Part shown: piece after piece, positions 1 to 63,784 of the stretch
Layout of the letters: every line of letters begins with the position of its first letter
Numbering within the stretch: position 1 is the first letter of the stretch
Assembly (NCBI GenBank): GCA_017383485.1
Contig: JAFNXM010000022.1
Span: 1 to 63,784, forward strand
Direction of reading: 5' to 3'
DNA: 63,784 bases
Source: Bacteroidaceae bacterium
Lineage (GTDB): Bacteria > Bacteroidota > Bacteroidia > Bacteroidales > Bacteroidaceae
Made by a program: the position numbers and the translations under genes
The notes under the pieces: model-generated
Database searches by the model: none
Seen by the model: only the letters and a program-made list of their open reading frames with translations
What the model was told of the DNA's origin: nothing

Positions 1-1117
1 ATCCTGGGTCGTATGTCAAAGAAGCATTAGCACCCAAGTCCTTCTTATCAGGATCCTGAGTCACCTTACCACTTTGTGAGCGGTCAGCGATATAGCGCTT
101 TTGATATACAGAGTCATTGCCAATATCCTTAAGTTTACGATATTGGTCTGTCAAGTCATAATCATAATATGGAGCACTGAAACGTTCCATCAACAAGCTG
201 AAATAGTGTGTTGATGTATTGGGGTCTGCAGCCATCTTTTCAGGTGTACCATTTACACGAAGAACTTCAGCCATATTATCAGGAATAACAACAGCCTTGT
301 CCATGACATGTATGTAACCATTCAAACAAACTACGTCTTGTTCCATTACACGGCTGTCATAGATATAACTGCGGTTTTCGCCGCCGTCTGCACCTTCCGC
401 CCATCCGTTTTGGTCACCAACAATGAATGCGATATCACGATGTCTGATATTCTTTTCATTCATCTGGCCTTCCAAGAAGTGGGTCATCATTGGCGCAGTC
501 TTATCCATAACCATATACATGTGACCACGTTCTGCAGTAGCATACTTATCCCAGAAACGCCAGTCACCAGTAGGATTACCTTCTGCATCAACGCCAGGAA
601 TATTCTTACTTACAGGCAGTTCATCCCATTTCCACATACGGACGCTGTCCAATATAGAAGCAGAACAAGTTTGGCGCAGACAAAGGTTCTTACCGCCTCC
701 TTCTGTGTTAGAAAGCATTTCCAACACATAAGAGCTATTCAACATACAACCATTCAACAAAAGTTTCTTTTGAGAAGTAGTCAAATTTGAATAATCTCTC
801 ACAGGATTACCATCTGTACCAATCCAACCTGATTTTGCAAAGAAAGCTTTGTACGCTTCATCATCAGCAGCAAAAATTGTCTTGCTACCAGTTGTTGAAA
901 GCACTTCCTTATAACCAAGGTCGTCAATCAAATTCACCATTGTAGTGAAGTTCCTTGCTTTCAGCTCGTCATAAAGGCTTCCGCCCAGATGAGGAGGCAT
1001 GGTCTCATCGAGATCATAATCATCTGAACAAGAATACGTAAGACCAGTCAATGAGAGCAGGCACATTGCACCAAACAATGTTTTTCCCATTCTTAGAAAA
1101 CGGTTTTTCATACGCAT
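1..1117 (-). CDS. Fasciclin (FAS1) domain lipoprotein, 3' part missing
   Basis: Only the first ~370 residues are visible because the gene runs off the left edge. It starts with a basic stretch, a hydrophobic core and a lipobox ending LTYSC near residue 28. The residues after the cysteine are acidic (SDDYD), like the surface-export signal of Bacteroidetes lipoproteins, so a location on the outer face of the outer membrane is inferred. FAS1 motifs are visible: TIFAADDEAYKAF near residue 78 and NGYIHVMDKAVVIP near residue 265. FAS1 domains are adhesion or binding modules, and in Bacteroidales such lipoproteins often sit beside SusC/SusD pairs, which here would lie outside the window. Two in-frame ATGs lie 6 bp apart (1117 and 1111); the second opens the typical signal peptide. 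Ligand unknown. Confidence 0.85.
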   Translation of the reverse strand, partial: MRMKNRFLRMGKTLFGAMCLLSLTGLTYSCSDDYDLDETMPPHLGGSLYDELKARNFTTMVNLIDDLGYKEVLSTTGSKTIFAADDEAYKAFFAKSGWIGTDGNPVRDYSNLTTSQKKLLLNGCMLNSSYVLEMLSNTEGGGKNLCLRQTCSASILDSVRMWKWDELPVSKNIPGVDAEGNPTGDWRFWDKYATAERGHMYMVMDKTAPMMTHFLEGQMNEKNIRHRDIAFIVGDQNGWAEGADGGENRSYIYDSRVMEQDVVCLNGYIHVMDKAVVIPDNMAEVLRVNGTPEKMAADPNTSTHYFSLLMERFSAPYYDYDLTDQYRKLKDIGNDSVYQKRYIADRSQSGKVTQDPDKKDLGANASLTYDPG

Positions 1118-1290
1118 TAATTTATTGAATTATATTTATTTTTATTGAATTTCGCGTAGGTACACTCCTATGTAATGTGGCAAATTTAGCACAAATTTAT
1201 TGATTAGACGAATAAACTTGAAGATAAAATGTACAAAGATTATATTTTTTTTAGTTTTTTAATCATCCCTAATTTTATAGAGAAAAAGCA

Positions 1291-1482
1291 TTATGAAACA
1301 TCTTTTTGACATTTTCTAATAAAGTCATGAATATACGCAACCCATATGTAGAAAAATGCTAAAATTACCACACAGATACAAACAAAAAGAAACACCCAAG
1401 AAAGCATAGAATTACCACTAAACCCTACAAGGATTAAATCTGATAAGAAAGGAGAGAATAAGTAAGGGCCGACGGGGAACAT
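1291..1482 (-). CDS. Possible small membrane protein, 63 aa
   Basis: A short ORF lies about 175 bp upstream of the fasciclin gene on the same strand. Its central ~30 residues are strongly hydrophobic (SWVFLFVCICVVILAFFYIW), enough for one membrane span, followed by a charged tail (RKCQKD). I recognise no family. It could be a real small membrane protein or a chance ORF in AT-rich DNA; nothing next to it decides this. Confidence 0.28.
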   Translation of the reverse strand: MFPVGPYLFSPFLSDLILVGFSGNSMLSWVFLFVCICVVILAFFYIWVAYIHDFIRKCQKDVS

Positions 1483-1991
1483 TATTACTTAAACAATCAA
1501 AAGTTCGTTTCATGCCCACATATCAAACGCCACGAGAATCGATTATTCATAAAAATTTCTTAATCGTTGGCAAGGATTAAATTCTCAGCAGATTTTATAC
1601 ATTTATATAGGCTGTTTTTAATCTATCACAAAGGTAAAAAAAGACGAAGTATAAAAAGCAACAAAATCACCCATAAAAACGCAGAATATACTCATCTATT
1701 TTACCAACTTGAACAAACTACTTTATGCAGATAATTAGAATATTATGCCACGTCATATAAGACAAGAAGCAAAGAACTATGCACCTTATATTTTATGCAA
1801 AAATTACACTCTAAAATCACCGAAAAGTTTCCGCAAGAAGCCAATCTTAAAGTAGAAATTTAAGTATTTTTTTTGACATTTTAAAAGTCGCTAAAAAATA
1901 TTTTAGGACAAAAAACAGTGCTTTAATGGGATTTTACTTCTGATTTAGAAGTGGGGAAATTGAGCAGTCTTATGTAGAACAAAAACGCCTA
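1483..1991. other. Non-coding gap, no gene seen
   Basis: This is about 500 bp of AT-rich DNA between the tandem RidA gene and the small ORF. No convincing ORF or tRNA is visible. Around 1537-1547 it carries CGAGAATCG, the reverse complement of a block (CGATTCTCG) that also ends the two long repeat copies near 9.2 kb and 49.57 kb. Confidence 0.5.
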
Positions 1992-3071
1992 TCAAGAAAC
2001 GGCAATAGTTTCTACTTCGATCAACCATTCAGGTCGGCACACTCGTGCCAAGGTAATCAGCGCAGGGATATTTGGAAATTTTTCTTTCAAATAAGCATCG
2101 ACAACAGAATAGTCCGCCACGTCACGAAGATAGACTACCAAGTACTTCATACCAGAAAGAGAGGCGCCAGCATCCACCAACAATTGCTCAATATTCAAGA
2201 ACAAGCGCTCAGTCTGCGCCAACACATCTCCGTGATATAAGCATTTACCATATTTATCTATACTCGCTGTTCCTGAAATTAGATGAAGACGTTCGCCTGC
2301 CAAGGTCAACGAAGTACCACGTTCAAAAGCGACACCATATTCATACGTTGGATTCAAATATTCCAAGGCCTGAAGGTATTTTACATCAGCATCACTCGTG
2401 CCCGACACCGAAAAGAAATCTGCAGAAACTATAGCTTGGGTATCATCCGAACATCCCTCGATACCAGTGGAAGTAATAAAATGTGTAGAAGGAGTCAGAC
2501 CTTGTTCTGCAAAAACATCATTGCGCCCTTTCACTACCCCAGCATAATGGCGATCCACATCCCTGACATAAAGCCAAGTGCGATGACAATCGTTCAAAAG
2601 TGTCATACCTTCTTCCTCAAGCCAAGCACAATGTTTAGCAAATGCCGCTTTGGTTTGCGCTTCGGCATCCAACCCTTCTATCTCGGCAGCAGAATAGCGG
2701 ACAGTATGAAAAAGCATTTTGCCTTCGGAAAAAGTTACCTTCATCATGTCGGGCGTACCTTCTTTTTCAATATTTTCCTCGTTCAAGAAGAGCACATTCA
2801 ATGCCACCTTACTACCATCCACCAAGGGTTGTTCGATATACGACACTGCTGCTTCTGACAACAACTCCTGATACAACTTATGCGACTTGACGATAGACAT
2901 TTGATTTGCCGCATCAGTCAAATAAATTCTGACAAACAACAATTGCTGAAGCGTCACTTTCATTGTATCCAAGAGCGAAGACAGCGACACATACAAATCG
3001 TCCAATTGTTCACACAAAGTCGTCTTTACTTTGGGCGAGAGTATATCAAAAATGAATTTATGCTCTGACAT
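1992..3071 (-). CDS. Tandem RidA/YjgF-family protein
   Basis: The 359-residue protein holds two RidA (YjgF/YER057c/UK114) domains. The C-terminal one is clearest, from HLISGTASID near residue 250 to LARVCRPEWLIEVETIAV at the end; the arginine of that last motif matches the substrate carboxylate-binding arginine of RidA deaminases. The N-terminal half has the same general plan but is more diverged. Single-domain RidA proteins are ~125-130 aa, so this is a double-length member. Classical RidA hydrolyses reactive enamine/imine intermediates from PLP enzymes; the substrate here is unknown. The gene is separated from the radical SAM gene upstream by only ~58 bp, so the two may be cotranscribed. 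A chorismatase-like (FkbO/Hyg5) relative is an alternative, because those proteins share this double fold. Confidence 0.72.
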   Translation of the reverse strand: MSEHKFIFDILSPKVKTTLCEQLDDLYVSLSSLLDTMKVTLQQLLFVRIYLTDAANQMSIVKSHKLYQELLSEAAVSYIEQPLVDGSKVALNVLFLNEENIEKEGTPDMMKVTFSEGKMLFHTVRYSAAEIEGLDAEAQTKAAFAKHCAWLEEEGMTLLNDCHRTWLYVRDVDRHYAGVVKGRNDVFAEQGLTPSTHFITSTGIEGCSDDTQAIVSADFFSVSGTSDADVKYLQALEYLNPTYEYGVAFERGTSLTLAGERLHLISGTASIDKYGKCLYHGDVLAQTERLFLNIEQLLVDAGASLSGMKYLVVYLRDVADYSVVDAYLKEKFPNIPALITLARVCRPEWLIEVETIAVS

Positions 3072-3129
3072 GGCGTCTATATTAATCTATCGTGATATTC
3101 TTTTCTATTTTTTTTCGAAGCACCTATAC

Positions 3130-4071
3130 TTACGACACGCTGCTATCCTTCCAAAAGGCACCTTGGCGTGTTTGTCGTTCTCTGAAATTACGCTTTACGA
3201 GTTCCACGAATTGGTAATTTTTCAGTCCCCAATCTGGCGCAATCAGCAGTTCTTTGGGCGATTGCGAAGTAAAACGTTCCACAGCGATATCCGGGCGCAA
3301 TCTTTCTACAAAATCAGTCACAAGCGCTGCATACTCTTCGGGCGTATAAAGTTTAAAGTCCCCTGGGCGATCAGCATATTCTTTCGCCATTGCTGTACCT
3401 CTCACGATTTGCAGCTGATGCAGTTTCAAGGTATCTATCTGCAGGTTTGACAGCGTTAGTGCATGCCCTAAAATTTCTTCACGGCTTTCTCCGGGCAATC
3501 CTAAAATCACATGCACACCGACAGGTATTCCTCTCTCCGCAGTACGCTTCACGGCATCTTCGACGCAGGCGAAATCATGGCCGCGATTTATTCTTCGCAG
3601 CGTTTTGTCTAATGTCGACTCCACGCCATATTCCAGCAGGACAAACTTATCTTTGTGCAACTTTGCAAAGTAATCCAGCAATTCATCACTCACACAGTCC
3701 GGGCGTGTTCCAATTACCAATCCTTCGACGCCGTCTACACTTAATGCTTCTTCGTAAAGACGCTGCAAGCGCGACATCTCTGCATACGTATTTGTGTAAG
3801 CCTGAAAGTAGGCCAGATACCTCATGTGGGGATATTTCTTCGAAAAGAATTGCTTACCTTCCTCCAACTGTTGTGCCACGGATCTTGCATCAGCACAATA
3901 CGCCGGATTGAATGTTTGATTGTTGCAATACGTACATCCGCCCCACCCTACCGTACCATCACGATTGGGACATGTGAAGCCGGCATGAACAGACAATTTC
4001 TGCATTTTCCCATCGAAATATTTCGAAAGGAAATCAGAAAATTCCAAATAGGGTTTGTCTGCGGTTGCCAT
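3130..4071 (-). CDS. Radical SAM protein, TIGR01212/YhcC type
   Basis: The radical SAM cluster motif is FTCPNRDGTVGWGGCTYC, i.e. the Cx9CxxC spacing typical of the YhcC/TIGR01212 family rather than the usual Cx3CxxC. Downstream, EGLVIGTRPDC and GVHVILGLPGES are also characteristic. The family is widely conserved; no reaction can be assigned from sequence. I place the start at the ATG at 4071 (MATADKPYLEF), because the longer frame to 4134 adds 21 residues encoded by an unusual CG/TA-alternating stretch; the ATG at 4083 is also possible. The gene precedes the tandem RidA gene on the same strand. Confidence 0.85.
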   Translation of the reverse strand: MATADKPYLEFSDFLSKYFDGKMQKLSVHAGFTCPNRDGTVGWGGCTYCNNQTFNPAYCADARSVAQQLEEGKQFFSKKYPHMRYLAYFQAYTNTYAEMSRLQRLYEEALSVDGVEGLVIGTRPDCVSDELLDYFAKLHKDKFVLLEYGVESTLDKTLRRINRGHDFACVEDAVKRTAERGIPVGVHVILGLPGESREEILGHALTLSNLQIDTLKLHQLQIVRGTAMAKEYADRPGDFKLYTPEEYAALVTDFVERLRPDIAVERFTSQSPKELLIAPDWGLKNYQFVELVKRNFRERQTRQGAFWKDSSVS

Positions 4072-4111
4072 ATATAGATGCATTACTCTATCGCCACTTT
4101 CCCTGACCCAC

Positions 4112-4152
4112 ACATATAATATATACGCGTACACGCGTACGCGCGCAACGCT
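4112..4152. promoter_or_regulatory. Alternating CG/TA-rich upstream stretch
   Basis: About 40 bp upstream of the radical SAM gene consist almost wholly of alternating purine-pyrimidine steps (ATATACGCGTACACGCGTAC and so on, then GCGCGC). The stretch could adopt unusual helix geometry or hold overlapping palindromic protein sites. A related CG-alternating stretch lies upstream of pyrH (41583-41616). Function unknown. Confidence 0.35.
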
Positions 4153-4252
4153 TATGGGCGGGTTCTTGGGCGAGTATCATCGACAAAATTACAAATAATA
4201 TTCGAATTTTGGGTAAAAAACGCAGGTTTAGACAGAAAAAAGAACTTTTGGT

Positions 4253-4283
4253 TTTGTCAATTCGTCTGGTTTTCCTATTTTTG
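4253..4283 (+). promoter_or_regulatory. Bacteroidetes-type promoter for the ECF sigma gene
   Basis: TTTG at 4253-4256 is followed after exactly 19 bp by TATTTTTG at 4276-4283, matching the Bacteroidetes housekeeping consensus TTTG-N19-TAnnTTTG. Transcription would start near 4290, giving a leader of about 65 nt before the ATG at 4356. Confidence 0.6.
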
Positions 4284-4355
4284 CCCATTATTAATCCATA
4301 AAACCCTATAGCCTATCGACACACATTACTCCTAAACAATACATAAATAGCAGTA

Positions 4356-4949
4356 ATGAACGAATTGTATCTACTCACCGACGATCAGTTGGTAGCCTTG
4401 TATATATCTGGTACGGACGAAGCGTTCGATGTTCTTTTGGCAAGGCATAAAGATAGGCTTTTTTCCTACATCTATTATCAAGTAAAAAATGAAGACTTGG
4501 CGAATGATATCTTCCAGGATACATTCACCAAAGCAATTGTGCACTTGCGCAACAAGAGATATGCTGAAAATGGCAAATTCTATTCATGGATCTCATGCAT
4601 CGCGCACAATTTGATCATCGACGTTTATAGGAACGAGAAGCACATCAAACTCGTGTCCGACGAAGAGGCTGGCATCACACTCAGCAACTATTCCGACCAC
4701 TACGAGAATAGCAAAGAGTGCGAAATTGCCAACGAACAAACGCTGGAAGATGTCAAAAGACTGATCGAATGTCTGCCCAAGAGCCAACGCGAAATGGTAC
4801 AAATGCGCTACTACATGGACATGAGTTTCAAGGAAATCGCAGAAAAGGAAGGCATCAGCATCAACACTGCCCTGGGCAGGATGAGATATGCTATTCTGAA
4901 TATGCGCCGCATCGCTTCCGAGAAGAACATCACACTCAATTGGTATTGA
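4356..4949 (+). CDS. ECF-type RNA polymerase sigma factor
   Basis: The 197-residue protein has the two-domain layout of ECF sigma factors. Region 2 covers roughly residues 20-95 (ARHKDRLFSYIYYQVKNEDL, then DIFQDTFTKA and WISCIAHNLIIDVYR). Region 4 covers residues ~130-185 (LIECLPKSQREMVQMRYYMD, then SFKEIAEKEGISINTALGRM), a clear helix-turn-helix. No anti-sigma (FecR-like) gene follows, so this is not the usual SusC/D-linked FecI type. A strong terminator follows at 4990, so the gene seems to be a single transcription unit. Its target genes cannot be read from the sequence. Confidence 0.9.
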   Translation: MNELYLLTDDQLVALYISGTDEAFDVLLARHKDRLFSYIYYQVKNEDLANDIFQDTFTKAIVHLRNKRYAENGKFYSWISCIAHNLIIDVYRNEKHIKLVSDEEAGITLSNYSDHYENSKECEIANEQTLEDVKRLIECLPKSQREMVQMRYYMDMSFKEIAEKEGISINTALGRMRYAILNMRRIASEKNITLNWY

Positions 4950-4989
4950 TGCGCCAGACATCCACGACATAACTTTCTCAATTAAATAT

Positions 4990-5041
4990 TCCCTAATGCC
5001 AATCTACTCTGAAAAGGTAGTGCGCATTGGGGATTTTTGTT
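4990..5041 (+). terminator. Terminator after the ECF sigma gene
   Basis: TCCCTAATGC (4990-4999) pairs with GCATTGGGGA (5024-5033), one G-T wobble. An inner CTAC/GTAG extends the stem, and a T-rich tail (TTTTTGTTTT) follows. Confidence 0.75.
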
Positions 5042-5157
5042 TTGGTCTGAGTATAGTAAAATTTGCACAAACTTTTTTTTCACTCCGCACACAATAAAAA
5101 CCCAAATCAATAGTTAATAGGTATGTAAGAGCACTAACCAGCAAAAGCGCATAGCCT

Positions 5158-5313
5158 ATGAATAAATCTACACATCACCCCACCTCTCCGCGTCAAGGGA
5201 CCTTGGATTTTTTGCAACGTCTGGCGCGAGTTTATCAACCTGAAAAGAACATTTCGATTGAGACGGCTAAGATCATCGCAAGCATCACCGCCATAGAGCA
5301 AAGCACTTGCTAA
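5158..5313 (+). CDS. Small ORF, 51 aa, possible protein
   Basis: An ATG at 5158 opens a 51-residue frame ending at TAA 5313 (starts MNKSTHHPTSPRQGT, then a hydrophilic helix-like segment with EKNISIETAKIIASITAIEQ). The composition looks protein-like, and the gap lies between the sigma-factor terminator and the purT promoter. I do not recognise it. Its upstream sequence has only a weak AAAATTTG in place of TAnnTTTG near 5060, so it may be unexpressed or spurious. Confidence 0.35.
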   Translation: MNKSTHHPTSPRQGTLDFLQRLARVYQPEKNISIETAKIIASITAIEQSTC

Positions 5314-5379
5314 AGCCTGTTTTCATTTGATTAATCACAAATTATCCCGCACAATAGGCGGTGCTTCAATAAAAAAATG

Positions 5380-5387
5380 TAAATTTG
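5380..5387 (+). promoter_or_regulatory. Likely -7 box of the purT promoter
   Basis: TAAATTTG matches the Bacteroidetes -7 consensus TAnnTTTG; no good TTTG lies ~20 bp upstream. Transcription would begin only a few bases later, so the hairpin at 5389 would be at the very 5' end of the mRNA. Confidence 0.5.
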
Positions 5388-5388
5388 C

Positions 5389-5421
5389 AAAGTCCGTAGC
5401 CCTCGGCGGGTGACGGACTTT
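5389..5421 (+). promoter_or_regulatory. 5'-terminal hairpin in the purT leader
   Basis: AAAGTCCGT (5389-5397) pairs perfectly with ACGGACTTT (5413-5421). Inside it, after a single A/G mismatch, GCCC pairs with GGGT around a UCGGC loop. It sits between the predicted -7 box and the purT ATG (5451) and lacks a terminator-like T run. It may stabilise the mRNA or act as a small sensor. I cannot match it to a named riboswitch. Confidence 0.5.
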
Positions 5422-5450
5422 CATTTATTAGAAAAACAAACACATATTCT

Positions 5451-6614
5451 ATGAAGAAAATATTGCTTTTAGGTTCTGGCGAATTGGGTAAGGAGTTTAC
5501 TATCGCCGCTCAAAGATTGGGTCTGCACGTCGTAGCTTGCGATGCCTACCCTGGCGCGCCTGCCATGCAGGTGGCGGACGAATTCGAAGTATTCCACATG
5601 CTCGACGGCGATGCTCTGGAAAAGGCGGTAGCTAAGCACTGCCCCGACATCATCGTACCCGAAATCGAAGCTATCCGCACCGAAAAGCTTTACGAATTTG
5701 AAGCGCAGGGTGTACAGGTCACTCCCTCGGCAAAAGCGGTCAACTTCACCATGAACCGCAAGGCTATCCGCGATCTCGCAGCAAAGGAATTGGGACTGAA
5801 GACTGCAAAATATTTCTATGCTACTTCCTACGAAGAACTGCAGGAAGCAGCCAAAGTCATCGGTTTCCCTTGTGTAGTTAAACCCTTGATGTCTTCTTCT
5901 GGCAAGGGTCAGTCATTGGTGCGCGAGGAGAGCGAATTGCAACACGCATGGGAATACGGCATCAGCGGTAGCCGCGGCGACATCAAGGAACTGATCATCG
6001 AGGAATTTATCCACTTCGATAGCGAAATCACCCTGCTCACCGTCACTCAAAAGGATGGTCCCACATTGTTCTGCCCACCCATCGGACACGTGCAAAAGGG
6101 TGGCGACTATCGCGAAAGTTTTCAGCCTGCAGCCATCGCTCCCGAACATTTGGCAGAAGCACAACGTATGGCGGCTAAGGTCACTGAAGCCTTGACCGGC
6201 GCTGGTCTTTGGGGCGTAGAGTTCTTCCTCAGCAACGAAAACGGTGTTTACTTCTCCGAACTCTCTCCACGTCCTCACGACACAGGCATGGTGACATTGG
6301 CGAATACTCAAAACTTCAACGAATTCGAACTTCACCTGCGCGCTGCCATCGGCATGCCTATTCCTTGCATCAAGCAAACCAACATCGGCGCCAGCGCAGT
6401 AATCTTGTCAGAAATCGCTAAGGAAGAAGCGCCATTGTACCGCGGCATCGAAAAGACTTGCGAAGAAGATGCAGACATCCGTATCTTCGGCAAACCAACC
6501 ACTCGCGTAGGTCGTCGTATGGGTGTAGTCGTTTGCAATGCCCCACTCGACGGCAACCTTGACGAAGTGCGCGACAAAGCAAAACGCTTGGCTTCGTATG
6601 TAGAAGTTTATTAA
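5451..6614 (+). CDS. purT: Formate-dependent GAR transformylase PurT
   Basis: PurT makes formylglycinamide ribonucleotide from GAR, formate and ATP, the folate-independent version of the third step of purine synthesis. The 387-residue protein is nearly the length of E. coli PurT (392). It shows the N-terminal [10 protein letters not shown] nucleotide-binding turn, the ATP-grasp loop [12 protein letters not shown] near residue 145-155 and the metal/ATP motif [14 protein letters not shown] near 270. The gene is alone between a promoter/hairpin and a bidirectional terminator. Using formate fits a cell with pyruvate formate-lyase (45-47 kb). Confidence 0.95.
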
Positions 6615-6673
6615 AATACAATAGACGTTTGAATAAAATAAAAAAAGAATAAACTTTTTTTCTAATTAGCTAT

Positions 6674-6704
6674 AAAAGGGCACTGAATTCAGTGCCCTTT
6701 TACT
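6674..6704. terminator. Bidirectional terminator, purT / SHOCT gene
   Basis: AAAAGGGCACTGA is followed directly by its inverted copy TCAGTGCCCTTTT around a short AT centre. The stem has A and T runs on opposite sides, so it can end both the rightward purT transcript and the leftward transcript of the gene ending at 6718. Confidence 0.8.
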
Positions 6705-6717
6705 TTTTATGGTATTC

Positions 6718-8010
6718 CTATGAATTTAATAATTTTGCCTTTTGAGCATTAAATTCTTCTTCTGTAAGAATTCCTTCAGACTTTAATTTTGCAAGTTTAG
6801 CAAGTTCGTCAGCCATTGTAGATTGCTGTACTGGTTGAGCCTCAACTTGACGCACAGAAACCACTTTTTCTTGTTTAACTTTATCTATTATCACAGACAA
6901 AATGTCTTTCGCTTTATTCGCATTTCTTTGATATTTCTTATAAAGAGCGGCATCTGATTTATCTTTGGTTTTAAGTATACGTTTAGACTCATTGAAGTTT
7001 ATCAAATAAGTTGGTTGTTCCGTACTTCTCAACAAAATTTTTAAAGTCATTGTGCGAACCTCTTTGTTTTGCGTAGTAGCACCAGACAAACCTCCAACAA
7101 CAGCTCCTGCTCCCCCCATTAATGCACCACCTACGATAGCACCACCAACAGTACGCATTGCTGACTTTGAGTAAAGAAGTGTTCCATTTTCCTCATATGA
7201 AACTTCTATTATATCTTTGTAATTAAAAATCTCATAGGATCCAGGAGTTACCATCACTAACACATTGAAGAAATCATCCATTATAAATTGGTAGTTCCCA
7301 ACACTCGCATGATTAACAAATGACTCAACACCTGTCTTCTTTGAAATAGAATCACTATCAATATAATTGAATTCAGATATAATATTTCCATTTCTAAGTA
7401 TAGCCATCATACCATACTGTTCATCAACAAGCGTAAAGACATGTTCAGGAGTTTCACCTGTTGCAGTAATATTAGTTACCTTATGGTCTAACAATTTTGC
7501 TTTAATCCCATTCTGTAACTTTACATTTTTATTCTTATCTTTTTCTGATACACTTCTAATTTTAAATTTCACATCTACGCTTTCATAATCTCCATAGAGT
7601 AAATTTCTATTTTTAAAATCATAAAGACAAAAATAGGGATCACGTTGTGCAAAAAGTGCCTTTCCACCATATTCGAACCCATCAACAATTGTTTTCTTTA
7701 TACCTTCTGTCATCACCCTCATAATCATCACTTGCTTTTTAACTGAATCAAAATAGAATTTACATCTATCGTTTCCGACATTAACAGAACGATCAAAATC
7801 TTGAGCTGTAGCCTCTTCCTGTTTTATCATGCTTAATCGTTTCTTCTTATTACGACTTTTCACACTTGATTGAACAATTACAAAGAGAACCATCAAAGCA
7901 AAACTTGCTAATGCTATCCAAAACATGTAGCCAAGAGTATCAGCAGAACCTCCTGCAAGCAATGAGAAGAATAGTAATGCACAACATGATAAAATAAATT
8001 TTGTTTTCAT
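6718..8010 (-). CDS. Membrane-anchored protein with SHOCT C-terminus
   Basis: A 430-residue protein of unknown function. Residues ~5-50 contain two hydrophobic segments (FILSCCALLFFSLLAGG and GYMFWIALASFALMVLFVIV). A largely hydrophilic body follows, and a glycine-rich zipper-like stretch lies near residue 290 (GGALMGGAGAVVGGLSGA). The last ~30 residues form a SHOCT motif (LAKLKSEGILTEEEFNAQKAKLL), a short module usually found at protein ends. The gene is AT-rich compared with its neighbours. The downstream end is 12 bp from the start of the next leftward gene's product, suggesting a two-gene operon with the VanZ-like gene at 8022. Confidence 0.6.
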   Translation of the reverse strand: MKTKFILSCCALLFFSLLAGGSADTLGYMFWIALASFALMVLFVIVQSSVKSRNKKKRLSMIKQEEATAQDFDRSVNVGNDRCKFYFDSVKKQVMIMRVMTEGIKKTIVDGFEYGGKALFAQRDPYFCLYDFKNRNLLYGDYESVDVKFKIRSVSEKDKNKNVKLQNGIKAKLLDHKVTNITATGETPEHVFTLVDEQYGMMAILRNGNIISEFNYIDSDSISKKTGVESFVNHASVGNYQFIMDDFFNVLVMVTPGSYEIFNYKDIIEVSYEENGTLLYSKSAMRTVGGAIVGGALMGGAGAVVGGLSGATTQNKEVRTMTLKILLRSTEQPTYLINFNESKRILKTKDKSDAALYKKYQRNANKAKDILSVIIDKVKQEKVVSVRQVEAQPVQQSTMADELAKLAKLKSEGILTEEEFNAQKAKLLNS

Positions 8011-8021
8011 AATTATATATT

Positions 8022-8459
8022 TTAAATAAACTTAAGTATCACAAAAGAACATATCGCAAGTAAATAACACAACAAATCAATAACATCAAATGTACCAGGA
8101 ACTACTCCAGCGAATTGGAATAATTCAGATAATATTGCGATTATTGGAAGTGACCATAAAAATGCATTATACATGGGGTGCTTATAGTTAGTCCAAATTG
8201 CATCAATTAAAAACATATAAGAAAATAGCCAAAGCCCATCTGGCAAACTATATTTAACCCAATCATAGATTGAATAATTAATGCTTATATTTCTAAATAA
8301 TATCAAATCATCAGACATTCCACACTTTTCAATCATCTGAAACATCACAAGATTACCTCCTCTCCAACCTAAATATATTAATCCCCCTACCAATAATACA
8401 ATAACCGAAACAAAAAACTTAAATAATATGTCTAAATTTTTCTTATTAGTATACCACAT
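8022..8459 (-). CDS. Small membrane protein, VanZ-like
   Basis: A 145-residue protein with about four hydrophobic spans. The C-terminal half (DGLWLFSYMFLIDAIW, then ELFQFAGVVPGTFDVIDLLCYLLA) resembles the VanZ-like family, whose hallmark is an E-Q-x-R/G ... D-x-x-D pattern near the last span. The role of such proteins is poorly known. It lies immediately upstream (12 bp) of the SHOCT gene on the same strand and shares its low GC, so both were possibly acquired together. Confidence 0.5.
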   Translation of the reverse strand: MWYTNKKNLDILFKFFVSVIVLLVGGLIYLGWRGGNLVMFQMIEKCGMSDDLILFRNISINYSIYDWVKYSLPDGLWLFSYMFLIDAIWTNYKHPMYNAFLWSLPIIAILSELFQFAGVVPGTFDVIDLLCYLLAICSFVILKFI

Positions 8460-8948
8460 ATCGCAAAGTTATTTTTCCAAAATTCGACATATAGCGCATG
8501 AATCTGTCGCAAAATAAAAAAACGTGGGACATACATACTCTATTCTAAACTGAAGGTCCTGAGAAAACCCATACACACGAGTAGGTAAGTAGCCCACGCA
8601 TACGCGTGAGAACCACTATGCCAATCTTGTGTGTAATCAGAAAATTTCTCAGGTTTTCAGTTACAAGAAGAGCACAACGCTTCTACGTTATATCTAATGT
8701 TAATATTGAGGATCGACTCAACACTGCAAAGATAATATTTAATAAACAATCTAGTGAAGAAATCAAGAAAAAAAAGACCACGCACTCAATAGTTAAAATA
8801 AAAAATCAAAATTAGTGAAATAAACATTTTATCAAAAGCATATGATTTTCTAGAATCCACCACAAAAACTTGCAGAAATTTTGACAAAATAAATTTTCAT
8901 TCTAGAACGGAGAAAATAGGTTGGGGAGGAAGAAATAAAAACGAAGTA

Positions 8949-9040
8949 AGACCTTTTTGAAAAAAGTCAAGGGTTTGTTGAAAAAAGGTCTAAGGAAATT
9001 TCCACTAGACGTCGCGAAATTTTCATTAGGTCTGGGCTTG
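8949..9040 (+). repeat. Modular intergenic repeat, copy a
   Basis: It contains AGACCTTTTTGAAAAAAGTC, AAAAAAGGTCTAAGG and GACGTCGCGAAATTTT, words shared with seven other gaps in the window. It lies inside composite repeat copy 1. Confidence 0.6.
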
Positions 9041-9053
9041 TTGAGCAAAAGAC

Positions 9054-9131
9054 GGCGGGAAATATTTAGAAAACCTACTCATTTTTACTCAAAAACTCAG
9101 CAAATAGTTAGATTTATAAATATTTCCCGCC
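9054..9131. repeat. Long hairpin, 15 bp perfect stem
   Basis: GGCGGGAAATATTTA (9054-9068) and TAAATATTTCCCGCC (9117-9131) are perfect inverted copies around a 48 nt loop. A similar arm (GCGGGAAATAATGATAAGTC) makes a 20 bp stem at 17643-17717. Confidence 0.7.
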
Positions 9132-9310
9132 AAAACAATGCTATTTTAAGCACTTGTCAGTGCGCTGTACGCATAGGCTCTGATTTGTGATGATTTTTAT
9201 GCGATTCTCGAGCGTTAAAAGTTGTTTAAAATTGAGGAACAACAAAGCTTAGAACATCTAAAAAGGGACAGGTGCAATGAACATATGATTCTGAATTACT
9301 TTGAAAAGAA

Positions 9311-9549
9311 CACCCTGAAAGGGTAATCAGCACATAGCCCAGGGCATAACGACGAAAGGAGTGACACCCTGGGGTTGAAAAACGAGAGTGAATCAGCGCC
9401 CTGAATGGGCAAAAGCTATAAAACGACATTAACTGAAATCGTATGCTTTTGCCCACTCAGGGCGCATCATTTGTGGGAACATCTACCCAGGGTGTCGGTT
9501 CTCGTTGTTCGCCTGCCCTGGGCTGTGTATTTTTACCTTTTTAAGGCGT
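9311..9549. repeat. Imperfect inverted duplication, ~105 bp arms
   Basis: The left arm (9311-9417) and right arm (9445-9549) match as inverted copies in the order CCTnAAAnGGTAA, GCCCAGGGC, ACACCCTGGG, GCGCCCTGA(A/G)TGGGCAAAAGC. Each arm also contains its own small palindromes (CCCTGAAAGGG, GCCCAGGGC). Both strands give similar spurious peptides beginning FCPxRA. It lies just downstream of the S9 peptidase stop codon. It appears to be a dispersed-repeat type element rather than a gene. Confidence 0.65.
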
Positions 9550-9576
9550 ATGTATCGCTAATTGAACTGGCCAGCA

Positions 9577-11439
9577 CTAAAGATACTTTGCCAAGAAACT
9601 TTCCATAGCGCGATAGAAGTCAAAGCGGTTTTCCTGATTGTGGAAACCATGGCCCTCGTTGTCCTTGACCATATATTCCACTTGCACACCTCGTGCACGC
9701 AGGGCTTCGACCATTTGATCGCTCTCGGCTTTGTTGACACGTGGGTCGTTGGCACCTTGCGCCACAAAGAGGGGCGCTTTGATTTGGTCGGCATGCAATG
9801 CAGGCGAATAGGCTTCGAGCATCTCGCGGTCGGCTTCGGGATCGCCCACTTGTTCGTACATCATCTCGAGCATCGGACGCCAATAGGGCGGAATGGTACT
9901 CATGAAGGTCAAAAGGTTGGACACGCCGACATAATCTATAGCACAGGCGTACAGATCTGGCGTATAGGTGACGCCTGCCAGGGTGGCATATCCACCATAA
10001 CTGCCACCGTAGATCGCAATGCGGCGCGGATCGGCTATGCCCTGAGCCTTCAACCACTCTACGCCGTCGGTGATGTCGTCCTGCATGGCTTGTCCCCACT
10101 GCTTATAACTGGCCTCAAGGAAACGGCGACCATAGCCGGTGCTGCCGCGGAAGTTCATTTGGAATACTGCATAACCACGGTTGCACAGGAACTGCGTCTC
10201 GGACGAAAAACCCCAGTGGTCGCGCGCCCAGGGTCCGCCATGGGGATTGATGACTACGGGCAGATTTCGTGCAGAGTCAAGGGTCTGGCCCACTGGCAAA
10301 GACAGATAGGCTTCGATCTCAAATCCATCGCGCGACATGTACTTCACCGCATGCATTTCCGCCATATCCTCTTCCTTGATCCAAGGAGCCAGTTCGGCCA
10401 GGAGTTTGGGTTGATCTTCGTGGATATTATAGAAATAATAGGCGCCCTTGGTGCGGTCGCTGCCGACGTAGAGCAGGAGGTTTTCTTCGCTCTTGTCACA
10501 ATCAGCCAACCCTACCTTGTGGTTGGGGAAATGCGCCTTGATGCGCTCGCGTTGCTTCTCCTCGTCAGCATCAAAGTAATGGCGCACGGGATCCTTGTGG
10601 CCCACGCATACGACGGAGAGCAATTTCTTGTAACGTCTGGAATAGGAAATCGAAGAAATATCGTATTTGGGATTTTCATACAGAAACTCCACCTCTTGGC
10701 AAGTCGAAGGATCCATCAGGACTAATGCCACCTTGTCTCGGCCAAGGTTTGTCGCTGCATAGACCATCTTGTTGTCGGGCGTGAAGTCCATGAAATTGAC
10801 CATCTCCTTGAAGTTGGTGGTCAGGACGGGGCGGAATTCTTCATCTTCATTATCGCGATAGAGAATTTGCGTATTCACGCCATCAACAATCGCCGTAACG
10901 GAGCGCAGACAGCCGTTGTGGTCGGTCATCCATCCTTGCCAGTTGCCCGGATTCTCTGCCAACTGCACCATTTCCCCTGTCTCCAAATCGAGGCGGTAGG
11001 GGTCAAATACTTCGGGGTTACGCTTGTTCATCCCGATGATAATCTGACCGGGCACATCTTCCAGGTCGTCGATGATCGAGGTGCGGACGCCTTCGAAATC
11101 GGTGTAGCATCTGAGGTCCGAGCCGTCGATATTCACGCCATAGAGGCGATAGTTTTCGTCGCCACCCGTATCCTTCATAAAGAGCAGTCGTTCATTGTCC
11201 GCCCACATATAGCCGGCGACATTTCTTTCCGTTTCGGCAGTGATCTGTGTCGCCTCCTCGGCATCAATAGCACGAACGAAGATGTTCATGCGGTCCTTGT
11301 AGGGCGCCATAAATGAGAAGTACTTGCCATTAGGCGAAATCTGGTATCCCGACTGTTGGGGATTGCGAAAAAAATCCTCCATTGGTATCACGGAGGATTT
11401 TCTGTTGTTGATATGATCTGTAGACATATTTGTTGTCAT
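9577..11439 (-). CDS. S9 family prolyl oligopeptidase-like serine peptidase
   Basis: The N-terminal ~370 residues look like a degenerate beta-propeller (repeated short strands such as YFSFMAPYKDRMNIFVR). The C-terminal domain is an alpha/beta hydrolase with oxyanion region NPHGGPWARDHWGF, nucleophile GGSYGG, acid GANDPRV and histidine EGHGFHN, the full triad of acylaminoacyl-peptidase/DPP-like S9 enzymes. These release dipeptides or blocked residues from peptides. No signal peptide is visible, so it is probably cytoplasmic. A longer frame starts with GTG at 11454; I prefer the ATG at 11439. It ends a leftward run with the TPR-like gene, rpe and the DHH gene (gaps 22-39 bp). Confidence 0.9.
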   Translation of the reverse strand: MTTNMSTDHINNRKSSVIPMEDFFRNPQQSGYQISPNGKYFSFMAPYKDRMNIFVRAIDAEEATQITAETERNVAGYMWADNERLLFMKDTGGDENYRLYGVNIDGSDLRCYTDFEGVRTSIIDDLEDVPGQIIIGMNKRNPEVFDPYRLDLETGEMVQLAENPGNWQGWMTDHNGCLRSVTAIVDGVNTQILYRDNEDEEFRPVLTTNFKEMVNFMDFTPDNKMVYAATNLGRDKVALVLMDPSTCQEVEFLYENPKYDISSISYSRRYKKLLSVVCVGHKDPVRHYFDADEEKQRERIKAHFPNHKVGLADCDKSEENLLLYVGSDRTKGAYYFYNIHEDQPKLLAELAPWIKEEDMAEMHAVKYMSRDGFEIEAYLSLPVGQTLDSARNLPVVINPHGGPWARDHWGFSSETQFLCNRGYAVFQMNFRGSTGYGRRFLEASYKQWGQAMQDDITDGVEWLKAQGIADPRRIAIYGGSYGGYATLAGVTYTPDLYACAIDYVGVSNLLTFMSTIPPYWRPMLEMMYEQVGDPEADREMLEAYSPALHADQIKAPLFVAQGANDPRVNKAESDQMVEALRARGVQVEYMVKDNEGHGFHNQENRFDFYRAMESFLAKYL

Positions 11440-11461
11440 CGTTTTATAACTCACACTATAT

Positions 11462-12502
11462 TTATAATAGTTCTTTATAGGCTTCTATTGCGCGCTCGGC
11501 TGTCTTGACGGCTTCCTCCAGGGGGAAGGGCAATTCGCCACCCGAAGCATTGTGGTGACCGCCACCGTTGAAGAATTCTGCCGCCATCTTGTTGCAAGGA
11601 AAATCGTCAACGGAGCGCAGGCTCACACGAACGACATCGCGCTCGGTATCTTCGCGCAAAGAGATGCTCAGCCTCATCCCCTTCACCTGAAGTGGCATGT
11701 TGACCAAACCCTCCATATCGCCGCGCAGATAGTGGAAGCGGCTTAGTTCCTCGCGATTCATTGTAAAGATAGAGGCTTTGTGCTTTTCGTAAAACTGCAA
11801 CTTCTCGTTCATCACGTAGCCCATCATGCGCAGACGACCCTCGGAGTAGGAATAGAAGACGTTACGGTAAATTTTATCTTTGTCTATTCCCTTCGTCAGG
11901 AGCAAACTGATGATCATATAAATCTCAGGTTCGGCAGAGGCATAAGTAAATGCGCCGGTGTCGGTCATCATCCCTGTATAAATTGCGCTTGCTCCATATT
12001 TGGTCATCTGTTCGAAAGCGCCAAGGGCATAAATCAAGCGAAAGACCATCTCGCTGGTAGAACACATTTCGGGGCGAGAAATGATCATATCAGCCATACT
12101 TTCGTCGGGATTCAAGTGATGATCGATCACCACCTTCTTGGCCTTTGACTTTTCAAACAGGGGCGCCATATCCTGCATACGCTTTGCTTCGCAGCAGTCC
12201 AGACAAAAGAGCAAGTCCGCCTCGGCAAATGCCTTCGCCACACGGTCGGGCTGTTGGGAATGAAAGAGCACCTGCTTAGCACCCGGCACCCACCATAAAA
12301 AATCAGGGAAGGGATTGGGCAAAGCTACAGTGACATATTTGCCGAGACCTTTCAGATATTCTGCCCAACCTAACGAAGAGCCCAAAGCATCTCCATCAGG
12401 ACCACGGTGAGCACATATCACGACACGCTTCGCATCGCGAATGATGCCCATCAGGCGGAATAATTCCTTGTCAGAAAGTATCGGTGTCAAATCCTTAATC
12501 AT
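11462..12502 (-). CDS. DHH/DHHA1 phosphoesterase, NrnA-like
   Basis: This 346-residue enzyme carries the DHH motifs HRGPDGDALGSSLG (residues ~33-46), DCCE, VIDHHLNPDE (~127) and the C-terminal DHHA1 motif GGGHHNASGG (~315). The family includes NrnA, which degrades short oligoribonucleotides and pAp with Mn2+; related members hydrolyse cyclic dinucleotide products. Activity on pAp or nanoRNA is the best inference. It lies 38 bp after rpe. In several Bacteroidales I recall a comEC gene between rpe and this gene; none is present here. Confidence 0.85.
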   Translation of the reverse strand: MIKDLTPILSDKELFRLMGIIRDAKRVVICAHRGPDGDALGSSLGWAEYLKGLGKYVTVALPNPFPDFLWWVPGAKQVLFHSQQPDRVAKAFAEADLLFCLDCCEAKRMQDMAPLFEKSKAKKVVIDHHLNPDESMADMIISRPEMCSTSEMVFRLIYALGAFEQMTKYGASAIYTGMMTDTGAFTYASAEPEIYMIISLLLTKGIDKDKIYRNVFYSYSEGRLRMMGYVMNEKLQFYEKHKASIFTMNREELSRFHYLRGDMEGLVNMPLQVKGMRLSISLREDTERDVVRVSLRSVDDFPCNKMAAEFFNGGGHHNASGGELPFPLEEAVKTAERAIEAYKELL

Positions 12503-12540
12503 AGTAAATTCTAAATATGAGATGAGGTATAGCTGCCCTA

Positions 12541-13188
12541 TTATAATGAGCGCAAGAACTTGATTTCTTCTGCTGGATCCTTAGCACCAAAGACTGCGCT
12601 ACCAGCTACGAGAACGTCGGCGCCGGCTTCGACGAGCAACTTACCAGTTTCGCGATTCACGCCGCCGTCGATTTCGATCAAAGCCTTGGATCCGGTGCGT
12701 TCCACGAGGTCGCGAAGGCGCTTTGTCTTGTCCAAAGAATGCTCGATAAAGCGTTGTCCGCCAAAACCAGGATTTACGGACATCAACATCACGAGATCGA
12801 GATCGGGCAATATTTCTTCGAGCACGCTGACGGGCGTGTGGGGATTCAGAGTCACACCTGCCATCATGCCTTCCGCCTTGATTTGTTGCACGACTCTGTG
12901 CAAGTGGGTACAAGCCTCGTAGTGCACGTTCATTACCTTTGCGCCAAGGGCTTTGACCTCCTTGACAAATTTCTCGGGCTGTACGATCATCAAATGTACA
13001 TCAAGGGGCTTTTGTGCATGCTGTGCCATCGCTTGCATCACGGGGAAACCAAAAGAAATATTGGGTACGAATACGCCGTCCATCACGTCGAGGTGGAACC
13101 AGTCGCATTCACTTTGATTGAGCATTTCAACGTCGCGTTGCAAATTGCCAAAGTCTGCAGAAAGCAGAGAGGGAGAAACCATTGCCAT
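12541..13188 (-). CDS. rpe: Ribulose-phosphate 3-epimerase
   Basis: Rpe interconverts ribulose-5-P and xylulose-5-P in the pentose phosphate pathway. At 215 residues it is of normal length and shows the TIM-barrel signatures SLLSADFGNL, HLDVMDGVFVPNISFG (metal-binding His/Asp), VNPGFGGQRFIE and EIDGGVN. It lies between the TPR-like gene and the DHH gene with ~39 bp gaps, consistent with one transcript. Confidence 0.95.
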   Translation of the reverse strand: MAMVSPSLLSADFGNLQRDVEMLNQSECDWFHLDVMDGVFVPNISFGFPVMQAMAQHAQKPLDVHLMIVQPEKFVKEVKALGAKVMNVHYEACTHLHRVVQQIKAEGMMAGVTLNPHTPVSVLEEILPDLDLVMLMSVNPGFGGQRFIEHSLDKTKRLRDLVERTGSKALIEIDGGVNRETGKLLVEAGADVLVAGSAVFGAKDPAEEIKFLRSL

Positions 13189-13227
13189 AGTCTATATATT
13201 ATTTATTTTTGTTTAATGTAATTTTTA

Positions 13228-15045
13228 TTATTTATCGCCTATTTCTGAATCTTCGTCAGATATATAAATGTCTTCGCCGTATTCTGACTTTTTCATGCGC
13301 TGAATATACGCCAACTCGTTTAGGGCGAAGTCGCCATTATTGGAATCTTGCAACATAGATTTGAGGAAAATCTCCGCTTCGTCCAGAAAGCCCAAATCTA
13401 CCAAGAGATAAGCCTTACGACGCTTCAGGAAATTGTAAAACTCCAGCGTTTCCTCTGGCATCGAATCATCCTTGGCTGCAGCCTCAGCCCCAGCGTGGAA
13501 ATCATCTATTTGTTTCAGATAATTCTCTACTGCCGTCAGCGCACGATAGTCTTTACTGTTCACCAAACAATTGACATATTCCATCATATATTTGGTCGAA
13601 CCAACATTTGCCACTATATCGAGGTAATAATAGGCTTCTCTGTAAAGTTTCAAGTCGCAATATGCAAAGCCAATGCGGTAGCATATTTCGTAGAACATGC
13701 TCTTGTGTTTATTGTTGAGCAGATGCATTTCTTGCGACAGACTTTCAAAAACAGATTCCAGGTAGGGAATTGCCTCATAGTATCGCTTATCAAAATAATA
13801 CTTCAAGCCCCAGTACAATCCGTTTGAGATATTGCGACCCTTGTTAAACATGGCGATGAATTTCTGCTCTTCAGTCATTTCATCAAGTTCATTGTTCGCC
13901 AATTTATCACAAGCATCCTGCCACATATATTCGAACTCCATCATCCGACGATCTTCAGATAATTTCGTAATACCCAGCAATACGCTTGCAGATTCCTGGA
14001 AAATCATTTCATCGCTCATGAATTCAATAGACTCTTCGGGCACGGGCAAACGACTCACTGTGGCACGCACATAATACGCCATCTGCGTTTCACGCTCCAT
14101 TTGCAATGTCATCGTGAGCAACTCATTTCTCGCACCATCATTCATCTCGACACGACACTTTATCAGCAGCGTGACAATAGGATTCACCATTTTCGCAATT
14201 CCCTGCTCATCTCGCGTCACCATCGTACTCAGGAAATCAAAATCCCTTATTTCCTGTTCGTCTGAAAGCACCTCGCACTCATTTCTAACCACCTTCACCT
14301 CACTAACCTTAGGCAAACCGCCCTCGCATATTCTCTCAAGGAAAGGCACCAAGGTCAAAACGCGCTTAGCATCCACTCTATTGTCAGGATGAGGCATCAG
14401 GTGACTCATTTCTTGCTTCTTCAACCCAGAAATATCCGCTTTTTTTCTAAGACCATTGACCTCCCAGTCTTCGACACCGTATAAGTTTTCATTTATAGTC
14501 TTCTCCTGGATTTTGGCAAAGAGAGACAAACGATGAAGAATGATCTCATCAAATAGTTTGGTAAGTTTGGGCACACATTCCTCAACTGTATTTGACACTT
14601 CAATACTTGCCGTGATATGTACATCTATCGAAGGATTTTCTTCATCAAATGTATATATCGCTCTGACGGTATCTGTATTCAAATTCACCAGATTGACTGC
14701 TGCGCGAATGCTGGAAAGTTGCGTAATGGGATAGGCCGCATTATGCAATAATAAGACACGCACCAATCTGCCGTCGCCTATTGGTTCCATCACAAAGTTT
14801 AAGCCCTGATATATGAGGCCTATTGCCTGCTTTCCAGGTTCTATCAACCGTGGGGTGCACGACAGCGCCAACAAGGTTTGATGCAATACCACATTCACCT
14901 CGTCCGATTTATATTTCAGGCGAGGATACATACGTTCCCAAACGTTGCGAAACTTTTCAACAAGATATGTTCGGCACAAAGCAAAGGTCAAGAGACCGAA
15001 CAAAAATCCAAGTATTACGAGTAGAAATATTAAAAGATAATTCAT
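13228..15045 (-). CDS. Membrane-anchored TPR-like protein, unknown
   Basis: A 605-residue protein with one N-terminal membrane span (NYLLIFLLVILGFLFGLLTF) and then a long soluble region. The second half (residues ~390-590) consists of paired helices with TPR-like spacing (KYYFDKRYYEAIPYLESVFE, then YRIGFAYCDLKLYREAYYYL). The tail is acidic (YISDEDSEIGDK). I do not recognise a named family. It is the first gene of the leftward rpe-DHH-S9 run, divergent from rpoD, and its promoter probably lies in the tandem repeat at 15068. A scaffold or protein-interaction role is only a guess from the TPR-like region. Confidence 0.65.
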   Translation of the reverse strand: MNYLLIFLLVILGFLFGLLTFALCRTYLVEKFRNVWERMYPRLKYKSDEVNVVLHQTLLALSCTPRLIEPGKQAIGLIYQGLNFVMEPIGDGRLVRVLLLHNAAYPITQLSSIRAAVNLVNLNTDTVRAIYTFDEENPSIDVHITASIEVSNTVEECVPKLTKLFDEIILHRLSLFAKIQEKTINENLYGVEDWEVNGLRKKADISGLKKQEMSHLMPHPDNRVDAKRVLTLVPFLERICEGGLPKVSEVKVVRNECEVLSDEQEIRDFDFLSTMVTRDEQGIAKMVNPIVTLLIKCRVEMNDGARNELLTMTLQMERETQMAYYVRATVSRLPVPEESIEFMSDEMIFQESASVLLGITKLSEDRRMMEFEYMWQDACDKLANNELDEMTEEQKFIAMFNKGRNISNGLYWGLKYYFDKRYYEAIPYLESVFESLSQEMHLLNNKHKSMFYEICYRIGFAYCDLKLYREAYYYLDIVANVGSTKYMMEYVNCLVNSKDYRALTAVENYLKQIDDFHAGAEAAAKDDSMPEETLEFYNFLKRRKAYLLVDLGFLDEAEIFLKSMLQDSNNGDFALNELAYIQRMKKSEYGEDIYISDEDSEIGDK

Positions 15046-15067
15046 GCTTTCACTATATAATGGGCAA

Positions 15068-15248
15068 AGATACGAATAAACGAGCGAGAAATATGAAGTT
15101 TACTTCAATATTTTTCAAAGCGAGCGAAAGTATCTTCGAGATTTATCTCAGAGATACGAATAAGCGAGCGAAATAATATCAAGCTTGCCCCAATATTTTT
15201 CACAGCGGGCGAAAGTATCTTCGAGATTTATCTCAGAGATACGAATAA
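15068..15248. repeat. Tandem repeat, 84-85 bp period, 2 copies plus partial
   Basis: AGATACGAATAA begins units at 15068, 15152 and 15237. Each full unit also carries CAATATTTTTCA, GCGRGCGAAAGTATC and TTCGAGATTTATCTCAG. The last part forms a ~12 bp hairpin (GTATCT...AGATAC) with the start of the next unit. The units lie between divergent promoters. Confidence 0.75.
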
Positions 15249-15415
15249 AAACAAACGACACACAACAAAGTTTTCACTTTTCCGTTTCATTACTATCTGA
15301 GGGCAAAAATCCCCTATGTAAAAGCGTGAATAAGCCAATTTTATTCAAAATCCCACAAAATCTCAAAAAAAGTGAAGAAAATATTTGAATATCCTGTTGT
15401 AAATCTGCAAAAAGT

Positions 15416-15446
15416 TTTGTCATATTAGAGCAATTTTGTAATTTTG
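15416..15446 (+). promoter_or_regulatory. rpoD promoter, TTTG-N19-TAATTTTG
   Basis: TTTG at 15416-15419 and TAATTTTG at 15439-15446 are separated by exactly 19 bp and lie 19 bp before the ATG, so the leader is very short. The match implies that RpoD transcribes its own gene. Confidence 0.65.
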
Positions 15447-15465
15447 CAAACCAAATTGGGTAAGT

Positions 15466-16326
15466 ATGCGACAGTTAAAAATCAACAAAAGTATTACCAA
15501 CCGCCAAAGTGCGGCATTAGACAAGTATTTGGTTGAAATCGGACGCGAAGAACTCATCTCGACTGACGAAGAGGTAGAACTCGCTCAACGCATCCACCAC
15601 GGCGACCGCGAAGCATTGGAAAAGTTGACACGCGCCAACCTCCGTTTCGTAGTCAGTGTGGCAAAGCAGTACCAAAACCAAGGACTTGCGCTCAATGACC
15701 TGATCGACGAAGGCAACCTCGGTCTCATCAAGGCAGCACAGAAGTTCGACGAAACACGTGGCTTCAAGTTTATCAGTTACGCTGTATGGTGGATCCGCCA
15801 AAGTATCCTTCAAGCGATCTCTGAGCAAAGCCGCATTGTACGCATGCCGCTGAACCAAGTAGGTTTCCAAAGCAAACTCACCAAAGCGATTGTCAATTTC
15901 GAACAAGAATTTGAGCGCCGTCCATCAGTACAAGAGTTAGCGGATATCCTCGAAACCGACGTCAGCAAAGTACAAGAAGCACTTGGCACAAATGGTAAGA
16001 AAGTGTCTGTGGATGCTCCCTTCCAAGATGACGATTCAAACTGTTTGATCGACATCATGACGGATGATTCTGCACCCGGAACGGACAATCAGATGGAGAA
16101 GGAGTCTCTTTCTTCTGACCTTGAATCTGCGCTCTCTACGCTCAACGAACGTGAACGTCAAGTCTTGAAAATGCTCTTCGGCATCGGACGTAATGAAATG
16201 ACAGCCGAAGAAGTGGCCAACAGCCTTAACTTGACTCGCGAGCGTGTACGTCAAATCAAGGAACGCGCCTTGCGTCGTCTGCGCGAAGCAGAAAACATTA
16301 GTATTTTGATGAAATATTTAGGATAA
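15466..16326 (+). CDS. rpoD: Primary sigma factor RpoD (short Bacteroidetes type)
   Basis: At 286 residues it lacks the long region 1.1 of E. coli sigma-70, as expected for the Bacteroidetes primary sigma. Region 1.2 is LDKYLVEIGREELISTDEEV. Region 2 is the classic LVVSVAK-type motif (RFVVSVAKQYQNQGLALNDL) through GFKFISYAVWWIRQSI, region 3 follows LNQVGFQSKLTKA, and region 4 ends with LNLTRERVRQIKERALRRLR. It would recognise the TAnnTTTG -7 boxes seen across this window. A terminator follows at 16353. Confidence 0.96.
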   Translation: MRQLKINKSITNRQSAALDKYLVEIGREELISTDEEVELAQRIHHGDREALEKLTRANLRFVVSVAKQYQNQGLALNDLIDEGNLGLIKAAQKFDETRGFKFISYAVWWIRQSILQAISEQSRIVRMPLNQVGFQSKLTKAIVNFEQEFERRPSVQELADILETDVSKVQEALGTNGKKVSVDAPFQDDDSNCLIDIMTDDSAPGTDNQMEKESLSSDLESALSTLNERERQVLKMLFGIGRNEMTAEEVANSLNLTRERVRQIKERALRRLREAENISILMKYLG

Positions 16327-16352
16327 TATACCATTTATTCATCATATTTCAG

Positions 16353-16384
16353 TCCCAGGAGTTTCTACTTCTGGGATTTTATTT
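16353..16384 (+). terminator. rpoD terminator
   Basis: TCCCAGGAG pairs with CTTCTGGGA (one wobble), followed by TTTTATTTTT. Confidence 0.8.
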
Positions 16385-16430
16385 TTCCCATCATTAGTCA
16401 CAAAATCAACAAATCGTTGAGCTATTGAAA

Positions 16431-16528
16431 GAAGCCAAGACCTCGTTAAAAAAACATTAGACCTTTTTCAAATTTCCTTAAACCTTTTTCAAATTTGCTT
16501 AGACCTTTTTTAAATTATCCAAGGCTTC
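16431..16528. repeat. Modular intergenic repeat, copy b
   Basis: It is bounded by GAAGCC and GGCTTC inverted ends. Inside are three direct AGACC/AAACCTTTTTCAAATTT-type words and an AAGACCTCGTTAAAAAAA word. It lacks the CGCGACG word of the other copies. It occupies most of the gap between rpoD and nanA. Confidence 0.6.
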
Positions 16529-16674
16529 TTTTCGCGAACAATAATTTCACCAAATCGAGACATTATCCCAAGGCCATAAAACTTCGCCCCGTGGGTAATA
16601 TCATCATACGTTTTTAGCCTATCATCACATCAAAAAAAGGCAGGGAAAAACCATGCCACTTCGGAATAAAACAT

Positions 16675-16682
16675 TACTTTTG
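16675..16682 (+). promoter_or_regulatory. Likely -7 box upstream of nanA
   Basis: TACTTTTG matches TAnnTTTG 26 bp before the nanA ATG. There is no good upstream TTTG, so an activator may be needed. Confidence 0.45.
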
Positions 16683-16707
16683 CACCGAAAGTATTTAAAT
16701 CATTATT

Positions 16708-17622
16708 ATGGAAAAGATTAAAGGACTCATCAACGCGCCGTTCACACCATTCCATGCAGACGGCAGCCTTAACCTCGACCCCATCCCCGAATATGCTGCA
16801 CTTTTGGTGCGAAATGGGCTGAAAGGTGTATTCATCAACGGTTCTTCAGGCGAAGGTTATATGCTTGACGAACAAGAAAGAATGCAAGTGGCAGAAGCCT
16901 GGATGAAGGCGGCACCAGCAGGTTTCAAGGTAATCGTACACGTAGGTAGCACTTGCGTGAAAAGTAGCCGCCGACTGGCCGCACATGCTCAAGAGATTGG
17001 CGCATGGGGCATCGGAGCAATGGCAACACCCTTCCCACGCATCGGACGTGTGGAAGAATTGGTGAAGTATTGCGAAGAAATTGCTGCAGGAGCTCCTGAC
17101 CTACCCTTCTACTACTATCACATCCCGGCATTCAACAATGCTTTCCTCTCCATGTACGATTTCCTGAAAGCTGTGGATGGTCGTATCCCCAACTTTGCAG
17201 GTATTAAGTACACCTTCGAGAGTCTTTACGAATACAACAAATGTCGCAGATACAAGGACGGCAAGTTTGATATGCTCCACGGACAAGACGAAACCATCCT
17301 GCCATGCCTTGCTATGGGCGGTGCACAAGGTGGCATCGGCGGTACTACCAACTACAACGGACGCGTATTGACAGGCATCCTCGAGGCTTGGGAAAAGGGC
17401 GATCTGGAAACTGCGCGCGAATTGCAAAACTTCTCGCAGGACGTGATCGACGTGATTTGCCATTATCGCGGCAATATCGTTGGCGGAAAGCGTATCATGA
17501 AATTGATTGGCTTAGACCTCGGCCCCAATAGAACTCCTTTCCAAAATATGACAGACGAGGAAGAGCAAGCGATGCGTGCCGAACTGGAGGCAATCAACTT
17601 CTTCGAACGTTGCAATAAGTAA
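16708..17622 (+). CDS. nanA: N-acetylneuraminate lyase (DapA/NanA family)
   Basis: NanA splits sialic acid into ManNAc and pyruvate by a Schiff base in a TIM barrel. At 304 residues it is close to E. coli NanA (297). Visible signatures are the N-terminal APFTPFHADGSLN, the FINGSSGEGYMLDEQER phosphate-like loop, the tyrosine motif FYYYHIP and the Schiff-base lysine in FAGIKYTF. The sialic-acid-type motifs make NanA likelier than DapA. Its product would be handled by the AGE epimerase at 26902. It is separated from that gene by a TonB receptor, a nuclease, a YhcH protein and a DUF4301 gene. Confidence 0.9.
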   Translation: MEKIKGLINAPFTPFHADGSLNLDPIPEYAALLVRNGLKGVFINGSSGEGYMLDEQERMQVAEAWMKAAPAGFKVIVHVGSTCVKSSRRLAAHAQEIGAWGIGAMATPFPRIGRVEELVKYCEEIAAGAPDLPFYYYHIPAFNNAFLSMYDFLKAVDGRIPNFAGIKYTFESLYEYNKCRRYKDGKFDMLHGQDETILPCLAMGGAQGGIGGTTNYNGRVLTGILEAWEKGDLETARELQNFSQDVIDVICHYRGNIVGGKRIMKLIGLDLGPNRTPFQNMTDEEEQAMRAELEAINFFERCNK

Positions 17623-17642
17623 TATAGAATACACACATAAAA

Positions 17643-17717
17643 GCGGGAAATAATGATAAGTCCTTCTATCTTTTACCCAACTCTGTGGCAAAAGTAAGAC
17701 TTATCATTATTTCCCGC
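17643..17717. terminator. Hairpin with 20 bp perfect stem between convergent genes
   Basis: GCGGGAAATAATGATAAGTC (17643-17662) and its exact inverse (17698-17717) flank a 35 nt loop. It lies between the convergent nanA and TonB-receptor genes, where a bidirectional terminator would sit, but it has no clear T run and resembles the stem at 9054-9131, so it may be a repeat-type hairpin. Confidence 0.6.
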
Positions 17718-17829
17718 AATTTTATAGAGATTCTGACGCGTTAGCCTTGCGCTATTATGCGCACGACTTTGCGTTTGTTAAATTTCACACAATTCTAGCG
17801 CATTAAACTTTGTAAAAATGGTGGTATGT

Positions 17830-20313
17830 TTATTGCATACTGCCATTTTCGCTTTGCTGTTCGTCGCCGCTTGGCGCATCTACGTTGTCGGTGTTTCGGA
17901 TCGTACGCGCAGCCTTCTTCACTTTAGCTTTCAGCTTGCCAAGATTGTATTTCACACCTATGCTGTAGCGCAGGAAGTTGGTTTGCCAAATATCTGTGGA
18001 CTCGAATGTGTCGGTGATGACTGTCGAGCGGAACGAACGTTTGGGGTTGACGAAGTTGCCGGCTTGTAGCGTAACGGTGAGTGCATCGTTTTCCAAGAAA
18101 GAACGGCTCAAATTGAGGTTGTAAAAGTGGAAACTGCCACTGCGTCCCTGCAAATCCAAACGACCCGAACCACCGCCGGCCCAAATACCCAGTTTGAGTT
18201 TCCAGGGCAGGTCCTGACGCAAACCACCGAATACATTGCCCGAGAAACCAGAGGTATGGTCATTCGTCTGCTCTGCACGGAAGTCGGAATAGTTACCCTC
18301 GCACTTCAGATTGAGCGATGTGCCCTTAGTAATCGTCCAGTTGGCAAAAGCATTCAACGTAGTGATGCGCGACTTGCGGAAGTTGTCGTAAGTAGTGTGC
18401 TGTACGCCATCTTTCACATACTTGTATGCTGTCAAACCATTGTTGGAGAAACTATAAGACAAGGTCACGCCGTAATTGATGACTGGGCTGAACGAGTTGT
18501 ATGCCACATTGAAATTGTGCGCCTTTTCACTCTCCAGATTTGGATTACCATAGGTGATAGCAGTCGGATTTGCACGGTCCACATAAGGCGACAGATAGCC
18601 AATAGATGGACGACCGATGCGCATGCTGTATGATGCTTTCAGGATTTGGCTTAAACTGAAATTATAACCTAAACTTACAGAAGGCACGAAGTCTGAGAAC
18701 TGACTGCTGAAACCATCACGTTTGCCATCGGGATAGCTGACGTGTACGTTCGAATATTCATATCGTCCACCCACACGACCAGTAAAGTTGCCCGCCTTCA
18801 GGGTATATTCCAAATAGGCAGCAGCAATATCATTTTGGTGGCGATATTGCAGAGATTTGTCGTTTGACAAAACGAAGTCTTCCGTAGTGCCCGATGTGCG
18901 ATGCTCCTCGGTGTTGTCGCTCTTGTTGACGCGGTAGATATATTTCAAACCAGCTGAAAGCGTATGCATCTTGCCCAATGGCGTAGTGAAGTCTACCTGG
19001 CCAGTATGTTCGAAGAAATCCTTCTTTTGCAACGTATTGAGGTCAGAGAGCATGAAGGGCACGCTGTCGAGTGCGCTATAGGTAGTAGTTGCCTTACTGC
19101 GCATGGGCGAATTGTCGTATCTGTAGGAAATAGTCAAGTATTGTCCCTCGCGATCGAACATGTGCTGGTAGTCTGCTCCGACATTGTATGACGGGCGCTT
19201 ATCCTGTGATGCACTGACTGACTGATAGCCGTATTTCTGTGTGCCATTTGCGCGGAACATATCGTACTCGCTGATGGCAGTTTTGCTGCCCTTATGATAA
19301 TGTATGCCTGCGTTGAAACTCAGCAAATTCTTCTTGTTAAATTCATAACTACCCTCGATGCTTCCATGTTGGAACAAACCCTTGTTGTCTTGATTGTCTG
19401 CGAAATATTTGAGCAAATGATTTTCGGGGTCATCGGATGTAGTACGTTCGCCTTCGCTCGACGAGTTGGGGTGTCTCATTACACCTACGCCATAGTTACC
19501 CGAAAGCATAAACTTGCCAGCTTGTACCATACCAAATACGCTACCATGGACGCCACGGTTGCTGAAGTTGATGCTTGGTGCCAGGTTGTAGCCCGAAGCG
19601 CTGGCCATATCATTAGTAATAATATTGAGTACACCCGCTACACCTTCTGCATCATACTTTGCACCTGGGTCTGTGATCACTTCAATCTTCTGAATAGCCG
19701 AAGCAGGATAGTTCTTCAGAATTGTGGCAGGGTCTGACGACATCATCTGATTGGGTTTGCCGTTAACATAAACCTTAAAACTATTGCTACCGTTCACTTG
19801 TATTTTGTCCTCGCCGTCTACTGTCACCATAGGTACTTTGCGCAGCATATCCAGTACAGAGTTGGTCGTCGCATCAGGGTCGTCGGCGATAGAGTAAGTA
19901 ATCTTGTCCACCTCTGCCTTGACTACTGCACGCTGAGCCGTCACTGTGGCTGTGCCAAGCGTATTGTTGGTGTCGGAAAGTCGGATATCAAGTACACTTT
20001 GGCGTTCGTTCGTTTTCACAGCAAGCATTCTGCTCCATGGATTCTTACCTACGACGATACATTCGACGATATATTCCCCTGCCTGTGTCAATGGCAGTGA
20101 ATATTTGCCGTACTCGTCGCTATTCACCACTTTGAATGCTTTTGGGCTGCCAGGTTTCTTGACACGAATTGCAGCATAGGGTTGCACTTCGCCAGTGATA
20201 GAATCTGTCACTACGCCGTTGATGGTATATTGTCCAGCATGGGTTTGCGCATAGGTCTGACATATTCCTGTGAAGGTTAGGAATAAAGCAAAAAGGATGT
20301 TGTAAAATCTCAT
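17830..20313 (-). CDS. TonB-dependent receptor-like outer membrane protein
   Basis: An 827-residue outer membrane protein. It has a signal peptide (FYNILFALFLTFTGICQTYA, then Q), a CarboxypepD_reg-like domain near residues 30-110 (INGVVTDSITGEVQPYAAIR), a plug near 125-230 (VLDMLRKVPMVTVDGEDKIQ, KIEVITDPGAKYDAEGVAGV) and a C-terminal beta-barrel of the OMP_b-brl_3 type. No SusD partner is adjacent, so it is not a SusCD pair. The ligand is unknown; location beside nanA and the sialic acid genes makes a sugar or glycopeptide possible but unproved. A -7-like CAAAGTTA (reverse TAACTTTG) lies at 20397. Confidence 0.85.
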   Translation of the reverse strand: MRFYNILFALFLTFTGICQTYAQTHAGQYTINGVVTDSITGEVQPYAAIRVKKPGSPKAFKVVNSDEYGKYSLPLTQAGEYIVECIVVGKNPWSRMLAVKTNERQSVLDIRLSDTNNTLGTATVTAQRAVVKAEVDKITYSIADDPDATTNSVLDMLRKVPMVTVDGEDKIQVNGSNSFKVYVNGKPNQMMSSDPATILKNYPASAIQKIEVITDPGAKYDAEGVAGVLNIITNDMASASGYNLAPSINFSNRGVHGSVFGMVQAGKFMLSGNYGVGVMRHPNSSSEGERTTSDDPENHLLKYFADNQDNKGLFQHGSIEGSYEFNKKNLLSFNAGIHYHKGSKTAISEYDMFRANGTQKYGYQSVSASQDKRPSYNVGADYQHMFDREGQYLTISYRYDNSPMRSKATTTYSALDSVPFMLSDLNTLQKKDFFEHTGQVDFTTPLGKMHTLSAGLKYIYRVNKSDNTEEHRTSGTTEDFVLSNDKSLQYRHQNDIAAAYLEYTLKAGNFTGRVGGRYEYSNVHVSYPDGKRDGFSSQFSDFVPSVSLGYNFSLSQILKASYSMRIGRPSIGYLSPYVDRANPTAITYGNPNLESEKAHNFNVAYNSFSPVINYGVTLSYSFSNNGLTAYKYVKDGVQHTTYDNFRKSRITTLNAFANWTITKGTSLNLKCEGNYSDFRAEQTNDHTSGFSGNVFGGLRQDLPWKLKLGIWAGGGSGRLDLQGRSGSFHFYNLNLSRSFLENDALTVTLQAGNFVNPKRSFRSTVITDTFESTDIWQTNFLRYSIGVKYNLGKLKAKVKKAARTIRNTDNVDAPSGDEQQSENGSMQ

Positions 20314-20396
20314 ATTAATCAGTTTGTTTATGATTCAAATCAAGGCGTTTGGGTGTTTATAAAAAAGTAATAAAAATTACGCCAATTTACATCTTA

Positions 20397-20404
20397 CAAA
20401 GTTA
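20397..20404 (-). promoter_or_regulatory. Possible -7 box of the TonB-receptor gene
   Basis: On the minus strand this reads TAACTTTG, 84 bp before the start codon. The upstream half of the promoter is not clear. Confidence 0.35.
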
Positions 20405-20409
20405 CCATT

Positions 20410-20460
20410 AAGTAACCCAACTCCAAAGGGATTAATGCCGTTTTTAGGAGTTGGGTACTT
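20410..20460. terminator. Hairpin, ~14 bp stem, after the nuclease gene
   Basis: AAGTAACCCAACTCC pairs with GGAGTTGGGTACTT with one bulged A. It lies downstream of the leftward nuclease gene and may end its transcript, although the trailing T run is weak. Confidence 0.5.
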
Positions 20461-20524
20461 ATTTTCCGTTCTTTGGATTGAAATAGTTAAGTAGACATAG
20501 CGATTTCAAAGGGCAAAGTCTACT

Positions 20525-21424
20525 CTACCTCCAAAGTTTCAAAAAATATGTAGTTTCGATTTTGTCTTCTAATTTATCGGGTACGTTAACGAAGAAGTTT
20601 ATTCCAGTCAATGTTTCTATTTCGTCGACAGAAGTAGCAGTGTGTTTCATTTCTTGCTTGCCCGAGCGATTTTCGTAGTAGAATCCGATAGCTTTTTCCT
20701 TACCCTCGCGCATAGAAAGTACGACCTTGTAGAAACCATCTGGCACAGATATTTCATGCTCCTTGCCTATCTTTTTCGGCTTCGTACTTTTATAGACAGG
20801 ACCGCAGACGATGTAGATCTTACCTTCTTGCTTTGCCCATCGTCGACAAGCCTTCTCCAATGTTTGCCAAGATCCGCTATTCAGTCCGCCGTCTTGTGGA
20901 CAAATGTTGGTCATATAAAAGCAGTCGTTCATCGCCTTCATACTCCATTTCATATCGGCTGCTGGCACCATATGTCCACGATCGTAGCCGCTACGTACAT
21001 AATCTTCGGTGGTGACTTGATGCTGTGGCGAAACGTTGGGATCTGGCAGGAAAGATTCGGCGCGTGGTTTTTCGCCCTCGGTTTCTTCTGCCGTCAATTC
21101 CCAGGCTACCCAATTGGGGGTGTTGTGTTCTTTATTGAAGGATAGGGTAAATCCCGTGTGAGTGATGATTTGTTCTTTCACGCCTTTGAGTTTTCCTGGC
21201 AGCTCTAATTGGCGTGCTTTGCCCGATGGTCTCTTTTCGGATACTTTCTCCTTTGAGTCAATTGTCTCGATAATTTCTTTCGCAGAACGAATGACTTCCT
21301 TTGGCGTTTCTTCGCAGTTGGTGAAACTGAGAGTGGTTATGATTAAACAGAATAAAACAGTAAGGCCTTTGATACTTGCGATGATTTGTTGAAGTCTTGT
21401 CTTTTTGTTGTTTCTTCTTCTCAT
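20525..21424 (-). CDS. Secreted DNA/RNA non-specific endonuclease (lipoprotein)
   Basis: A 299-residue NUC1/EndA-type nuclease. The catalytic motif SGYDRGHMVPAADM (residues ~140-155) contains the DRGH signature, with the metal-site Asn downstream in MTNICPQDGGLNSGSW. The N-terminus has a positively charged start, a hydrophobic core (IIASIKGLTVLFCLIITTLS) and a lipobox-like FTNC, so it is probably a lipoprotein. Such enzymes degrade extracellular DNA or RNA for nutrition or biofilm turnover. The gene lies 29 bp after the YhcH gene and may be cotranscribed with it. Confidence 0.88.
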   Translation of the reverse strand: MRRRNNKKTRLQQIIASIKGLTVLFCLIITTLSFTNCEETPKEVIRSAKEIIETIDSKEKVSEKRPSGKARQLELPGKLKGVKEQIITHTGFTLSFNKEHNTPNWVAWELTAEETEGEKPRAESFLPDPNVSPQHQVTTEDYVRSGYDRGHMVPAADMKWSMKAMNDCFYMTNICPQDGGLNSGSWQTLEKACRRWAKQEGKIYIVCGPVYKSTKPKKIGKEHEISVPDGFYKVVLSMREGKEKAIGFYYENRSGKQEMKHTATSVDEIETLTGINFFVNVPDKLEDKIETTYFLKLWR

Positions 21425-21453
21425 ATTGCTGTGGCGTTTTGCGGTAATATTTC

Positions 21454-21903
21454 TTATAGCTTTATCTTTGCAATAAGCTTTTTAATTTTTCCTTCGCCAA
21501 TAATCGGAGCGTGCGCATCCTCGGGGAAAACGACAAGAAACTCGCCGGGTCGCACATCAATATAAGCACTGGCGGGAGCGTCATAAAGTGCAAAATCGTT
21601 CTCTGTATCGAAAGGTTTTTCCGAAGGTACATCTATTGTATCCAAATGGCGCCATCCGATAATCTCTGCGCCGGTCAGTGGAATATGTACGTCGAGATAT
21701 GCGCGATGCACTTCAAGTTTTTGTTCGTCGGCTTTGACGAGTTGTGGTTCGGCTACGTTGATAAACAAATCCTCGCCGTGGATTTCAATACGTCCAGCAC
21801 TTGCTTCAGACAAGTCGTTTTGTTGGAGATATTCAAAAAGATCTTTGAGCAGTGGATGCACGCAGAAATATCTTTTGGCATCGGAAATAGATGAAAGAAT
21901 CAT
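21454..21903 (-). CDS. YhcH/YjgK/YiaL (DUF386) cupin, NanQ-like
   Basis: A 149-residue beta-sandwich protein of the YhcH/YjgK/YiaL family. Visible hallmarks are KLEVHRAYLDVHIPLTGAE and FLVVFPEDAHAP, which supply the conserved metal-binding His/Glu residues. E. coli NanQ (YhcH) speeds anomer conversion of sialic acid, so here a role in sialic acid or a related sugar is likely from family and context (nanA upstream, transporter downstream). The exact sugar is inference. It reads leftward, divergent from the DUF4301 gene, with a possible -7 (CAAAATTA, 21956-21963). Confidence 0.75.
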   Translation of the reverse strand: MILSSISDAKRYFCVHPLLKDLFEYLQQNDLSEASAGRIEIHGEDLFINVAEPQLVKADEQKLEVHRAYLDVHIPLTGAEIIGWRHLDTIDVPSEKPFDTENDFALYDAPASAYIDVRPGEFLVVFPEDAHAPIIGEGKIKKLIAKIKL

Positions 21904-22056
21904 AGTATTTTATTTGTGGGTTTAACTTAGGTTGAAGGGCATTTTATTTCCTTGACAAAATTAAAGACTTTGCATGATTTTAGCAAGTTTGACCAGACTT
22001 TTCTTCTGTAACAGTAAAAAAACACACTCTAATGTAGCAAGTAAAGAAAAATATTG

Positions 22057-22064
22057 TAATTTTG
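22057..22064 (+). promoter_or_regulatory. Likely -7 box of the DUF4301 gene
   Basis: TAATTTTG matches the consensus, 68 bp before the ATG; the upstream half is weak. Confidence 0.4.
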
Positions 22065-22131
22065 TGGAGTTATGCAGTGAGAGATATTTAATACTCTAAC
22101 AAAAATATACCTAAATCTAAAATCAAATATT

Positions 22132-23658
22132 ATGACACTATCCGCACAAGATCAAGCCTTGCTCGAGAAGAAAGGCATTTCGGAAGAAAAATTGCAAAAT
22201 CAATTGGATTGCTTCAAAAAGGGGTTTCCTTATCTCAAACTCAGCGCTGCTGCTTCAGTAGAGAAAGGTATCGTCGCACCTACTCCTGAAGAAAAAGCAG
22301 CTTATCTGAAAGCATGGGATGCTTACACTCAAACAAAGGGACATGATGTGGTGAAATTTGTACCTGCCTCTGGTGCAGCCAGCCGTATGTTTAAGGATGT
22401 TTTTGCCTTTGTCGATGCAGAATATAATACACCCGAGACCGACTTCGAAAAGACTTTCTTCGCACGCATTAAGGATGCTGCATTTTATGCCGAACTTGAT
22501 GCAACTTGTCAAAAACTTCACAATGCAGGCATCGACGCATTGATAGCAGATGGTAAGTACAAGGAAGTCGCAGCAGCGATGTTGAGTAAAGATGGTATGA
22601 ACTACGGTGCATTACCTAAGGGCTTGTTGAAATTTCACAACTATGTCGAGGGCGCACGTACTCCGCTCGAAGAACATTTGGTAGAGGGCGCGCTCTATGC
22701 TCGTCAGGAAGATGGTACGGTGAATGTACATTTTACTGTTTCGCCAGAACACCGTGCACTTTTCGAAGCGTTGGTGAAGGAAAAGGCTGAAGTTTATGCA
22801 AAGCAATTCAATGCTACGTTCAACGTGAGCTTCTCTGAACAAAAATCAAGTACTGATACCGTTGCCGCTAATTCGGATAATACGCCTTTCCGCAATGCTG
22901 ATGGCAGTTTGCTCTTCCGTCCTGGTGGCCATGGTGCTTTGATTGAAAATTTGAACGAGATCGATGCCGACGTAGTATTTATCAAGAATATCGACAACGT
23001 CGTGCCAGATAGATTGAAGGAGGACACTGTGGAAAACAAGAAACTCCTGGCTGGTATCTTGGTGGAACTGCAACAGCAAGCCTTTGCTTATTTGGAAAAA
23101 CTCGATAGCGGTTGCTACAATACCAACGACTTGATGGAAATGTTGCAATTCCTGCAAAAGAAAATCTGTTTGAAAAATCCCGAAACAAAGACACTTGAGG
23201 ATACAGAATTGGCGATGTATTTGCGCAAGAAGTTGAATCGTCCTTTCCGCGTTTGTGGTATGGTGCGCAACGTAGGCGAACCTGGTGGCGGTCCGTTCTT
23301 GGCTTACAATTCAGACGGTACAGTGTCGCTCCAGATCTTGGAAAGTTCGCAGATTGATATGGCAGATGCAGAAAAGAAGGCGATGTTTGAAAACGGCACG
23401 CACTTCAATCCAGTAGACCTCGTATGTGGTTTGAAGGATTACAAGGGCAATCGTTTCGACTTGCCTAAATATGTCGACGTGAATACAGGTTTTATATCAC
23501 ACAAGAGCAAGGATGGCAAGGAACTTAAGGCTCTCGAACTACCAGGTCTTTGGAATGGTGCAATGAGCGACTGGAATACAGTATTCGTAGAAGTTCCCTT
23601 GGCAACATTCAACCCAGTGAAGACTGTCAACGACCTCTATCGCGAGCAGCATCAATAA
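22132..23658 (+). CDS. DUF4301 family protein
   Basis: A 508-residue cytoplasmic-looking protein that I recognise as DUF4301, a family common in Bacteroidetes and without assigned function. Near residues 75-90 it has KFVPASGAASRMFKD, and near 263 it has RPGGHGALIENLN. Both resemble the glycine-rich nucleotide loop and the PGGHG motif of sugar nucleotidyltransferases (UDP-sugar pyrophosphorylase-like GT-A fold), so a nucleotidyltransferase fold is my inference. It stands alone between its own promoter and the terminator at 23710. Confidence 0.75.
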   Translation: MTLSAQDQALLEKKGISEEKLQNQLDCFKKGFPYLKLSAAASVEKGIVAPTPEEKAAYLKAWDAYTQTKGHDVVKFVPASGAASRMFKDVFAFVDAEYNTPETDFEKTFFARIKDAAFYAELDATCQKLHNAGIDALIADGKYKEVAAAMLSKDGMNYGALPKGLLKFHNYVEGARTPLEEHLVEGALYARQEDGTVNVHFTVSPEHRALFEALVKEKAEVYAKQFNATFNVSFSEQKSSTDTVAANSDNTPFRNADGSLLFRPGGHGALIENLNEIDADVVFIKNIDNVVPDRLKEDTVENKKLLAGILVELQQQAFAYLEKLDSGCYNTNDLMEMLQFLQKKICLKNPETKTLEDTELAMYLRKKLNRPFRVCGMVRNVGEPGGGPFLAYNSDGTVSLQILESSQIDMADAEKKAMFENGTHFNPVDLVCGLKDYKGNRFDLPKYVDVNTGFISHKSKDGKELKALELPGLWNGAMSDWNTVFVEVPLATFNPVKTVNDLYREQHQ

Positions 23659-23709
23659 ATGTGAATATTGAGTGAAAGATCCAGCTCACTCCATATTATA
23701 TACAGCATA

Positions 23710-23757
23710 GACGGGCATACCGAGGATTTCCCCCACGATATGCCCGTCATATTTATT
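23710..23757 (+). terminator. Terminator after the DUF4301 gene
   Basis: GACGGGCATA (23710-23719) pairs with TATGCCCGTC (23739-23748), followed by an AT-rich tail. Confidence 0.7.
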
Positions 23758-23825
23758 ATATTGCCTTTTTAAAATATCTAATTGAAACGCATACCCCGCC
23801 TTGACAAGACGCCATAAACCAAAAC

Positions 23826-23918
23826 TTAGTAAAAATTTCGCGACGCCTCGTTAAAATTTTGCGACGCCTCGTGAAAATTACCCTAGACCTTTTTTAAACT
23901 AACTCTTGACTTTTTTCA
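23826..23918. repeat. Modular intergenic repeat, copy c
   Basis: Two direct TTTYGCGACGCCTCGT words (23837 and 23859 regions) are followed by TAGACCTTTTTTAAAC and TTGACTTTTTTC words. Confidence 0.65.
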
Positions 23919-24085
23919 GAGAGGCCTCACTCTGTTATTATTCTGCGCCGAGGGGATTTGGTTTACGGTGCTCTGGTTTGCAAATTCATCTTGACTAAAT
24001 ATCTGCTGCATTCCCCCTTTTTTGAAAACTTAAAATAGGCATTCGATAATTCCCCAACAGAGGTTCGATATTTCTCTATTTATAT

Positions 24086-24117
24086 TTTGTCAGTGAAAAG
24101 GTTTATTCGTACATTTG
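24086..24117 (+). promoter_or_regulatory. Promoter of the kelch-SSS transporter gene
   Basis: TTTG (24086-24089), 20 bp spacer, TACATTTG (24110-24117). The predicted leader is ~80 nt. Confidence 0.6.
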
Positions 24118-24202
24118 CACACGTTGGAGATTTCTGCCTTATTTTATTAGATTTCATAAGCAAAACGCTCGGCAAAAAAGTATCAATTATCATTCACCTA
24201 TT

Positions 24203-26869
24203 ATGAGACGTATTATTTTCATTTTGACCCTGCTGATTGGCCTGACGGCTGCGGCGCAAAATCCGTCGACTGGGAACGACAACAAGTTCAATAAGGTGGA
24301 CTACACCACTCTGCCTGTGCTCCAGGTCAGTGGCGACGAGGGTGTGTCAGCACCCTTTGCGGGCTGCATCGACGGCAAAGTGATCGTAGCAGGCGGATGC
24401 AACTTTGCAGAAAAGCCTGCGGCCGAAGGTGGTCAGAAGATTTTCTACCAAGAGGTGTATCAGTTAGACCCCAACAAGGCTGACAAGGGGTGGACCGTCG
24501 TGGGCAAATTGCCACAAGCTATGGCGTATGGCGTCAGTGTGACCGTGAACGACGGCATCGTGTGCATCGGTGGTACAGACGGCAAGAACAGCAGCGGCAA
24601 GGTGACCCTGATGCAACAAGATAGCAAGGGCAACATTTCGTACAAGGACCTGCCCACTCTGCCTGTGACATTGGACAATGCCTGTGGTGCCTATGATGGC
24701 AAAGGATACATCTATGTAGCTGGTGGTAAGGCAAACGGCAAACCATCCAATGCCGCATATCGTCTGGAATACCCCGGGGGAGCTGCATGGGAGGTGCTGC
24801 CCGATATGCCAGGCGCTGCGCGTATACAACCAGCAGGCGTCGTGCAAAATGGAGCTACGAATGCACTGTTTTTTGTAATGGGTGGATACAGCGAACCTAC
24901 TGAGACGACAGAGGGTCTCGTACATCAGAACGGCGTGTACTATAATCCTCTGACCAACACCTGGACTACGACTTCCGACATCACCCCTGGCGGCAAGCAG
25001 ATGGCTATCGTTGGTGCTTCGGCAGTGACTTCAGGTTACTCGCACATCATATGTATTGGCGGTACCAACCTCAATATTTTCTCGGAAGCTATCAATCGCC
25101 CTTTTGTCCGTGCTCAAGCCTTGTCACAAGGTGACGACGAGGCCGTGAAACGTATCGACGAAGAAGGCAAGAATTATATGAATCACTCCCCTGAGTGGTA
25201 TCGTTTCAACGACGAATTGCTGATTTATCACACCATTACAGATACTTGGACGACAGAGAGCAAAAGTCCCCTGCTTGCCCGAGCTGGTGCAGCGGTAGTG
25301 CCCATTGACGGCAAATGGATCGTAGTAAATGGCGAAGTTAAACCTGGCGTGCGTTCAAACACTGTGACACAGGTGGGAATCAGTGTACGTACGGAGTTTG
25401 GATGGTTGAACTGGACCGTATTGGCACTCTACCTCTTGGGCATGCTCGCCTTGGGTTTCTACTTTATGCGCAAGGAAAATGGTTCGGAAGACTTCTTCAA
25501 GGGCGGCGGCCGTATCCCCTGGTGGGCAGCAGGCATCTCGATCTACGCCACTATGCTTTCGGCCATCACATATATGGCTTATCCAGCCAAAGCCTACGCC
25601 ACCAACTGGACATACTACCCCATGTTGGTAACTATCCTTTTGGTATCTTTCCCTGTGATACATTATTATTTGCCTTTCTTCCGCAGATTGAATGTAACGA
25701 CTGCTTATGAATATCTGGAAAGTCGCTTTAATGCTGCGACCCGTTTGATGGCAAGTACGGTATTTATCATCTTCATGGTGGCACGTATGGCGTTGGTGCT
25801 CTACCTCCCATCCTTGGCGCTGACGGCGGTGACTGGCATTGACATCTATACATGTATCATCCTGATGGGTTTGATCACTATCGTCTATTGTACGATGGGC
25901 GGTGTCGAAGCCGTAGTGTGGGGCGACGTAGTTCAGGGTATTATCCTGGTCGGTGGAGCCATTTTTGCTGTAGGTTATTTGATCAGCAACACAGAAGGCG
26001 GATTCGGCGGATTTGTCGACATAGCTATCGCAGACAGCAAACTGCAATTGTTCGACTGGAGCTTGGACTATCGCTCAGCAACCTTCTGGGTGATTATCCT
26101 CGGCGGTATGGCCAACAATCTCATATCCTACACTTCAGACCAGACCGTAATCCAGCGCTATCTTACCACTAAGGACGAAAAGAGTGCTCGACAAAGTATC
26201 ATGATGAACGGCGTGATGAGCGTATTCATATCAGTGGCATTCTTTGCTATCGGAGCGGGGCTGTATACCTTCTTCAAGACTCACCCAGCCGAACTCGACT
26301 ACACCATGGCCAAGGCGGACACGATCTTCCCCTTCTTCATGATGAGCCAATTGCCTGCTGGACTTGCAGGTCTCCTTATCGCCGCAATTTTTGCAGCTAC
26401 GATGAGTACGATTTCGTCTAACATCAACTCGGTGGCAACAGCCTTCAGTGTAGACTTCTATAAGCGTTGGCGCCCCAACACTTCGGACAAATCCATGCTG
26501 AACGTAGCGCGATACGCGTGCCTCATTTCTGGTGTCATCGGTATGGGTATTGCGTTGCTGATGGCGACGTGGGAAATCCTCTCGCTACTGGATTTCTTCC
26601 AGGAAATCCTGGGTCTGCTCTCCAGCGGTTTGGGTGGTCTCTTCCTGATGGGTATCTTCTTCCCTCGCATCGGAGGCAAGTCAGCTTTGATCGGATTTAT
26701 CGCAGGCGTGGTCAGTGTTTTATTGACCAAGTACTTCACTGATGCGAGCTTCCTGCTCTATGGTTTCATCGGTATGGCAGTCAGCGTAGCGGTAGGTTTG
26801 CTCTGTTCATACATCATCAAAGAGAAGCAAAATCTGAAGGGGCTGACTTGGAAAACAAGAGAATTCTAA
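24203..26869 (+). CDS. Mutarotase-like kelch domain fused to SSS sodium:solute symporter
   Basis: An 888-residue two-part protein. After a signal peptide (IIFILTLLIGLTAAAQ) residues ~30-395 form a kelch beta-propeller of the cyclically permuted mutarotase/NanM type (repeated GKVIVAGG, GIVCIGGT, GYIYVAGGK, ALFFVMGGY, SHIICIGGT). Residues ~405-885 form an SSS transporter: first span LNWTVLALYLLGMLALGFYF, FFKGGGRIPWWAAG, and the signature region NLISYTSDQTVIQRYLTTKD. The topology places the propeller in the periplasm next to the transport entry. NanM-type propellers convert alpha- to beta-sialic acid, so it is inferred to imports sialic acid with Na+. It is 32 bp from the AGE epimerase gene. Confidence 0.85.
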   Translation: MRRIIFILTLLIGLTAAAQNPSTGNDNKFNKVDYTTLPVLQVSGDEGVSAPFAGCIDGKVIVAGGCNFAEKPAAEGGQKIFYQEVYQLDPNKADKGWTVVGKLPQAMAYGVSVTVNDGIVCIGGTDGKNSSGKVTLMQQDSKGNISYKDLPTLPVTLDNACGAYDGKGYIYVAGGKANGKPSNAAYRLEYPGGAAWEVLPDMPGAARIQPAGVVQNGATNALFFVMGGYSEPTETTEGLVHQNGVYYNPLTNTWTTTSDITPGGKQMAIVGASAVTSGYSHIICIGGTNLNIFSEAINRPFVRAQALSQGDDEAVKRIDEEGKNYMNHSPEWYRFNDELLIYHTITDTWTTESKSPLLARAGAAVVPIDGKWIVVNGEVKPGVRSNTVTQVGISVRTEFGWLNWTVLALYLLGMLALGFYFMRKENGSEDFFKGGGRIPWWAAGISIYATMLSAITYMAYPAKAYATNWTYYPMLVTILLVSFPVIHYYLPFFRRLNVTTAYEYLESRFNAATRLMASTVFIIFMVARMALVLYLPSLALTAVTGIDIYTCIILMGLITIVYCTMGGVEAVVWGDVVQGIILVGGAIFAVGYLISNTEGGFGGFVDIAIADSKLQLFDWSLDYRSATFWVIILGGMANNLISYTSDQTVIQRYLTTKDEKSARQSIMMNGVMSVFISVAFFAIGAGLYTFFKTHPAELDYTMAKADTIFPFFMMSQLPAGLAGLLIAAIFAATMSTISSNINSVATAFSVDFYKRWRPNTSDKSMLNVARYACLISGVIGMGIALLMATWEILSLLDFFQEILGLLSSGLGGLFLMGIFFPRIGGKSALIGFIAGVVSVLLTKYFTDASFLLYGFIGMAVSVAVGLLCSYIIKEKQNLKGLTWKTREF

Positions 26870-26901
26870 ATCTAATCATACAACTATAAAAGCATAAAGA
26901 T

Positions 26902-28080
26902 ATGGCTAATTTTAAAGCACTCGCCGCACAATACAAAGCGGAACTATTGGACAAGGTGATCCCCTTCTGGTTGGAGCATTCACAAGACAAAGAATTTGGC
27001 GGATACTTCACCTGCCTGGAACGCGATGGTTCGGTGTTTGACACAGACAAGTTCATTTGGTTGCAGGGTCGCGAGGTATGGATGCTTGCCACACTCTATA
27101 ATAAAGTAGAAAAGAAGCAGGAATGGCTGGATGCTGCCGTGCAGGGTGCAGAGTTCTTGAAAAAGTACGGACACGACGGCAACTTGAACTGGTACTTTGC
27201 CCTCGACCGCGAAGGTCACCCATTGGTGGAACCCTACAACATCTTCTCGTACACCTTCGCCGTAATCGCTTTCGGCCAATTGGCCATCGCTACGGGCAAC
27301 AAGGAGTACGAAGAAATTGCCCTCAAGACCTTCGACATCGTCCTTTCGAAAGTGGACAATCCCAAGGGCAAGTGGTCAAAGGCAAGCCCCGGCGCCCGAG
27401 CACTGAAGAGCTTCGCTCTGCCAATGATACTCTGCAACGTCGCACTTGAGATCGAGCCTTTGCTGGAAAAGGATTTCATGGAAAAGACCATCGAGACCTG
27501 CATCCACGAAGTAATGGACGTATTCTATCGCCCCGAGTTGGGACTGATTGTCGAACACCTCGGCACCAACAACGAACTGGTAGACTGCATGGACGGCCGT
27601 CTGCTCAACCCTGGCCATGCTATCGAAGCGATGTGGTTTATCATGGATTTGGGTAAGCGCCTCAACGATCAAAAACTGATAGAGAAAGCGGTAGATATTG
27701 CTTTGAAAGAAGTGGAATATGGTTGGGACAAGCAGTACGGTGGTATCTTCTATTTCATGGACCGTTTGGGTCATCCTTTGCAACAGTTGGAATGGGATCA
27801 AAAGCTGTGGTGGGTACACATCGAGACTTTGATCACGATGATCAAGGGTTATCGTCTGACCAAGAATCCTAAGTGCCTGGAATGGTTCGAAAGGGTTCAC
27901 GACTACACATGGTCACACTTTGCCGACAAGGAGCATCCTGAATGGTTCGGCTATTTGAACAGACAGGGCGAAGTGCTTCTGACATTGAAGGGCGGTAAGT
28001 GGAAAGGCTGTTTCCACGTGCCACGCGGTCTCTTCCAATGCTGGAACGTGCTGGAAGAGTTGGCTGCAGAAGAAGCCTAA
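26902..28080 (+). CDS. N-acylglucosamine 2-epimerase (AGE family)
   Basis: The 392-residue protein has the AGE (alpha/alpha)6-barrel features: FWLEHSQDKEFGGYFTCLER, a conserved GHPLVEPYNIFSYTFAVIAF, ARALKSFALPMILCNVALEI and DGRLLNPGHAIEAMWFIMDL, with the catalytic histidines expected in the last two regions. AGE enzymes convert ManNAc to GlcNAc, the second step of the Bacteroidetes sialic acid route (NanA, AGE epimerase, then a ROK kinase). Cellobiose 2-epimerase is the main alternative; context favours ManNAc. It follows the transporter gene by 32 bp and ends at a terminator (28097). No kinase is next to it. Confidence 0.85.
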   Translation: MANFKALAAQYKAELLDKVIPFWLEHSQDKEFGGYFTCLERDGSVFDTDKFIWLQGREVWMLATLYNKVEKKQEWLDAAVQGAEFLKKYGHDGNLNWYFALDREGHPLVEPYNIFSYTFAVIAFGQLAIATGNKEYEEIALKTFDIVLSKVDNPKGKWSKASPGARALKSFALPMILCNVALEIEPLLEKDFMEKTIETCIHEVMDVFYRPELGLIVEHLGTNNELVDCMDGRLLNPGHAIEAMWFIMDLGKRLNDQKLIEKAVDIALKEVEYGWDKQYGGIFYFMDRLGHPLQQLEWDQKLWWVHIETLITMIKGYRLTKNPKCLEWFERVHDYTWSHFADKEHPEWFGYLNRQGEVLLTLKGGKWKGCFHVPRGLFQCWNVLEELAAEEA

Positions 28081-28096
28081 CAGACTTACAATATTT

Positions 28097-28134
28097 ATAC
28101 GGTGGGGGCAAGCGTCTCCACCGTATTTTATTTT
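28097..28134 (+). terminator. Terminator after the AGE epimerase gene
   Basis: ATACGGTGG (28097-28105) pairs with CCACCGTAT (28118-28126), followed by TTTATTTTC. Confidence 0.75.
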
Positions 28135-28249
28135 CAAACGGCCAAAGGATAATATATTTTCTACGCCTTTCACCCACGACAAACAAGAAAATATTTGTAA
28201 TTTTACCTCAAATTCGACACAGACCATAAACCCTACTTTTCACAACATT

Positions 28250-28326
28250 AGACCTCGTGAAAAAAAAGTCTAACCTTTTTTAAATTTCGCGACGCCTAGT
28301 TTAAAAAAGGTCTAGGTTTTTTTCAA
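28250..28326. repeat. Modular intergenic repeat, copy d
   Basis: AGACCTCGTGAAAAA, AAGTCTAACC, TTTCGCGACGCCTAG and AAAAAAGGTCTAGG occur in series. ACCTTTTTTAAA (28273-28284) and TTTAAAAAAGGT (28300-28311) form a 12 bp perfect stem whose 15 nt loop is the TTTCGCGACGCCTAG word. Confidence 0.65.
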
Positions 28327-28364
28327 GCGGGTTTTACAACTATTTTTCAAGGCAATACCACAAA

Positions 28365-29939
28365 ATGAAAAAACAAGTTCTACTCCTACTTCTGCTAAGT
28401 TTACAAATCACTTTTTCCTGGGCACAAGACAGCCAGGAACGGGGCGCATATTTTTACAAAAAGGCCTATACGCCCGAAGCACTCCCCATATTTGCCACAA
28501 GTCGTGAACTCTTGCCTAAGCCTATCCTCGAGGAGCATCCTGAATGGATAGAATTGTATTGGAAAGCCTGGGAAATCGCCTTCTCAAACTTACAACAACC
28601 TGCACCAGGTTCGCCGCTGGTAGCAAACTGGATCGACGAGGGTTTGACGCCTCAGATTTTCCAATGGGATACGCATTTTATGGCACTGTTCGGACGTTAT
28701 GGCCACCGAGCCTTCCCCTTCATTGCCTCACACGACAACTTCTATGCCCGACAGCACAGCGACGGGATGATTTGCCGTATCCTGAACGAAGCAGACGGCG
28801 CCGACCATGAATGGGGATTAGGCGAGAATTTTGCCAGAACCATCAATCCGCCGCTATTCAGTTGGGCTGAGATGGAGTACTATAAGTTTACGGGCGACAA
28901 GGATAGACTGCGCAAAATCCTTCCGCCCATCGAGAAATACATTGCCTGGATCGAGCAACACCGCAAAGCACATGGCACACCGCACGAACTCTATTGGTCC
29001 AACGGACAAGCATCTGGCATGGACAATACGCCGCGTGATCGTGACAGAGGCGGACATCGTGGAGACATACATTCGGCTACGGATGCCATGGGTTGGGTGG
29101 ATATGTCGTCGCAAATGAAGATGTGCTACGATCATCTGAGCAATATCTGCCAAATATTGGGCGAAAAGAAAAAAGCCAAGCTGTATCAAGCAAAATCAGC
29201 TGACCTGAAAGCCCGCATCAACAGCTTCATGTGGAACGACTCGACGGGTTGTTATCACGATGTCAGACCTGATGGCAAGCAAACCTCATGGATCACCATC
29301 GCCACCTTTTGGCCCATCATCGCCGACGTCGCTTCTGCGCAACAAATCGAACGTTTGGTAGCCGTATTGCAGGACAAAAAATTATTTTGGCGACAGATGC
29401 CCCTACCCTCGCTTGCTGCCAATCAGCCTTATTATGACAAATGCGGCAATTACTGGCAGGGCGGCGTGTGGCCCCCTACTTCATATATGACAGTAAAAGG
29501 GTTGCAAGAAAAAGGGTATCACCATTTAGCACAAAGAATAGCCGAAAAACAGTTGGATGCCTTTTGGAGAGTGTACGAAAGCACTGGCACAATCTGGGAA
29601 GTCTATGCACCGGACATCTATATGCCTGCTACGACAGCCACACACAACGAGCTGTGTCGCCCTAACTTCGTGGGCTGGGCAGGCGTCGTACCTATATCGA
29701 TGCTTATCGAGCATGTGATCGGAATAACCGTTGATGGCTCGACAAATACCGTAACATGGAACACCATAAGAGAGACAAAACATGGCATCGAAGACTTGTA
29801 CTTTGTGCAGAATAAAGTATCTTTGCTACGCGAAGGCGATTTGATCGAAATCAAAGCAACCTCGCCTTTCAAACTGGTGCTTAACGGCACCGCTTATCAG
29901 ATCAAATCGGGCACATCTCAAATCAAAATCAAACCATAG
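28365..29939 (+). CDS. Secreted trehalase/GH63-like glycoside hydrolase
   Basis: A 524-residue protein with a signal peptide (VLLLLLLSLQITFSWAQ) and an (alpha/alpha)6 glycosidase domain. Motifs QIFQWDTHFMAL (~105), NGQASGMDNTPRDR (~218, the catalytic Asp position of GH63/mannosylglycerate-type hydrolases) and NYWQGGVWPPTSYM (~368) mark the GH63/trehalase clan. The substrate could be an alpha-glucoside, mannosylglycerate or another glycan; family level cannot tell. It follows the epimerase in the same direction but after a terminator, so it has its own transcript. It may serve glycan breakdown in the periplasm. Confidence 0.75.
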   Translation: MKKQVLLLLLLSLQITFSWAQDSQERGAYFYKKAYTPEALPIFATSRELLPKPILEEHPEWIELYWKAWEIAFSNLQQPAPGSPLVANWIDEGLTPQIFQWDTHFMALFGRYGHRAFPFIASHDNFYARQHSDGMICRILNEADGADHEWGLGENFARTINPPLFSWAEMEYYKFTGDKDRLRKILPPIEKYIAWIEQHRKAHGTPHELYWSNGQASGMDNTPRDRDRGGHRGDIHSATDAMGWVDMSSQMKMCYDHLSNICQILGEKKKAKLYQAKSADLKARINSFMWNDSTGCYHDVRPDGKQTSWITIATFWPIIADVASAQQIERLVAVLQDKKLFWRQMPLPSLAANQPYYDKCGNYWQGGVWPPTSYMTVKGLQEKGYHHLAQRIAEKQLDAFWRVYESTGTIWEVYAPDIYMPATTATHNELCRPNFVGWAGVVPISMLIEHVIGITVDGSTNTVTWNTIRETKHGIEDLYFVQNKVSLLREGDLIEIKATSPFKLVLNGTAYQIKSGTSQIKIKP

Positions 29940-29998
29940 CAGATGCGCTCTACAGACCAAATTGCTACATACACAATAATATAATAGTAGACAAAATT

Positions 29999-30562
29999 AT
30001 GGTTAAGATAAAAGAAAATGATCCAAAGCCCTGGACCGTACTCAAAAGCGAATATTTATTTCAACGCCCTTGGCTCACCGCTCGACGAGACCACGTCAGA
30101 CTGCCCAGTGGTGTAGAGCATCCAGAGTTTTACATCCTGGAATATCCGAATTGGGTAAACGTCATTGCAATTACCAAAGAAAAGAAATTCGTAATGATAC
30201 GCCAATATCGCCATGCTATCGGTGAAACGGCATTTGAAATGGTGGCTGGCGTGATAGACCCCGAGGACAAAGACCCAGAAATGGCAGCACGCAGAGAACT
30301 GATGGAAGAAACAGGATTTGGTGGCGGCGAATGGAGGCTTTTCTCAAAATTTGCACCCAATACTTCTGCAATGACTAACTGTAGTTATACATATCTTGCC
30401 ACTGACGTGGAATATCTGGGCGAACGCCATCTGGAGCCGACAGAGGACATCGTGGTCTATGAACTGGAGGAAGCAGAAGTGCGCGAACTCCTCGAAACCG
30501 GCGAAATCAAACAAGCGCTGATGGCTGCGCCGCTGTGGAAATATTTCGCTTTGAAAAAATAA
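29999..30562 (+). CDS. NUDIX hydrolase, ADP-ribose pyrophosphatase-like
   Basis: A 187-residue nudix protein. The nudix box spans AGVIDPEDKDPEMAARRELM and EETGF (residues ~82-105), with REL-EETG metal-binding residues intact. The N-terminal strand pattern (RDHVRLPSGVEHPEFYILEY) resembles ADP-ribose/ADP-sugar pyrophosphatases. It cleaves nucleotide sugars to a nucleoside monophosphate and sugar phosphate. It precedes tex by a short gap and starts the rightward housekeeping run. Confidence 0.85.
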   Translation: MVKIKENDPKPWTVLKSEYLFQRPWLTARRDHVRLPSGVEHPEFYILEYPNWVNVIAITKEKKFVMIRQYRHAIGETAFEMVAGVIDPEDKDPEMAARRELMEETGFGGGEWRLFSKFAPNTSAMTNCSYTYLATDVEYLGERHLEPTEDIVVYELEEAEVRELLETGEIKQALMAAPLWKYFALKK

Positions 30563-30590
30563 TGTACAATCCTTGCTATTCTTTAGAACA

Positions 30591-32717
30591 GTGGACAAAA
30601 TCATAGCTATAATAGCTCGCACACAAAATTTGCGTGAGCTGCAAGTTGCAAATACTATCAAACTGCTCGACGGAGGAGCTACTATCCCTTTTGTAAGTCG
30701 TTACCGCAAAGAAATGACTGGGGGACTGGACGAAGTGCAAATTGCCAACATCCAATTGCAAAACGAGAAATTGCAGGAACTCTGCCACCGCCGGGAATAC
30801 ATCCTTACAACGATCGAAGAACAAGGCAAATTGACGCCAGAACTCAAGCAGCAATTAGAACAATGTTGGGATGCGACAACACTCGAGGACATCTATTTGC
30901 CCTATAAACCTAAAAGAAAGACACGAGCCGAAGCGGCTAGAAAATTAGGTCTCGAACCTTTGGCAGATAGTCTGATGCTACATCCCTTCAACCAACCCGA
31001 AAAGGCTGCGGCATCCTATGTATGCGAAGGTGTGCCCGATATAGAAGCGGCTCTGCAAGGGGCACGGGATATCATAGCAGAGCGTGTGAACGAAAGCAAT
31101 GATGTGCGCAATATTGTACGACGCACTTTCCAACTCGACGCCATCATTACGTCGAAAGTAGTGAAATCGAAACAAGAGGAAGCTAAGAAATATAGCGACT
31201 ACTTTGATTGGAGTGAACCGTTGAAAAGATGTTCTTCGCACAGACTCTTGGCTATGCGTCGCGGCGAAGCGGAAGGTTTTCTGCGCATTACGATTACACC
31301 CTCGGACGATTCAGCTTGTCTCTCACGCATTGAACGTCTGTATGTAAAGAATGGTAGTCCTGCGGCACCACATCTGATACAAGCTATAGAAGATGCCTAC
31401 AAGCGCTTGCTACGTCCGAGCATTGAGACAGAATTCGCCTTCTCCGCAAAAGCAAAAGCCGATGACGAAGCAATACGTGTGTTTGCAGAAAATCTGAAAC
31501 AACTCTTGCTCTCACCACCCCTGGGACAAAAGCGCATTATGGGCATCGACCCGGGATACCGCACCGGCTGCAAAGTCGTATGCCTGGATGCCGAAGGAAA
31601 TCTCCTGCACAACGAGACAATATATCCACATCCGCCAAAAGGAGAATATGCGCGCTCTTGTTTTAAGGTAAAGAATTTGGTCGAACAATACAAAGTCGAG
31701 GCAATTGCTATTGGCAATGGCACAGCAGGTCGCGAGACGGAGGAAATGGTCAAATCATTATCCCTAAAGAACGTCGCAGTTTTTCTCGTAAGCGAAGATG
31801 GGGCATCAGTATATTCTGCCTCGAAGATAGCACGTGAGGAGTTTCCCGATTATGATGTGACTGTGCGAGGTGCAGTCAGTATCGGCAGAAGATTAGCCGA
31901 CCCCTTGGCGGAATTAGTCAAGATCGATCCAAAATCTATCGGCATCGGGCAATACCAACACGACGTAGACCAAACGGGATTGAAGCGCTCGTTGGATCAA
32001 ACCGTAGAGAATTGCGTCAATACCGTTGGGGTGAATCTCAATACTGCCAGCAAGCAACTCCTCACCTACGTCTCTGGCCTCGGCCCTGCTTTGGCGCAAA
32101 ATATTGTCGACTATCGCGCAGAAAATGGTGCTTTCAAAAGTCGACGAGATCTACTGAAAGTGCCACGCCTCGGTGCCAAAGCCTACGAACAATGCGCTGG
32201 GTTCTTGCGAATAGTTGATGCCGAAAATCCTTTGGACAATACAGCCGTACATCCCGAACGTTATGATTTAGTAAGACGTATGGCAAAAGATGCTGGGTGT
32301 GACGTCAAGAAACTTATTGCTTCGCAAGAAGTACGCGCCTCTATTCAATTAGAAAAATATTGTAGTGAAGAAGTCGGACTCCCTACCCTCAATGACATTA
32401 TATCAGAATTAGGCAAACCAGGACGAGACCCACGCGGTACTATCCAAGAGTTCAGTTTCGATGCACGTATCAAAGATATCAATGATCTGGAGGAAGGTAT
32501 GATTTTGCCAGGTGTCGTGACAAATATCACAAACTTCGGTTGCTTCGTAGATATGGGTATTAAGGTGAAAGGTTTGATTCATGTCTCGCAAATGGCAGAT
32601 AAATTTATCAAGGATCCCAACGAGGTAGTGCACCTCAGACAACAATTGCGCGTAAAAGTACTTTCGATAGATTGGGAAAGAGAACGTGTTGCCCTGACGT
32701 TGAAAGGTGTGGAATAG
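30591..32717 (+). CDS. tex: Tex-family RNA-binding transcription accessory protein
   Basis: About 708 residues with the full Tex layout: N-terminal helix bundle (GGATIPFVSRYRKEMTGGLD near residue 25-45), YqgF-like RNase H fold (RIMGIDPGYRTGCKVVCLD near 320), helix-hairpin-helix repeats (LTYVSGLGPALAQNIVDYRA, then LLKVPRLGAKAYEQCAGFLR) and a C-terminal S1 domain (GVVTNITNFGCFVDMGIKVK). Tex binds RNA and associates with the transcription apparatus; its exact job is debated. The frame is open from a TTG at 30573, but I prefer the GTG at 30591 because the family begins just before the DKIIAIIART helix. Confidence 0.93.
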   Translation: MDKIIAIIARTQNLRELQVANTIKLLDGGATIPFVSRYRKEMTGGLDEVQIANIQLQNEKLQELCHRREYILTTIEEQGKLTPELKQQLEQCWDATTLEDIYLPYKPKRKTRAEAARKLGLEPLADSLMLHPFNQPEKAAASYVCEGVPDIEAALQGARDIIAERVNESNDVRNIVRRTFQLDAIITSKVVKSKQEEAKKYSDYFDWSEPLKRCSSHRLLAMRRGEAEGFLRITITPSDDSACLSRIERLYVKNGSPAAPHLIQAIEDAYKRLLRPSIETEFAFSAKAKADDEAIRVFAENLKQLLLSPPLGQKRIMGIDPGYRTGCKVVCLDAEGNLLHNETIYPHPPKGEYARSCFKVKNLVEQYKVEAIAIGNGTAGRETEEMVKSLSLKNVAVFLVSEDGASVYSASKIAREEFPDYDVTVRGAVSIGRRLADPLAELVKIDPKSIGIGQYQHDVDQTGLKRSLDQTVENCVNTVGVNLNTASKQLLTYVSGLGPALAQNIVDYRAENGAFKSRRDLLKVPRLGAKAYEQCAGFLRIVDAENPLDNTAVHPERYDLVRRMAKDAGCDVKKLIASQEVRASIQLEKYCSEEVGLPTLNDIISELGKPGRDPRGTIQEFSFDARIKDINDLEEGMILPGVVTNITNFGCFVDMGIKVKGLIHVSQMADKFIKDPNEVVHLRQQLRVKVLSIDWERERVALTLKGVE

Positions 32718-32738
32718 ACTTTGCTTAATAAGAAATAT

Positions 32739-33200
32739 ATGGAAGATATTAAGATAAATCCCTACTCGGATGAATATTTCATGAAACAAGCGTTGCAGGA
32801 AGCCCAACTGGCTTTTGAGGAGGACGAGGTTCCTGTCGGCTGCATCATTACTTGTCGCGACAAGGTCATTGCCCGTACGCACAACCTGACGGAAACTTTG
32901 CACGATGTCACTGCTCATGCTGAGATACAAGCAATCACTGCCGCCGCTGAAGCACTTGGTGGGAAATATCTGGACACTTGTACGCTTTACGTTACGGTTG
33001 AACCCTGCATCATGTGTGCTGGCGCTATCGGATGGTCACAAATGGGACGCGTTGTTTATGGTGCTCGCGACGAGAAGAGAGGTTTTGAAAATTTTGCGCC
33101 GAAAGCTTTTCATCCCAAAACGGAAGTGGTGTCGGGTGTCCTGGAAAATGAGTGTGCCGAGTTGATGAAAAATTTCTTTAAATCGAAAAGGAAGAAATAA
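32739..33200 (+). CDS. tadA: tRNA-specific adenosine deaminase TadA
   Basis: TadA deaminates A34 to inosine in tRNA-Arg(ACG). The protein has the zinc motifs TAHAEIQAI (His and catalytic Glu) and PCIMCAGAI (two Cys), and the family's N-terminal FMKQALQEAQLAFEEDEVPV. The ATG at 32739 is preferred over a TTG at 32721. It starts 22 bp after tex and lies in the same operon. Confidence 0.93.
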   Translation: MEDIKINPYSDEYFMKQALQEAQLAFEEDEVPVGCIITCRDKVIARTHNLTETLHDVTAHAEIQAITAAAEALGGKYLDTCTLYVTVEPCIMCAGAIGWSQMGRVVYGARDEKRGFENFAPKAFHPKTEVVSGVLENECAELMKNFFKSKRKK

Positions 33201-33244
33201 GGTTCATGCTATTTTCACAACACCTTAATCTTAATTTACAAGCT

Positions 33245-33643
33245 ATGGCATTTCACAACACACTGGGCGCATGGGGCGAAGAACGCGCCGCACGCTTCCT
33301 TATGAACAAAGGATATACACTACATGAACTTAATTGGTATCACGAGCATTTGGAAATAGATATTATAGCCGAGTGGTTTGGTGAACTGATATTTGTGGAA
33401 GTTAAGACAAGAAGTAACGAAGACTTCAAGGATGCCAAAGATGCTGTGAATTTGAATAAGCAAGAACACCTGATCAAAGCTGCACGTGCCTACATGTCCT
33501 TGCATCAATTGGACGCACCGTTCCGTTTTGACATCATCACTATAGTTGGTTCGCCCGAAGATTATGAGATCAAGCACTATCGTCACGCTTTCACACGAGA
33601 AAGTTGGGAGGCGGAGAAAAAGTATCAACGGGAGACGAGATAA
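33245..33643 (+). CDS. YraN/UPF0102 nuclease-fold protein
   Basis: A ~132-residue protein of the UPF0102/YraN family, which has a restriction-endonuclease-like fold. The expected D-(x)n-ExK core is visible as HEHLEIDIIAEWFGELIFVE and VKTR. Family members are putative nucleases of unknown substrate. The ATG at 33245 fits the family start (GAWGEERAARFLMNKGYTLH); the frame upstream is only extension. It overlaps nothing and lies between tadA and the BirA fusion. Confidence 0.85.
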   Translation: MAFHNTLGAWGEERAARFLMNKGYTLHELNWYHEHLEIDIIAEWFGELIFVEVKTRSNEDFKDAKDAVNLNKQEHLIKAARAYMSLHQLDAPFRFDIITIVGSPEDYEIKHYRHAFTRESWEAEKKYQRETR

Positions 33644-33692
33644 GCATTAACATGCTGTCAACAATCATTATCCCCAAATCAAATTGGCCTTT

Positions 33693-34805
33693 ATGAATAT
33701 CGAAATAGTCAGAGAATATTGCTTGAGCAAAGCGGGAGCGACCGAGGATTGCGCCTTTGGTCCAGACGGGGTCTTGTTTCGTATTTGCGACAAGATATTT
33801 GCTTATATCGACCTGAATCGTCCTGATCGCGTAGTGGTGAAATGTGATCCCGACAAGAGTATCACTTTGCGCGACACCTATCATGGTATTCATACGGCTT
33901 GGCATTGGAACAAGAAGCACTGGATAGAGATACATTTCGGAACGGATGTGCAAGACGAAATCGTTCTGCAACTGATTGACGAGTCCTATGAATTGGTCGT
34001 ATCCAAACTGCCGAAGAAAAAACTCGTCACCTTCCCCGAAATACCCCAGGGGTGGCACTATCATCACCTGTTTACGACAGACACAATAATGAACTTTCTG
34101 CAAGATACATCTTGCGAATCTATTGCAGCGAGTAACATAGACGAAACTATCGACTATATACTTGTCACAGCAGACCATCAGACAACTGGCAGGGGTCAGC
34201 GAGATCATCATTGGGAAGACGAAGATGGTGCAAACCTACTTGTCGGCATTAAGATGCGTAATCTGAACATACCTGTCAGTTGGCATTTCAAGCTTACCCA
34301 AATCTTTTCGATTGTTATAACAGATGCCCTGCGCACTTACCTTGGAACTCACGTAAAGATCAAATGGCCCAATGATATTTATGTAGACAAGAAGAAAATT
34401 GCAGGTATGATTTTTGAAAATAAGATTGAGGGAAATTGTATCGCTGAAAGCATCGTGGGCTTTGGTATTAATGTCAACCAAACGATATTTAATAGTGATG
34501 CCCCCAATCCTACTTCTCTGCATATCGAGCTAGGACATGAAATTGATCGCGCCGTTCTGCTAAGAAAAATCATCAAGCATTTACCTAAATTGATTGAGAT
34601 GGTCAAAAATGGTAAGTACAATCAGTTAGCATTTGATTACGAACGACGTCTTTATGCCTTAGACAAACATCACCTATATAAGGATAACGAAGGTCACTTC
34701 AAAGCCCAAATTCACGCTATCGCCGAAGACGGCATGCTGTCTTTAATGGATGAAATGGGGCGCGTAAGACATTATTATTTCAACGAAGTACAACTCATCA
34801 GATAG
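33693..34805 (+). CDS. MmcQ/YjbR domain fused to biotin-protein ligase (BirA)
   Basis: A ~370-residue protein with two families in one frame. Residues ~1-110 are an MmcQ/YjbR domain (EIVREYCLSKAGATEDCAFG, then SYELVVSKLPKK). Residues ~118-370 are the biotin ligase catalytic domain: ATP/biotin loop TGRGQRDHHWEDEDGANLL, KIKWPNDIYVDKKKIAGMIF with the substrate lysine, and the SH3-like C-terminal domain. There is no N-terminal HTH, so it is not a repressor. It attaches biotin to acyl-CoA carboxylase-type carriers. I prefer the ATG at 33693 over a TTG at 33684. MmcQ/YjbR function is unknown. Confidence 0.85.
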   Translation: MNIEIVREYCLSKAGATEDCAFGPDGVLFRICDKIFAYIDLNRPDRVVVKCDPDKSITLRDTYHGIHTAWHWNKKHWIEIHFGTDVQDEIVLQLIDESYELVVSKLPKKKLVTFPEIPQGWHYHHLFTTDTIMNFLQDTSCESIAASNIDETIDYILVTADHQTTGRGQRDHHWEDEDGANLLVGIKMRNLNIPVSWHFKLTQIFSIVITDALRTYLGTHVKIKWPNDIYVDKKKIAGMIFENKIEGNCIAESIVGFGINVNQTIFNSDAPNPTSLHIELGHEIDRAVLLRKIIKHLPKLIEMVKNGKYNQLAFDYERRLYALDKHHLYKDNEGHFKAQIHAIAEDGMLSLMDEMGRVRHYYFNEVQLIR

Positions 34806-34814
34806 TACATCTCC

Positions 34815-36119
34815 ATGAACCGACGTATATTAAATATCGCACTACCGAGCATCGTCTCCAATATATCCGTACCCTTGCTGGGCCTTGCCGATACTGCCAT
34901 CGTCGGCCACCTTGGCGCCACGGTTTATATCGGCGCTATCGCTGTCGGCACCCTTTTGTTCAACATGACATATTGGTTGTTCGGTTTCCTACGCCTTGGC
35001 ACAGGTGGACTAACCTCCCAGTCCTTTGGCGAAGGCAATACGGCGGAAAGTTTTCGCATATTGTTGCGCTCATTAGCCCTGGGTACGGCAATTGCAATAC
35101 TAATCTTACTATTTCAAAATCCTATCCTCGACTTTGCACTCAGTATTATTGCACCCAGTGAAGAGGTCGAACAATATGCGCGCACGTATTATAATATATT
35201 AATATGGGGGGCACCTGCCGTTTTGCTCCTATATTGTATGTCGGGATGGTTTCTGGGTATTCAAAAGGCAAAGTATGTGATGTACACCGTGCTGATGCAA
35301 AATTTCATCAACATACCTGTGAGCCTGCTCCTCGTATTCAAATTGGGCATGAAGGTCGAAGGCGTCGCACTGGGTACTTTGTCAGCCCAATATGCCTCGT
35401 TGTTCCTGGCATTTTTCCTATTGTTGAAAGAGCGAGGACTGTTTCAGTGGACAATGCTCAAGGGATGGCTGGATGGGCATCAGATACGCCGTTTCTTTGG
35501 TATCAATCTGAATATTTTCCTACGCACCTTGTGCCTAATTGCCGTCACCACGGGTTTCACATCTTTGGGGGCGAAGCAAGGCGATACGACATTGTCAGCA
35601 AATGCGCTACTCATGCAATTTTTCCTGCTTTTCTCCTATATCATAGATGGATTTGCCTTTGCCGGAGAGGCTTTGGGCGGACAATACTATGGTGCAAAGG
35701 ACAAAGAGAACTTTGTGCAAGTGACACGCAGGCTGTTTGTATGGGGAGCAGGTTTTGCATTAATATTTGTAGCGCTTTATGGTTTTGGTGGCGAACTACT
35801 ACTGCGTATACTTACCAACGAAGAAGGTGTCATCCAATACGCCTCGCACTACCTGCCCTACGTTGTGATGATTCCACTGATTAGTTTCTCGGCATTCCTG
35901 TTCGACGGCATTTTCATAGGTATCACCCACACTTTCCATATGCTCCTCTCCATGCTATTTGCTACGGCATTCTTTTTCATTTATGCTATCTATGCGCCCA
36001 CAGGCGACGGCAACGTAGCACTATGGATAGGATTCTTGGGATACCTCGGTTTGCGCGGATTGGTACTCTACGTCGTCTATCGACGATCAGTATTGTCGGA
36101 GATATCTGCTCTCCCATAA
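34815..36119 (+). CDS. MATE family efflux transporter (DinF-like)
   Basis: A 434-residue protein with about 12 membrane segments and the MATE start LNIALPSIVSNISVPLLGLA, then DTAIVGHLG. The second half repeats the pattern (FFGINLNIFLRTLCLIAVTT, SANALLMQFFLLFSYIIDGF). It likely exports drugs or metabolites with H+ or Na+; substrate unknown. It starts 9 bp after the BirA fusion gene, so it is the last gene of the run. A bidirectional terminator follows. Confidence 0.88.
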   Translation: MNRRILNIALPSIVSNISVPLLGLADTAIVGHLGATVYIGAIAVGTLLFNMTYWLFGFLRLGTGGLTSQSFGEGNTAESFRILLRSLALGTAIAILILLFQNPILDFALSIIAPSEEVEQYARTYYNILIWGAPAVLLLYCMSGWFLGIQKAKYVMYTVLMQNFINIPVSLLLVFKLGMKVEGVALGTLSAQYASLFLAFFLLLKERGLFQWTMLKGWLDGHQIRRFFGINLNIFLRTLCLIAVTTGFTSLGAKQGDTTLSANALLMQFFLLFSYIIDGFAFAGEALGGQYYGAKDKENFVQVTRRLFVWGAGFALIFVALYGFGGELLLRILTNEEGVIQYASHYLPYVVMIPLISFSAFLFDGIFIGITHTFHMLLSMLFATAFFFIYAIYAPTGDGNVALWIGFLGYLGLRGLVLYVVYRRSVLSEISALP

Positions 36120-36159
36120 GTTTTTTTTCATCTACTGATAATAGGTACAATATGTACAC

Positions 36160-36193
36160 AAAAAAACGTTTGCTGTATTAGCAAACGTTTTTT
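36160..36193. terminator. Bidirectional terminator, MATE gene / tRNA-Met
   Basis: AAAAAACGTTTGC (36161-36173) and its exact inverse (36181-36193) flank a 7 nt loop, with A and T runs on both sides. It ends both the rightward MATE transcript and the leftward tRNA. Confidence 0.85.
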
Positions 36194-36194
36194 G

Positions 36195-36268
36195 TAGCGA
36201 GAGTGGGTCACGATCCCACGACCTCCGGATTATGAATCCGACGCTCTAACCAGCTGAGCTATCTCGCC
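36195..36268 (-). tRNA. tRNA-Met (CAU), elongator type
   Basis: The gene is 74 nt. The cloverleaf reads GGCGAGA/UCUCGCU acceptor (one G-U at 1-72), GCUC/GAGC D arm, UCGGA/UCCGG anticodon stem and loop UUCAUAA with anticodon CAU, then GUGGG/CCCAC T stem. The discriminator is A and CCA is not encoded. Elongator Met fits better than Ile2(CAU) from the acceptor, but a lysidine-modified Ile2 cannot be excluded. The T loop is AUCGUGA instead of the usual UUCRAAU. It is on the minus strand, and its 3' end lies next to the shared terminator. Confidence 0.92.
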
Positions 36269-36469
36269 AACATCGGAGGTTTACTTCCGAATTGCGAGTG
36301 CAAAAGTAGCACTTTTATTTCAATCCTCCAAATCTTTTTACAAGAAAAAAGTAGAAATTTATAAAAATATAGTTTTTAGGACAGCCTTGCAAATGTAAAT
36401 TAAATGGGATTACAAGGCAACGCCATTATAGTTTTTTCCACCTATATCAAACCTAAGTTTCACAAACCA

Positions 36470-36566
36470 AGACCTTGTTAAAAAAAAGTCTAACCTTTTT
36501 TAAATTTCGCGACGCCTCGTTAAAATTTCGCGACGCCTCGTTAAAAAAAGGTTAAGGCTTTTTTTG
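36470..36566. repeat. Modular intergenic repeat, copy e
   Basis: It has two direct AATTTCGCGACGCCTCGTTA words flanked by ACCTTTTTTAA (36493-36503) and TTAAAAAAAGGT (36541-36552), which pair. Its tail GTTAAGGCTTTTTTT matches copy h. Confidence 0.7.
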
Positions 36567-36599
36567 AGCGCCCAAAAGGTCAGGAAAAACACATAAAAG

Positions 36600-36642
36600 A
36601 AAATCTCCCAAAAGGTAAAAATACCTGATGGGAGATTTTTTC
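36600..36642 (-). terminator. Terminator after the M60 peptidase gene
   Basis: AAATCTCCCA pairs with TGGGAGATTT; an inner AGGT/ACCT stem extends it. On the minus strand it ends in a T-rich tail (TTTTCTTTT). Confidence 0.7.
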
Positions 36643-36667
36643 TATTCTGTATAAGAGTACAGGTCGC

Positions 36668-39325
36668 TTACTTTTGGAAGCACTTCATACGTGTGCCATC
36701 ATAGCCCACAGCCATGATATAAGATGCGCCTGAGGGGAAGAGTACTCTGGTGTAAGTATCACCATTTTCAGGACCACCGAGACCATGACCTGAGATGCGC
36801 AGAAGTTGGCCATTTTCATCATAGGTTTCGAATGCCACTGCGTTCTTCCATGAAGAATGTTGCACCGTAACCTTTGTGCCAGAAAGCGTACATCCTGAAT
36901 TGAGCGTACCTTGCAAAGGCTTCTTTTCTGCATAGATTTCCCAGTTGAGGGCATTGATATAATTTACTTCAGCACCTGGCAGAGGATATCCCTTAGCTGC
37001 CACATGATCTTTCAGTTCTTTAATCATACCTTCAGTAATGATCAACCAACCATTGCTGTAGTCTGATACATACATCTTAACGGGGATGCACAAGCCAGCC
37101 TTTTCAAAGAATGGCACGAAGTTGATGCCTGTTGAGTCGCACACTTGCTTCATGAAGTTCATCTGCATTTGTCCGCTGGTCATACCAGAGAAATCACCCT
37201 TGCGCACAGATTCGATAAACTTAGCGTAAACATTTGGTGCGTAGCCGCATTGATGGCAGAACAACTGCAATTGCCATAGTGGCGCGAGCTTGACAAAGTG
37301 GTCGTAGTTACCATAAGTGACAGAGACTGTCTTGCCTGTTGACTTGCCATATTCGTCTACTTCTGCCACACTGACCTTTTCTGTAGGTGACTTGTAGTCT
37401 GGTCCCAATTGTTGTTGCCATGGTTTGCCCATACGAACACCTTGTTCCAAGTAGCAGTTGAAGCGTCCACCCTTCATGCCTGAGTAGTCGTCTTGACCAC
37501 TGATTTCGCTTTCCAGACGATACCATCCTGCACCATGCTTAAACTGTACCCAAGCACTATATATATTATTAGTAGTTTCGCCCAAGCCTGGCCATTTGAA
37601 ACCAGGAGTGATTTGGTTATTATGTCCTAATTCGTGTGCAAAACCCCAGAACTCGAAGTCCATGTGACTTGGCTTCATCCAAGCAGATACAGCATCGTCG
37701 TTAGCAGCAGCACCAATTCCGTCGGCAAACATAAATCCAGCCCAAACGACACGAGCGAATTGACGGTTCTTGGGTTCACGTCCGTAGAGTGAAAGTCCCA
37801 TGATTTCGCGTTCACGATAGATAGTATTGTCCAGATTCTGAGCCAAACTTTCTCCATCCTTTGGACAGTTTTCCAACAAGCGTTTCTTAGGATAAGCTAC
37901 CTGAATGCACTTAGTGCGGATATCAATGATGTCTGATGGTGCATTAGCCAAAAGCTTCACCCAGTCTTCGTTGGTATCACCGCGCTCAGCATCAAAGTAG
38001 CCATTGATCTTGCCCAGTGCGAAGTGGATCTTTATGTTTGGCAATTTGGCAAAGTCGTCATGATAATAGGATACGTATCCGTTGCCCAAGTTGAGAGGAG
38101 TGATGATATTCACACCGTTTCTGAGGGGATATGAAGTCTCTGGTTGACTGCCGCTACCACCAAAATCTTTGATGATGAGATTTACGGAAGAACCTTCTTG
38201 AATACCTTTGACGAACAATACTTGTGTCACACCCTTTTCAAAGTAAATACCTGTAGGGTTCTCATAGCGGTTGTATTGACTGCTTGTCTTGAGTTCATTT
38301 TGCAACGATGCCAAGTTTCTATATGGTTCAAATTCGCCCACACGATACTTAGTTTCATACTCACCACTATAGAGATATGATGCCAACTGACGCGCAAATG
38401 GATGTGCAGTACGGTTGATGTCTTCGAGAGTAACACCTGGCTTCAATTCAGCACAGAGTTCGTCTGTAAACAGAGACGTAAATGAACCATTGTCTGATGC
38501 TGTGAAGAATTCCATTTCGGCGCAAGACGCATAGTTATTCTTACCAGTCTTTACGGTAAACTTCACCTTGCTGACATTATCTACACCATCCTTGCCCATT
38601 TGCACTGTGAAAGGAGAAGAAGAGAATCCCATGTCCACATCCTTGACAAGAGTGACGAAGGTATTGGGCGCATCTGCTGTGGAGTATTCCACGGTCACTA
38701 CGCCAAAGTTACCATTCTCCTGACCGTCGACACGAGGTGTGTATATCAAATAGTCGACGTGAGGAGCATTGAGCAATTCGTAAGTCAAAGTAACGGGGAA
38801 CGTCGTACCTCCGCCCGACCACTTAGAATGGTAGTAGGTCGAAGTCTTGCCATCGTAGGTATTAGCAATACCTTCAGATGTGCTGTTTTGCGAAGAAGCT
38901 GTAGCAGTCTTTACGGTACACTTTGCGTCGCCAGTGAAAAGGGTTGCGCTATTGTTGCCCTTTTGTTCGACAACGAAATCCTTGACTTGTCCGTTGGGCA
39001 AGGTGATAGAGAAAACGCCCGACTTGGGTTCAGTCTTGTACCAGAAATCTGTTTTCACCTTCCAAAGGTTGCTGCTTTCCTTTTTCACCTTAAACCAATT
39101 ATTACCATCTGTTGTTGGGTTGATGGTGTAGTCGCAGTTGGAAAGAATATTCACATACGAAGTACCACCATTAGCACCGACGGCAATCTTGCCTGCAGGG
39201 AGCAACACAGTGGGGAGTTTGTTTTCAGAGGGCAAATCGTGCTGCACATTTTGTGCAACAGCTGAAGTGGCGAGTCCCATGAAGGTCACAGCACACCAAA
39301 GTTTGATTTTATTGATAGTTTTCAT
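36668..39325 (-). CDS. M60-like metallopeptidase with BACON and F5/8C domains
   Basis: An 885-residue secreted protein. A signal peptide (IKLWCAVTFMGLATSAVAQ) is followed by a BACON domain (~residues 40-125), a discoidin/F5-8C-like domain (~140-275: TSEGIANTYDGKTSTYYHSK) and an M60 domain whose zinc site is FAHELGHNNQ with the third ligand in GLGETTNNIY. M60 (enhancin-like) peptidases cut O-glycosylated mucins; BACON and F5/8C modules help bind mucin or carbohydrate. The C-terminal ~50 residues (NGQLLRISGHGLGGPE and FPSGASYIMAVG) resemble a degraded T9SS tail. Target mucin is inferred. The LRR gene follows upstream on the same strand (gap ~35 bp). Confidence 0.9.
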   Translation of the reverse strand: MKTINKIKLWCAVTFMGLATSAVAQNVQHDLPSENKLPTVLLPAGKIAVGANGGTSYVNILSNCDYTINPTTDGNNWFKVKKESSNLWKVKTDFWYKTEPKSGVFSITLPNGQVKDFVVEQKGNNSATLFTGDAKCTVKTATASSQNSTSEGIANTYDGKTSTYYHSKWSGGGTTFPVTLTYELLNAPHVDYLIYTPRVDGQENGNFGVVTVEYSTADAPNTFVTLVKDVDMGFSSSPFTVQMGKDGVDNVSKVKFTVKTGKNNYASCAEMEFFTASDNGSFTSLFTDELCAELKPGVTLEDINRTAHPFARQLASYLYSGEYETKYRVGEFEPYRNLASLQNELKTSSQYNRYENPTGIYFEKGVTQVLFVKGIQEGSSVNLIIKDFGGSGSQPETSYPLRNGVNIITPLNLGNGYVSYYHDDFAKLPNIKIHFALGKINGYFDAERGDTNEDWVKLLANAPSDIIDIRTKCIQVAYPKKRLLENCPKDGESLAQNLDNTIYREREIMGLSLYGREPKNRQFARVVWAGFMFADGIGAAANDDAVSAWMKPSHMDFEFWGFAHELGHNNQITPGFKWPGLGETTNNIYSAWVQFKHGAGWYRLESEISGQDDYSGMKGGRFNCYLEQGVRMGKPWQQQLGPDYKSPTEKVSVAEVDEYGKSTGKTVSVTYGNYDHFVKLAPLWQLQLFCHQCGYAPNVYAKFIESVRKGDFSGMTSGQMQMNFMKQVCDSTGINFVPFFEKAGLCIPVKMYVSDYSNGWLIITEGMIKELKDHVAAKGYPLPGAEVNYINALNWEIYAEKKPLQGTLNSGCTLSGTKVTVQHSSWKNAVAFETYDENGQLLRISGHGLGGPENGDTYTRVLFPSGASYIMAVGYDGTRMKCFQK

Positions 39326-39359
39326 AAGATTTCAAATTCTATTTTAGCGTGCATAAATA

Positions 39360-40766
39360 TTAGTGTACGATCACTTTTACACCAGCCACGATATATACGC
39401 CGGCGGGCATATTCCACGAGTGTTGACCTGCAGAGATATGAGTATTGACAAGGCGACGGCCACTCACATCAAAGATCTGCAAAGGCATTGGTGCAGCGTT
39501 TTTCACGACGATCTGTCCATCGTTGGCATAGACTTCTACGTCCTTGTCCTGAGTGACGCCATCCACGCCAGCAGGGTCGATCACGCGGAAGCTTTGAGAT
39601 TTCAAATTGACGCCGGGATAGTTGACCGAAGTGGCTTCGAGGTGTACTGAAGCAAAACCTTTGTAGAAAGTAAAGTCGGCATTTTTAGCCTTATAGTCGG
39701 TATTTTTCACCAACACTTCGCCTGTGGCATCGTTCACCCAATTCACAGAAAAACTAGCCAGGACGCCCCACGCATTATAGCGGGTCAGATCGTTCAGGCT
39801 GAGCACTTCGTTGATGTTGACCTTGTCTGTGATATAGAAGGGGCGTTGTGGTTCGATCACGAAGTGACGTACTGTATCCTTCTTAGTATTGTTGTACACG
39901 GTAACGAAGGATGATGGCGAGAGCTCGTTGTTTTCCACATAGAAAGCTTCCATCGTGCTCTTGTCATTCTTGTTGTGTGTGATTTTGGTCAACTCATTGT
40001 TTGACACGCTGAAGTTCTTGATTGAAGCCTTAGAGACATCGAGCGTAGTGAGTTTGTTGTTGTCCAACCAAAGTTCTTCGAGCGCTGTACAGTTCGAGAG
40101 GTCCAACGTTGTCAATTGATTGTTGAAGGCACAGAGTTGCACAGGATTTACGCCAGAACCAAGGGTGATCTTTGTCAATGCGTTGTTGTAGCACCAGAGG
40201 GTTTGCAACTTCTTTGGCACAGAAACTGCAAGCACAGTCAAGTTGTTGTCGTTGCAAATACACGTTTCCAATTCGTTCAGATTGGTAAAGTAGAATTTGC
40301 TGAGTGCATTGTGAGCGAAATTGACGTAATACAACTTTGTATTTTTGCTCAATGTCAATTCACTGAGTTCGTTGTTCGAGCAATCCAATACTTGCAACAC
40401 GGCAAGGGCTGAGGTATTGAGTGCAGTCAACTTGTTGTTCTTGCAATAGAGTGTAGCCAAGTTGGGAGTAGACTTGAAATTGATTGCCGTGATATCATTG
40501 TCTGAGCAATCAAAGTGGGTCAAAGCCAAATCTGTGGTCAGAGAGAGTGTTTCGCCCTGCACAGGTACTTTCACATTTTCGCCACTCACTGTAGTCTTGG
40601 CGTCGCTACCTTGCCATTGTAGCACGACGTTGACTCCCTCGTTGAAACTTAAGGTCAACTCCTCGCCCACCGCTTTGCTCGTGGTCACTTCGATGACATC
40701 TGCACTGACTGATGCGATGCCCAGGAAAGCGGCAAAGAGCGTTGTGCTTAAGATTTTCTTGTACAT
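39360..40766 (-). CDS. Leucine-rich-repeat protein with possible T9SS tail
   Basis: A 468-residue secreted protein. Signal peptide MYKKILSTTLFAAFLGIASV(SA). Residues ~95-280 hold about ten leucine-rich repeats of ~20-23 residues of the L-x-C/L-xNN-L type (LDCSNNELSELTLSKN, LWCYNNALTKITLG). A beta-rich region follows (residues ~290-400). The last ~70 residues (LQIFDVSGRRLVNTHISAGQ, then MPAGVYIVAGVKVIV) look like a type A T9SS sorting domain, so export across the outer membrane by type IX secretion is inferred. It probably binds protein or glycan at the cell surface. It is upstream of the M60 gene with a 34 bp gap. Confidence 0.75.
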   Translation of the reverse strand: MYKKILSTTLFAAFLGIASVSADVIEVTTSKAVGEELTLSFNEGVNVVLQWQGSDAKTTVSGENVKVPVQGETLSLTTDLALTHFDCSDNDITAINFKSTPNLATLYCKNNKLTALNTSALAVLQVLDCSNNELSELTLSKNTKLYYVNFAHNALSKFYFTNLNELETCICNDNNLTVLAVSVPKKLQTLWCYNNALTKITLGSGVNPVQLCAFNNQLTTLDLSNCTALEELWLDNNKLTTLDVSKASIKNFSVSNNELTKITHNKNDKSTMEAFYVENNELSPSSFVTVYNNTKKDTVRHFVIEPQRPFYITDKVNINEVLSLNDLTRYNAWGVLASFSVNWVNDATGEVLVKNTDYKAKNADFTFYKGFASVHLEATSVNYPGVNLKSQSFRVIDPAGVDGVTQDKDVEVYANDGQIVVKNAAPMPLQIFDVSGRRLVNTHISAGQHSWNMPAGVYIVAGVKVIVH

Positions 40767-40823
40767 GTGTAAATAATATTTTGATTTTACAATTTTCCCT
40801 TGATTATTTCTACCACCTTGTGA

Positions 40824-41534
40824 TTAGGCATGCACATATGTACCAATTTCCTCGCCGTCGAGTACTTTCTTCAAGTTGCCAACGATATCCATATTGAAGA
40901 CATAGACGGGCAGGTTGTTTTCCTTGCACATCGCAGTCGCCGTGATGTCCATCACACGGAGTCCACGTTGCAGCACTTCGTCGTAGGTAATATCTGTAAA
41001 CTTAGTCGCAGTAGGATCCTTCTCAGGGTCTGCTGTATAGATGCCGTCGACACGTGTACCCTTGAGCATTACATCTGCCTCGATCTCAACGCCGCGCAAT
41101 GACGAACCAGTATCTGTGGTGAAATAAGGGCTACCTGTACCACCGCTCATGATGACTACTTCGCCACGTTCCATAGCTTCGATAGCTTTCCATTTGCTAT
41201 AGAATTCGCCGATAGGTTCCATGCGGATCGCTGTCAGGACACGGTTCTTCACACCTACGGCATCGAGCGCACTGCTCAAGGCTAATGAATTGATGACCGT
41301 AGCGCACATGCCCATTTGGTCACCCTTGACACGGTCAAAGCCTTTGCCCGCACCACTCAGACCACGGAAGATATTACCGCCACCAATGACGATACCAATT
41401 TGCACACCGCGCTCGTTGGCTTCCTTGATTTGCAGGGCATACTCGTTCAGACGCTTTACGTCGATACCGTGGCCTTGTTCGCCCATCAAGCTTTCGCCAC
41501 TCAATTTCAAAAGGATTCGATTAAATTTATTCAT
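40824..41534 (-). CDS. pyrH: UMP kinase PyrH
   Basis: PyrH phosphorylates UMP to UDP and is hexameric in bacteria. At 236 residues it has the usual length, with the N-terminal LLKLSGESLMG, the GGGNIFRG loop, and the KGTRVDGIYTADPEKDP region. It is transcribed leftward with a good promoter at 41620-41652 and stands alone; the frr gene often linked to pyrH elsewhere is not adjacent. Confidence 0.95.
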   Translation of the reverse strand: MNKFNRILLKLSGESLMGEQGHGIDVKRLNEYALQIKEANERGVQIGIVIGGGNIFRGLSGAGKGFDRVKGDQMGMCATVINSLALSSALDAVGVKNRVLTAIRMEPIGEFYSKWKAIEAMERGEVVIMSGGTGSPYFTTDTGSSLRGVEIEADVMLKGTRVDGIYTADPEKDPTATKFTDITYDEVLQRGLRVMDITATAMCKENNLPVYVFNMDIVGNLKKVLDGEEIGTYVHA

Positions 41535-41582
41535 AGCATTAAAGTTTTAAGTTCGTTAAAAAATAAAATTCAGCACACTTAC

Positions 41583-41616
41583 AAGCGCTCGCGCGTAGGC
41601 GCATGCGCGCATTACG
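41583..41616. promoter_or_regulatory. CG-alternating patch in the pyrH leader
   Basis: AAGCGCTCGCGCGTAGGCGC and ATGCGCGCATTACG form overlapping palindromes (AGCGCT, GCATGC, TGCGCGCA) between the pyrH promoter and start, similar to the patch at 4112. They could act as leader structure or a binding site. Confidence 0.3.
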
Positions 41617-41619
41617 TAG

Positions 41620-41652
41620 CAAAGGTACAATTTTACGTTGACTTTATGCAAA
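41620..41652 (-). promoter_or_regulatory. pyrH promoter
   Basis: On the minus strand TTTG (41649-41652), 21 bp spacer, TACCTTTG (41620-41627). Confidence 0.6.
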
Positions 41653-41782
41653 CAAACCAAGACTTTTTTGCATATATGCAGACGAGAAAAAAATTCTACC
41701 TATGAAAGATTTATGATTATTTAACAGTCAAGAAAAATGATTCTATATTTTTTTGAACAAACCAAGGGGAAAATAAAATTTG

Positions 41783-41840
41783 TCAAGACTTTTTTAAAAC
41801 TTTCCAAGACCTTATAAAAATTTTGCGACGGCTTGTTTTT
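41783..41840. repeat. Modular intergenic repeat, copy f (short)
   Basis: AAGACTTTTTTAAAA, CCAAGACCTTATAAAAA and TTTTGCGACGGCTTG are recognisable, degraded relative to the other copies. Confidence 0.5.
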
Positions 41841-41850
41841 GCACAAAAAA

Positions 41851-41890
41851 GCACAAAAAATGGGAGGAAATTCATTGAGAAATCCCTCCC
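41851..41890 (-). terminator. Terminator after the glsB-like gene
   Basis: On the minus strand GGGAGG pairs with CCTCCC around a ~18 nt loop, followed by ATTTTTTT. It lies ~150 bp beyond the glsB-like stop codon. Confidence 0.55.
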
Positions 41891-42034
41891 TACTATACTT
41901 GTTGCAAAGATAATACATTTTTATCCGAAGTCCAAATCGGATTTACATTTATTTACATTTACACACAACGCATATATGCAGAAAATATGCAAACGAAACA
42001 AACTTGATTCGGCCTTAAATTAGGGTAAAAATAT

Positions 42035-43024
42035 TTATCCTTTTACGATTTCGTTCTTTTTGAAATAGTCTTCAAATATACGTGCACTTTCTGGATGCAG
42101 TTCGACAAATGTGTCGATGTGACGCATGCGTTTTTCTTCCAGTATCTCGTCGATAGCGATCAGTATACCAGTCTCTTCCACTTCGCCGAATTCGTGGTTG
42201 ACAGCCGTACCAAATACACGCATCGTAGGGCTCAATCCCATGTAAGCGTTGACCAATGGGGGAATGTTGAAGCCTGTTTTGCGCACTTCGGTGTTCAAGA
42301 TCTTGTAGTCCTCGCGGAATGTCTCTTCGGTGAAGAGTTTTTCCAATTCCGCAGGGTCTGTATCCAATTGCAAAGGATCTGTGGGATAAACCAAGCGGTC
42401 GGGATCGTTGAAGTGCTTATTGAGGAAGTAGAGGATCATGTCGCGTGCTTCGCGATTGAACGAAGGATACATGGTCATCTTGCCAAAGAAATACTTTAAG
42501 TTGGGGATGACGATGGTCAGGGCACCAAGGCCGTCCCAGAGATTATCCAAAGCAAAGAGGCCCTTGGTAGATGTTCTGGTGCTTTGGTATTCGAGCGTCA
42601 CGAAGGAGCGGCCCAGCTCCACGGTGTCGACCATATAGTCCTTGATAAACTGATCTGAGAATTTGAACATATGTCCTGTGGCCAACTTGGGCTGTCCGTC
42701 CTCGGCATATTCGATTTCTCGACCAGGCAAGAAGCGGTATCCACCGAGAATTTGCTCGTCTTCTGGGCACCATACGATCAATTGATAGTAGGGGTGATCG
42801 CAGGTGTCGAATTCGTCCAAGTCGAGCGCTAATCCAGTACCTCCGCCAGCTGCGCGGAAGGCAATTTCACGCAAACGACCTATCTCGCGTACGACATTGG
42901 GAGCTTGTTGGTAGGTAACGATATAGAGTTCGTTGCCCGCCTTGTTCGTGGTGCGCAATCTGCGCTCGGGAGTAAGTTCAGCTTTTAATAATTCTCTCGA
43001 TACCGGAGCAATAATTTCTTCCAT
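42035..43024 (-). CDS. glsB: GNAT-type N-acyltransferase, GlsB-like
   Basis: A 329-residue protein of the hemolysin/OlsB-like GNAT group (AFRAAGGGTGLALDLDEFDT, YYQLIVWCPEDEQILGGYRF, VDTVELGRSFVTLEYQ). In Bacteroides thetaiotaomicron the GlsB/GlsA pair makes glycine lipids by N- and then O-acylation. The pairing with a PlsC-like gene 112 bp upstream on the same strand supports that assignment, though it rests on recognition of the pair and not on a search. Acyl donor would be acyl-ACP or acyl-CoA. Terminator at 41851. Confidence 0.75.
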   Translation of the reverse strand: MEEIIAPVSRELLKAELTPERRLRTTNKAGNELYIVTYQQAPNVVREIGRLREIAFRAAGGGTGLALDLDEFDTCDHPYYQLIVWCPEDEQILGGYRFLPGREIEYAEDGQPKLATGHMFKFSDQFIKDYMVDTVELGRSFVTLEYQSTRTSTKGLFALDNLWDGLGALTIVIPNLKYFFGKMTMYPSFNREARDMILYFLNKHFNDPDRLVYPTDPLQLDTDPAELEKLFTEETFREDYKILNTEVRKTGFNIPPLVNAYMGLSPTMRVFGTAVNHEFGEVEETGILIAIDEILEEKRMRHIDTFVELHPESARIFEDYFKKNEIVKG

Positions 43025-43136
43025 AATATATAGTGATTAGAAGGTAGGGAGGTAATACGGTCGAAAAATTAGGTATTTCTAGCTATCAAAGTTATTCAGC
43101 CCTAAAACTTTTGACGTGTTACCAATAACCTTGAAT

Positions 43137-43964
43137 TTACAATTTGTAGACTTCGTCCTGTACATACTGCGCCCACTGCAATGGCGTGCGGGACTTATCA
43201 AATGTCTGCCAGGGTATGGGTTTGCCAATTTTTACAACGAAGGTTTTGTCGCGATTGCCAAACATTTCGTCGACCAAGTAGATCATTGCAACATTGAACT
43301 TGAGACGGAAAAATTTGCAAATATTGGCGATGCGATAAAACTTCTCAGAATTTCTGCCACCAAAGTGGATAGGCACGATGTCTCTTTGGGTTTCTACACT
43401 CTTAGTGATAAAAGTTTTATTCCAGGGCAGGTCGCGTATCACACCCTTTTGCTTTCTTGAGCAAAGTCCTGCTGGAAACATGATAATATGGTTCTCGCTC
43501 TTAAATCCAGCTTCGACCATAAGTGGGAACTGGCGGCTTTGCTTCCCTGTCTTATTGATAGGAATGCACAAGGGAGCCAAACCGGGGAGATTCATCAAGA
43601 GATCGTTGACAAGATATTTAATCTGGCCTTCGTAGCGACTACCCAAAACAGCACCGAGTGCTACTCCGTCCAATCCTCCGAGAGGGTGATTGCTCACGAA
43701 AGTATAGCGTTTGGGATCTTCTGAACTGGGAAGGTTCTCTTCGCCTTCGATGACTAATTTCATGCCAAGGTGTTCGACAACATCCTCCACCCATGGCACA
43801 CCTTGAATATCGCCTTCTTTTTCCAGGAAAGCATTAACTTCATCTTGATGCAAACGACGCTTTAACCATGATACAAGGAAGCGGGGCACACGCTTAGCTT
43901 TGTCGCCCATCTTGCTTTGTAGAATTTTGTCAACGTCTATTCTCAATACTTCGTTGTTGTTCAT
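43137..43964 (-). CDS. glsA: PlsC-like O-acyltransferase, GlsA-like
   Basis: A 275-residue lysophospholipid acyltransferase-type protein. The active-site motif is SNHPLGGLDG, where the histidine and aspartate are separated by five residues (HX5D) instead of the usual four, as in the glycine-lipid/hemolysin-like subgroup. Other blocks are IIMFPAGLCSRKQKGVIRDL and VPIHFGG. It would O-acylate the N-acylglycine made by the GlsB-like enzyme next to it. A -7-like TATTTTTG (minus strand, 43983-43990) lies upstream, and three 21 bp repeats lie ~250 bp upstream. Confidence 0.75.
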   Translation of the reverse strand: MNNNEVLRIDVDKILQSKMGDKAKRVPRFLVSWLKRRLHQDEVNAFLEKEGDIQGVPWVEDVVEHLGMKLVIEGEENLPSSEDPKRYTFVSNHPLGGLDGVALGAVLGSRYEGQIKYLVNDLLMNLPGLAPLCIPINKTGKQSRQFPLMVEAGFKSENHIIMFPAGLCSRKQKGVIRDLPWNKTFITKSVETQRDIVPIHFGGRNSEKFYRIANICKFFRLKFNVAMIYLVDEMFGNRDKTFVVKIGKPIPWQTFDKSRTPLQWAQYVQDEVYKL

Positions 43965-44143
43965 AATTTCTCAATTATTGTGCAAAAATAACTTTTTTTT
44001 TGAATGCTTTAATACGGAAAAGCACATTTTATACCATTCGCAAGGTTTTAACGACCATTTCTTTAATTTTAAAGCACAAATATTTGCATTTTTTCACCCT
44101 ACCTACTACGAAATAGTTCTAATCATTAGTAACCCAAAATAAA

Positions 44144-44182
44144 TATGACCGAAATGCAGCACATTGTCTGATTTCGGTCATA
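44144..44182. terminator. Hairpin downstream of pflA
   Basis: TATGACCGAAAT (44144-44155) and its exact inverse (44171-44182) form a 12 bp stem around a 15 nt loop. It lies ~130 bp past the pflA stop codon on the minus strand. Confidence 0.6.
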
Positions 44183-44209
44183 TTATAGGTATTATATTAG
44201 GGAACGAAT

Positions 44210-44272
44210 TTGATATAAGAGAGAACAGATTTGATATAAGAGAGAACAGATTTGATATAAGACTATCATAAA
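44210..44272. repeat. 21 bp tandem repeat, three copies
   Basis: TTGATATAAGAGAGAACAGA-type units start at 44210, 44231 and 44252 with exact 21 bp spacing; the third is partial. Confidence 0.8.
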
Positions 44273-44314
44273 GTCCTATATTTATCACACCACTTGGGAT
44301 AATTCACATTTGAT

Positions 44315-45046
44315 TTAATTCACTACCAATTGGGGAAAGTATTCTCGCAAAATATCTTCTGCCTTTTTCAATTGTTCGGGAGTATTTTCCTTGGTGTCGG
44401 GCAGTTGATAAGCCCATCCCATGGCTTCATACTTATGTACGCCGAGGCGGTGGTAGGGTAAAAGCTCTACGCGCTCGATACACTTATACCCTGCAAAATG
44501 TTCGCCGAGGGCGCGCAAATCTTCCTCGAAGTCGCTCAAACCTGGCACTAAGACATAGCGCAACCAAAAGGGGTGATTGTGCTGTTCGAGCCATTCAGCC
44601 GTCTCGAGTGTGCGAGAGTTTGGACGGCCCGTGATATGCTCGTGGCGCGCATTATTGATTTGTTTCACATCCAAGAGCACGAGATCCGCCAACGAGAACA
44701 ATTCCTCGACATGTTTATTCCAAACCGCACCATTCGAATCCACGCAGATATGAAGTCCCGCCTCTTTCAACTGACGAAACAGAGGCACGAGCGCTTCCGC
44801 TTGCACAGTAGGTTCTCCGCCTGAGAAAGTTATTCCACCACGCTTGCCAAAAAAAGGTTTCATACTTATGGCTTGCTCGAGAATATAACTTGCATCTGTT
44901 TCCTTAGACTCTCCAACAGGGTCAATAGTGTCTGGATTGGCACAGTAAAGGCACTTGAATGGACAACCTTGCAAAAAAACTACGTAACGTAATCCTGGGC
45001 CATCAAAGGTACCCATAGATTCGTAGGAGTGTACTTTTATTTTCAT
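44315..45046 (-). CDS. pflA: Pyruvate formate-lyase activating enzyme
   Basis: PflA is a radical SAM enzyme that puts the glycyl radical on PFL. The 243-residue protein has the cluster motif FLQGCPFKCLYCANPD (CxxxCxxC) and the GG(I/V)TFSGGEPTVQ SAM-binding turn near residue 70. It is 115 bp downstream of pflB on the same strand, the usual arrangement. Cytoplasmic. Confidence 0.95.
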   Translation of the reverse strand: MKIKVHSYESMGTFDGPGLRYVVFLQGCPFKCLYCANPDTIDPVGESKETDASYILEQAISMKPFFGKRGGITFSGGEPTVQAEALVPLFRQLKEAGLHICVDSNGAVWNKHVEELFSLADLVLLDVKQINNARHEHITGRPNSRTLETAEWLEQHNHPFWLRYVLVPGLSDFEEDLRALGEHFAGYKCIERVELLPYHRLGVHKYEAMGWAYQLPDTKENTPEQLKKAEDILREYFPQLVVN

Positions 45047-45160
45047 CGTAATTCAGGAAAATCGATAAAACAAAAGAGTGAACTCACCTCAGTCAAACAT
45101 TGTACGACCGAGGATGGGTCCACTCCTTATTATATTAATATCTGTCGTTTTTCACAAGGA

Positions 45161-47389
45161 TTACATACCTTGGTGGAAAGAACGGCTGATAACTTCCAAT
45201 TGATGTTCGCGGCTCAACTTAATGAAGTTTACTGCGTAACCGCTGACGCGGATTGTCAATTGAGGATACTTTTCAGGATGTTCCATAGCATCTTCCAACA
45301 TCTCGCGGTTCAGTACGTTCACATTCAAGTGGTGTGCACCCTTAGTGAAGTATCCATCCATCATTGTTACGAGATTTTCTACGCGTTCTTCTGGAGTTGG
45401 ACCGAGTGACTTAGGTACGATAGAGAAGGTGTTTGAAATACCGTCTTGTGAGTCGCGGTAGCGCAATTTAGCAACACTTGCCAAAGATGCGATAGCACCG
45501 CTCTTGTCACGACCATGCATTGGGTTTGCACCAGGTGCGAAAGCTACTCCCTTAGCTCTACCATCAGGAGTTGCACCAGTCTTCTTACCATACATTACGT
45601 TTGATGTAATTGTAAGCAAAGAAAGTGTAGGACGAGCATTCTTGTATACAGGGAGTTTCTTCAATTCTTCGCTGAAGAAATATACGAGGTCTACGCCCAA
45701 ATGGTCAACGTGGTCGTCGTTGTTACCGAAGCATGGGAATTCGCCTTCGATATCAAATCCTTCTGTCAAGCCGAGTTCGTTGCGCTTAGCAGTAACCTTT
45801 GCATACTTGATAGCAGAAAGTGAGTCGAGTACGATAGAAAGACCTGCAGCACCATAAGCAAGGTTGATTTGAGGATCAGTATCTACAAACGCCATTTGTG
45901 CTTTTTCGTAGTAGTACTTATCGTGCATGTAGTGGATGATGTTCATTGACTCGTTGTAAACGCGTGCGATTTCCACCAATACTTTCTTATAGTTGCGCAA
46001 TACTTCGTCGTAGTTGAGCTCGTCTGATGTGAGTTCGGGGATGCCTTGTACCATCAATGTACCGGTATTTTCGCAACGTCCGCCGTTGAGGGCCAACAAG
46101 AGCGCCTTAGCCATATTACAACGTGCGCCGAAGAATTGGATTTGGCGACCGATATCTTGATAAGATACGCAGCATGCGATTCCGTAGTCGTCTGAGTGAC
46201 GAACTTCACGCATCAATGTGTCGTTTTCATATTGGATAGAGCTGGTGTCAACACTAACCTTTGCACAGAAATTCTTAAAGCCTTCAGGCAATTCTGGGCT
46301 CCAAAGCACTGTCATATTTGGTTCTGGTGAAGGACCAAGGTTGTAAAGTGTTTGGAGGAAACGGAATGAAGTCTTAGTAACCTTTGTACGACCATCGTTG
46401 AAACGTCCACCAATTGCTTCAGTTACCCAAGTTGGGTCGCCAGCAAAGATATCGTTGTAAGAACCCATGCGGAGGTGACGTACCATACGGAGTTTAATAA
46501 CGAACTGGTCGATCAATTCTTGTGCAAACTCTTCTGTGATGAGGCCGTGCTTCAAATCGTGTTCGATGTAAATATCGAGGAAAGAAGATACGTTACCCAA
46601 AGACATTGCAGCACCGTCTTGTTCCTTCACTGCAGCGAGGTATGCCATATATACCCATTGTACTGCTTCTTGTGCAGTATATGCAGGACGTGAGAGGTCA
46701 AGGCCGTAGTATTCGCCCATGATCTTCATTTCCTTGAGCGCCTTGATTTGCTCTGCCAATTCTTCGCGCAAACGAATGCGTGCGTCTGTCATAGGACCAA
46801 CCAAGTTGCGCACGTCTTCCATCTTAGCTTCGATCAAACGATCCAAACCATAGAGGGCCAAACGTCTGTAGTCACCGATGATACGACCACGTGCATAGTT
46901 GTCGGGCAAACCTGTGATGAAACCGAGTGAACGGAAACGACGAATTTCTTCTGTATAAACATCGAATACGCCGTCGTTGTGTGTCTTGCGGTAGTTGGTG
47001 AAGATGTCCTTAACAGCGGGATTTACTTCCTTGCCGTTTTCAAGACAAGCCTTTTCTACGACCTTGATACCACCGTAAGGCTTAATTGCGCGACGGAGCA
47101 ATTCGTCGGTTTGAAGACCTACGATCAATTCGTTTTCTTGGTCAATATATCCAGCCTTGTGTGAAGATATTGTTGATACTACTTCTGCGTCGAATGAACG
47201 TACACCACCGTTAGCGCGTTCTTCCTCGAGTGCTTCGAGACAGAGGTTCCAGATCTTTTTTGTACGGTTAGTTGGACCAACCAGGAAGGAAGCATCGCCT
47301 TCGTATGGAGTAAGGTTTTTGTAAACGAAGTCTGTCACGTTCACACCTTGAGTCCATGGTCCTTCTTTAAACATTGTTTTCAAGTCCAT
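45161..47389 (-). CDS. pflB: Formate C-acetyltransferase (pyruvate formate-lyase)
   Basis: PFL converts pyruvate and CoA to acetyl-CoA and formate anaerobically. The 742-residue protein has the active-site cysteine pair in [13 protein letters not shown] (~residue 400) and the glycyl-radical loop RVSGYAVNF near the C-terminus (residue ~718). It is the first gene of a pflB-pflA run with its own promoter (47430-47461), divergent from ackA. Formate produced here could feed PurT (5451). Confidence 0.97.
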
Positions 47390-47429
47390 AAATTTAATTG
47401 TTTTATTGACATTATATTTATTTACGCCA

Positions 47430-47461
47430 CAAAGATACTAATTTATATTGAATGCCGCAAA
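47430..47461 (-). promoter_or_regulatory. pflB promoter
   Basis: On the minus strand TTTG (47458-47461), 20 bp spacer, TATCTTTG (47430-47437). The predicted start lies ~35 bp before the ATG. Confidence 0.65.
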
Positions 47462-47790
47462 TATACCATATATATAATATAATAGGAAATATAGAATATG
47501 AATTTCTCTTTATCTCTATTATTTATTGATAGTTGTTCGGTGTGGTGGGTGTAAAATTGGCCATATCGCAGTAAAGCTTTAATAAGACTTTTTGTATATT
47601 TTTTTATTTTTTGAAAGTCTTTTGCTAAGTGGAGTTGGCGAATGAAGGCATTGTACAAAAAGGGGAACTTGAGGAATTGCTATATAGCAGAGTGGAAGAG
47701 GGTTGGAGTGAAAACTTGTCGAAAAGACGTCTTTCGTCATATTTTTAAGAATTATTTGCATGAACAGGTGCTCTGCCACGATTTTATTTG

Positions 47791-47798
47791 TACTTTTG
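47791..47798 (+). promoter_or_regulatory. Likely -7 box of ackA
   Basis: TACTTTTG matches TAnnTTTG, 55 bp before the chosen ackA ATG; there is no strong upstream TTTG. Confidence 0.45.
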
Positions 47799-47853
47799 CA
47801 TGAATTTTAAAGCATTCAGACAAATAATATTAACCAAACACAGATTCACACAA

Positions 47854-49044
47854 ATGAAAATCTTAGTCATCAACTGCGGAAGCAGTTCCATTAAGTACAA
47901 GCTCTACGAGATGGACGACAAGTCTGTACTTGCCGCCGGAGGTATCGAAAAAATTGGACTCGAAGGTTCTTTTTTGAAAACCAAGATCAATGGCAAAACA
48001 AAGATAATCGAATCGCCATGCCCCACTCACACCGAGGGTATTAAGTTAATGTTTGACACATTGCTCCATGCTGAATATGGCGCGATCAAGAGCCTCGACG
48101 AAATTTCGGCAGCTGGTCACCGTATCGTGGCAGGTGGTCGTTTCACCAAGAGTCAGGTTGTGACTCCCGAGATGCTCGAAGAATGGCGCCAATATATGGA
48201 TCTCGCTCCATTGCATAGCCCTGCGCACTTGAAGGGCTACGAAGCTGTAAAAAACATGTTGCCCAACTTGCCACAAGTATTCGTGTTCGACACAGCATTC
48301 CACCAAACAATGCCTAAAAAGTGCTTCATGTATGCTGTGCCCTATAAGTATTATACCGACAACAATATTCGCCGTTGGGGCGCGCACGGCACAAGCCACC
48401 GCTTCGTAGCGGCTCGTGTTGCTGAGTTCCTGGGCGAAAAGGCAGAGGACTTGAAGATCATCACTTGCCACATTGGTAATGGTGCTTCTATCTCAGCTGT
48501 GAAGGACGGCAAGTGCTTTGAAACTTCAATGGGTCTGACTCCGCTCGAAGGTATGATGATGGGCACACGCTCAGGCGACATCGACGCTTCTGCAGTCTTG
48601 GCTATCATGAAAGAAGAAGGCTTGACTCCTGATCAAATGTCTGATCTCCTGAACAAGCAAAGCGGTGTACTCGGTATTTCTGGCGTATCAAGCGATATGC
48701 GCGAAGTTACTGCAGCTGCAGAGGCTGGCAATGCACGTGCAGCACTTGCTCTCGAAATGTACAGCCACCGCATCAAGAAATACATCGGTTCGTACGCTGC
48801 TATCATGGGTGGTGTAGACGTGATCGTATTTACTGCAGGTGTGGGCGAACACCAATGGGATGTGCGCTACAACTCAACTACTGGCCTTGAATTCTTGGGT
48901 GTGAAGCTCGATGAAGCGAAGAACCGCAAGAACTTCGGCGAAGAAGAAATCATTTCTGCCGAAGACAGCCGTGTGAAGGTAGTCGTTGTACCAACAGACG
49001 AAGAATTGATGATCGCAAGCGACACCCTCGAATTGGTATCGTAA
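47854..49044 (+). CDS. ackA: Acetate kinase
   Basis: AckA converts acetyl-phosphate and ADP to acetate and ATP. The frame is open from 47788, but the family start is the ATG at 47854 (MKILVINCGSSSIKYKLYEM). Other signatures are VVTPEMLEEW, FDTAFHQTMP, RRWGAHGTSHRF, NGASISAVKDGKC and FTAGVGEH. About 396 residues, normal length. It is divergent from pflB. No phosphotransacetylase gene is adjacent, so acetyl-P must come from pta elsewhere. Confidence 0.96.
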   Translation: MKILVINCGSSSIKYKLYEMDDKSVLAAGGIEKIGLEGSFLKTKINGKTKIIESPCPTHTEGIKLMFDTLLHAEYGAIKSLDEISAAGHRIVAGGRFTKSQVVTPEMLEEWRQYMDLAPLHSPAHLKGYEAVKNMLPNLPQVFVFDTAFHQTMPKKCFMYAVPYKYYTDNNIRRWGAHGTSHRFVAARVAEFLGEKAEDLKIITCHIGNGASISAVKDGKCFETSMGLTPLEGMMMGTRSGDIDASAVLAIMKEEGLTPDQMSDLLNKQSGVLGISGVSSDMREVTAAAEAGNARAALALEMYSHRIKKYIGSYAAIMGGVDVIVFTAGVGEHQWDVRYNSTTGLEFLGVKLDEAKNRKNFGEEEIISAEDSRVKVVVVPTDEELMIASDTLELVS

Positions 49045-49112
49045 GCACAATGTGCACCATAGCACAGCAAACGAAAAGAATGTAAGTTTCAACAATTTAC
49101 AGTATAAAACGA

Positions 49113-49150
49113 AGTGCGATGTCATAGGCGACATCGCACTTTTTATTTTT
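49113..49150 (+). terminator. ackA terminator
   Basis: AGTGCGATGTC (49113-49123) pairs with GACATCGCACT (49130-49140) around a 6 nt loop, followed by TTTTTATTTTT. Confidence 0.85.
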
Positions 49151-49239
49151 ATTTCATCACTCCTTTATTTTTCAAAAACCAGGAGTTATTAGATATAATT
49201 TTCGCTTATCCAGAAAACGCTAAAAAACCTTAAAATATT

Positions 49240-49578
49240 GCAGAAATTTTGACAAAATAAATTGGCAAACCAGGAGACAAAAATTCATCGTAGACTTGTG
49301 TTTTTTGAAAAAATTAAGGCATGATTGAAAAAAGTCAAGGGTTTGTATCAACAAAGCCTTGGATAATTTTTACGAGACGTCGCGAAATTTCAATTTTCTC
49401 AGACCTTTTTTTGCACAAAATTCAGGAAAATTTCATTTAATATGCACCACATTTGCATAAATATTCACAAAATCGGGCGAAAATCCATATTTCGTGCATA
49501 AATCCTGCATAAACTGATCGCGTGAGAATTGCTCAGACGTACACGGCTTTATATTTCTTGACTTTTACGCGATTCTCG
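49240..49578 (+). repeat. Composite ~340 bp repeat, copy 2
   Basis: It shares the four blocks of copy 1 (8872-9210) at offsets 0, 85, 135 and 329 bp. The last block reads TGACTTTTACGCGATTCTCG, against TGATTTTTATGCGATTCTCG in copy 1. Confidence 0.7.
49301..49414 (+). repeat. Modular intergenic repeat, copy g
   Basis: TTGAAAAAAGTCAAGGGTTT, AAGCCTTGG, GAGACGTCGCGAAATTT and CAGACCTTTTTTTG words in series; it lies inside composite repeat copy 2. Confidence 0.55.
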
Positions 49579-49794
49579 GCCCATTAGGCGTGGCTTTTTT
49601 TTACAAAAAATGGGAAAGTTCTATTACTAATTGCCCCCCATTTTCAAGACTCAATCAGCGACAATTCTGCACCTTTTTCCATCATTTTTTCTCCTCGACC
49701 CGTATCTACGTGTTGCATCCAACGAAAAAACTCCCCTTGCCGCTTTGCCCATTGCCGATATTGGTGTAAATTTGCGTGGTATTCTGAATACGGC

Positions 49795-51723
49795 ATGCTA
49801 GGAATCAAGAAACTCGACATATACATACTTCGCAAGTTCCTTCCGCTATTCGTAGCGGCCTTTTTCATCTGCCTGTTTGTCTTTATGATGCAGTTCACAT
49901 GGCGTTATCTGGACGAATTGGTGGGAAAGGGATTGACGCTGGACATTTTAGCCCAGTTCTTTTGGCATATGGGTCTGACGCTGGTGCCCACCTCTATGCC
50001 CCTGGCAGTACTATTGGCAACGCTGATCACCTTCGGGAATATGGGCGAACAACTGGAACTGCTGGCGATGAAAGCTGCCGGTGTGAGCCTGATGCGCATC
50101 ATGCGCCCTATCCTATTGGTCGCTATCCTCGTAACAGGCATCTCGTTTCATTTCCAAAACAGCACTTCGCCCAAAGCCCAGGTCAACATGCGTACATTAC
50201 TGTACAGCATGAAGCAAACGCAACCAGCTGTAGAAATCCCCGAGGGTGTTTTCTACAACAATGTGCCGAATATGAACGTCTACGTACAACGCAAGATTCC
50301 CAAAACGGGTATGCTCTATCAAGTGATACTGTACAAGACGGACGAGGGATTTGAAAATGCGCAAATCGTACTGGCAGACTCGGGGAAAATGGAAATCACC
50401 GAGGACAAATTGCACTTGAAGGTGACACTGTGGGATGGCAACCTCTATCAGAAGCCGCCATTCAGACCAGGTCAAGGTCCAGCGGGCGTCAATCACCCCT
50501 ACCTGCGCCAACCCTTTCACTACAAGCAATTCCTATACGACTTCGACAGCAACTTCAACATGGCGGACGAGGAGTTGATGCGCAATATGCCCTCGACCAA
50601 ATCCATGGCAAAAATCGAGGTCGATATCGACTCGATGGTCCATATGAGCGACAGCCTCGGCAAACGCAATTTCGCAGCAAGCAAGAGCAGATGGTATGCC
50701 AGTCAACACCTATCAAAAGAAGATTCTACGCATTTGAGGGAACAACTAACCTCTGCGACAAAAGGTGACTTCAACAAGATATATAAAGGACTGCCACAGG
50801 ATGAGAAGGAGAAGGTGCTGCAATCCATGAAGGTGAACATCGCCTCGCAAACCTTGGATTGGGAAGGCATGAGCTTCATGACCAAAGAAAACAACAAGAT
50901 GATACGCCGCCACTGGGTGGAATGGCATCAGAAGATGGCCCTTTCGCTGGCGTGCCTGCTATTCTTCTTCATCGGAGCACCGCTCGGCGCTATTATCCGT
51001 AAGGGTGGCTTGGGATTGCCTACGGTCATTTCCGTCGCCATCTTTATCTTCTATTACATCATCAACACTTCGGGCATGAAGATGGCACGCGATGGCGCCT
51101 GGGATATGGTTTATGGCATGTGGATCAGTTCGGCTGTACTATTGCCAATAGGTATATTCTTCACCTATAAGGCCAACAAGGATTCGAACCTGTTCAACGC
51201 CGAGGCATACAAGCAACTCGTACGAAACATCTTTGGCCTGCGTGTAGTACGCAACATCTCGCGCAAAGAGGTCATCATCGACGACCCTGATTATAGCGCA
51301 ATGTGCGTAGCCATTCAGGAACTGCGCCAAGCATGCGGCGAATACATTGAATTGAAGAAGTTGTACCGTGCGCCAAACTACCTGCGCGTATTCTTCCGCT
51401 ATCAGGAAGACCACCACGCCGAGGAGATCAGCGAACAATTGGAGGCCGTGGTCGAGGTATTGAGCAATACCAAAGACGCTAAGATACTGGGATTGCTCAA
51501 CGAACTACCCATAATATTCGTACGCTCCCACCTGGCACCATTCAACAATGCACGATGGAATCAGATCGCAGGTATCTTGTTGCCCATCGGTATCCTGCTG
51601 TGGTGGCGCATTTGGAACTTCCGCCGCAGATTAAACAACGATATGAAACAAATTATCAGGGTATGCGACATGCTTGAACCTTGCCTTGAAAAATTGAGCA
51701 GAAATAATAAAACAGAAATATAA
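49795..51723 (+). CDS. LptF/LptG-like permease (YjgP/YjgQ family)
   Basis: A 642-residue membrane protein, longer than LptF/G of E. coli (~360) and typical of the Bacteroidetes single permease. N-terminal spans (FVAAFFICLFVFMMQFTWRY, VPTSMPLAVLLATLITFGNM) and a periplasmic beta-jellyroll-like section (residues ~100-375) are followed by three spans (KMALSLACLLFFFIGAPLGA, VISVAIFIFYYIINT, ISSAVLLPIGIFFTY). The ~180-residue C-terminal part is soluble apart from one last span (IAGILLPIGILLWWRIWNF). It should export LPS from the inner membrane with LptBC. ribBA follows after ~100 bp. Confidence 0.88.
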   Translation: MLGIKKLDIYILRKFLPLFVAAFFICLFVFMMQFTWRYLDELVGKGLTLDILAQFFWHMGLTLVPTSMPLAVLLATLITFGNMGEQLELLAMKAAGVSLMRIMRPILLVAILVTGISFHFQNSTSPKAQVNMRTLLYSMKQTQPAVEIPEGVFYNNVPNMNVYVQRKIPKTGMLYQVILYKTDEGFENAQIVLADSGKMEITEDKLHLKVTLWDGNLYQKPPFRPGQGPAGVNHPYLRQPFHYKQFLYDFDSNFNMADEELMRNMPSTKSMAKIEVDIDSMVHMSDSLGKRNFAASKSRWYASQHLSKEDSTHLREQLTSATKGDFNKIYKGLPQDEKEKVLQSMKVNIASQTLDWEGMSFMTKENNKMIRRHWVEWHQKMALSLACLLFFFIGAPLGAIIRKGGLGLPTVISVAIFIFYYIINTSGMKMARDGAWDMVYGMWISSAVLLPIGIFFTYKANKDSNLFNAEAYKQLVRNIFGLRVVRNISRKEVIIDDPDYSAMCVAIQELRQACGEYIELKKLYRAPNYLRVFFRYQEDHHAEEISEQLEAVVEVLSNTKDAKILGLLNELPIIFVRSHLAPFNNARWNQIAGILLPIGILLWWRIWNFRRRLNNDMKQIIRVCDMLEPCLEKLSRNNKTEI

Positions 51724-51822
51724 ACGTTGACTTTTAGTGAGGCCTTAACCCAAAAGTGTCTTGTACGAAAGAGGACAACAAGAACCTATAATTCCAAACT
51801 CAAAACCTAAAACCTCAAAAAT

Positions 51823-53037
51823 ATGAGTACATACAAACTTTCCACTATCGAGGAAGCTCTGGAAGACTATAAGCAAGGTAAATTCCTGGTCGTGGTAGAT
51901 GACGAAGACCGCGAGAATGAAGGCGACTTGATCATGGCGGCAGAACTCGTCACTCCCGAAGCCGTAAACTTTATGTTGCACTGTGGCCGCGGCGTACTCT
52001 GCGCACCAATTACCAACGAAAGATGCAAGGAATTGGAACTGGATCGCCAAGTACAAAGCAACACCAGCATGCTCGGCACCCCATTCACCGTGACCGTGGA
52101 CAAATTGGAAGGCTGTACTACCGGCGTAAGTTGTCACGACCGTGCAGCAACCATTCGTGCTTTAGCAGATCCAACAAGCCGCCCCGAAACCTTCGGTCGC
52201 CCTGGACATATCAATCCGCTCTATGCCCAAGACCGTGGCGTCCTAGCTCGTGCTGGACACACCGAAGCAGCTGTTGACTTGTCACGCCTGGCAGGTTTGC
52301 AACCAGCCGCTTGTCTGATCGAAATCCTCAACGAGGACGGCACCATGGCTCGTATGCCACAATTGATGGAATTTGCCGAAAAGCACGGATTAAAGATCAT
52401 CACCATCAAGGACCTGATCGCCTATCGTCTGAAGAACGAATGTCTCGTAGAACGTGGCGAAGAAGTGGATATGCCTACTGAGCACGGACATTTCCGTCTG
52501 ATTCCCTTCCGCCAAAAAAGCAACAAGAAGGAGCACATCGCCTTGATCAAGGGAGAGTGGAAGGAAGACGAGCCAGTACTCGTACGCGTACACTCATCAT
52601 GTATGACTGGCGACATTTTTGGTTCGGCTCGCTGCGACTGCGGCGAACAATTGCACAAAGCCATGCGCATGGTGGAAGAAGAGGGCAAGGGCGTGGTACT
52701 CTACCTCAACCAAGAAGGTCGCGGCATCGGTTTGATGGCAAAAATTGCTGCTTACAAATTACAAGAACAAGGCTACGACACCGTAGATGCCAACTTGCAT
52801 TTAGGCTATGATTCTGACGAAAGAGATTATGGCGTAGGTGCGCAAATACTCAACCTGATTGGTGTACGCAAGATGCGACTGATGACCAACAATCCAGTAA
52901 AGCGTGTTGGTCTTGAAGCATACGGTCTTGAAATCGTAGAAAGCGTACCTATCGAAACTACACCCAATCCTTTCAATGAAACTTATCTTCGCACCAAGCA
53001 GGAAAGAATGGGACATGCCCTTCATCTGAAGAAGTAA
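51823..53037 (+). CDS. ribBA: RibBA: DHBP synthase / GTP cyclohydrolase II
   Basis: This bifunctional riboflavin enzyme has two domains. Residues ~1-205 ([30 protein letters not shown]) make 3,4-dihydroxy-2-butanone 4-phosphate. Residues ~210-404 ([20 protein letters not shown] with three zinc cysteines, [23 protein letters not shown]) make the GTP-derived pyrimidine. Both active sites look complete. It lies between the permease and the aminotransferase in the same direction, with ~100 bp gaps; no FMN riboswitch is evident upstream. Confidence 0.96.
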
Positions 53038-53151
53038 AAAACAATCCAGGTGGAACATCTAATAATTAAGGCTAAACGCTGAAGAATCAAAAGGCAGGCA
53101 ATTCCACTCCTTATATATTATATAGCAAACAAAATATAAAAACCTATACCT

Positions 53152-54348
53152 ATGAATAAATTATCAGATCGTCTGAACAGACTTGCCACATCTGCCACAT
53201 TGGCTATGTCTCAAAAGAGCAGCGAGCTCAAAGCTCAGGGCGTTGACGTCATCAACCTCAGTGTCGGCGAACCAGACTTTAATACACCAGATCATATCAA
53301 GGCTGCAGCAATCAAGGCAGTTGAAGAAAATTTCTCACGCTACTCTCCCGTCCCAGGATATCCTGCATTGAGAGAAGCCATCGTTCAAAAGTTGAAAAAC
53401 GAGAACGGGCTCGAGTACACAGCAGCACAGATTTCATGCGCAAACGGCGCAAAGCAAAGCGTATGTAATGCCGTATTGACAATTGTCAACGACGGTGACG
53501 AAGTGATCGTACCAGCACCTTATTGGGTAAGTTATCCCGATATGGTGAAGTTGGCTGGTGGTACTCCTGTATTTATCCCAGCAGGTATTGAACAAGACTT
53601 CAAAATCACTCCAGCACAACTTGAAGCGGCAATTACGCCCAAGACTCGTGCTATCATCCTTTGTTCGCCCAGCAACCCTACAGGTTCAGTTTACAGCAAG
53701 GCGGAATTGGCTGCATTGGCAGAAGTTTTGGCTAAACACGAACGCGTGATTATCCTCGCAGATGAAATCTACGAGCATATCAACTACATCGGCAAGCACG
53801 AAAGTATTGCACAATTTGAAAATATCAGAGACCGCGTCGTTATCATCAACGGTGTGTCAAAAGCATACGCTATGACAGGCTGGCGCATCGGCTTCATCGC
53901 TGGTCCAGAATGGATCGTGAAGGGATGCAACAAGTTGCAAGGTCAATATACCAGTGGTCCCTGCTCAGTTTCACAAAAGGCAGCTGAAGCAGCCTACGTA
54001 GGCTCGCAAGAATGCGTTGCAGAAATGCGTGTAGCCTTCGCTCGCCGTCGCGACTTAATCGTGAAATTGGCAAAGGAAATTCCTGGTTTGGAAGTCAACG
54101 AGCCACAAGGTGCATTCTACCTTTTCCCCAAATGTAGCGCCTTCTATGGCAAGGCAGACACCAACGGCAAAGTGATCAACACTTCTGACGATTTGGCATT
54201 CTACCTATTGGAACGTGCACATGTTGCGACTGTAGGCGGCGATGCCTTTGGTTCTCCCGAATGCTTCCGTATGAGCTACGCAACAAGCGACGAGAATATC
54301 GTAGAAGCTATGCGCCGCATCAAAGAAGCTTTGGCCGAATTGAAATAA
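53152..54348 (+). CDS. Pyridoxal-phosphate aminotransferase (AspC-like)
   Basis: A 398-residue class I/II aminotransferase, probably aspartate aminotransferase type Ib. Visible motifs are INLSVGEPDFNTPDHI, CSPSNPTGSVYS (cofactor-binding Asn) and NGVSKAYAMTGWRIGF with the PLP lysine, followed by an arginine that binds the substrate carboxylate (SYATSDENI region). It transfers amino groups between aspartate and oxoglutarate; other keto acids are possible. A 23 bp tandem repeat follows right after the stop codon. Confidence 0.9.
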   Translation: MNKLSDRLNRLATSATLAMSQKSSELKAQGVDVINLSVGEPDFNTPDHIKAAAIKAVEENFSRYSPVPGYPALREAIVQKLKNENGLEYTAAQISCANGAKQSVCNAVLTIVNDGDEVIVPAPYWVSYPDMVKLAGGTPVFIPAGIEQDFKITPAQLEAAITPKTRAIILCSPSNPTGSVYSKAELAALAEVLAKHERVIILADEIYEHINYIGKHESIAQFENIRDRVVIINGVSKAYAMTGWRIGFIAGPEWIVKGCNKLQGQYTSGPCSVSQKAAEAAYVGSQECVAEMRVAFARRRDLIVKLAKEIPGLEVNEPQGAFYLFPKCSAFYGKADTNGKVINTSDDLAFYLLERAHVATVGGDAFGSPECFRMSYATSDENIVEAMRRIKEALAELK

Positions 54349-54361
54349 CTAATTATAAGTT

Positions 54362-54500
54362 GACAAGTTTTCAGTAAACAAGTGGACAAGTTTTCAGTAA
54401 ACAAGTGGACAAGTTATAACGAGTTGGCAGTTTTATAGTAAACAAGTTGACAAGTTTTCAGTAAACGAGTTAACAAGTATTAGCTAACGTGTTGACTTTT
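54362..54500. repeat. 23 bp tandem repeat after the aminotransferase gene
   Basis: GACAAGTTTTCAGTAAACAA(GTG) units start at 54362, 54385 and 54408, and degenerate copies continue to about 54500 (GACAAGTTTTCAGTAAACGA, GTTAACAAG, GTGTTGAC). Spacing is exactly 23 bp for the first three. Confidence 0.8.
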
Positions 54501-54513
54501 GATTATAGAAAAT

Positions 54514-54563
54514 GGATGCTATGTCTGGGATTATTTCCATAAAGCATAGCATCCTTTTCTTTT
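54514..54563 (+). terminator. Terminator after the aminotransferase gene
   Basis: GGATGCTATG (54514-54523) pairs with CATAGCATCC (54545-54554), followed by TTTTCTTTTC. Confidence 0.8.
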
Positions 54564-54574
54564 CTTCAAACAAA

Positions 54575-54622
54575 AATACAAAAAAAGGAAATGGTCTGCC
54601 GAATATATCCGACAGACCATTT
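54575..54622 (-). terminator. efp terminator
   Basis: On the minus strand AAATGGTCTG pairs with CAGACCATTT around a 14 nt loop, followed by CCTTTTTTTG. Confidence 0.8.
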
Positions 54623-54644
54623 ATCTATATAGGTATAATTTGAA

Positions 54645-55211
54645 TTATGCCTTTACACGGTTTACGTAAGAACCATCGCGAGTGTCAACTTCGATAGTTT
54701 CGCCTTCGTTGATGAACAAAGGTACGCGAACTTCAGCACCTGTTTCAACAGTAGCAGGTTTAGTAGTGTTTGTTGCTGTATCGCCCTTCAAACCTGGTTC
54801 TGTGTAAGTAATCTTAAGTTGAGTCTTAACAGGCATTTCAGCGTAGAGAATAGTTTCTGTAGAAGCATCGCTTACTACTTCCACTACGTCTCCTTCCTTC
54901 ATAAAGTCAACACCTGTGATCAAGTCCTTAGCGATAGGAGCTTGATCGAAAGTTTCTTGGTTCATGAAGATATAGTCTTCGCCTTCCATGTAGAGATATT
55001 GGTAAGGACGACGTTCTACGCGAACATCTTCCAAAGCTTCGCCGATATTGAAGCGCTTTTCGAGTACACGACCAGAAACTACGTCCTTCAATGTAGTACG
55101 CATGATAGTGTTACCCTTACCTGGCTTCACGTGAAGGAAGTCGATGCAGAAATAGAGCTTGCCGTCCAAGCGGATGCAAGTACCCTTCTTGATGTCTTGT
55201 GATTTAATCAT
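54645..55211 (-). CDS. efp: Elongation factor P
   Basis: EF-P helps ribosomes through polyproline stretches. The 188-residue protein has the three OB-like domains and the modified-lysine loop FLHVKPGKGNTIMRT, with the loop lysine at residue 32. Lysine here suggests the EpmA-type beta-lysylation or no modification, rather than rhamnosylation (arginine) as in some pseudomonads. A -7 box (minus-strand TAAATTTG at 55246-55253) lies ~35 bp upstream. Terminator at 54575. Confidence 0.96.
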   Translation of the reverse strand: MIKSQDIKKGTCIRLDGKLYFCIDFLHVKPGKGNTIMRTTLKDVVSGRVLEKRFNIGEALEDVRVERRPYQYLYMEGEDYIFMNQETFDQAPIAKDLITGVDFMKEGDVVEVVSDASTETILYAEMPVKTQLKITYTEPGLKGDTATNTTKPATVETGAEVRVPLFINEGETIEVDTRDGSYVNRVKA

Positions 55212-55318
55212 TGTATTTAATATTATATAAATTTATTTTGCGCGGCAAATTTAGTGCTTTTTTCTGAAATCCAAGCACTCGCATAAGATGTTTTTAGCAT
55301 TTCGGAGCAGACGATACC

Positions 55319-56779
55319 TTATTTTTGCTTTTTACGAAGAATTTTAGCAAAGATAAAAGCCACACATTCTTTCCAAATCTGCACTTTGGCTAATTGCATG
55401 ATCATAGCATAAATTATTACGGCAACGACAATCTTTGCCAGTAAACAGAGCAGGAGATTTGAGATAAAGTAGCCTACGCATGCGGCTCCACCAATAGCGA
55501 GAAGTGCAGCGAACAGGAAAGGCAGGATGTCCCCTAAAGTCTGTAGTACAGTAATACCTGAAAGGCGGCGCGCCAAGATACTCCACACAAAGAGCCATAA
55601 TACATTGAGTGCAGAGATGCCGTACAATAATATTTGCACGCCGTAAGGATACAGGAGCAGAACAAGGGTTAATTGCAACACCAAGAAGGCTGCAGTAGAG
55701 CAAAGGTAAGTCGTACTCTGCTGCTTGCTGATGATGAGGTTGGAGAATAGCTGGCAGAGAGGCAATACAGCACCTACCACGGAGAGTGTCTGTAGATAGG
55801 GCACACAGGGCAACCATTTTTCGCCAATTGTCAAGGGGATAAATTCAGGAGCAATCACTGCGAAGCCAAACAGTGCAGGAAAAGATAACATCGCCGTGAA
55901 GCGTAGCATTTTTCTAAAGATTCTGACTTGCCGCCCTTCCTCTTCATTCACACTGGCCAGAACTGGCTGCGCCACATTACCCACCATATTTGTCAGTAAA
56001 GTAGAGCACATCGTATTCCATTTATTAGCCTGAGAATATTGTCCCACCTGCTTGTCGGGATAGTAGTGTCCAAGGATGGTTTGCAGGAACTGATTGTTGA
56101 GTGTAGTAAGGAGATTTGTCACCAACAAACGGCTACCGAAGCCAAATATTTTGAAAGCAGGACGCAGGTCTATATTAAATGACGGACGCCAAGGCGAGAA
56201 ATACCATATCAAAGCTGTGTAGATCATTTTATAACTCAGATCCATCACAACCAAGCTCCATACACCCCACCCTGCTATGGCTGCAATAATCGCAAATACA
56301 CCCGAGAGCATCGAGGATAGCACCTGCGACATGGTCTTCTGCTTGACCATGAGATTTCTGAAGAGATAAGCTGCATGAGCCGTCCCCATACTGGAAAAGA
56401 CGAAGCCTATAAATATCACACGTCCCAGCAATGTCAATTCGGGTGTGTGATTAAATTCTGCAATCAAGGGGGCGCAGAAAAACAGTGCGACATAAACCGT
56501 CACGCTGACCATCATGCTCAGCCAGAACACAGCATTGAAATCCTCGTGCCGTGCTTCTTTTTTCACACAAAGCGCACTTGTGAATCCACCCTCTTGCAGA
56601 TTTCCCGCAATCACAGAGAAGGCGGTAAGCATCGCTACCATACCATAATCTTCCACAGAAAGTATGTTGGCCAATACGATACCTATCAGCATCATCACCA
56701 CTTGCTGCGTGCCATTGCTCAGGGCTGCCCAAAAGAAGCCTTTAGCCGTACTTTCTTTCAAATTGGATATATTTGACAT
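55319..56779 (-). CDS. Polysaccharide flippase (Wzx-like, MOP superfamily)
   Basis: A 486-residue membrane protein with about 12-14 spans and the MOP/PST start KGFFWAALSNGTQQVVMMLI. It resembles oligosaccharide/LPS flippases (VFFSSMGTAHAAY-like region, GSRLLVTNLLTTLNNQFLQT, YSQANKWN). It would flip lipid-linked sugar units across the inner membrane. The divergent GT2 gene (56893) supports a surface-polysaccharide role. A minus-strand -7-like TAATTTTG lies at 56811-56818. Confidence 0.88.
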   Translation of the reverse strand: MSNISNLKESTAKGFFWAALSNGTQQVVMMLIGIVLANILSVEDYGMVAMLTAFSVIAGNLQEGGFTSALCVKKEARHEDFNAVFWLSMMVSVTVYVALFFCAPLIAEFNHTPELTLLGRVIFIGFVFSSMGTAHAAYLFRNLMVKQKTMSQVLSSMLSGVFAIIAAIAGWGVWSLVVMDLSYKMIYTALIWYFSPWRPSFNIDLRPAFKIFGFGSRLLVTNLLTTLNNQFLQTILGHYYPDKQVGQYSQANKWNTMCSTLLTNMVGNVAQPVLASVNEEEGRQVRIFRKMLRFTAMLSFPALFGFAVIAPEFIPLTIGEKWLPCVPYLQTLSVVGAVLPLCQLFSNLIISKQQSTTYLCSTAAFLVLQLTLVLLLYPYGVQILLYGISALNVLWLFVWSILARRLSGITVLQTLGDILPFLFAALLAIGGAACVGYFISNLLLCLLAKIVVAVIIYAMIMQLAKVQIWKECVAFIFAKILRKKQK

Positions 56780-56851
56780 GCTAAAATTAAAAAGATACCA
56801 GATTCGCCTGCAAAATTAGAGAATAAATCTCACACTTAACGAAGTAATTAG

Positions 56852-56859
56852 TAATTTTG
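56852..56859 (+). promoter_or_regulatory. Likely -7 box of the GT2 gene
   Basis: TAATTTTG matches TAnnTTTG, 33 bp before the ATG at 56893; no clear TTTG lies upstream. Confidence 0.4.
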
Positions 56860-56892
56860 TCCATCATTTGACATCAAAATATTTTGCCTACT

Positions 56893-57897
56893 ATGCCATC
56901 ATCTTCTACCACTATACCACGCATCTCGGTAGTCATGTGTACTTATAATGGTGCTACCTATTTAGCCGAGCAAATGGAATCTTTGCTACACCAAAGCCTT
57001 TTGCCTTATGAAATCATTATCCAGGATGATGGTAGCAAGGACCAAACTGCCGAGATTGCTACCGAATATGCCCAGCGGTACGACATTGTACAATTTTACC
57101 GTCACACTGGCACCCCTGGTATCAATCGCAATTTCTTCTCGGCCATGCATCGTGCCACAGGGGAGTTGATTGCTATTTGCGATCAAGATGATATTTGGGA
57201 ATTGGACAAACTCGAAACACAAGTTGCCGCTTTGGGCGACAAATTACTAGTAGGAGGTATCAGCCGTCCCTTTGCCACAGATGGCACAGCCGTATCATTT
57301 GATAGCCGGGTACCCAACATCGACTTACTACGTATGATGTATGTGGGCATGATGCCTGGGCACACACAATTATTCCGTCGGGAACTGCTCACGCTATTAC
57401 CCGAAAATACCTTTTTCATGTACGATTTGCAAACACAGGCCTACGCAGCCGCTGCCGAGAGTATTGCCTACGTGCCACGCGTAGTGGTCAATCAGCGACG
57501 CCACCTCAGTGCGGCTACATATAATGCCCCGACCGACCGCAGCCATAGTATAGGCAACATCGTTCGTTCTGCATGCGAAAGCCTGCGTATCTACAAGGCG
57601 CTACGTCCCAACATCCGTAATCGTTTTGCTCAGTGGGAAGATTTTCTCACCAAGACAAAACTTGACACTCCCGTCGTGCATGATGCTCTGCGAATGGCAC
57701 GATTGCAACAATCACGAACTCTGTGGGGATGGTTGTGCTTGACAGCATTCTGCATCAAGCATCGCCACCGCTTATTCCACGCTCGCGAGACGCGTAGCCT
57801 GCTAGCCATCCTGCGCGGTGCATTCTTCCCCATCTCGTGCGCCACATATTATAAATATCTATTGAAAGATGCCAAATACAAGGGCACTGCGCCATAA
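56893..57897 (+). CDS. Family 2 glycosyltransferase
   Basis: A ~334-residue GT-A type enzyme: VVMCTYNGATYLAEQMESLL, the DDGSKDQTAEIA nucleotide loop and the metal-binding DxD-like CDQDDIWELDK (residues ~97-107). It would transfer a sugar to a polysaccharide or lipid-linked glycan. The ATG at 56893 is preferred to a TTG at 56884, since the frame before it adds only three residues. Divergent from the flippase. Confidence 0.88.
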   Translation: MPSSSTTIPRISVVMCTYNGATYLAEQMESLLHQSLLPYEIIIQDDGSKDQTAEIATEYAQRYDIVQFYRHTGTPGINRNFFSAMHRATGELIAICDQDDIWELDKLETQVAALGDKLLVGGISRPFATDGTAVSFDSRVPNIDLLRMMYVGMMPGHTQLFRRELLTLLPENTFFMYDLQTQAYAAAAESIAYVPRVVVNQRRHLSAATYNAPTDRSHSIGNIVRSACESLRIYKALRPNIRNRFAQWEDFLTKTKLDTPVVHDALRMARLQQSRTLWGWLCLTAFCIKHRHRLFHARETRSLLAILRGAFFPISCATYYKYLLKDAKYKGTAP

Positions 57898-57958
57898 AAA
57901 AGCCCTACTCTGCCAAGCAGTAATTAAGCATTAGAAATTAGGCAGAAAAGCCAACTTT

Positions 57959-58042
57959 CACGAGCCGTCGCGAAATTTAAAAAAGGTCTAGGTTTTTTAA
58001 AATTTCGCGACGGCTCGTTGAAAAAAGGTTAAGACTTTTTTC
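57959..58042. repeat. Modular intergenic repeat, copy h (near-perfect palindrome)
   Basis: The left arm 57960-57984 (starts ACGAGCCGTCGCG) and the right arm 57993-58018 (ends CGCGACGGCTCGT) are inverted copies differing by one inserted base, with loop GGTCTAGG. A tail GTTGAAAAAAGGTTAAGACT, then TTTTTT, matches copy e. Confidence 0.75.
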
Positions 58043-58222
58043 TAACACATAAAATCACAGAGATACAGTTCTGAGACACGCCCCGTCTCTATATCCACTT
58101 CTTGATTTTTGAAAACACTTTTGATTATTTGTTCAAAACAGACAACTCAGTAAATTACTGAAAGTTGCGTTTAACACTTATATTTTTAACACAAAATGAG
58201 ATGTGATTTTTGCAAAATCCAC

Positions 58223-58253
58223 TTTGCATTTATTAAAGAAAATATTACCTTTG
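58223..58253 (+). promoter_or_regulatory. nuo operon promoter, TTTG-N19-TACCTTTG
   Basis: TTTG (58223-58226), exactly 19 bp, TACCTTTG (58246-58253). One of the best matches in the window. Transcription would start near 58260, ~320 nt before the nuoA ATG. Confidence 0.7.
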
Positions 58254-58257
58254 CGGT

Positions 58258-58577
58258 TGCTTAAAAGACGAACAGTGTGAAAAAGGGTAATCATCACATG
58301 CCTGCCGACATGGCAGCAAAGTGGTATATATATTTGAAAAGCGAGGAGCAAGCGTGCTCTTTGCCATTATTTTGATGTCCGTGCTCTGGTATGCTCTGCA
58401 TGCTGTGGGTGCGGCAGTTCGTTTTTAAGCCCCTGATGCCGCAGCGATGCGCCATCGCCACCCTTAGCTTTGTACATATGCACCGATTCTGTGAAGTGTT
58501 GTGACGAAGTATTCAGACACACTGTTTGGCTTTTGAAGTAAAAAGAAAATTTAGTATTAACAATAACACAAAAGAGT
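58258..58577 (+). ncRNA. Structured nuo leader with three mini-ORFs (candidate)
   Basis: The leader is GC-rich against AT-rich surroundings and can form several stems: GAGCA/TGCTC, GGGTG/CACCC with TGCGGCA/TGCCGCA inside, and GCGATG/CATCGC. Three short ORFs run in series: 58298-58375 (25 aa, MPADMAAKWYIYLKSEEQ...), 58375-58428 (17 aa, overlapping the previous stop as TGATG) and 58436-58504 (22 aa). They could be leader peptides or chance. I matched it to no known RNA (not tmRNA, SRP or RNase P by signature). It could be a regulatory 5' UTR of nuo or a separate RNA. Confidence 0.4.
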
Positions 58578-58928
58578 ATGAACTTTACCTTATTTGTCAC
58601 AGCTTTGTCGACAGGTATCTTGTTCGTTGCCGTTGTGACGATTTTGGCTAAACTGATTTCGCCACGCAGTTTCAACGAGCAAAAGGAAGAGCCCTACGAA
58701 TGTGGTATCCCTACACGCGGCCGCTCATGGATGCAGTTCCGCATAGGTTACTACTTGTTTGCCATCCTCTTCCTGATGTTCGATGTGGAAACGATGTTCC
58801 TCTATCCTTGGGCCATCGTGATGAGTGAGTTGGGACCCAATGGCCTCTACTGCGTGCTCTTCTTCCTCTTTGTCTTAGTTCTGGGCTTGGCATACGCCTG
58901 GAAGAAAGGAGCTTTGAAATGGCAATGA
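58578..58928 (+). CDS. nuoA: NADH-quinone oxidoreductase subunit A
   Basis: A 116-residue three-span membrane subunit of the proton-pumping arm, with the conserved [16 protein letters not shown] loop that contacts NuoB/H and the [20 protein letters not shown] region carrying the functional DVE acidic residues. It starts the operon and overlaps nuoB by 10 bp. Confidence 0.93.
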
Positions 58929-59557
58929 TGAAGAAACCTAAGATTAAAAACATTCCTTACGAGGAATTCAAGGACAATGAAACGTTCGAACAATTGGTGG
59001 CCGAACTCAATCAAAACGGCACCAATGTTATCGTAAGAACCCTGGACGAATTGATCGACTGGGGTCGCTCGAATTCATTGTGGCCATTGACCTTTGCCAC
59101 CAGTTGCTGTGGTATAGAATTTATGGCGACCTGTGCTGCACGTTACGATATCGCACGTTTCGGATTTGAGATTACGCGTAATAGTCCTCGTCAAGCCGAC
59201 GTGATATTAGTAAGTGGTACAATCACAACAAAGATGGCGCCCGTATTGAAACGTCTGTATGATCAAATGGCAGACCCCAAGTACGTAGTAGCAGTAGGTG
59301 GATGTGCTATTTCTGGCGGTCCTTTCTGCAAATCCTACCACGTAGTGAAAGGTGTAGACCAAGTGATTCCGGTGGACGTATATGTGCCAGGTTGTCCCCC
59401 AAGACCCGAATCATTCCTCTATGGTATGATGCAATTGCAAAGAAAGGTCAAGGCGGAAAACTTCTTTGGTACAACCAATCGCAAGGAAAATGACCCCTAT
59501 AGCTTGAAGATGGACAAGGAGAATGAACAAATTCTAAACGAACTGGAGGAGGCTTAA
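58919..59557 (+). CDS. nuoB: NADH-quinone oxidoreductase subunit B
   Basis: A 212-residue peripheral-arm subunit that holds cluster N2. Ligands are visible: the adjacent cysteines in [19 protein letters not shown], and the later [10 protein letters not shown] and [13 protein letters not shown]. The start overlaps nuoA, with GGAG 13 bp upstream as a ribosome site. nuoCD follows after 3 bp. Confidence 0.95.
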
Positions 59558-59560
59558 ACT

Positions 59561-61267
59561 ATGGAAAATATAGAAAAAAATACAGCAGTACTGCCTGAAG
59601 CAAAAGCAGAAGCTCCCAAAGCGCCAGATGCTGTTGCACCAAAAGTGGTAAAACCCGCTGTGGCTAAACCAGTACCCGCTGCCCCAACAACTCCAGCAGA
59701 AAATGCGTTGGATTTGGTAGAATTGACACAAGATAATTTCCGCCAGACTATTGAAGCAGATTATCAAGCTGGATTCACCTTCTTGGAATGCCTCACTGGT
59801 ATGGACTGGGGAGAAGAAGGCCTCGGCGTAATATATAATATAGAAAACCCAGAAACAGGCGCTCGCAAATGCTATAAGATTAAGACAGCAGACCGAGTGA
59901 ATCCTGTATTGCCCAGCGTATGCACTTGGTATGATATTGCCAACATCTACGAACGCGAAGCGTATGATTTCTATGGTATCAAGTTCGTAGGCAATCCCGA
60001 TATGCGCCGCATCTATTTGCGCGAAGACTGGGTGGGATATCCTATGCGTAAGGACGACGAACCAGAAAAGTTCAATCCCACACGCATGACCAACGAACCT
60101 TTGGCTGACGAAACTTCTGGTTTGATGTACGATGAAGATGGTGTGAACTATCATACCGAGCGTAGCAAAATCTTTGAAGCAGATGACTACGTAGTCAATA
60201 TTGGTCCTCAGCACCCTTCAACTCACGGTGTATTGCACTTCCGCGTGAAATTGGAAGGCGAAACTATTCGTAAGATTGATCCAGTATTGGGTTATATCCA
60301 CCGCGGTGTAGAAAAGCTGAACGAACAAATGACTTATCCACAAACCCTGGCATTGACAGACCGTCTGGACTACCTGGGCGCAATGCAAAACCGCCATGCA
60401 CTGTGTATGTGTATCGAGAAGGCAATGGGTGTGGAAGTGAGCGATCGTGTGCAGGTGATCCGTACTATCATGGACGAATTGCAACGTATCGACTCGCATA
60501 TTTTGTTCTTCTCTTGTTTGGCACAAGACTTGGGTGCTACGACAGCCTTCCTCTATGGTTTCCGCGACAGAGAAAAGATACTTGACATCTTCGAAGAAAC
60601 CTGTGGTGGCCGTTTGATCCTCAACTACAATACTATCGGCGGTGTGATGGCTGATATCCATCCCAATTTCCAAAAACGTGTGAAGGAGTTTATCCCCTAC
60701 ATGCGTAAGGCAATTCGTGAATATTACGATGTATTCATCAACAATGTCATCTTCCGCAATCGTGCTATCGGTGTAGGTATTCTGTCAAAAGAAGATTGTA
60801 TCTCGTATGGTTGTACTGGTGGCACAGGTCGTGCATCAGGTTGGCACAATGACGTGCGTAAGCGTATGCCATACGCTGCCTACGACAAAGTGCAGTTCAA
60901 CGAAGTGGTACGTACTGAAGGCGATAGTTATGCACGTACATTGGTACGTATGGATGAGATCTTGGAAAGTTTGAGTATCATCGAACAATTGATAGACAAC
61001 ATTCCCGAAGGCAACTATCAAGAAAAGATGAAGCCAATCATCAAAGTGCCTGCAGGAACTTATTATTCGGCTGTAGAGGGTAGCCGTGGCGAATTCGGCG
61101 TGTTGCTGGAAAGCCGTGGAGACAAATCACCCTATCGTTTGCACTACCGCTCAACTGGACTTCCACTTGTGGCAGTAATGGACCATGTATGCCAAGGCCA
61201 TATGTTGGCAGACTTGATCACCATTGGCGGTACGCTAGACTATGTAGTTCCTGATATCGATAGATAA
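59561..61267 (+). CDS. nuoCD: NADH-quinone oxidoreductase subunit CD (fused)
   Basis: The 568-residue protein joins NuoC (residues ~45-200: FLECLTGMDWGEEG, EREAYDFYGIKFVGNPDMRR) to NuoD (~205-568: NIGPQHPSTHGVLHFRVKLE to DYVVPDIDR). The first ~50 residues are alanine/proline/lysine-rich and look like an unstructured extension. Fused NuoCD forms the quinone site with NuoB. A GGAGG lies 9 bp before the start. A 154 bp gap to nuoH follows. Confidence 0.94.
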   Translation: MENIEKNTAVLPEAKAEAPKAPDAVAPKVVKPAVAKPVPAAPTTPAENALDLVELTQDNFRQTIEADYQAGFTFLECLTGMDWGEEGLGVIYNIENPETGARKCYKIKTADRVNPVLPSVCTWYDIANIYEREAYDFYGIKFVGNPDMRRIYLREDWVGYPMRKDDEPEKFNPTRMTNEPLADETSGLMYDEDGVNYHTERSKIFEADDYVVNIGPQHPSTHGVLHFRVKLEGETIRKIDPVLGYIHRGVEKLNEQMTYPQTLALTDRLDYLGAMQNRHALCMCIEKAMGVEVSDRVQVIRTIMDELQRIDSHILFFSCLAQDLGATTAFLYGFRDREKILDIFEETCGGRLILNYNTIGGVMADIHPNFQKRVKEFIPYMRKAIREYYDVFINNVIFRNRAIGVGILSKEDCISYGCTGGTGRASGWHNDVRKRMPYAAYDKVQFNEVVRTEGDSYARTLVRMDEILESLSIIEQLIDNIPEGNYQEKMKPIIKVPAGTYYSAVEGSRGEFGVLLESRGDKSPYRLHYRSTGLPLVAVMDHVCQGHMLADLITIGGTLDYVVPDIDR

Positions 61268-61421
61268 AATAATGAAGTAAGGTCGAGATAAAATAGTACA
61301 GCGATCTATTGAATTAAATATAGCATTTCAAACTATTCATTCGGCAAAAACACCTATAATTATTATAGACAAAGGAGTATTTCCGCTTCTCGACACCTTC
61401 AATAAAAGAATCAAATAAATT

Positions 61422-62504
61422 ATGTTCTTCGATTTTTCAAAAGTAACAAATTGGCTGCATGGATGGCTCACAGGCTTTATGCCTGAGTGGGGTGCCATCT
61501 TAACGGAGTCTGTGCTGGTGCTTCTTGCTATCATCGCTCTCTATGCAGTGTTTGCTATCATTATGATTTACATGGAGCGCAAAATCTGTGCAGCATTCCA
61601 ATGCCGCTTAGGTCCGATGCGTGTGGGCCCTTGGGGATTGCTCCAGGTATTTAGTGATGTGTTTAAGATGTTAACGAAAGAAATCGTTAATCTGCGCAAA
61701 ACAGATATGTTCTTGCACAATCTGGCACCATTCCTCGTGGTTTCGGCTTCGATGATAACCTTTGCCTGCTTGCCATGGAACAAAGGCGCGCATATTATTG
61801 ACTTCAATGTTGGTGTCTTTTTCTTCCTGGCTGTATCAAGTATCGGCGTAGTTGGTATTTTGTTGGCTGGTTGGAGTTCTAATAATAAATATGCTTTGAT
61901 TGGTGCTATGCGAAGCGGTGCACAAATCATCTCATACGAACTTTCAATCGGTTTGACCATGCTGACTATGATCTGTATGACTGGTACTATGTCTTTCTCA
62001 GAAATCTGTATGCAACAATACGAACATGGCTGGAATATCTTCCGCGGACATGTACCCGCCGTATTAGCATTCATCATCTATTTGATTGCAGGTAATGCAG
62101 AATGTAACCGTGGTCCTTTCGACTTGCCAGAAAGTGAGAGCGAATTGACAGCTGGTTACCATACAGAATATTCTGGTATGCACTTTGGTTATTACTATTT
62201 GGCAGAGTTCATGAACCTCTTCATCTGTGCAGGTATGGCATCTACTATCTTCCTCGGAGGTTGGGCGCCATTGCAAATACCTGGTTTGGAAGGATTCAAT
62301 GATATCATGTCTGCCATTCCCGGTGCAGTATGGTTCTTGGGTAAGACTTTCTTTGTGATTTTCCTCTTGATGTGGTTGAGATGGACTTTCCCTCGCTTGA
62401 GAATTGACCAAATTCTTTCGCTCGAATGGAAATACCTCGTGCCCATTAGTATGTTGAACTTAATCTTAATGGCCCTTGCGGTATCATTCGGATTGTATTT
62501 TTAA
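61422..62504 (+). CDS. nuoH: NADH-quinone oxidoreductase subunit H
   Basis: A 360-residue membrane subunit that forms the quinone channel. Motifs: ERKICAAFQCRLGPMRVGPW and the charged loop NRGPFDLPESESELTAGYHT then EYSGMHFG. About eight spans. It comes straight after nuoCD with no nuoE, F or G between. No SD motif is visible. Confidence 0.95.
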   Translation: MFFDFSKVTNWLHGWLTGFMPEWGAILTESVLVLLAIIALYAVFAIIMIYMERKICAAFQCRLGPMRVGPWGLLQVFSDVFKMLTKEIVNLRKTDMFLHNLAPFLVVSASMITFACLPWNKGAHIIDFNVGVFFFLAVSSIGVVGILLAGWSSNNKYALIGAMRSGAQIISYELSIGLTMLTMICMTGTMSFSEICMQQYEHGWNIFRGHVPAVLAFIIYLIAGNAECNRGPFDLPESESELTAGYHTEYSGMHFGYYYLAEFMNLFICAGMASTIFLGGWAPLQIPGLEGFNDIMSAIPGAVWFLGKTFFVIFLLMWLRWTFPRLRIDQILSLEWKYLVPISMLNLILMALAVSFGLYF

Positions 62505-62516
62505 TTGGAGGTCATC

Positions 62517-62984
62517 ATGAACGAAGAAAAGAATTACTTTGGCGAATTGTTTGCTGGTGTGAAATCGCTCTGCATTGGTTTGAAAACAACAATGCGCGAA
62601 TTTTTCACCAAGAAGATTACTGAACAATATCCAGAAAATCGCGACACATTGGTAATGTTCGACCGATTCCGTGGTTCGCTGGTAATGCCTCATAACGAAA
62701 ACAACGAACACAAATGTGTAGGATGCGGTCTCTGCGAAATGGCTTGCCCTAACGGCACCATCAACGTGAAGAGCGAATTTTATGAAACAGAAGATGGTAA
62801 AAAGAAAAAACGCCTTGTGAAGTATGAGTACAACCTGGGAGCATGTATGTTTTGCCAACTATGTACACGTGCTTGTCCACACGACGCGATCACTTTTGAC
62901 CAAAGTTTCGAAAATGCTGTTTTCGACAGAAGCAAATTAGTAAAAGTGCTCAATCAAGAGGGCAGTAAAGTTCAAGAGAAATAA
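62517..62984 (+). CDS. nuoI: NADH-quinone oxidoreductase subunit I
   Basis: A ferredoxin-type subunit with two 4Fe-4S motifs, CVGCGLCEMACP and CMFCQLCTRACP, which bind clusters N6a/N6b. About 155 residues. The ATG at 62517 has GGAGG 8 bp upstream; an in-frame TTG at 62505 is less likely. It directly follows nuoH. Confidence 0.93.
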   Translation: MNEEKNYFGELFAGVKSLCIGLKTTMREFFTKKITEQYPENRDTLVMFDRFRGSLVMPHNENNEHKCVGCGLCEMACPNGTINVKSEFYETEDGKKKKRLVKYEYNLGACMFCQLCTRACPHDAITFDQSFENAVFDRSKLVKVLNQEGSKVQEK

Positions 62985-63111
62985 ATACATTGGACACGAC
63001 GTCTTAAGCAAATCAGATGTTCTCTTACAAAGAATCGCTTCGTAGGAAATTTAAGAAAATAAAACTTTTCCAACAATCCGATTTAGGACGTCCCAATAAT
63101 AGATTATAATT

Positions 63112-63642
63112 ATGGATTCACATAACATAATGTTTGTCATTTTGTCAGTATTCATGGTGCTTTCCTCAATAGCTACAGTTGTTAGTAAAAGCATCATTCG
63201 TGCTGCGACATATCTGCTGTTTGTACTCCTTGGTACCGCTGGAATTTATTTCTTGCTGGGTTACACATTCCTTGGAGCAGTGCAGATTATGGTATATGCT
63301 GGAGGTATCGTTGTGCTTTACGTATTCTCCATACTTTTAACCAGTGGTCAGCAAGAGAAGCTGAGCAAAAATACAGTTTCAAAAGTTGTAGCTTCGGCGT
63401 TGCTTTCAATTGCTGGTTTTGGTGTATTCCTCTTTATGCTGCTTAAGAAAAAACTCTTTGAAAACGTTGCAGCATTAGGCGCCCCTACAGAAGCTGTGGG
63501 AACAGAGACTAATTCAATTGACCAAATCGGTCACTTTATGTTGTCATCAAGCGAAGGCGGATATTTACTTCCTTTCGAGGCTGTCAGCCTTTTGTTGTTA
63601 GCATGTATTGTGGCAGGTTTAATAGTTGCACGTAAATCTTAA
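63112..63642 (+). CDS. nuoJ: NADH-quinone oxidoreductase subunit J
   Basis: A 176-residue membrane subunit with about five spans (MFVILSVFMVLSSIATVV, AATYLLFVLLGTAGIYFLLG, AVQIMVYAGGIVVLYVFSIL). The glycine-rich AGGIVVLYVFSI span is typical of NuoJ. It lies after a 127 bp gap behind nuoI. nuoK follows 17 bp later. Confidence 0.88.
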   Translation: MDSHNIMFVILSVFMVLSSIATVVSKSIIRAATYLLFVLLGTAGIYFLLGYTFLGAVQIMVYAGGIVVLYVFSILLTSGQQEKLSKNTVSKVVASALLSIAGFGVFLFMLLKKKLFENVAALGAPTEAVGTETNSIDQIGHFMLSSSEGGYLLPFEAVSLLLLACIVAGLIVARKS

Positions 63643-63659
63643 AGTCGGAGGAGTTATTT

Positions 63660-63784
63660 ATGATACATATAGAATATCTTTTGATTGTTTCGGCGATAAT
63701 GATGTTTGCTGGCATCTATGGATTTTTGACTCGCCGCTGTACATTGGCTATCTTGTTGTCAATTGAGTTAATGCTCAACTCGGC
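63660..63784 (+). CDS. nuoK: NADH-quinone oxidoreductase subunit K (partial)
   Basis: The first 41 residues (MIHIEYLLIVSAIMMFAGIY, GFLTRR, LAILLSIELMLNS) match the NuoK start with the conserved LxxElMLNxxN region; the gene runs off the right edge. GGAGG lies 8 bp before the ATG. NuoL, M and N are expected beyond the window. Confidence 0.88.
   Translation, partial: MIHIEYLLIVSAIMMFAGIYGFLTRRCTLAILLSIELMLNS

Follow-up and report, generated by a model that had tools for sequence, protein, structure and literature searches.

Intergenic arrays on a 21-nt lattice, evenly spaced along the genome of an uncultured relative of Prevotella, are candidate architectural binding sites

What are the short words that recur, in changing order and orientation, between the genes of an uncultured relative of Prevotella? 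The question arises from a window of 63,784 nucleotides, which is contig C22 of the assembly G000 (1,677,617 bases, 39 contigs, 63.6% complete). A first-pass annotation had described a modular word family in eight gaps of this window, and had suggested REP/BIME-like repeats, a MITE, or nucleoid or terminator sites. It had also reasoned that words at chance frequency, or equally common inside genes, would make the family illusory. The family is real. In a sample of 461 kb (the window and three contigs) the most over-represented 11-mers are the words already described; for example, AATTTCGCGAC occurs 80 times against 1.3 expected. This over-representation rules out a chance origin. A word search of the window detects clusters of the family in these eight gaps and nowhere else (Table 1). 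In 833 kb of G000 we called 113 clusters, and 101 of these contain at least two family words (strict arrays). By eye, the remaining 12 are eight arrays, one end of a longer element and three false calls. The total is approximately 109 arrays, which supports a modular element that is genome-wide. The high density claimed for it is correct, with a figure nearer one per 7 kb than one per 8 kb. Likewise, all copies in the window are outside genes, as had been stated, but in the genome this applies to 92 of the 101 strict arrays, scored against ORFs of at least 100 aa. The other nine are within predicted ORFs, seven of 102-202 aa and two of 443 and 667 aa. At the Rfam gathering threshold, tRNA was the sole match in the window; the arrays match no known structured RNA family. 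A phage origin was rejected, since one array pattern had 0 exact matches in viral contigs.

All eight gaps of the window share one lattice. Briefly, each unit is 21 nt long and consists of about six A/T-rich nucleotides, a 9-nt core and six further A/T-rich nucleotides. A frequent order of units begins AAAAAA-GTCAAGRCC-..., continues with (AAATTT-CGCGACGSC-TCGTTA)n and ends with AAAAAA-GGTCTAATG-TTTTTT, then GAAAAA-GGTTAAGGC-TTTTTT. Distances between cores were taken in elements with at least two lexicon cores; in G000 (85 elements) they are exact multiples of 21 nt for 351 of 361 pairs. The equivalent count in the sister species, G001, is 149 of 150 (49 elements). Flipped units keep the register because the unit layout is symmetric; pairs in opposite orientation obey the 21-nt rule in 88/92 and 40/41 cases, respectively. 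Coding heptad repeats (21 nt equates to seven codons) were rejected as an explanation. Core distances fall at 0 mod 21 and at no other multiples of 3, and do so in both orientations. A and T runs, as a rule, slip easily. That register is kept despite such runs in the units is counted in favour of the architectural reading described below. The copies had been described as assembled from parts. This is correct, though the parts obey a strict 21-nt lattice that was overlooked. The near-perfect inverted repeat noted at 57960-58018 also stands, but its loop is 9 nt rather than 8 and its arms are 25 nt.

Table 1. Arrays of the family in the window and features associated with them
Feature	Position	Strand	Description	Basis
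Array 1	8944..9064	-	CGCGACG unit on minus strand	
'B'-type flank near array 1	8859..8895	+	TTGCAGAAATTTTGACAAAATAAATT, common to longer 'B' element type	
Array 2	16430..16532	+	one 21-nt unit more than sister species (anchors 127 vs 106 nt)	
Array 3	23833..23916	+	four units	
Array 4	28240..28323	+	four units; orthologous locus of equal length (131 vs 131)	
Array 5	36460..36564	+	five units	
Array 6	41776..41838	+	three units	
Array 7	49308..49412	-	five units	
'B'-type flank near array 7	49227..49263	+	word identical to 8859-8895	
Array 8	57958..58041	+	four 21-nt units: TCACGAGCCGTCGCGAAATTT, AAAAAAGGTCTAGGTTTTTTA, AAATTTCGCGACGGCTCGTTG, AAAAAAGGTTAAGACTTTTTT	lattice parse
Palindrome in array 8	arms 57960-57984 and 57994-58018		24/25 paired, 9 nt between	

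Comparison of syntenic gaps, which the first-pass annotation had proposed, was made with G001 (JAGKTZ01, isolate cow7.9). A protein of the window has a match of 91% identity in G001; other matches in the genus reach at most 72% over the whole length or 73-80% over part of it. Orthology was assigned from unique-flank pairs, 29 of which were comparable between the sister species. Arrays occupy the same loci in 27 of 30 cases, and in 24 of 25 in the reverse direction. The three missing loci are one false cluster, one locus with diverged words and window array 5 (36460), where the orthologous segment of about 930 nt holds other sequence and no array was called. The reverse miss is G001 array C27:74321, which has no array at the G000 locus. 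Within loci, the arrays change. Units were lost or gained at C22:16440, C4:84264, C36:102495 and C27:130273. A two-unit centre is inverted exactly in place at C10:31267, relative to G001 C88:5626. At C3:48796 (G001 C5:21423) pairing is kept through changes on both arms. The variable base after CGCGACG has undergone a species-wide shift, being C 95/G 32/T 20 in G000 and C 16/G 6/T 31 in G001 (p about 1e-9). Lower substitution inside arrays was rejected as a sign of selection; the compared flanks begin where BLAST stopped and are hence biased.

Outside these two species the words are almost absent. A search of 61 genomes, 37 of the genus and 24 of other families, found 225 matches to the CGCGACG word in G000, 94 in G001, 1 in G003 and 0 in the 58 others. 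A second word is present only in G000 and G001 among 58 genomes of the genus, G000 included. Other species have words of their own. The family AAATTATTAGTAACATATTTT... has 155 matches in G003 and 0 in the other 57 genomes. Loci L230, L235 and L236 of G003 contain arrays with further words (ATTCGGCAC/GTGCCGAAT; AAAAATGTTCAATGGATTGAAG). Hence, one genome can hold several word families. The words of G009, G032 and G020 are AGTCCGCCGATAGG, AACTAGGAGCGCACCCAGTAAA and ATTATCATCCGCATGAAACGAA, and that of G067, TATAAACCAAGGTTTGAATTA, matches 190 times in that genome and no more than 5 times in each of the others. In G078 the strict word gave 3 matches, so the words of that species are more variable than assumed.

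The unit length is more widely shared. We determined the autocorrelation of intergenic 8-mers, at distances of 6-70, in 17 sampled species. The leading repeat distance is 21 or 22 in 13 of the 17 (44 by one count in G078), with small counts in G033 (10), G081 (7) and G075 (8). It is not 21 or 22 in G004 (60 kb) and G015 (40 kb), nor in G071 and G080, whose samples are very small. G004 and G015 are well sampled, so members of the genus can do without the lattice, a point against the architectural reading. For a further 15 species, with 0.4-1.9 kb of intergenic DNA, 21/22 led or tied (at least 3 matches) in four: G010, G013, G022 and G068. Controls gave 0 at 21 and 0 at 22, both in 200 kb of E. 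coli (23 kb intergenic) and in three other families of the order (1.4-5.4 kb intergenic each). Coding-masked positions also show a peak at 21 in G000 (290) and G009 (51), which counts against the architectural reading, and high values in G001 (148) and G075 (59); some of this signal derives from arrays without stop codons that were called as ORFs. Array positions in G003 agree with those in G000 at 10 of 27 gene sides, against a background of 0.186, and 6 of the 10 rely on matches of at most 44% identity. The positions are not clearly common to both genomes, which we count against the architectural reading. Separately, G033 carries a CRISPR-like array at L262:9540-9800, with repeat GTCGCAGCCCGCTTGGGCTGCGTGAATTGAAAC.

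Consecutive arrays are evenly spaced. For clusters with at least 30 word-covered nt in G000, the mean spacing is 7.4 kb and the coefficient of variation (CV) is 0.43 (97 spacings). Random choice of intergenic gaps, weighted by length, gave a CV of 0.81, with a minimum of 0.64 in 500 simulations. Uniform placement gave 0.96, and 0 of 1000 runs were as even as observed. Only 1 of the 97 spacings is below 3 kb, against 32 under an exponential. The 101 strict arrays have a CV of 0.46 (1/92 spacings below 3 kb) and all 113 clusters a CV of 0.40, with 83 of 103 spacings between 4 and 10 kb. In G001 the CV is 0.53 (0/1000 uniform simulations as even). The G003 arrays, with unrelated words, have a CV of 0.50 (0/2000 simulations as even) for 34 spacings among the matches listed, taken from one word on contigs with at least two matches. 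The CCCTGAAAGGGC repeat of G000 has a CV of 1.37, on 6 spacings only. Because the spacing is even, the suggested nucleoid-type role gains support. The main word of G067 occurs once per 12 to 190 kb among the matches listed; this wide spacing is counted against the architectural reading.

The arrays show no preference for gene orientation, according to the gene-strand count that the first-pass annotation had recommended. For 91 strict arrays outside ORFs, contexts are ++28, --22, +-20 and -+21; intergenic length predicts ++26.2, --29.1, +-18.2 and -+17.5. In co-directional gaps, 26 arrays run with the genes and 19 against. From the facing stop codon to the array start, the median distance is 121 nt. 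Using all 113 clusters, we found a separate terminator-like hairpin before the array at 47 of 107 gene ends facing one, compared with 57 of 227 array-free gene ends in gaps of at least 100 nt. Hence, many arrays lie beyond a terminator and are not themselves terminators. An intrinsic terminator would be expected just after the stop, oriented with the gene and rarely in divergent gaps; the arrays do not behave in this way. Termination, also suggested, thus finds no support as the main role. Arrays do have hairpin potential. Compared with dinucleotide shuffles, the mean folding z is -2.65 (29/50 below -2), whereas array-free intergenic DNA has a mean of -0.87 (8/50 below -2). The four single units folded were no better than shuffles; most pairing thus joins different units. 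Among arrays with a CGCGACG-type word, 15/94 (G000) and 9/50 (G001) contain 13-nt arms that complement each other within the array. Halves of different arrays predict 7.1 and 3.7, and 0 of 301 shuffles reach either observed value. The outer cores of array G000:C4:143006 have atypical sequences (GCCTACTCC ... GGAGTAGGC) that nevertheless complement each other exactly, a pattern resembling the copying of one arm onto its partner.

Some arrays are inside a longer element bounded by direct repeats of ATGCGAAAAATTTTGACAAA. In the stretches examined, we defined 23 of these elements in G000, and G001 yielded 21. The repeat pairs of G000 are 331-334 (14), 353 (4) or 375 (2) nt apart, with 5/25 at other distances (119, 120, 213, 213, 291). 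Those of G001 are 331-334 (12), 353 (3) or 374-375 (3) nt apart, with 5/23 at others (108, 120, 211, 213, 342). These steps of about 21 fit the 21-nt unit. Paralogous copies are 67-95% identical, and the closest copies of many arrays are located in longer elements. Seven G000 copies had usable flanks for comparison with G001, and no empty site was seen among them. Five have clear orthologues, equal in length within 1 nt; the other two both pointed to one G001 region and are uncertain. In G003 the terminal repeat has 10 copies with 1-2 mismatches, and partners at 331-375 nt were not found in the stretches examined. For most arrays, common ends or a common flank are absent. No clean empty site with a target-site duplication was found among the orthologous loci (30 and 25), of which 3 and 1 are without a called array. 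A PF01609 transposase, the sole DDE family searched, was rejected as the source, having no match in the incomplete G000 genome at E <= 0.001. A MITE is therefore unsupported for most arrays. The one RAYT-type Y1_Tnp gene (PF01797) in G000, at C36:4087-4425, adjoins the CCCTGAAAGGGC repeat; PF01797 has no match in G001 or G003, all three genomes being incomplete. We rejected a RAYT as mobiliser of the arrays, as this sole gene goes with a different repeat. A ninth word cluster of the window, at 9313-9373, belongs to a repeat family distinct from the arrays (GCCCTGAAAGGGC ... CCCAGGGTGTCGCTCC); at G000:C36:40-3979 this family lies beside the Y1_Tnp gene, and it is probably a REP/RAYT system.

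Porphyromonas gingivalis belongs to the same order of bacteria as the window host. Its BrickBuilt element is the nearest known system in kind. BrickBuilt is a MITE present in 19 copies, with a 23-nt minisatellite between a non-repetitive leader and tail, IS5-like ends GAGACCTTTGCA, and empty sites with target-site duplications; 22- and 41-nt repeats are also mentioned (PMC4596501). Both systems are tandem and intergenic, with units of about two helical turns that are gained and lost between strains, and some copies with inverted ends. They differ in that here about 109 arrays in 833 kb are evenly spaced and use a word lexicon in both orientations. The ends GAGACCTTTGCA, allowing at most 2 mismatches, are within 200 nt of 2 of the 113 clusters. 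Rather than 23-nt units with leader and tail, our arrays have a 21-nt lattice, mostly without a common flank. The arrays resemble REP, BIME and REPIN sequences, as portrayed in PMC3116915, in being high-copy, intergenic (92/101) and hairpin-forming, with lineage-specific words and mosaic orientation. They differ in lacking a GTAG tag or adjoining RAYT, and in their strict lattice and even kilobase spacing; in one Pseudomonas, that paper states, next-neighbour distances of REPs above 200 bp are random. GTAG/CTAC occurs 4 times in 9,045 nt of clusters, against 75.8 expected from the genome rate. Given this depletion, and the sole RAYT-type gene of an incomplete genome being beside a different repeat, the REP/BIME suggestion is unsupported. 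For CGTC-tagged REPs without a known transposase, PMC3733652 lists Bacteroidetes among the phyla. Here, CGTC is present on the reverse strand of one unit, again with no known transposase. However, the units folded lack the 8-9-bp stem and 4-5-nt loop (PMC3733652); three CGCGACG-type units formed 4, 5 and 3 pairs and did not surpass shuffles. The quoted words of G003, G067 and G009 are without CGTC. In extracts of RepRanger (PMC12306157), the Bacteroidota entries are two Flavobacterium and one Thermoflavifilum, and Prevotella and Porphyromonas are unmentioned. We found no description of evenly spaced 21/22-nt lattice arrays in the open PMC literature, which holds few subscription papers and no bioRxiv preprints.

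Copying (REP, MITE) and RNA hairpins are the customary explanations for bacterial short intergenic repeats. Even kilobase-scale spacing, exact two-turn register and free replacement of words fit neither well. The main rival to an architectural role is a selfish, non-autonomous MITE-like repeat. This would have multiplied in the common ancestor of G000 and G001, target immunity would have held new copies at a distance from earlier ones and so generated the even spacing, and the arrays would then have evolved in place. Consistent with this, words are common to copies genome-wide and restricted to the clade (225 matches in G000, 94 in G001, 1 in G003, 0/58 others). The longer elements with ATGCGAAAAATTTTGACAAA direct terminal repeats (23 and 21) hold many of the closest copies, a single spacing of 97 is under 3 kb, and the G000 counterpart of the C27:74321 locus of G001 lacks an array. 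However, most arrays have no shared ends, the sister species present no clean empty site with target duplication, no PF01609 gene was found in G000, and its sole RAYT-type gene goes with another repeat. Immunity would also be needed in at least two lineages whose words are unrelated, and accounts for the spacing but not the register. We regard a selfish origin as unlikely. Were it correct, target immunity of a non-coding repeat would have left a clear footprint across the genome in the form of even spacing.

Mutation might instead build arrays unaided. Slippage and hairpin template switching would spontaneously produce functionless 21/22-nt arrays in untranslated DNA, the ruler being some repair or replication step. 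The common unit length, with words that differ by species and partly by locus, points this way. So do the in-place inversion and two-arm compensatory change between sister species, and the excess of complementary arms in CGCGACG-type arrays (15/94 vs 7.1; 9/50 vs 3.7); mutation alone accounts for hairpin copying and inversion. Yet such a by-product predicts neither even spacing nor words shared genome-wide, and random slippage of A/T runs should break a register that 351/361 pairs keep. We judge it quite improbable. Least probable are RNA hairpins at transcript ends, acting as two-way terminators or RNA stabilisers. The folding contrast (-2.65 and 29/50, vs -0.87 and 8/50), the A-runs before arms and T-runs after, and the 26/45 arrays oriented with genes in co-directional gaps would suit such a role. 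Against it, divergent gaps are not depleted (21/91 vs 17.5 expected), arrays start a median 121 nt past the stop, and 47/107 facing ends already have a hairpin (57/227 when array-free). In addition, folding of the four single units does not exceed that of shuffles, and even spacing is unexplained.

We tentatively favour, with a probability of about 0.4, the reading that these are architectural arrays of binding sites, evenly spaced and with a rapid turnover of words. Each array would be a row of two-helical-turn blocks (21 bp). A putative DNA-binding protein would read the cores of about 9 nt with their A/T flanks and stack on one helix face. Arrays about 7 kb apart could anchor or partition the chromosome, for instance as boundaries of loops or supercoil domains. 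Units might be gained and lost by slippage or unequal recombination, and one hairpin arm copied onto the other by template switching, so that words are rewritten quickly while selection keeps unit length and spacing. Arrays of sites for a stacking protein explain register and even spacing jointly, and leave words free to change with the protein. The lack of orientation preference, the 13/17 species at 21/22, the retention of loci and the species-wide base shift also argue for this architectural reading. Conversely, neither a binding protein nor an enzyme was found. A distance of 15 bp separates the two A/T tracts within a unit, which are hence out of simple curvature phase, and the 22-nt units found in some species depart from an exact two turns of 10.5 bp; both count against it. 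A broader form is more doubtful: a chromosome-organising system of intergenic arrays about 7 kb apart, with a two-turn (21/22-nt) lattice kept in many species of the genus and words replaced species by species, as in a race between an architectural protein and its sites. That several related species share the build while using wholly different words may point to an unrecognised chromosome organisation. If confirmed, the arrays would provide a testable handle on what divides a bacterial chromosome into domains of some 7 kb, which nucleoid biology has yet to settle. Such sites would be invisible to sequence conservation yet obvious by spacing.

The window contains further repeats. Three tandem 21-nt units with unrelated words (TATAAGAGAGAACAGATTTGA) lie between two ORFs at 44193-44262; here, the 21-nt period recurs with different sequence. 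Direct repeats of AGTAAACAAGTGGACAAGTTTTC type, in steps of 23 and 41, are at 54347-54497, and words resembling them, ACAAGTAGAC and AGTAAACAAG, are enriched in the first 40 kb of contig C4 (1-40 kb). At 15090-15248 are two direct copies of 74 nt, 91% identical and separated by 85 nt. An inverted repeat with 42-nt arms, 76% complementary and 25 nt apart, is directly 3' of an ORF at 17626-17734.
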